Virus record (IMG/VR): IMGVR_UViG_3300020463_000169
Coordinates: 1 to 21,490 of that record
Length of the DNA: 21,490 nucleotides
Reading direction: 5' to 3' (one strand)
Source: a virus
The notes under the pieces were generated by a model. It had not been told where the DNA came from and ran no database searches. It was given only the letters and a program-made list of their open reading frames with translations. Below are positions 1-21,490 of this stretch, piece after piece. The stretch's first letter is position 1, and each line of letters starts with the position of its first letter. The translations under genes were made by a program, and so were the position numbers.

Positions 1-753
1 TTTAGTTGCACCACCAATTGTGTCTGCTGACACACCTTCTGAAATTAAGTTGTTCTGAACATTAACACCACGTATAAGTGTACCACTTGGTGATGATGTT
101 GAACTTAAAACTGTTATGTTTGCACTAAACGTATCGTAAATTGCTTTTGCTACTTTTACACTTGTTCCTGATCCTGGATCAGCAAAGCTAAAGTGTGATG
201 GTGATATAACTTGAATAACATCAACTGATGTTCCGTCACCTTTTGTTAAAACTTGTGCAACAACTTCGATTGAATCTGATATTGAGTAACCGTTTTTGTT
301 TGCCGCATTGTCATCAACTGCTGTTGCTACTAATGTAACAACTTTTTGCTCTGCTTTTTCAGAAGCAGTAGCAAATTGCTTCCAACCGTTTGCCGCACCA
401 GTTTGGTTTAGGTTTAGCTGTCCAGTTGTTGAGTTGTACCATAATGCACCAACAGTTGTCGTGTGTGGATATGTTGTACCCACATGCACTGTTGTTGGGT
501 GCCAGTTGGTTGATGAATTATAAACTTTTAATGATTGATTTGTTGTATCCCACCAAAGTTGTCCTTCTAATGGACCTGTTGGTGCGTTTGAATTAGCATT
601 GTTTTCTAAAATTTTTACAAAATCTTCTGCGATGAGCTCACCATATCCTGTATAGTTCTTACCTATTAGTGTTATACCACCTACTGCCGCAGTTGTGCCG
701 TTGTTAACCGTTGAAACTACTGTGCCTCTGGTGTTGTTTACTGTATATGACAT
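1..753 (-). CDS. Fibre-like virion protein, 3' end cut by window edge
   Basis: An open frame of 251 codons runs without a stop from the ATG at 753-751 to the window edge, so the C-terminus is missing. The start is supported by an AAGGAG Shine-Dalgarno (771-766) and an upstream late promoter motif. The N-terminal third carries EGQLWWDTTNQSLKVY (about residues 63-78), then a second related unit, GALWYNSTTGQLNL. This W-W/W-Y plus 'NxSLKVY' pattern is common in tail-fibre and neck proteins of marine T4-like phages. The rest is Thr/Ser/Val-rich with no hydrophobic segment, as expected of a beta-structured fibre. It is the last gene of the structural block and has its own promoter. I infer a virion fibre or fibre-associated protein. 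The receptor-binding role is a guess because the C-terminal tip is not in the window. Confidence 0.8.
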   Translation of the reverse strand, partial: MSYTVNNTRGTVVSTVNNGTTAAVGGITLIGKNYTGYGELIAEDFVKILENNANSNAPTGPLEGQLWWDTTNQSLKVYNSSTNWHPTTVHVGTTYPHTTTVGALWYNSTTGQLNLNQTGAANGWKQFATASEKAEQKVVTLVATAVDDNAANKNGYSISDSIEVVAQVLTKGDGTSVDVIQVISPSHFSFADPGSGTSVKVAKAIYDTFSANITVLSSTSSPSGTLIRGVNVQNNLISEGVSADTIGGATK

Positions 754-775
754 AGTCTTTTTGCTCTCCTTATAT

Positions 776-798
776 TAGGTACCTATATATAGTACCTA
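776..798 (-). promoter_or_regulatory. 5' leader hairpin before the truncated fibre gene
   Basis: On the minus strand TAGGTAC (798-792) can pair fully with GTACCTA (782-776) across a 9-nt AU-rich loop. The hairpin begins where the late promoter at 811-804 would start transcription and ends 5 nt before the AAGGAG Shine-Dalgarno. The 3' arm also lies in a perfect 10-bp palindrome, TAGGTACCTA. The placement fits a 5'-terminal mRNA-protecting hairpin. A protein-binding site is an alternative reading. Confidence 0.45.
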
Positions 799-803
799 CA
801 TTA

Positions 804-811
804 TATTTATA
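804..811 (-). promoter_or_regulatory. T4-type late promoter (TATAAATA)
   Basis: The minus strand reads TATAAATA, an exact match to the T4 late promoter -10 element. It lies 50 bp before the ATG of the truncated fibre gene, in the 93-bp gap after the 216-residue protein gene. Such promoters need no -35 box and are read by host RNA polymerase carrying phage sigma gp55 and the sliding clamp. Confidence 0.7.
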
Positions 812-846
812 ATAATACAACAATTTCCATCCAAAATGCAAGTGTT

Positions 847-1497
847 TTATTGCAGTTGAACCCTAATTGTGTACACAATCTCAATTACCCTGTTTAAACT
901 CTTTTGCACAGGGTGAAATATCACGTGTGTAAGCAAGTATTCACTTGCAATACCACCTGAATTGTATGCGTAAATCCCTAGCTCATCAAATATAAAATCT
1001 GTCGATGAATCTGATGTTGCTGTGTCAGAAGTGGTTTGACTTGCTGGCTCACCAAAATCTAACGTACATGTTATCTGTAAATCTGTGTATGATCCTGAAC
1101 TAGTAACAATACTGACGTTGTTTTTACTGTCTGTAGTAGAATCTTGACCAATTAGTTTTTCATAAGTTCTGTTGTACAAACCCGCTGAATCATCTCTAAT
1201 TGTTCCTGTGTTTGTGGTTTTATAATTGATAGCACCAGTGTTTAAAACATCTGAACCACCATTACCAAATGCCATATGATATATGCCATTATCTTGTGTT
1301 TTCCAATATGAAAGTGCGTTTGCGATCACGAAAGCCATGTTGCCAAAGTGAATTGCGTTACGTTTGTTTACTATCTCTTCACCAGTTTCAGCATCACGAA
1401 TTAACAAGTGCCCTTCCATTTTTACTCTGGCACCTTCATCTACATGCTGTTCTTGTTGTTTATCGTTTTGTTTGTTCATTGTGTTTTCCATATCCAT
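847..1497 (-). CDS. Conserved virion structural (fibre-associated) protein, 216 aa
   Basis: After a hydrophilic Gln/Asp/Glu-rich N-terminus (residues 1-25) comes a conserved-looking core: GHLLIRDAETGEEIV (29-43), NKRNAIHFGNMAF (44-56) and MAFGNGGSDV (75-84). The order 'DxxTGE-(V)-NAIH-N-MAFGNGG' recurs in structural proteins of cyanophage- and pelagiphage-type T4-like viruses, which is the basis of the call. No signal peptide or membrane segment is seen. The start is uncertain. The first ATG (1497) lies only 14 nt below a late promoter motif, so its leader would be about 8 nt with no Shine-Dalgarno. The ATG at residue 7 (1479-1477, MNKQND) has GGA seven nt upstream and may be the real start. 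The exact role in the particle is unknown. Lying among fibre genes, it may attach or decorate fibres. Confidence 0.75.
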   Translation of the reverse strand: MDMENTMNKQNDKQQEQHVDEGARVKMEGHLLIRDAETGEEIVNKRNAIHFGNMAFVIANALSYWKTQDNGIYHMAFGNGGSDVLNTGAINYKTTNTGTIRDDSAGLYNRTYEKLIGQDSTTDSKNNVSIVTSSGSYTDLQITCTLDFGEPASQTTSDTATSDSSTDFIFDELGIYAYNSGGIASEYLLTHVIFHPVQKSLNRVIEIVYTIRVQLQ

Positions 1498-1511
1498 ATT
1501 AACTTATACTA

Positions 1512-1519
1512 TATTTATA
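1512..1519 (-). promoter_or_regulatory. T4-type late promoter (TATAAATA)
   Basis: An exact TATAAATA on the minus strand lies in the 48-bp gap between the 419-residue fibre gene and the 216-residue protein gene. It ends 14 nt before the first possible ATG of the latter, so the leader is very short if that ATG is used. Confidence 0.65.
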
Positions 1520-1545
1520 TGTTATATTAACTACATACTTATTGT

Positions 1546-2805
1546 TTAACCGTATACTGTAGATAAATCCTTCCATGATCCGTTTTCATAACCTTGAATC
1601 TTGTTGACTGTTGTGTTGTAAATCAATTCACCATTTTGTACACCTCCTAGGCCATTTCTGGCAGTGGTCGTGTAACTTGGCAATTTAAATCTTGGTGCAT
1701 TACCACTGGCTATTCTTGTATCAACTCTCGCATCTGTGTAATACAAATTAGTTGACCCTTCTGGTAATTGGTCTGTGTTACTGAATTGTACCAATTGGAA
1801 TCTGTTGAGAGTTCCACCATCATTTCTGTACATCAACAACTTGCCATTGTCTCCAGGACCAGCTGGTGAAAGAACGTTTGATAAATCTTGTAAATTTGCT
1901 AAGGCGATCCTAGCATCAGCCCTTGCGTTGGTATAGTACAAGTTGCTTGAACCTTCTGTTACTGTGTCTGTGTTGCCTTGTGTGTACGTCAAAGCACCAG
2001 TTGAACTATTGTATGCTAAATTGCCAGACGCTGAAATTGATGCTCTTGCCCTTGCTGTTGTGAAGTATAAATTACTTGACCCTTCTGATAAGTTATCTGT
2101 GTCCTTAGAGCTTATATCTAAATTTGTTCCTGTCTGTAAGTTGACTCTCGCATCTGCTCTAGCAGTTGTAAAAAACAAATTTGATGATCCTTCTGTAAAT
2201 GAATCAGTGTTAGTCAATGGATTTGCTTGCCACACATAACCTGATGTGCTGTGATTGTATTTTAATAAGTAACCATCCTGTGCTGAAGTTGGTGTTTCAA
2301 CATTTGATAATGTTTGCAAAGTTGCATTAGCGATTCTGGCATCCGCTCTTGCGTTGGTAAAATATTGATTCGATGAACCTTCTGATAAACTGTCTGTGTT
2401 TGATGCACCAATTCTCGCATCTACTCTTGCGTCAGTGTAGTACTTGTTTGAACCTTCTGATAAATTTGTTGTTGACTTGGTTGCGATCCTTGTGTCAAAA
2501 TCTGCGTTGGCCCTTGCACTTGTGTAATATAAATTTGCACTTCCTTCACTAAGATTATCTGTTGTTTTTGTTGCTAGTGCTGAAGTGAAGTTAGCACCAA
2601 ATCCTGCTGAAAGATCACCAGCGGCCAATGCCTTTACTTTGATCTTCCCTGTTGGGTTATCAAAGTATAAGAAATAACCATCGCTGGACCCAGTCCATTG
2701 TGTCTGGTCAAACTTGTCACGGAACGTGGTGTAATCAACAAAGTTATCATCCAGTTGATCAAATGTTAATGCTGTTCCTGAATTTCTTCTAAGTACTATT
2801 GCCAT
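1546..2805 (-). CDS. Tail fibre protein with seven TDxLxEGSxNLYYTxARADARI repeats, 419 aa
   Basis: Residues 1-58 form an N-terminal domain (MAIVLRRNSGTALTF, then DQLDDNFVDYTTF) that is clearly paralogous to the protein encoded just upstream. Residues 81-365 hold seven copies of a degenerate repeat, TD-x-L-x-EGS-x-NLYYT-x-ARADARI. Two copies of an interleaved module, LxxLSNVxxPxxxxxGxLLxY, begin near residues 163 and 304. The C-terminal motif GELIYNTTVNKIQGYENGSW (392-411) is of the 'xYNTTxNxxxxYxxGxW' type often seen at fibre ends. The repeat family is widespread in marine T4-like phages and is expected to form a trimeric beta-rich shaft. The ATG overlaps the stop of the upstream gene (TAATG), and GGAG inside that gene's last codons supplies the Shine-Dalgarno. 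Which receptor it binds, if any, cannot be read from the sequence. Confidence 0.85.
   Translation of the reverse strand: MAIVLRRNSGTALTFDQLDDNFVDYTTFRDKFDQTQWTGSSDGYFLYFDNPTGKIKVKALAAGDLSAGFGANFTSALATKTTDNLSEGSANLYYTSARANADFDTRIATKSTTNLSEGSNKYYTDARVDARIGASNTDSLSEGSSNQYFTNARADARIANATLQTLSNVETPTSAQDGYLLKYNHSTSGYVWQANPLTNTDSFTEGSSNLFFTTARADARVNLQTGTNLDISSKDTDNLSEGSSNLYFTTARARASISASGNLAYNSSTGALTYTQGNTDTVTEGSSNLYYTNARADARIALANLQDLSNVLSPAGPGDNGKLLMYRNDGGTLNRFQLVQFSNTDQLPEGSTNLYYTDARVDTRIASGNAPRFKLPSYTTTARNGLGGVQNGELIYNTTVNKIQGYENGSWKDLSTVYG
1711..2565 (-). repeat. Protein-level tandem fibre repeat array (7 units)
   Basis: Seven units with consensus TD-x-L-(S/T)EGSSNLYYT-x-ARADARI occupy residues 81-365 of the 419-residue fibre protein, with linkers of uneven length. 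At DNA level the units have diverged, so this is an old, selected array and not a recent tandem duplication. Confidence 0.85.
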
Positions 2806-3479
2806 TATCTAGATCTCCAAGTCGCACCATCGTAAATTAAACTTAACATACCACCTGTTGGATTTGAACTAACAGTAAGGTCACTTGCCGCTCCATCGAT
2901 GTTACTACCATTTCTAGCGACTATCAAATTATTAGTTGCAAAGTTTTCAGCACCATTTGTAAATTCAATTGTGTCTCCTGCTGACGGTGAAGCTGGTAAA
3001 GTTGCTGTAATTACTCCACTGGTTGTATCAACCATATATCTTTTTGAAGCTGTTCCACTAAATGATGACGTTTTGATTTCAAAACTGTTTTGAGCCGCGT
3101 CACCAACATACAAAGCATTGACAAATGCCTTAGTTACTCTAGCATCAATTGCCGTGTTGGCTCTTGTTGTTGTAAAATATTCGTTTGTTCCTTCTGATAA
3201 ATCTGAAGTTGATTTTGAACTAAAACCTGCTGTAACTCTAGCATCAGCTCTAGCATCTGTGTAATATAGATTAGTACCTTCAGTTACTTCTGATGTTGTT
3301 GCTGTTTTTACTTCAACGTTTGATGTAGAATTATTCCAATACAACAGCTTACCATTGTTACCAGATGTAAACGTGGTTGAATCAAACAGTGCCTTAAATG
3401 TTTCGTAATCAGTAAAATTACCATCTAGTTCTGCTTGGGTTAATGCTGATCCTTTAACTAATCTTTTTGTAATTGCCAT
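2805..3479 (-). CDS. Tail fibre protein, shorter paralogue of the next gene, 224 aa
   Basis: Residues 1-58 (MAITKRLVKGSALTQAELDG, then NFTDYETF and LLYWNN) align with the N-terminus of the 419-residue protein encoded immediately downstream. Residues 61-115 contain two of the same fibre repeats (SEVTEGTNLYYTDARADARV and SDLSEGTNEYFTTTRA). Residues about 126-224 are a beta-type C-terminal domain: RYMVDTTSGVITATLPASP, GDTIEFTNG, NNLIVARNGSNIDG, LIYDGATWRSR. This is a common domain of phage fibre and collar proteins. An AGG-type Shine-Dalgarno lies about 9 nt before the ATG. Upstream is a late promoter motif overlapping the end of the giant gene, and the stop overlaps the next start (TAATG), so the two fibres are probably made together. 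They may form a joined proximal/distal fibre, but this is inference. Confidence 0.85.
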   Translation of the reverse strand: MAITKRLVKGSALTQAELDGNFTDYETFKALFDSTTFTSGNNGKLLYWNNSTSNVEVKTATTSEVTEGTNLYYTDARADARVTAGFSSKSTSDLSEGTNEYFTTTRANTAIDARVTKAFVNALYVGDAAQNSFEIKTSSFSGTASKRYMVDTTSGVITATLPASPSAGDTIEFTNGAENFATNNLIVARNGSNIDGAASDLTVSSNPTGGMLSLIYDGATWRSR

Positions 3480-3499
3480 AATTTCTACCTATTCCTTAA

Positions 3500-3507
3500 T
3501 ATTTATC
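3500..3507 (-). promoter_or_regulatory. Late promoter variant (GATAAATA) overlapping a stop codon
   Basis: The minus strand reads GATAAATA, matching the relaxed NATAAATA late motif reported for marine T4-like phages. Its first two bases are the last two of the TGA that ends the giant gene. It lies 21 nt before the ATG at 3479, leaving a leader of about 15 nt that holds the Shine-Dalgarno. It would let the fibre pair be transcribed independently of the 12-kb gene upstream. Confidence 0.5.
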
Positions 3508-6500
3508 ATTCTACATAGTCCTCAGGTGTTACATAGTCACCGCTTACATAATCTACCTGATTTTCGTTATTTGTTAGATAATTTGCTTGTTCATTGGTAC
3601 TGTTCAACAATGATGTTGCTGAATCGTTCCAAAATCCTTTTGATTTAGCATTTGGAATATGTGTGTCTCCACTGTATACTTCAACTGCGTTGCTGTGATC
3701 TTGTATTGTTGTCCCATGTGTTCCTCTAATTACATCACTCAATACGTTTCCACTGACTCTGCTGTATTCGATTCTTTCTGATCCAATCCATATTACAGCA
3801 GGCTTGTCAGTTACTGTATTATCAACTTGATTCACTATTTGTTTTGGTGTTGGTATCTTAGTTGCATCTGTAACTGTAATTAGATTTGATGATTTTGTTA
3901 TAGCACCATTGAGTGTTGTGTGATCATCAGTTGAACTTGGTGTACCAGAGTTGTCAACAAATTTATCTCTCAAGTAGTCAACAGTTCCGTATGGTGTGTA
4001 GTGTATTTTGTATTGTGATAGATCACCTGATCCTGTTATGACAGGTCTTACAATACCTCCTGACACATATTGTTTCAATGCTGTACCTCCAGAAGCGTAA
4101 GGATGATAACTAGCACCATTTACTGTATCAGCATCAAGTTTACTATTGTTTAATTCAAATGTGTTTGCTGTTATATTTTTTATTATGAATGTGCCATTAA
4201 TATCAGAAGCAATGTTGCTTGTTCCATCATTTGCTAACACACCACTGATCACTATTTTATCGTTGTTAAAATAACCATGTGATGGTGCAGTTACTACTAC
4301 TGGATCTGCTGTTGTGTATCCTGTGATTGATGCTTCTGTTGTATCTATTCCTGATAATTCAAAAGAAGTTGCTGTTGCATTAGCAACTGTGTAGACATTA
4401 TTGTTTAGTTGGTTTATTCCTTTAATTTGTGCTAACTCAATTTGATCACCATTTGATAAACCATGAGCAGTAGCACTTGTAACCACTGCCGGGTTTGCAT
4501 TTGTAATTGCTGTTATATTTTTATGCTGTAAAGATTTATCTGTGTTGTCATTTGATTTAACAGTAACCATCAATGACTCTTTTGGTTTAACTGGTGCAAG
4601 TTCTTCTGGATTTGGATCACGGTTTGGTCTTACGAAACCAGCTGAATCAAGTTGTGATTTGACCAATATCCATTTGCCTGCATCATAATCAGTTTTAAAC
4701 GTTGTACTTGATGTGTGTGCAACATTGGTGTAATAAATCCTATCGTTGATCAAGTCCCAGCGTGATGTTTGCAAAGTTGTCTCATTTGTTAAATTTTTAT
4801 GTGTTACGTTTGCAACATAAATTTTATTATTATGTTTTACCACATCACCAACTGTGTAACTGTTAGAAGCCGACCAAGCTGTTAAGTGTGTAAGATCATC
4901 GTGCTTAACAAAATCATTCTTTGCATAAGCTACTGAATAATTCCAAACAGAGGCTTTTGAAAAATTTGAATCGTACCATGATTGTATCGAATCAAAATCA
5001 TAACCCATAGGTGGATTTGATGATGCCGCATCTCCATCCCAATCTAAACTGTCCCATGCAAAAGTTGTCAGCTCCTGACCAATTCTATCTCTGTTGACTT
5101 TGAATCCAATTGGTTGAATATCTAAGTCTTTGTAGAATCCAATTTTGTTTGAAAGTGTTGTAACAAACGAACTCACTGAATCTACGTTAGCAGTGTCAAC
5201 AGCCGCAAGTTCAGTGGCATAATGATACTTGGCTAATCTATCAACATGTGTGGTTGTTGGCGTTGAAGATTTGACAGCATTAATTTTTGCAACGTCTGTG
5301 GCTTCAGTTGTTGGTTCAAAGTTTGTGTGTTGCCATTTACCTGCTTGTACGTCAGTAACGAAATTTGATGATGTGTGTGTTGTGTTACATTGCCAGTATG
5401 CACCTTTGTGTTTTACTTTAACACCAGCAGTATATGAAGTTGATGTTGCCCATGTAGTAACAACATTGACTGACGGCGAAACTAAAGTTATCGCTGTGCT
5501 GATTCTATCAAATGCCATTTTGGTTTTTACTTGTGGCGATGGGTTTGTATTTTTGTTAGTGTTGGTATCTAGTGCGTAATCTGAAGTACCAGTGAAATCA
5601 CTCATTGCCATGTTGGCGTTTTCTCTTACAGGTTTTTTCTTGCTTGAGAAATTTCTAATCTTAGTTCTATATGGTTTAACTTCTTCGATGTAAGTTTTAA
5701 CATCATTGAATGGATCTTTTTCAAATGATGCTTTTTGTGTTAATGCTGTGTCTTGCTGTACCACATTGAGATAAGTTGATTTGAATAACCAGTCAACGTG
5801 TTCTTGTTCGCTGTTTACGTATCTAATTATTGCAAATAATAAATCATTTTGATATTTTAAATTTTGTGCTATTAGAACATTATCTTTAATTGCTTTGATG
5901 TAAGCACGAAGTTCAGTAGCCATTGTTGTTGAATCTGCTTCAGTGTACACTGTTGTTTTTAATTTTGCTGTTGCTGTTTGTAAACCAACTCTCACTAGTG
6001 ATAAATTACTTGAATCATATGACGTTGTTGTGCCTGCAAGATAATCAGCATCAGTGTATTGCCACAACTCCCATTTAGAATTATAACCATAATTTACTTT
6101 GATGATATCATCTCTAGATAATTGACTGGTGTTGATTTCAGTATAGTAATCTACAATTCTGTTAATCACTGTGTCGTCACTGAATGAAGCATTGTAATAC
6201 CAATTTGTTTTTTCATAATAAACGGCAGTGGTCAAATCATCGTTCCAGCCAAAGTGATTTGCATCTAATAATATACTAGATGTGATAGCATTCATTGATT
6301 CAAATAATACTTTTCTCGCTTTTTTAGAATCTTTAAACCAGCTCTGTCTTGGTCTTACACTTGAACCATAACGATCATTTATTGATAAAGTCATGTCTGG
6401 TACTGTACTGTTTAATCTATCAAATCCAACTAAACTGTCGACCATTTTGTTCCAAATTTGATCTTGTATTGGAGCATCTGGATAATTTTCTCTTATCAGT

Positions 6501-9500
6501 AACCATTGTGCGTGTTTTGAATTTGTTTTATCGTCTGTGTTACGTTTTCTATAGTTCAACTGCAATACTGTGTTTTGTTTAGTGGTGAAATCTAAAACAT
6601 TAGCAATTGATATTGCGTTTTGTGAGACTGGTGCAAAGTAATTTAGTCCTTGTGTAATTGGAGAAGTAATAACACTTGCTACTGTTGAGGTATCATTTGT
6701 TCTTCCTTCTAACGCAGGAACTGTTGTGACATTTTTGACCCAGAAGTAATATGTTGTTATGTTTGCTGTTGTTGATGGATCTGTTTTAACTTTTGTAGAA
6801 TAATTGGTTGTCGATTTGACTGTGCCACTGCCTGTGTAACTTTCTGGTGCTACTGATGATTTTACCCATTCATAAATATCCACACTTGCTCCTGGAAATA
6901 ATCTACCCCAGTATTTTCTACGATATAAATTATCATGTGATTCATAATCAATATATCTGGTTGTAGATAGATCCCACCATACTTGACCAACGTATTCATC
7001 TTGCCATGGTTTGTTTGTACTAATTTCGTTTGTATCAGAATGATTGTTATACACTGCCGGATCAATCTCTGTCTTGTATTCAATCTCTCTATCTGCCTGT
7101 GGAGGTAATATACCTTTTGCAGGATCATATGGTACAAGAGTCAAATCAACTTTGTTATTTCGATCATCATATATGACTGCTTTTTCAAACTGGTCAGTTA
7201 CAACTTTGTCTTGCTGTCTACGTTTGGTATTTGCAAAATAAGTTGCATTTGTTTTTGTTGAATCATCATAATCAACATCACTGTGTAAGATCCATGTTCC
7301 ACCGTATGACGGAGACACTGCTGTGCTTTCTGTGCCACGTATTGAATTGTAAGTTGAAATAATAGATGAATTGGCTGTGAACCTGTAGACTCCCCAGTAA
7401 CCGGTTGAGTCATTGTCTAACCAAACCAAATCACCTTCTGACCATACAGCTGAATTCAATGACGTGCTAGTTAGGAAGTTTTGCAATGTATCACTTACTG
7501 TTGTTGATATTAATGAACTGTCTAGTGTTCTGTTGAGTCTTACATCTTTCCAGTCAAGCAATTTAATACCACTTGAATTAATTGTGGTATTGTCTGCTGT
7601 GGTTACAAATTCTGCTGTGCCATCTGGTTTAGTAATACTGTATTCTTTAGAAGTATAGTTTAATGTTAGTGTAACATTACCAGTTGTTGCTGATGAAACA
7701 GAAACGTTTGCTCTAACAGTTACGTTTGCATTATCTGTAACTGTGCCACTAGCCGAGATGTTGGATGAGGCAACTGCCTGTAAATTAGCAGTAGGAACAG
7801 TGTAAAGTGTAGTTGCAGTTGACCCATCCCATGATTCAACTACGATGGAAGGTGATGTACCGTCCCATGCAGTAGTCACGTTTGCAGTTAAACTACCCAA
7901 AGAATGAACTTTTGTTAAGCCTGTATTTAAGTTGACTGTGAAATTTGCTTTTGTATCTTTTACAGTAATACTTCCTGTTGCTGTTGATGTGATACCTGAA
8001 CTAAATCCTTGGTTTGCATAAGAGCCAGAATAGCCTGGAACAGTAATGGCTGTAATCGCTCCGCCACTCACTGTTATATCGCTTGATGCAATACTTATCG
8101 AAGAAGCATCTGATTTTGTAATTGTAATAGTCGGTGCTTGATAATTTGCTCCACCGTTTGTTATAACTAAATCTTTTATTTCACCAAATACTCCACCAGT
8201 ACCATTTCCAGTAAATGTAAATGATGGTGCTGTGTAATCTGTGCCTAATGTTTTGGCTGTTCCGGAACTGTTTTTAACTGTAAATCCATTTGGTGCTGTA
8301 GAATAGTTTGACCCACCACTGTTTAAAGTATACCCTGTTGGTGCACCGCCTGATTCACTAGACACTGTTGCAGTTGCACCACTACCAGTTGTTCCAGTAA
8401 ATGTAATTACATCTCCTGTGGCAAATCCAGTACCACCTGTCGATGTAACTGAAGCCACTGTGCCTGCAATATTGCCCACTGCCAATTGTGCTCCACTGCC
8501 AGCCACGTTTGCAAAAGGTATTGTCACAGTAGGTGCTGTTGGTGTTCCTTGAACTAGTGTTAAAGTATGTGTCCCCCAAACTGTTGGATTGATAACTAAA
8601 TTTCCTGAGCCATCATATGTTTTGTGCAGTATAACTTTTTTACCTGTGCCAATTTCTGCACCAGTTCCATTTACAGTAACTTTCATTGCAGTGTTGGCAT
8701 CACCATTTGAAACTATGTGATCAATCTTGGTATTTAATTCATATAGTTTGTATGCGTTCCAATCTTTTCCTCCAGTAACATCTTTGGCCACCCAGGCTGT
8801 TGATCCTATTGCAACATTGCCTGTTTGTGATCCATAGACACTGTCAAGTGCTGTTGAATCATATGCTTTGTATGTTGGATCATTAAAATGTACGTAACCA
8901 GCTGTTGGAATATTTGATTCTACTGTTGACACTGTTGGCCATAAATTTGCCAATGTTTTTTCACCTGTTGGTTTTTTCAACCAACGTTCTGTATCATCAA
9001 TATCAATAGTTACAATTTCATCTAATGTAGAATCATAGCCAGACACTGCTGAATTGTCTGTTGGTAAGACAAATTCAAATAATAAAGGATCAGTTACAAC
9101 ATCTTCTGCCTTAACTCTTAATTCAATCTGTTGGTTAAAATTTGTTGATCCAAAGTCACCAACTTTAAATGCCCATTCTTCATATGTATCAAACGATTGA
9201 TCAGTGCTTACAGTAGTTGAACGTAACAATCTATCAATGGCATTTGTTGTACCTTTTTGTTTAATCATACCTTGATACAATTTAACTTGATTACGTTTTG
9301 ACACACCTAAGTTTGTTAAGTAATTTCTTTCTTGATAACCAATTAGATGCATTGCCGCATCTCTAAAATCAGTGTCAACTTTTTCAGCATCAACATCATA
9401 AAAGTTTAATGTATCTTTTACAGATTTTTCAAAGTTGTTAATAAGTGATGTATCGTTGATGATAAACCCATCTGCTTCTAGTTTTCCGTTCCAGTTGTTT

Positions 9501-12500
9501 GATCTCACTGTTGATATTTTAACTCTTGGTTGTCTTTGTGCCAACAATGTGTTGTAAATTGTATCATTGAATATTGTTTTGTTGTTTAATGTAATAGAAT
9601 GTTCTGTCTCTTTAACGTATAGTCTTAAACCAAATATCCCTACACCATTTTTGTGTGAAATTGTAACATCATTATCGTTGCGTGAAACTTGAAGTTGTTT
9701 TGCATTCAACCCAAATCCTTCTTTGTTTAAAGCACTGTAACTACCATTGATGATGTCAGTCAAACTTTGAACCACACCACTGCTTGGAGAAAATTTTAAT
9801 TCTTGTGACGATGGGCTCAATGTAACATAGTTTCCTGGTTTCCATTTTCCTAAACTCCAAAATAAAAATTCTTTTGCCGAATATCTCCAATCTAAATTTT
9901 CACCTATGTCTGAATTATGTTGATCGAAGATCCAACCTTGAGTTTTTAAATATTCTCCATAACCTACAATCACATCATAAACTTCTTGTCTTGTTCTAAA
10001 CACAGTGCCAAAATCTATCGGAACAATATTACTGTAATCAAACTGTGTATAATGTTCAACTTCGGTTCCACCTTGCTGTGGAAGTTTGTTAATTTTTTTG
10101 AAGTATGACAAATTTGGTGATACATCTGCTTGTGCTGATGTATGTGGTACCGTACATTGATAATATAAATTATTATACACGACAACTTCATCTCTATGAT
10201 ACATTGTTCCTGTGTCATAACCAATTGGTACTATATCTTTACCACCAACTTTCACAGAATAACTTGGACCTGATTTAATTTGTTTGTATGTATTAAAATA
10301 TGGATTAGTTGTGTCATAACCATAAATTTTATATCCATTTTCAGTTAATTCAACAATACAAGCACTGTACACAGCTTCTTGTATACTTGATCCTTGATAT
10401 AAGTTTAAGTTGATATCTTCAGGAGGAATAATAATGTTTGTGCTTTTACTTGTTGAGTCATATGCTTCTGATTCAATTTTTAATTTTGTTGAGTCAATAA
10501 ATCCTGCACATCTATACATCAAGTTAGTTTGCATGTTTCTAATTATATCACCAAATGCAATGCCAACTTGATTACCTTGATAAATTACATAATCAGATAT
10601 AAAATTTTGAATACCAGATCGATAGTATCTTGTGTTGTTAGAATCTGTCTCTGCATGAACATAATAATTATTATTAACTGGTCTTCTGCCAGAAGTTTTA
10701 TCTATTGTTTGATTCTTGTCAATAAATGCTTTTTGGATGTTGTCAACTTCCCATAATTTGTCCATATATGAAACAGGATTTGTCAAATACATTAATTGTT
10801 GAAGTGCATATGAATATGCAGTTGATGTAACAAACGCATGTTCTACCGGAGCACCGTCACCAAATTTCCAACCTGCTTGTGATGCCTCTCTAGATGGATC
10901 TGTAGATATAATACCAATTTGTTTAGGACTTAACAAATTACCACCTGTATCAACAGGCACATATTTTGAAAAACCTGGTTTTTTGTAAACATTGTCGTTA
11001 CCTAAATAAGATCTATTAGTGTAATTTTCTCTTACACCATCACGAATAATACCTTGTTCGATATCTGATATCAGTTGTGTTCTTACCGATGGTGTTGTCC
11101 AAGTATAATATTGATCCCACCAAATCGGTTTTTGTGAAAACCCTAGCATTTCCCATGGATGTGTATGTGGTCGATCAGTTCCATAGAACCAACGATATAT
11201 TCCTCTCCAGTGTCCTGGAAGTGCCACGCCTTCTTGATCCTGTAATGACGAATAGTTTATCACTCTCCAATCAACATTTACAGTGTCTATTTTTCTGCCT
11301 GCTTTACTTTGTGATCCTAGTATTACTTCGTCAATCAAAAATTTATCAACCACTGAATTAATAGTGATAGTATTTGTATCATCACTTACACTTGTGACAA
11401 TACCTTGTGCACCAGAATTCGATCCAATAATTTCTTCTCCTACCACAAACTTTTGTACTGCATTTGATAAACTGCCTGAGCCACCTACTTGAACATATTG
11501 AGCATTCACATAATTTGTAACAAGATAATTTGCGTTTCCATCAAGTGTAATTGTTTCTGCATAGCCGGTATTTTCTTGATAGTTCACTGCGTTTTCATTT
11601 GTCCATCTAGAAAATATTGGACGCATTATATCATCAATTTCTTTTTTCTGCCATGAAGTTGAATTAAATTTAGTTGGAATAACTTGCTGTGGCTCATATG
11701 ATGCAATTTTATCTTGATCTGAAATAACATGACTTAATGTATTGTAAATTCTTTTCTCTAATTCTAATAATGCTGTATCTCTTAAATCATTGTATTTTAA
11801 AACTAACGTGCCATCATGACATTGGATAAAGTTTCTTGTACCGCTACTGTAAGTAACTGTGTCAGAAATTTCTGTTGGCTTATAAATTTTTGCAACTCCT
11901 AAAGACGCTGGCGTGCTTGGTATCCACGTTGGTTGTTTAGTTTCATAATAACGTATCGTGATAATATCGCCTACTTGAGGTTTGTCTGCAACTCTTCCTA
12001 AGAAAACTACTTTGGTTCCCTTAGATGATTGATCAACAATGTAATCATGATTTATTAACATCTGCACATTATTCTTGTATATGTATAGTGCTTTTGTTTT
12101 ATAATCAGCATCAGGATCAAATGAACTTGATATCATTAATCCTGGTTGTAAATTAAATATTTCTTGTGTCACAGTGTTAAGATTTAAGAAAGTGCTTTGT
12201 GTTCCCCATGTTCTATTTGTTGTGGTAATAGTATGTGTTTCAGCAGTATACCTGTCACCACTTGCAATCAAATTTGAATATGCATATGGATCATTGGTAC
12301 TTTTACTAATGTTTAGATTTGTGATAGCTTGGTCAACAACCTGTGCAATATTTAAACTGTGATTTGTATTTTGTATATTGTTCACTGCATTTAAAAATTT
12401 TAATTGGAATTCTTGGTACCTATCTTTAGTATATCTCAATGATTCGAGCATGTCTATGTCACTGTTATTTGCTATTGCCATTGTTTTAAGTAACGGTGCA

Positions 12501-15500
12501 TCGTGTTGTAAGATAACAGAACCAAGGCTTAAATTTTTTGCTGTATCTCTATAATTGTTGGAACCATTAACTGATCCAGTAAAGTTAGGTTGTGCTTGAA
12601 TGATTGACTTGAAGTGTTCAAACACTTCACTGTAAGTGGTTGTGCCTACATTCTCATTAGACGCATTGTTTTGTAAATTTTTTGGTATCTCATAATAGTT
12701 TACAGCTTTAAGTGGATTAGGATTATTTGTACGGTAATAAACTTTGATAAAATCTCCAGCAATCAAGTCAGTTGTAAAATTAAACATAACACTATTTGAC
12801 ATAGTGTAGTCTGTACCAAATACTAATTTTGTGCCATTCTTGTAAACATCTATATCAAGAACGGATGTTGGAATAACTTCTAATACCAATGGTGTTGTTA
12901 AATTTCGATTACTAACTGTGTGCTCATGCACCATTTTTTGAGATATTTTGTTTGACGGATCAGTTAACCATTCATTTTTATATTCTACTTTTGTGGCATC
13001 GTCGAGTGTGCTTACAGAATTATCAACAACAACAAATGATCCACCCATGTTATTGTGTACTCCACAATGATAGTATAATGTATTTGGTGCGTTTGCAGGA
13101 ACTGTAAATTTTAATACAGATGACGTTCCGCCATAGTATGCTCTTGAACCTGTCACACCTCCAGTATATTCGTTATTAAATCCAGTTTGTGTAAATGTGT
13201 TTGGATATGCATCTACTGGTGGCCAAGTTCCAACAGCGCCAGGTGTTCCCGGTGAATCAGGATCAGTTTTCATTGCAACACCATTTACGAGCAACGTGTT
13301 TGACGCACCTGTTATAAACTGTCCTGCATTTTGCGTATTAATTTCTTGATCTAAAATTACTGTCGCATTTTTTGTTATATCTGCTTTTACGGTTGCAGTT
13401 ACTCCACTGTTATTATTTTGTGTGATTACATCACCTTTTTTTAATGTTACAACATCATTGAGCACTAGTGTTTTTGTAAAACTTGCCCAACCAGTATTGC
13501 TATTAGAAATATAAAATGGATGACTAGCATTTGAGTAACCAGTTGCTGATGATTCCGGAGAACTAAATTTAAAATTGTAAGTGTTGCCTCTAACTAATAT
13601 TAAAGCAGGTGCTTCTTGTCCGTTTATGTAATACTTGTTAACTTTTTCATTGCTGAGACTTGGATTTACATTAACTTCATAATCAATGTTTTCAGCAATC
13701 GTTTCTGGATATGTAAATTGCTTGTAATATTTGTATCCTGTTATGTTGTTGCTACCATCAGTATATGTATCTTCATATAAGAAGTTAGAAAACTGTATGT
13801 CACTTCGATCAGATCCAGATGAGTAAGACAGTGCAAATCCTAGTTCAGCATCGTTGATACTGCCACTGCCTGTTTTAAAACCAAATATTTTTGATCCTGT
13901 AAAGTTAGATGATGCATACGTGCCGGTATCACTCAACAACACTTGGTTGTTATCATATAAGTTATACAAAGGAGGTTGATTTGATGCTGTTTTAAGTTGT
14001 GCTTCATTCCACCCGACACCATCGTAATACCATTCAGTTCCTTTGAATGTACTTCCTTTTTCAATGTAAACCTTATCTTTGTTGACCAGTGTTGATACAA
14101 CTTTTGTTAGAGTTATGCTTGTGCCAACTCCAGACACTTTCCATATCGATGAAGCTACATCAAAGGCTGTGTTTGAGACATCCCATCCTTGGTCACCACC
14201 AGTTCCGCCACCACCACCTGTTGCTGGATTTGAATCTGTGTCGTGATCCCAAAGCACACTGTCTCCATCCCACTTAACATAGTCATCTTGACTTGATGCA
14301 TTTGGAAATAGTATAGTGTCTTGGTTTTGTAAAAGATGTCCGTCTATAACAATTGATGATTGACCTTCGACTTGTGTTTTAGATAAAGTATTTTCAATCA
14401 CAGTCACATCTCGTAAATGTTTTGCACCATAATCATATAATTCAATATCTTTTTTAAATTCTAAAATAGGTCTCAATGCACGTCTGGCTGATGTACGTTG
14501 GAAAGATGATGTTGACTGAATAATCTGTACATCAAATGCTGATGTATCCCAAGAATCATCATCCCACAGTTGGTCAGTTTCAGATGAACTAGAAACTGAC
14601 GGATAATTCTCAAGTGTGTCTTTGTGTACCCAACCATTTGACTTTGACCAAAGGTTGCCATCTCTAGCTCCACGTTCGACTGTGACATAATCTTTTTTTG
14701 CTTCAGATGAATCATTAATACTTCTCAGTGTTCTTGTGTCAATTAATTTTATTTCTCTGCCAACACCTTCAATGATAAATGTTACTGCTGTTCTTGTTGT
14801 AGCAATTGCAATGACTCCACTTGTTCCTGCTGAAGATGTTATAGTTACTGAGCCTGGATAAACTCCATCAGCTAAACTTTTTTCAGTTATCTCGACCGCT
14901 GTTATTCCGCCACTTCCATTAACAGTTAGAACTTTACCAACAGTTGTTGTTCCTATTTTAATTGCATCGTTGACCACATACCCTGAACCTGCGGTACTAA
15001 TAGTTGCAGATCCAATTGCATAAAAATATTGATATGATGCACCAGTAATATATGAACCTTCAAAACGAATGTGTAGTCCGTTTGTAAAAACTGTTCCATC
15101 TGGTGCTGTGTAACTTTTTTTACCTACAATGTCTGTTGGCAACGTAATACTAGTTGTTGAACTTCCGTCAATTGGCTTAGATGGTAATGATGCAAACGCA
15201 CCACTAGTTTCTGTTGTTAAACTGTCATTTAGTGGATACCAATAATAATTGGCATAGTTTAAATACTTGTCAACGTCAATTGGTGGAGCATAAGAATAAT
15301 ATGATGATTCAAAAAGTCTTGAATGCTTTTTGACGTTACCACCATCATATCTTATTTTGTTTACAACATCATCATATGTTGATTGATATGATATTGTTTG
15401 CGTGTCTGCGTTTCTAACAACTGTTGCTGGCTCAAGTTGATAGTTTATTCTATCAACCGTTGGTTCAGATATGTAAGAATCTTTTGTTGCGTTTAATAAT

Positions 15501-15649
15501 CTTCCTTGTCTTTGTCCGACAAATCCTTTTTCAAATGTGCTGTTTTCATTTTTAAACCACTGGTCAACTGTTGAATCAAAAAAGTTTTTTAACTTGGTTG
15601 ATTGTAAAACATGTGGTAATGTTCTTGATGCAATAAATTGCTCAGCCAT
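3506..15649 (-). CDS. Giant baseplate/virion structural protein, 4047 aa, in the gp7 position
   Basis: The frame is uninterrupted. ATG lies 3 nt after the gp6 stop, with AAGGGG inside the gp6 end as Shine-Dalgarno. The N-terminus (FIASRTLPHVLQSTKLKNFF near 5-24, NYANYYWYPL near 130) and a Trp-rich section near 1480-1515 (YRWFYGTDRPHTHPWEMLGF) resemble large structural proteins encoded after gp6 in cyanophage-type genomes. Many beta modules follow one another: Gly/Thr-rich 'GxGY' modules (about 205-290, 2375-2550), 'VGExIxGxxSGAxG' modules (1390-1453, related one near 725-790), a cupredoxin-like module (about 662-878; H710, C862, H865, M868), CBM5/12-like modules (about 1806-1856, 3400-3440, 3592-3660), two 'HGxxNxD' modules (about 3710-3860), and near the C-terminus ERIEYSRVSGNVLSDVIRGT (from about 3956). 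T4 gp7, the wedge-initiating protein, has about 1030 residues and also follows gp6, so a gp7-like role is inferred from position. A giant fibre-like tail protein remains possible. Confidence 0.75.
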   Translation of the reverse strand: MAEQFIASRTLPHVLQSTKLKNFFDSTVDQWFKNENSTFEKGFVGQRQGRLLNATKDSYISEPTVDRINYQLEPATVVRNADTQTISYQSTYDDVVNKIRYDGGNVKKHSRLFESSYYSYAPPIDVDKYLNYANYYWYPLNDSLTTETSGAFASLPSKPIDGSSTTSITLPTDIVGKKSYTAPDGTVFTNGLHIRFEGSYITGASYQYFYAIGSATISTAGSGYVVNDAIKIGTTTVGKVLTVNGSGGITAVEITEKSLADGVYPGSVTITSSAGTSGVIAIATTRTAVTFIIEGVGREIKLIDTRTLRSINDSSEAKKDYVTVERGARDGNLWSKSNGWVHKDTLENYPSVSSSSETDQLWDDDSWDTSAFDVQIIQSTSSFQRTSARRALRPILEFKKDIELYDYGAKHLRDVTVIENTLSKTQVEGQSSIVIDGHLLQNQDTILFPNASSQDDYVKWDGDSVLWDHDTDSNPATGGGGGTGGDQGWDVSNTAFDVASSIWKVSGVGTSITLTKVVSTLVNKDKVYIEKGSTFKGTEWYYDGVGWNEAQLKTASNQPPLYNLYDNNQVLLSDTGTYASSNFTGSKIFGFKTGSGSINDAELGFALSYSSGSDRSDIQFSNFLYEDTYTDGSNNITGYKYYKQFTYPETIAENIDYEVNVNPSLSNEKVNKYYINGQEAPALILVRGNTYNFKFSSPESSATGYSNASHPFYISNSNTGWASFTKTLVLNDVVTLKKGDVITQNNNSGVTATVKADITKNATVILDQEINTQNAGQFITGASNTLLVNGVAMKTDPDSPGTPGAVGTWPPVDAYPNTFTQTGFNNEYTGGVTGSRAYYGGTSSVLKFTVPANAPNTLYYHCGVHNNMGGSFVVVDNSVSTLDDATKVEYKNEWLTDPSNKISQKMVHEHTVSNRNLTTPLVLEVIPTSVLDIDVYKNGTKLVFGTDYTMSNSVMFNFTTDLIAGDFIKVYYRTNNPNPLKAVNYYEIPKNLQNNASNENVGTTTYSEVFEHFKSIIQAQPNFTGSVNGSNNYRDTAKNLSLGSVILQHDAPLLKTMAIANNSDIDMLESLRYTKDRYQEFQLKFLNAVNNIQNTNHSLNIAQVVDQAITNLNISKSTNDPYAYSNLIASGDRYTAETHTITTTNRTWGTQSTFLNLNTVTQEIFNLQPGLMISSSFDPDADYKTKALYIYKNNVQMLINHDYIVDQSSKGTKVVFLGRVADKPQVGDIITIRYYETKQPTWIPSTPASLGVAKIYKPTEISDTVTYSSGTRNFIQCHDGTLVLKYNDLRDTALLELEKRIYNTLSHVISDQDKIASYEPQQVIPTKFNSTSWQKKEIDDIMRPIFSRWTNENAVNYQENTGYAETITLDGNANYLVTNYVNAQYVQVGGSGSLSNAVQKFVVGEEIIGSNSGAQGIVTSVSDDTNTITINSVVDKFLIDEVILGSQSKAGRKIDTVNVDWRVINYSSLQDQEGVALPGHWRGIYRWFYGTDRPHTHPWEMLGFSQKPIWWDQYYTWTTPSVRTQLISDIEQGIIRDGVRENYTNRSYLGNDNVYKKPGFSKYVPVDTGGNLLSPKQIGIISTDPSREASQAGWKFGDGAPVEHAFVTSTAYSYALQQLMYLTNPVSYMDKLWEVDNIQKAFIDKNQTIDKTSGRRPVNNNYYVHAETDSNNTRYYRSGIQNFISDYVIYQGNQVGIAFGDIIRNMQTNLMYRCAGFIDSTKLKIESEAYDSTSKSTNIIIPPEDINLNLYQGSSIQEAVYSACIVELTENGYKIYGYDTTNPYFNTYKQIKSGPSYSVKVGGKDIVPIGYDTGTMYHRDEVVVYNNLYYQCTVPHTSAQADVSPNLSYFKKINKLPQQGGTEVEHYTQFDYSNIVPIDFGTVFRTRQEVYDVIVGYGEYLKTQGWIFDQHNSDIGENLDWRYSAKEFLFWSLGKWKPGNYVTLSPSSQELKFSPSSGVVQSLTDIINGSYSALNKEGFGLNAKQLQVSRNDNDVTISHKNGVGIFGLRLYVKETEHSITLNNKTIFNDTIYNTLLAQRQPRVKISTVRSNNWNGKLEADGFIINDTSLINNFEKSVKDTLNFYDVDAEKVDTDFRDAAMHLIGYQERNYLTNLGVSKRNQVKLYQGMIKQKGTTNAIDRLLRSTTVSTDQSFDTYEEWAFKVGDFGSTNFNQQIELRVKAEDVVTDPLLFEFVLPTDNSAVSGYDSTLDEIVTIDIDDTERWLKKPTGEKTLANLWPTVSTVESNIPTAGYVHFNDPTYKAYDSTALDSVYGSQTGNVAIGSTAWVAKDVTGGKDWNAYKLYELNTKIDHIVSNGDANTAMKVTVNGTGAEIGTGKKVILHKTYDGSGNLVINPTVWGTHTLTLVQGTPTAPTVTIPFANVAGSGAQLAVGNIAGTVASVTSTGGTGFATGDVITFTGTTGSGATATVSSESGGAPTGYTLNSGGSNYSTAPNGFTVKNSSGTAKTLGTDYTAPSFTFTGNGTGGVFGEIKDLVITNGGANYQAPTITITKSDASSISIASSDITVSGGAITAITVPGYSGSYANQGFSSGITSTATGSITVKDTKANFTVNLNTGLTKVHSLGSLTANVTTAWDGTSPSIVVESWDGSTATTLYTVPTANLQAVASSNISASGTVTDNANVTVRANVSVSSATTGNVTLTLNYTSKEYSITKPDGTAEFVTTADNTTINSSGIKLLDWKDVRLNRTLDSSLISTTVSDTLQNFLTSTSLNSAVWSEGDLVWLDNDSTGYWGVYRFTANSSIISTYNSIRGTESTAVSPSYGGTWILHSDVDYDDSTKTNATYFANTKRRQQDKVVTDQFEKAVIYDDRNNKVDLTLVPYDPAKGILPPQADREIEYKTEIDPAVYNNHSDTNEISTNKPWQDEYVGQVWWDLSTTRYIDYESHDNLYRRKYWGRLFPGASVDIYEWVKSSVAPESYTGSGTVKSTTNYSTKVKTDPSTTANITTYYFWVKNVTTVPALEGRTNDTSTVASVITSPITQGLNYFAPVSQNAISIANVLDFTTKQNTVLQLNYRKRNTDDKTNSKHAQWLLIRENYPDAPIQDQIWNKMVDSLVGFDRLNSTVPDMTLSINDRYGSSVRPRQSWFKDSKKARKVLFESMNAITSSILLDANHFGWNDDLTTAVYYEKTNWYYNASFSDDTVINRIVDYYTEINTSQLSRDDIIKVNYGYNSKWELWQYTDADYLAGTTTSYDSSNLSLVRVGLQTATAKLKTTVYTEADSTTMATELRAYIKAIKDNVLIAQNLKYQNDLLFAIIRYVNSEQEHVDWLFKSTYLNVVQQDTALTQKASFEKDPFNDVKTYIEEVKPYRTKIRNFSSKKKPVRENANMAMSDFTGTSDYALDTNTNKNTNPSPQVKTKMAFDRISTAITLVSPSVNVVTTWATSTSYTAGVKVKHKGAYWQCNTTHTSSNFVTDVQAGKWQHTNFEPTTEATDVAKINAVKSSTPTTTHVDRLAKYHYATELAAVDTANVDSVSSFVTTLSNKIGFYKDLDIQPIGFKVNRDRIGQELTTFAWDSLDWDGDAASSNPPMGYDFDSIQSWYDSNFSKASVWNYSVAYAKNDFVKHDDLTHLTAWSASNSYTVGDVVKHNNKIYVANVTHKNLTNETTLQTSRWDLINDRIYYTNVAHTSSTTFKTDYDAGKWILVKSQLDSAGFVRPNRDPNPEELAPVKPKESLMVTVKSNDNTDKSLQHKNITAITNANPAVVTSATAHGLSNGDQIELAQIKGINQLNNNVYTVANATATSFELSGIDTTEASITGYTTADPVVVTAPSHGYFNNDKIVISGVLANDGTSNIASDINGTFIIKNITANTFELNNSKLDADTVNGASYHPYASGGTALKQYVSGGIVRPVITGSGDLSQYKIHYTPYGTVDYLRDKFVDNSGTPSSTDDHTTLNGAITKSSNLITVTDATKIPTPKQIVNQVDNTVTDKPAVIWIGSERIEYSRVSGNVLSDVIRGTHGTTIQDHSNAVEVYSGDTHIPNAKSKGFWNDSATSLLNSTNEQANYLTNNENQVDYVSGDYVTPEDYVE

Positions 15650-15652
15650 TGA

Positions 15653-18600
15653 TTACGACCCCTTTTTTAAATTCTGATCAGTAAATGAATTTATTATTTC
15701 AATGTTATCAACTGTAGCAGTAGAATAAAATAACTCATTTGGGTCTGAAGTAATTTCAAACAAATCACCAAATACAGATTCTGCATCTGAACCAACAATA
15801 ACAACTGAACTGATCTGTGTTGACAGTTGGCTGTGTATGTAAGCACATAGTTCTGTGTAATAAAAACTTTCACCGTATGACCAATTTTTTATATCAAAGA
15901 AATCATTGATTGAAGATAAAACTCTTGCTTTGATTTCATTGTCTGTTATTGTTGCTCCTGCTGATTTGATAATTTTAAACTTTCCTTGTAGACTTTGATC
16001 AGCAGTTGTGCCAAATAATTTTTTAAATTTGGCCGGTGTGTAGATTAATTGATCTCCAATTGCCTTATATGGTTTTAATATTGATGCAAACGATGTGTTT
16101 AAAGTTTCAACACTTGGTTCTGTTGGAAACTCACTAGCCGATCTGTTGTTTGCTGTCCATTCAAGAACATCGTTATAGTAATCAGTGGTCAACACAATAA
16201 GTTCAATTATGTTTGATATGCTTGGATCTATTCTTTGATCTCTTGGAGCAGTATGTTTCCATTGGAAGAATAAAGGATTGCTTAAACCAGAAGTTGTTGT
16301 GTAAGAACGACCAACATTTGATCTATAAATTGTTGTACCTATTGTTGCGGTATATTCACCTTGTTGTCCTGTTGTGGTTACCAGTGTTCCTGAATTGTAA
16401 AACTTTTTAGTTGTAGTTAAAAATTCAATACCACTGTTAGTGAGTGTGCTTACAGGAGTAACTGCCGTAGACAGTTTGTAATATGTATATCCATCAAATT
16501 CTTGATAGCTTTCAAAGAAGATATAATTTTTTTCACTAGCTGTGTCATATATTAAATCATCTATCGCTAATGGATAATTTGGCATACTATCTTCATCTGC
16601 ATCGTATGGAGCCACTTTAACTTTTTTATTATCAACATATCCATCTTGTTCGATAAAGTTATCAACCACCGCCAGTTGTATAGCATCTGGTAATCTACTA
16701 CCTATTTGCTGTGAAGTTAATGTTACAGTTGGTGTGCTTGAATATCCTGCACCTGCTGTAATTGGTGTGACTGCAATGACTGATCCATCGTGTACTGTTG
16801 CAATTGCTGTTGCATTTGTAGTTGGACTGCCTCCAGTTATTGTAACTGTTGGTGCTGTTGTATAATTTGCTCCTGGTGCCGTTACTGTAAATCCTGTTAT
16901 AGATCCGCCGCCAAGTGTTGCTGTTGCTGTTGCTCCTGAACCTTTTTCAATTGCAGTGTTAACATCTGCTAATATATCAATTCTATCTTGTACACTTAAA
17001 CCTGTTTGGGTATCAAGTGTTTTATAATCTTTTACATAAAAGAATCTTACATCATCAGTTGATTGGAACACATAATCTAAACCTCTTGCAGTTAGAGTAA
17101 ATTTGGCATTTGTGTTGGCACCTTTTTCAGTGAATTGTACTTTAACTAACCAACTTGAATCGTTGTTAGATCCTGGACTTCCTCCACCAATTGAATTATT
17201 AGCACTAGAAAATTCACTTGTTTGATCTAAATTTGCATTAGCTATAACATACCATTCTTCTGCTTTACTTGAAGTTTTATAAAAATTATATCCAATAGCA
17301 AAAGTTGTCAACGTTGTAGATGCTGATGTCAATTGTGATAACAACGTTGATCTTTCAGTCGACGTAAATGTTGTTCTTAAATGTGGAATAACTGTTCTTG
17401 CAATATAGCCAGCTGGTATTGATTCAGTTAACTGTATTGGTCCAGTTGTTAAATTTGTTTTATCTCCGTTGGCTGTAACACTTTTTACTGTTGCCCAAAT
17501 TACTTTTGTTGGATTACTGTAAGTGTTTACAAATTCAATCTTTGAACCTTTTCTAATGTAACCATGTCTAGTTGTAGACGCCCCAGTTGCAACCAAACGT
17601 GCTGTTGCTGAATTGTCAGTAGTAAAGTGACCGTAGTAACTAGATGAAGCTGTAGGTAAAGTTCTCCAATACGCAGAGTTTGTTCCTGTTGATTCAAACT
17701 TAAATGTATCTGTTCCTGTTGACAAATTTGCTTCAATGTCTTTTTTATATGTGTCGAAATAGAAGTTTTGCATCTGTTGAGTTTGAATCATTTTTTCTAA
17801 TTGATCAACTACACTATCGTATGAACTGTTGTCTAAAACTGATATAATGTCTTCTGTTGTGTTTGGAGATTTGAAAACTATGCCATCTTCACCAATACAA
17901 TTTACATTGGCTACTGTGCCTGTTGGATCTTGAATATCTAAAAATCTTGAATGTCCCGCATGTGTTTTGTTTAATGCTTTTATCTTTCGTATTCCTGAAA
18001 CTTTAGTAATTGGAAACACATTGTAATCTTCTGCTGTGACCATTCTGTCTTGTGTGTAATATGCCTGTGCAGAATTTAATTTTATATCGCTAATACTTTC
18101 TCTTGATGATGAATTTGTAATTGTATAGTTTAAGCTAAAAGTCATGGACAGGTCGAACGTTTGATTTGATTTATTAATGTAACCAAAAGATATACCTTTG
18201 TTTTGAATATCATTTGCCTGCACTGATTCACCTTTTAATGCACTAGCTCTATACCAAATACGATATAGTCCAACTGGTATGTTTCCAAAATCACCGTCTG
18301 AAAACTGTAAAGCGATTTGATCATCTAGTTTTGTTTTTACTTCAAATATGTTTCTTTCAGATAGTGCTAAACTATTATATATAATATTTTGTCCTGACAA
18401 CGTTGGAACTTTTTTCCAATTGCTTTGCACCAATCCTGTAGAACTGATCTCTTGCACCCAAACATCTGTGTTGTTGATATCAGTGACATCAATATCTACG
18501 ACTCTGTCTTGCACCGGTTGATCAAAATTAAAATCTTGATATGCAATTGAACCTTCTTTCATATACAGGAAGAATCCAGTGTTGGTACTGCCGTAACCCT

Positions 18601-19333
18601 TACCATCGTTTTTGTAAATGACATTGAAAGCATTCAATGGGTTTGGACTTTGTTCTTCAATAAAACCTGCTGTGTTAAATTGTGCTGGCACAATTTCAAA
18701 AGAGTAATTTACATTATTAATTTTTGAACTAAATGGATATGCTACTTGAACATTTTTTATATTATTGAAATTGTATATATCATTGTTTAAAGAATTAATT
18801 GTTTGACTTTGTGTTGGTTTGCCAAATTGGTTTGTTTCAGTAATTGAAGCATTTAGTACTACAATAAATTGTTCAAACCAATTTGGATTGTTTGGATCGT
18901 TCCAACGCACTTCTACATTACTTAAATTATTTCCCGCTGAATCACTGACTGGCTCTGATGTTTTTATTGCTGTTAGTTTCACAAGGCCACGTGCTGTTGA
19001 GTTACGTGCAGGTTTGTAACTTAACATGTTAGCTAATTTTAATATTGATTCTCTTCTTGATGCTGTGTCAACAAAATTTTCTCTTGCATTTAGATCAATT
19101 CTAAATGACAAACTTTGTCCTAGATATGCTAATAGATCAATGATCGCGATGAATTCAGATGAATTAATATAGTCATTGAATTCTTCTGGATAGTTTCTTG
19201 AAATGTAGTTAAGCATTGATTGTCTGATTGTATCAAAATCATATGATCTAAAATCAGCATCTGAAAAACTTCTATAGATTACTTTCCAATCTTCTGCCGC
19301 GAATAAATTTGACTGTCTAATTAATTGTCCCAT
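15653..19333 (-). CDS. 6: Baseplate wedge protein gp6-like, 1226 aa
   Basis: T4 gp6 dimers form the ring of the inner baseplate that joins neighbouring wedges. The N-terminus shows the family pattern: DADFRSYDFDTIRQSMLNYI (25-44), EEFNDYINSSEFIAIIDLLA (50-69), DLNARENFVDTASRRESIL (80-98), LSYKPARNS (104-112). The C-terminal part (from about 1020: RDQRIDPSISNIIELIVLT, then NYDxxxxW-like DVLEWTANN) is also typical. It is much longer than T4 gp6 (about 660). Part of the excess is a Gly/Thr-rich insert at about 795-871 with two 'GAxYxxxPTVTxT' units, matching modules in the giant protein encoded next. Its ATG overlaps the gp25 stop (TAATG), with GGAGGA in the gp25 glycine tail as Shine-Dalgarno, so translation is probably coupled. 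Identification is firm. The role of the insert is unknown. Confidence 0.93.
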   Translation of the reverse strand: MGQLIRQSNLFAAEDWKVIYRSFSDADFRSYDFDTIRQSMLNYISRNYPEEFNDYINSSEFIAIIDLLAYLGQSLSFRIDLNARENFVDTASRRESILKLANMLSYKPARNSTARGLVKLTAIKTSEPVSDSAGNNLSNVEVRWNDPNNPNWFEQFIVVLNASITETNQFGKPTQSQTINSLNNDIYNFNNIKNVQVAYPFSSKINNVNYSFEIVPAQFNTAGFIEEQSPNPLNAFNVIYKNDGKGYGSTNTGFFLYMKEGSIAYQDFNFDQPVQDRVVDIDVTDINNTDVWVQEISSTGLVQSNWKKVPTLSGQNIIYNSLALSERNIFEVKTKLDDQIALQFSDGDFGNIPVGLYRIWYRASALKGESVQANDIQNKGISFGYINKSNQTFDLSMTFSLNYTITNSSSRESISDIKLNSAQAYYTQDRMVTAEDYNVFPITKVSGIRKIKALNKTHAGHSRFLDIQDPTGTVANVNCIGEDGIVFKSPNTTEDIISVLDNSSYDSVVDQLEKMIQTQQMQNFYFDTYKKDIEANLSTGTDTFKFESTGTNSAYWRTLPTASSSYYGHFTTDNSATARLVATGASTTRHGYIRKGSKIEFVNTYSNPTKVIWATVKSVTANGDKTNLTTGPIQLTESIPAGYIARTVIPHLRTTFTSTERSTLLSQLTSASTTLTTFAIGYNFYKTSSKAEEWYVIANANLDQTSEFSSANNSIGGGSPGSNNDSSWLVKVQFTEKGANTNAKFTLTARGLDYVFQSTDDVRFFYVKDYKTLDTQTGLSVQDRIDILADVNTAIEKGSGATATATLGGGSITGFTVTAPGANYTTAPTVTITGGSPTTNATAIATVHDGSVIAVTPITAGAGYSSTPTVTLTSQQIGSRLPDAIQLAVVDNFIEQDGYVDNKKVKVAPYDADEDSMPNYPLAIDDLIYDTASEKNYIFFESYQEFDGYTYYKLSTAVTPVSTLTNSGIEFLTTTKKFYNSGTLVTTTGQQGEYTATIGTTIYRSNVGRSYTTTSGLSNPLFFQWKHTAPRDQRIDPSISNIIELIVLTTDYYNDVLEWTANNRSASEFPTEPSVETLNTSFASILKPYKAIGDQLIYTPAKFKKLFGTTADQSLQGKFKIIKSAGATITDNEIKARVLSSINDFFDIKNWSYGESFYYTELCAYIHSQLSTQISSVVIVGSDAESVFGDLFEITSDPNELFYSTATVDNIEIINSFTDQNLKKGS

Positions 19334-19902
19334 TAGTATCCTCCTCCGCCACCGCCGCCGGATGATCCACCTCCACCAGCACCACTGCCAGCAGATCCAC
19401 CGCCACCTGATCCACCACCGGATCCGGAGCTTCCTGATGCACCGTTAACGTTAAATTCAATGGACATCCGTTCAACTTGATTTTGTGGAAGTATTCTCAA
19501 TGCAACATTGACTATTATACCATTTTCGAATCCAACTACATTAACGTCAACTAAACTTACTCTAGGGTCTTGCCCAACAATTTCTTTTGCATCTAATTCA
19601 ATAATTTCTTTTGTTTGTTCATCCAAAGGCTCGTAAAGGTAATCCCAAATAATACTACCAAATGTTGGTAACATCACACGTTCACCTTTTGCAGTCATAA
19701 AATGATTGTAAATATCCTGTTTTATAATATCAGCATCGTATAACACACTGTTACGAGCATTTGGATTGCTAGAACTAAAACCACGATAAGTTTTTGTGCT
19801 TACATAGTTGCTTTGAGGGTTTTGCACTGATGATGAAGGAGAGACTGTGCGTACCGAATTCCCCATAGAACCATTGTATGTTGTTGGTGTGTTATATGCC
19901 AT
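19333..19902 (-). CDS. 25: Baseplate wedge protein gp25-like, 189 aa, with Gly/Ser-rich tail
   Basis: The gp25 family (GPW/gp25, shared with TssE of type VI secretion) forms part of the core wedge bundle with gp6 and gp7 and connects the baseplate to the tail sheath. The conserved core is at residues 55-150: DADIIKQDIYNHFMTAKGER (56-75), LPTFGSIIWDYLYEP (78-92, containing the family's conserved Glu-Pro), then IELDAKEIVGQDPRV (101-115). T4 gp25 has about 132 residues. Here there is a Ser/Asn/Thr-rich N-terminal extension (1-50) and an unusual Gly/Ser tail (154-189). The start has AAAGGA 7 nt upstream and a late promoter motif 30 bp upstream. It is first in the minus-strand block, overlaps gp6 by one base, and is followed by gp6 and the giant gene, which fits joint assembly of a wedge. 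Confidence 0.95.
   Translation of the reverse strand: MAYNTPTTYNGSMGNSVRTVSPSSSVQNPQSNYVSTKTYRGFSSSNPNARNSVLYDADIIKQDIYNHFMTAKGERVMLPTFGSIIWDYLYEPLDEQTKEIIELDAKEIVGQDPRVSLVDVNVVGFENGIIVNVALRILPQNQVERMSIEFNVNGASGSSGSGGGSGGGGSAGSGAGGGGSSGGGGGGGY
19336..19443 (-). other. GC-rich low-complexity segment encoding the gp25 Gly/Ser tail
   Basis: These 108 bases encode residues 154-189 of gp25, almost only Gly and Ser with a final Tyr. They are strikingly GC-rich within an AT-rich genome. The last codons contain GGAGGA, correctly placed as the ribosome-binding site for gp6, so the tail has coding and regulatory content. Confidence 0.85.
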
Positions 19903-19931
19903 ATTATTCCTTTAACTGCTACGTTATTAAT

Positions 19932-19939
19932 TATTTATG
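19932..19939 (-). promoter_or_regulatory. Late promoter variant (CATAAATA) for gp25-gp6-giant gene
   Basis: CATAAATA on the minus strand lies 29 bp before the gp25 ATG, leaving a leader of about 24 nt that contains AAAGGA. It is the only promoter-like site I see ahead of the 16.4-kb gp25, gp6 and giant gene unit. Confidence 0.6.
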
Positions 19940-19981
19940 TACAAAGATATATACGTACATAATAATAAACTAGATATCAAA

Positions 19982-19989
19982 CATAAATA
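19982..19989 (+). promoter_or_regulatory. Late promoter variant (CATAAATA) next to a start codon
   Basis: CATAAATA ends only 8 bases before the ATG at 19998. By T4 late promoter geometry transcription would begin about 3 nt before that ATG, giving a nearly leaderless mRNA. No Shine-Dalgarno is present before the ATG, which agrees with this. Confidence 0.5.
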
Positions 19990-19997
19990 AATTTGTT

Positions 19998-20207
19998 ATG
20001 AAAATTAAAGATATCGACGAAAATTTTAGTGGTGCAATTGCTGGTGTAGCCATGCCATTAAAACCCAAGAAAAAGTCTAAAAAAGAGGACGCTCAAATAG
20101 GTGGGTTTATTAGTAATACCAACAAAAGATATGGTCCTGCTAAAGGTCCTAAATTTACAGCAGGTGCTGGCATGAAAAACGCCACATATCCGTACAAAAT
20201 AAAATAA
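19998..20207 (+). CDS. Small basic protein of unknown function, 69 aa
   Basis: I do not recognise a family. The product is short, Lys/Gly-rich and basic (LKPKKKSKKED at residues 21-31, NKRYGPAKGPKF at 42-53), with no hydrophobic span, signal peptide or cysteine. It begins MKIKDIDENFSGAIAG. Such small basic proteins are often nucleic-acid- or virion-associated, but nothing here proves that. A late promoter motif sits directly against its start codon, with no Shine-Dalgarno, and it is followed after 60 bp by the ClpP-like gene, which has its own late motif. Coding status rests on the open frame, promoter position and the lack of any better gene in the interval. Confidence 0.65.
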   Translation: MKIKDIDENFSGAIAGVAMPLKPKKKSKKEDAQIGGFISNTNKRYGPAKGPKFTAGAGMKNATYPYKIK

Positions 20208-20237
20208 TTTGATTAACAGCATATATTATATAAAATC

Positions 20238-20245
20238 AATAAATA
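20238..20245 (+). promoter_or_regulatory. Late promoter variant (AATAAATA) for the ClpP-like gene
   Basis: AATAAATA lies 22 nt before the ATG at 20268, in the 60-bp gap after the 69-residue gene. The resulting leader includes AGGTG 8 nt before the ATG, a reasonable Shine-Dalgarno. The motif is a relaxed match in AT-rich DNA, so it is less certain than the exact TATAAATA copies. Confidence 0.5.
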
Positions 20246-20267
20246 CTTACATATAGGTGTTTAAATA

Positions 20268-20828
20268 ATGAAAAAATATGATCAATATACAGCGGCTGAT
20301 AAGATAGATGCACATCTACACGACAATGACATACACTACCTCACTGGAGAGATCACCAACGATAATGTTACTGAAACAATTAAATGGATCTTGTCAGCAA
20401 ATTTAGCCAAAAAACCCAAAAAGACATTAAAGCTGTATATTAACTCGATGGGCGGAGATCTATATGAATCATTTGCATTGATTGATGTGATGAAGGACAG
20501 TTACCATCATATTTCAACTATTGGCATAGGTGCTGTGATGAGTGCTGGGTTGCTAATATTTACAAGTGGCAAACAGGGCGAAAGATACATTGCTAAAAAT
20601 ACAGGCATCATGAACCACCAACATTCAGATGTGATGGAATCAAAAATGCACGATATGAGATCACAAATGAAAGAAAACAACAACTGTGAATTAAGATGTT
20701 TGAACATACTGCGTGAAGCAACAGGATTTAGTTTAGCAGATATCCGTAAAAAATTAAATACTCCGAGCGATCAATATTTTACTGCAAAGCAGATGATTGA
20801 CTTAAAACTGGCCGACCACGTTCTATAA
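20268..20828 (+). CDS. clpP: ClpP-like serine protease (S14 family), 186 aa
   Basis: ClpP is a barrel-shaped serine peptidase that degrades proteins fed to it by an AAA+ unfoldase. The catalytic triad can be placed by motif: Ser92 in GAVMSAGLLIFTSG (88-101, matching the GQAASMGAFLL type), His117 in IMNHQHS (114-120, matching MIHQP), and Asp168 in SDQYFTAKQM (167-176, matching DRFLSAPEA). The oxyanion-side loop INSMGGDLYESFALIDVM (58-75) replaces the usual INSPGG. Length is slightly below E. coli ClpP (207 with propeptide), and no propeptide is obvious. No Clp ATPase gene is in the window, so it may use a host unfoldase, act alone, or serve in capsid or lysis-related processing. The late-type promoter suggests expression with the virion genes. 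The family call is firm; the biological role is not known. Confidence 0.88.
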   Translation: MKKYDQYTAADKIDAHLHDNDIHYLTGEITNDNVTETIKWILSANLAKKPKKTLKLYINSMGGDLYESFALIDVMKDSYHHISTIGIGAVMSAGLLIFTSGKQGERYIAKNTGIMNHQHSDVMESKMHDMRSQMKENNNCELRCLNILREATGFSLADIRKKLNTPSDQYFTAKQMIDLKLADHVL

Positions 20829-20833
20829 AACAT

Positions 20834-20862
20834 TTGATTTTCAAAAGAAATGGTAGTATAAT
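20834..20862 (+). promoter_or_regulatory. Sigma-70-type promoter (TTGATT, 17 bp, TATAAT)
   Basis: TTGATT (20834-20839) is separated by exactly 17 bp from a perfect TATAAT (20857-20862). The predicted start, about 7 nt past the -10 box, falls at 20869, the first base of the second in-frame ATG of the following gene. This would be read by unmodified host polymerase, unlike the late motifs elsewhere in the window. Confidence 0.55.
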
Positions 20863-21490
20863 ATGCGTATGATAAATGTCATTACTTCTGGCTGTAGCTT
20901 CACTTACAATTCTGAGATGACTTGGGTTGGAAAACTTGAAGAACTTTGGAAAGTTCACAATGTGGCTTCTTGTGCCGCAGGCCAAGATTATATTTCAAGG
21001 CAAGCAATTGCAAAATGTGAAGAACTTAAAGGTCAACAAAATATTTTAATTTGTCAATGGAGTGGTCCACACAGGCGTGCATTTCTAAGCGAACACAACT
21101 TCGGATTTGAGAAAGGATCTCCATATATCGATAAAGTCGACGATGGTTACTGGATCAAGAATGGTGGGAATGGTATAGATAGTAAAGTGTCGGAAAATGA
21201 AAATGTAGAAAAACATCTGTTTGAACCTTATAGAAAAATTTACAACGAACAACAAAGTACTATTGAAAGTTTAGAACACATTGCAAGAACACAGTGGTAT
21301 TGTAAACTTAATAACATACCTATGTTAAATTTTTGGTGGAAAGATGAATTAAGATTTTTTGAAGTTGATATATCATTAGTTGATTGGTCTTCATTTTGGT
21401 TCCATAAAAGAACAGGAGGCATGGCCGAATGGTGTGTTGATGAAATGTGGGATCCAGGATTTGCAGAAGGCAATCATCCTACAAAAGAAC
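20863..21490 (+). CDS. SGNH-hydrolase-like protein, 3' end cut by window edge
   Basis: The frame is open from ATG 20863 (MRMINVITSGCSFT) for 209 codons to the window edge. An alternative ATG at 20869 (MINVITSG) fits a leaderless transcript from the TATAAT just upstream. The sequence has the outline of the SGNH/GDSL fold: a hydrophobic first strand leading to GCSFT with candidate nucleophile Ser12, VASCAAGQDYISRQAI as a possible block II Gly region, ILICQWSGPHR as the third strand, and GNHPT near the end with candidate catalytic His205. The usual Asp three residues before that His is Glu202 here. Related 'xITxGCSFT...W...L' proteins occur in many marine phages and their substrates are unknown. 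The region after GNHPT is missing. It follows the ClpP-like gene after 34 bp. An esterase or acyl-transfer role is inference. Confidence 0.7.
   Translation, partial: MRMINVITSGCSFTYNSEMTWVGKLEELWKVHNVASCAAGQDYISRQAIAKCEELKGQQNILICQWSGPHRRAFLSEHNFGFEKGSPYIDKVDDGYWIKNGGNGIDSKVSENENVEKHLFEPYRKIYNEQQSTIESLEHIARTQWYCKLNNIPMLNFWWKDELRFFEVDISLVDWSSFWFHKRTGGMAEWCVDEMWDPGFAEGNHPTKE

Follow-up and report, generated by a model that had tools for sequence, protein, structure and literature searches.

The giant, putative virion structural protein encoded by a 21,490-base record of an uncultured marine phage, all of which constitutes the window analysed here, contains at residues ~650-885 a predicted eight-stranded cupredoxin domain with an amicyanin-type set of type 1 copper ligands (H710, C862, H865 and M868), plugged into what is a giant baseplate-wedge protein and belonging to a family that is reused in baseplate, connector and fibre proteins of marine phages. 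With copper loading and a stabilising role for the metal included, we regard this account as reasonably probable. The domain, a plug-in cupredoxin of phage tails, is probably able to bind copper at the predicted site, and since hundreds of marine phages carry it in their tails, their particles may bind copper as well.

The giant protein and its candidate copper ligands

The 4047-residue ORF (positions 3506-15649, minus strand; phrog_10938) directly follows genes for a gp6-like baseplate wedge protein (15653-19333, minus strand; phrog_10646 and phrog_219) and a gp25-like baseplate wedge protein (19333-19902, minus strand; PF04965), and it occupies the gp7 position after gp25 and gp6. The location within a baseplate-wedge gene cluster agrees with the baseplate setting claimed in the initial annotation of this DNA. 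Homologues of the protein are the giant virion proteins of jumbo phages, and the gp25-gp6-giant order is identical in phage PA5oct, whose annotation records detection of the giant homologue, and indeed of the whole gp25-gp6-giant run, by ESI-MS/MS. The virion of phAPEC6 contains a 131-kDa baseplate wedge protein, gp244, and the 382-kDa gp245 (PMC7247149); judged by size and order, these may be the counterparts of the gp6-like and giant proteins of the window.

Several other features of the region were noted. Near its C-terminus (residues ~3591-3773) the giant protein has three CBM_5_12 stretches of chitin-binding type and an E1_FCCH-like stretch, and the gp25-like protein (window 19333-19902) is closed by a long Gly/Ser-rich tail. 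Two adjoining proteins encoded at 1546-3479 (minus strand) have SEGSSNLYYT.ARA-like repeat units in common and are apparently related structural proteins, and a ClpP-type protease gene (20268-20828, plus strand; PF00574, E 7.4e-29) is read in the opposite direction to the tail genes.

The initial annotation placed a copper site within residues 662-878 (13016-13666), and its ligand positions are exact. By translation, the codons of H710 in SHPFYIS (13520-13522) and of C862 (13064-13066), H865 (13055-13057) and the candidate axial ligand M868 (13046-13048), the latter three in LYYHCGVHNNMGG, all lie on the minus strand. Half a dozen or so cysteines had been counted in the protein; there are six (residues 862, 1277, 1714, 1764, 1832 and 3421), one of them being the candidate ligand. 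The C-x2-H-x2-M motif occurs once in the 4047 residues and arises in 3 of 5000 shuffles of the protein. Its spacing had been described as that of plastocyanin, but it matches that of amicyanin; in the two plastocyanins of phages that were examined the motif is C-x2-H-x4-M.

The complete domain, delimited by orthologue alignment and the predicted model, spans residues 645-890 (12980-13717, minus strand). Twelve orthologues from uncultured phages in IMG/VR have an uninterrupted domain of ~147 amino acids at residue ~645 of the same giant protein, and alignment with these divides the window domain into an N-terminal half of the core (residues 645-719; 13493-13717), an insert of ~99 amino acids that all 12 lack (residues ~720-818; 13196-13492, with edges uncertain by a few residues), and a C-terminal half that includes the Cys-His-Met loop (residues 819-890; 12980-13195), each on the minus strand. 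The insert is in frame, begins after HPFYISNSNT and hence after the first histidine, is peculiar to the window contig among the sequences found, and has a GC content of 38% compared with 30-35% in its flanks. No repeats marking it were seen, and searches for homologues of the insert found none, the weak Salmonella-phage matches (E 0.03-0.04) spanning half of its length. The long distance between H710 and C862, which had been attributed to an extra beta module, is explained by this additional segment; its beta nature is unproven, since AlphaFold2 models the core of the domain confidently and gives the insert only a low-confidence structure.

Predicted fold and sequence relationships

AlphaFold2 models of the window domain and of an uninterrupted orthologue (L005) were built without templates. 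The L005 model (pLDDT 85.5, pTM 0.80) has eight strands, and all of the PDB fold matches listed for it are cupredoxin-fold copper proteins: copper nitrite reductase, AcoP, rusticyanin, laccases and other multicopper oxidases, with a best E value of 2.7e-5. Using VIA-align, it superimposes on rusticyanin with a Z score of 10.9 (2.4 A over 110 residues), and the window model aligns with the N-domain of nitrite reductase with a Z score of 10.8. The models thus predict a Greek-key beta sandwich of about eight strands that matches solved cupredoxins, and the cupredoxin-like fold proposed earlier, for which structure prediction and a fold search had been suggested, finds support in both.

In the L005 model the candidate ligands occupy strand positions like those of type 1 copper sites: His 66 immediately precedes a strand, Cys 119 terminates one, and the loop leading into the final strand holds His 122 and Met 125. 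Sequence and strand positions together show the type 1 pattern of an upstream histidine followed by a Cys-His-Met group in that final loop. From the ends of the aligned range, Met125 would fall on Met148 of rusticyanin if the last strand is ungapped.

Detecting this relationship by sequence comparison requires a broad profile. Searches of PDB sequences with the window domain or a close-orthologue profile gave chance matches only, and the close-orthologue profile gave no convincing alignment with cupredoxins (P 0.01). A profile of 20 family sequences matched mostly copper proteins near threshold, with a multicopper oxidase first (E 0.0023) and nitrite reductase, azurin, plastocyanin, amicyanin and pseudoazurin among the further matches. 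The NCBIfam amicyanin model is matched, below its cut-off, by eight of these 20 members (best 8e-5), and when the family profile is aligned by hhalign with eight real cupredoxins, H, C, H and M fall in register (P 2.3e-4), albeit at a probability of only 44%.

Ligand conservation and distribution of the family

Conservation of the ligands among homologues, the check proposed in the initial annotation, was assessed in two sets of domains. The cleaner set consists of 40 distinct domains recovered with patterns that avoid the ligands; the upstream histidine and the cysteine are both present in 35 of these and both absent from four, none is mixed, and the one remaining sequence lacks the histidine and ends before the cysteine position. 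The larger set of 211 related domains, somewhat biased because one of the recovery patterns contains the upstream histidine, has 147 with both residues, 61 with neither and three mixed, and when thinned to 70% identity has 32, 32 and two respectively. Exactly one cysteine, the ligand, is present in every ligand-bearing copy (149/149), and 54 of the 62 ligandless copies have no cysteine at all. The ligands are therefore kept or lost jointly rather than at random, and the sequences point to conservation of the type 1 set wherever the site is retained, the exceptions being three orthologues (L013-L015) in which only the methionine is lost and the ligandless clades. When the ligand columns were left out, the resulting tree placed the ligandless copies in about three distinct groups, and an independent-pairs test had no power; joint retention or loss of the set thus traces to a small number of independent events that falls short of significance, so that the joint losses are supporting evidence and not proof. 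The existence of whole ligandless sister clades indicates that the fold does not need metal.

The domain is a widespread marine module and is not special to the window protein. Searches by tblastn recovered 317 phage records when an orthologue served as query (at E values up to 1) and 321 when the S-SCSM2R protein did (at E values up to 1e-4). Almost all are Synechococcus or Prochlorococcus phages, with a few phages of Methylophilales and Pelagibacter and other marine phages. In some 300 cultured marine phages the domain usually resides in baseplate wedge/tail fibre connector or tail pin proteins and in fibre proteins, and P-SSM4 has five matches at E up to 0.001, four stronger and one weak, of which some are ligandless. 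In BFVD, many tail proteins of cyanophages have similar folds, as do 'beta-sandwich' proteins of giant viruses. A search of plasmids gave no match to the domain. A first scan of cellular genomes did not find it, and a second found it on 11 contigs, one of which (L214) resembles a piece of phage with T4_gp9_10_N plus the domain. Marine archaeal contigs carry it, the one complete protein (L222) having a lipoprotein-like N-terminus, collagen repeats and the domain at its end, and PS1/OCS116 bacteria (L216-L219) have it twice per protein; these archaeal and bacterial members all keep H, C, H and M. Within the giant protein itself the domain behaves as an add-on, since in the non-marine jumbo phages PA5oct, Phosso and Atu_ph07 the homologues show next to no sequence at its site, and the hypersaline jumbo phage SCTP-2 has a related ligandless stretch there (L236, giant-protein residues ~478-591).

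These patterns bear on the question of whether the site is occupied at all. The fold could be maintained for structure or adhesion only, with a ligand set that descends from a copper-binding ancestor, goes unfilled in the virion and is gradually disappearing, and the persistence of ligandless clades in the same proteins, the SCTP-2 stretch, the loss of methionine in L013-L015 and the assembly of virions in a cytoplasm where copper is scarce would all be expected on this basis. Without metal, however, the lone cysteine and its partners should drift singly, whereas mixed states are confined to just three of the 211 domains and the single cysteine is universal in the ligand-bearing copies; we therefore consider an empty, decaying site to be an unlikely but serious alternative to a copper-binding one.

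Proposed role and relation to known systems

If the site does bind copper, as we favour, it would be empty during virion assembly in a cytoplasm poor in copper, and would take up the metal on the exterior of the baseplate after exit from the cell, either in seawater or at a cell surface. The bound metal would most likely rigidify a surface-exposed adhesion or decoration module; the ligandless sister copies suggest a fold that came first in importance, with metal binding as an extra. A redox switch, or docking to copper proteins of the host, is conceivable but speculative. A stronger proposal, that marine phage tails have functional type 1 copper sites which are loaded outside the cell and used in infection, for example by docking on surface proteins with which the host handles copper (a copper counterpart of the Ferrojan Horse) or as a redox-triggered switch, we regard as rather doubtful; were it true, phage particles would also form an oceanic reservoir of bound copper.

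Cysteine, histidine and methionine also bind other soft or borderline metals such as Zn(II), Ag(I) and Hg(II), and the site could serve one of these, or provide a reactive thiol, and not be a copper site; the fold and the spacing of the ligands both match type 1 copper proteins, and the database matches are to copper proteins, which makes this improbable. An electron carrier that helps host photosynthesis, a plastocyanin-like metabolic gene in effect, is brought to mind by the annotation of one phage member as PetE, but it is very hard to reconcile with the presence of the domain within structural proteins, with the match of the PetE-labelled protein of Synechococcus phage S-SCSM2R to the phrog_677 baseplate connector family (E 1.7e-39), or with the separate plastocyanin genes of S-SCSM2R and S-SCSM1, which score above the Pfam cut-off and make electron transfer for the host unlikely. 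That chance produced the resemblance in a beta-rich tail protein can be dismissed despite the abundance of beta sandwiches in such proteins, being contradicted by the rarity of the motif among shuffles, the ligand conservation and the fold matches.

Identity of the domain with plastocyanin was likewise rejected, as it lies inside structural proteins and S-SCSM2R and S-SCSM1 carry distinct true plastocyanins. The S-SCSM2R 'PetE' protein (L060, 2812-3318; PQ898602.1, 170926-171432) is a member of the structural domain family, and its label is probably that of a misannotated metabolic gene. This serves as a warning that a 'PetE' annotation in a phage can denote a structural protein.

That hundreds of marine phages have a cupredoxin family built into their tails opens a concrete test, namely whether purified cyanophage contains copper, and is relevant to how phages use metals in adsorption and to trace-metal chemistry. 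The established roles of cupredoxins are those of redox carriers and enzyme domains, and plastocyanin is a known metabolic gene of cyanophages. In the open-access literature we found no paper linking cupredoxins with a phage baseplate or tail fiber and none joining type 1 copper, bacteriophage and virion, and the only one linking cupredoxin and cyanophage concerns Borgs; as the search was restricted to open-access papers, this absence is weak evidence. The fold and the site are thus of known kinds; what the open-access papers searched did not yield is their repeated use in the tails of phages with all of the type 1 ligands present.

Among known proteins, the domain resembles amicyanin and other type 1 blue copper proteins (PF00127, TIGR02657) in its predicted cupredoxin fold, its upstream histidine and its C-x2-H-x2-M before the last strand. 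It differs in being part of virion proteins, whereas the amicyanin type is a small exported redox carrier, in its longer His-Cys region, to which the window adds an insert, in having a copper site that is predicted, and in scoring under the curated cut-offs: the window and its orthologues miss the 21.2-bit threshold of PF00127 (plastocyanin/azurin), the best family members reaching 13.3 and 17.4 bits, and L005 scores 12.7 bits against the 110.2 of TIGR02657. Rusticyanin, AcoP and the N-domain of copper nitrite reductase are alike in fold (Z 10-11) with ~14-20% identity over the aligned residues, although the spacing between Cys, His and Met is longer in rusticyanin. The At5g54830-like domain (PF25489) is matched by all six of six close orthologues and by 13 of 20 wider members (best E about 8e-8), although the displayed scores of individual members are under its cut-off. 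The C-terminal domain of the cyanophage baseplate wedge/tail fibre connector gp9 (phrog_677) belongs to the same family (E 4e-17 for L005 and 8e-12 for the window), but is C-terminal in a protein of ~410 amino acids, whereas that of the window is internal to one of 4047. The nearest idea is provided by the iron-binding HxH motifs in the tail fibres of T4 (gp37) and alterophage R22Y (PMC11705849), which likewise place metal ligands on phage tails; those are HxH motifs for iron in a fibre, whereas the phage cupredoxin domain presents Cys, His and Met in a predicted cupredoxin fold.
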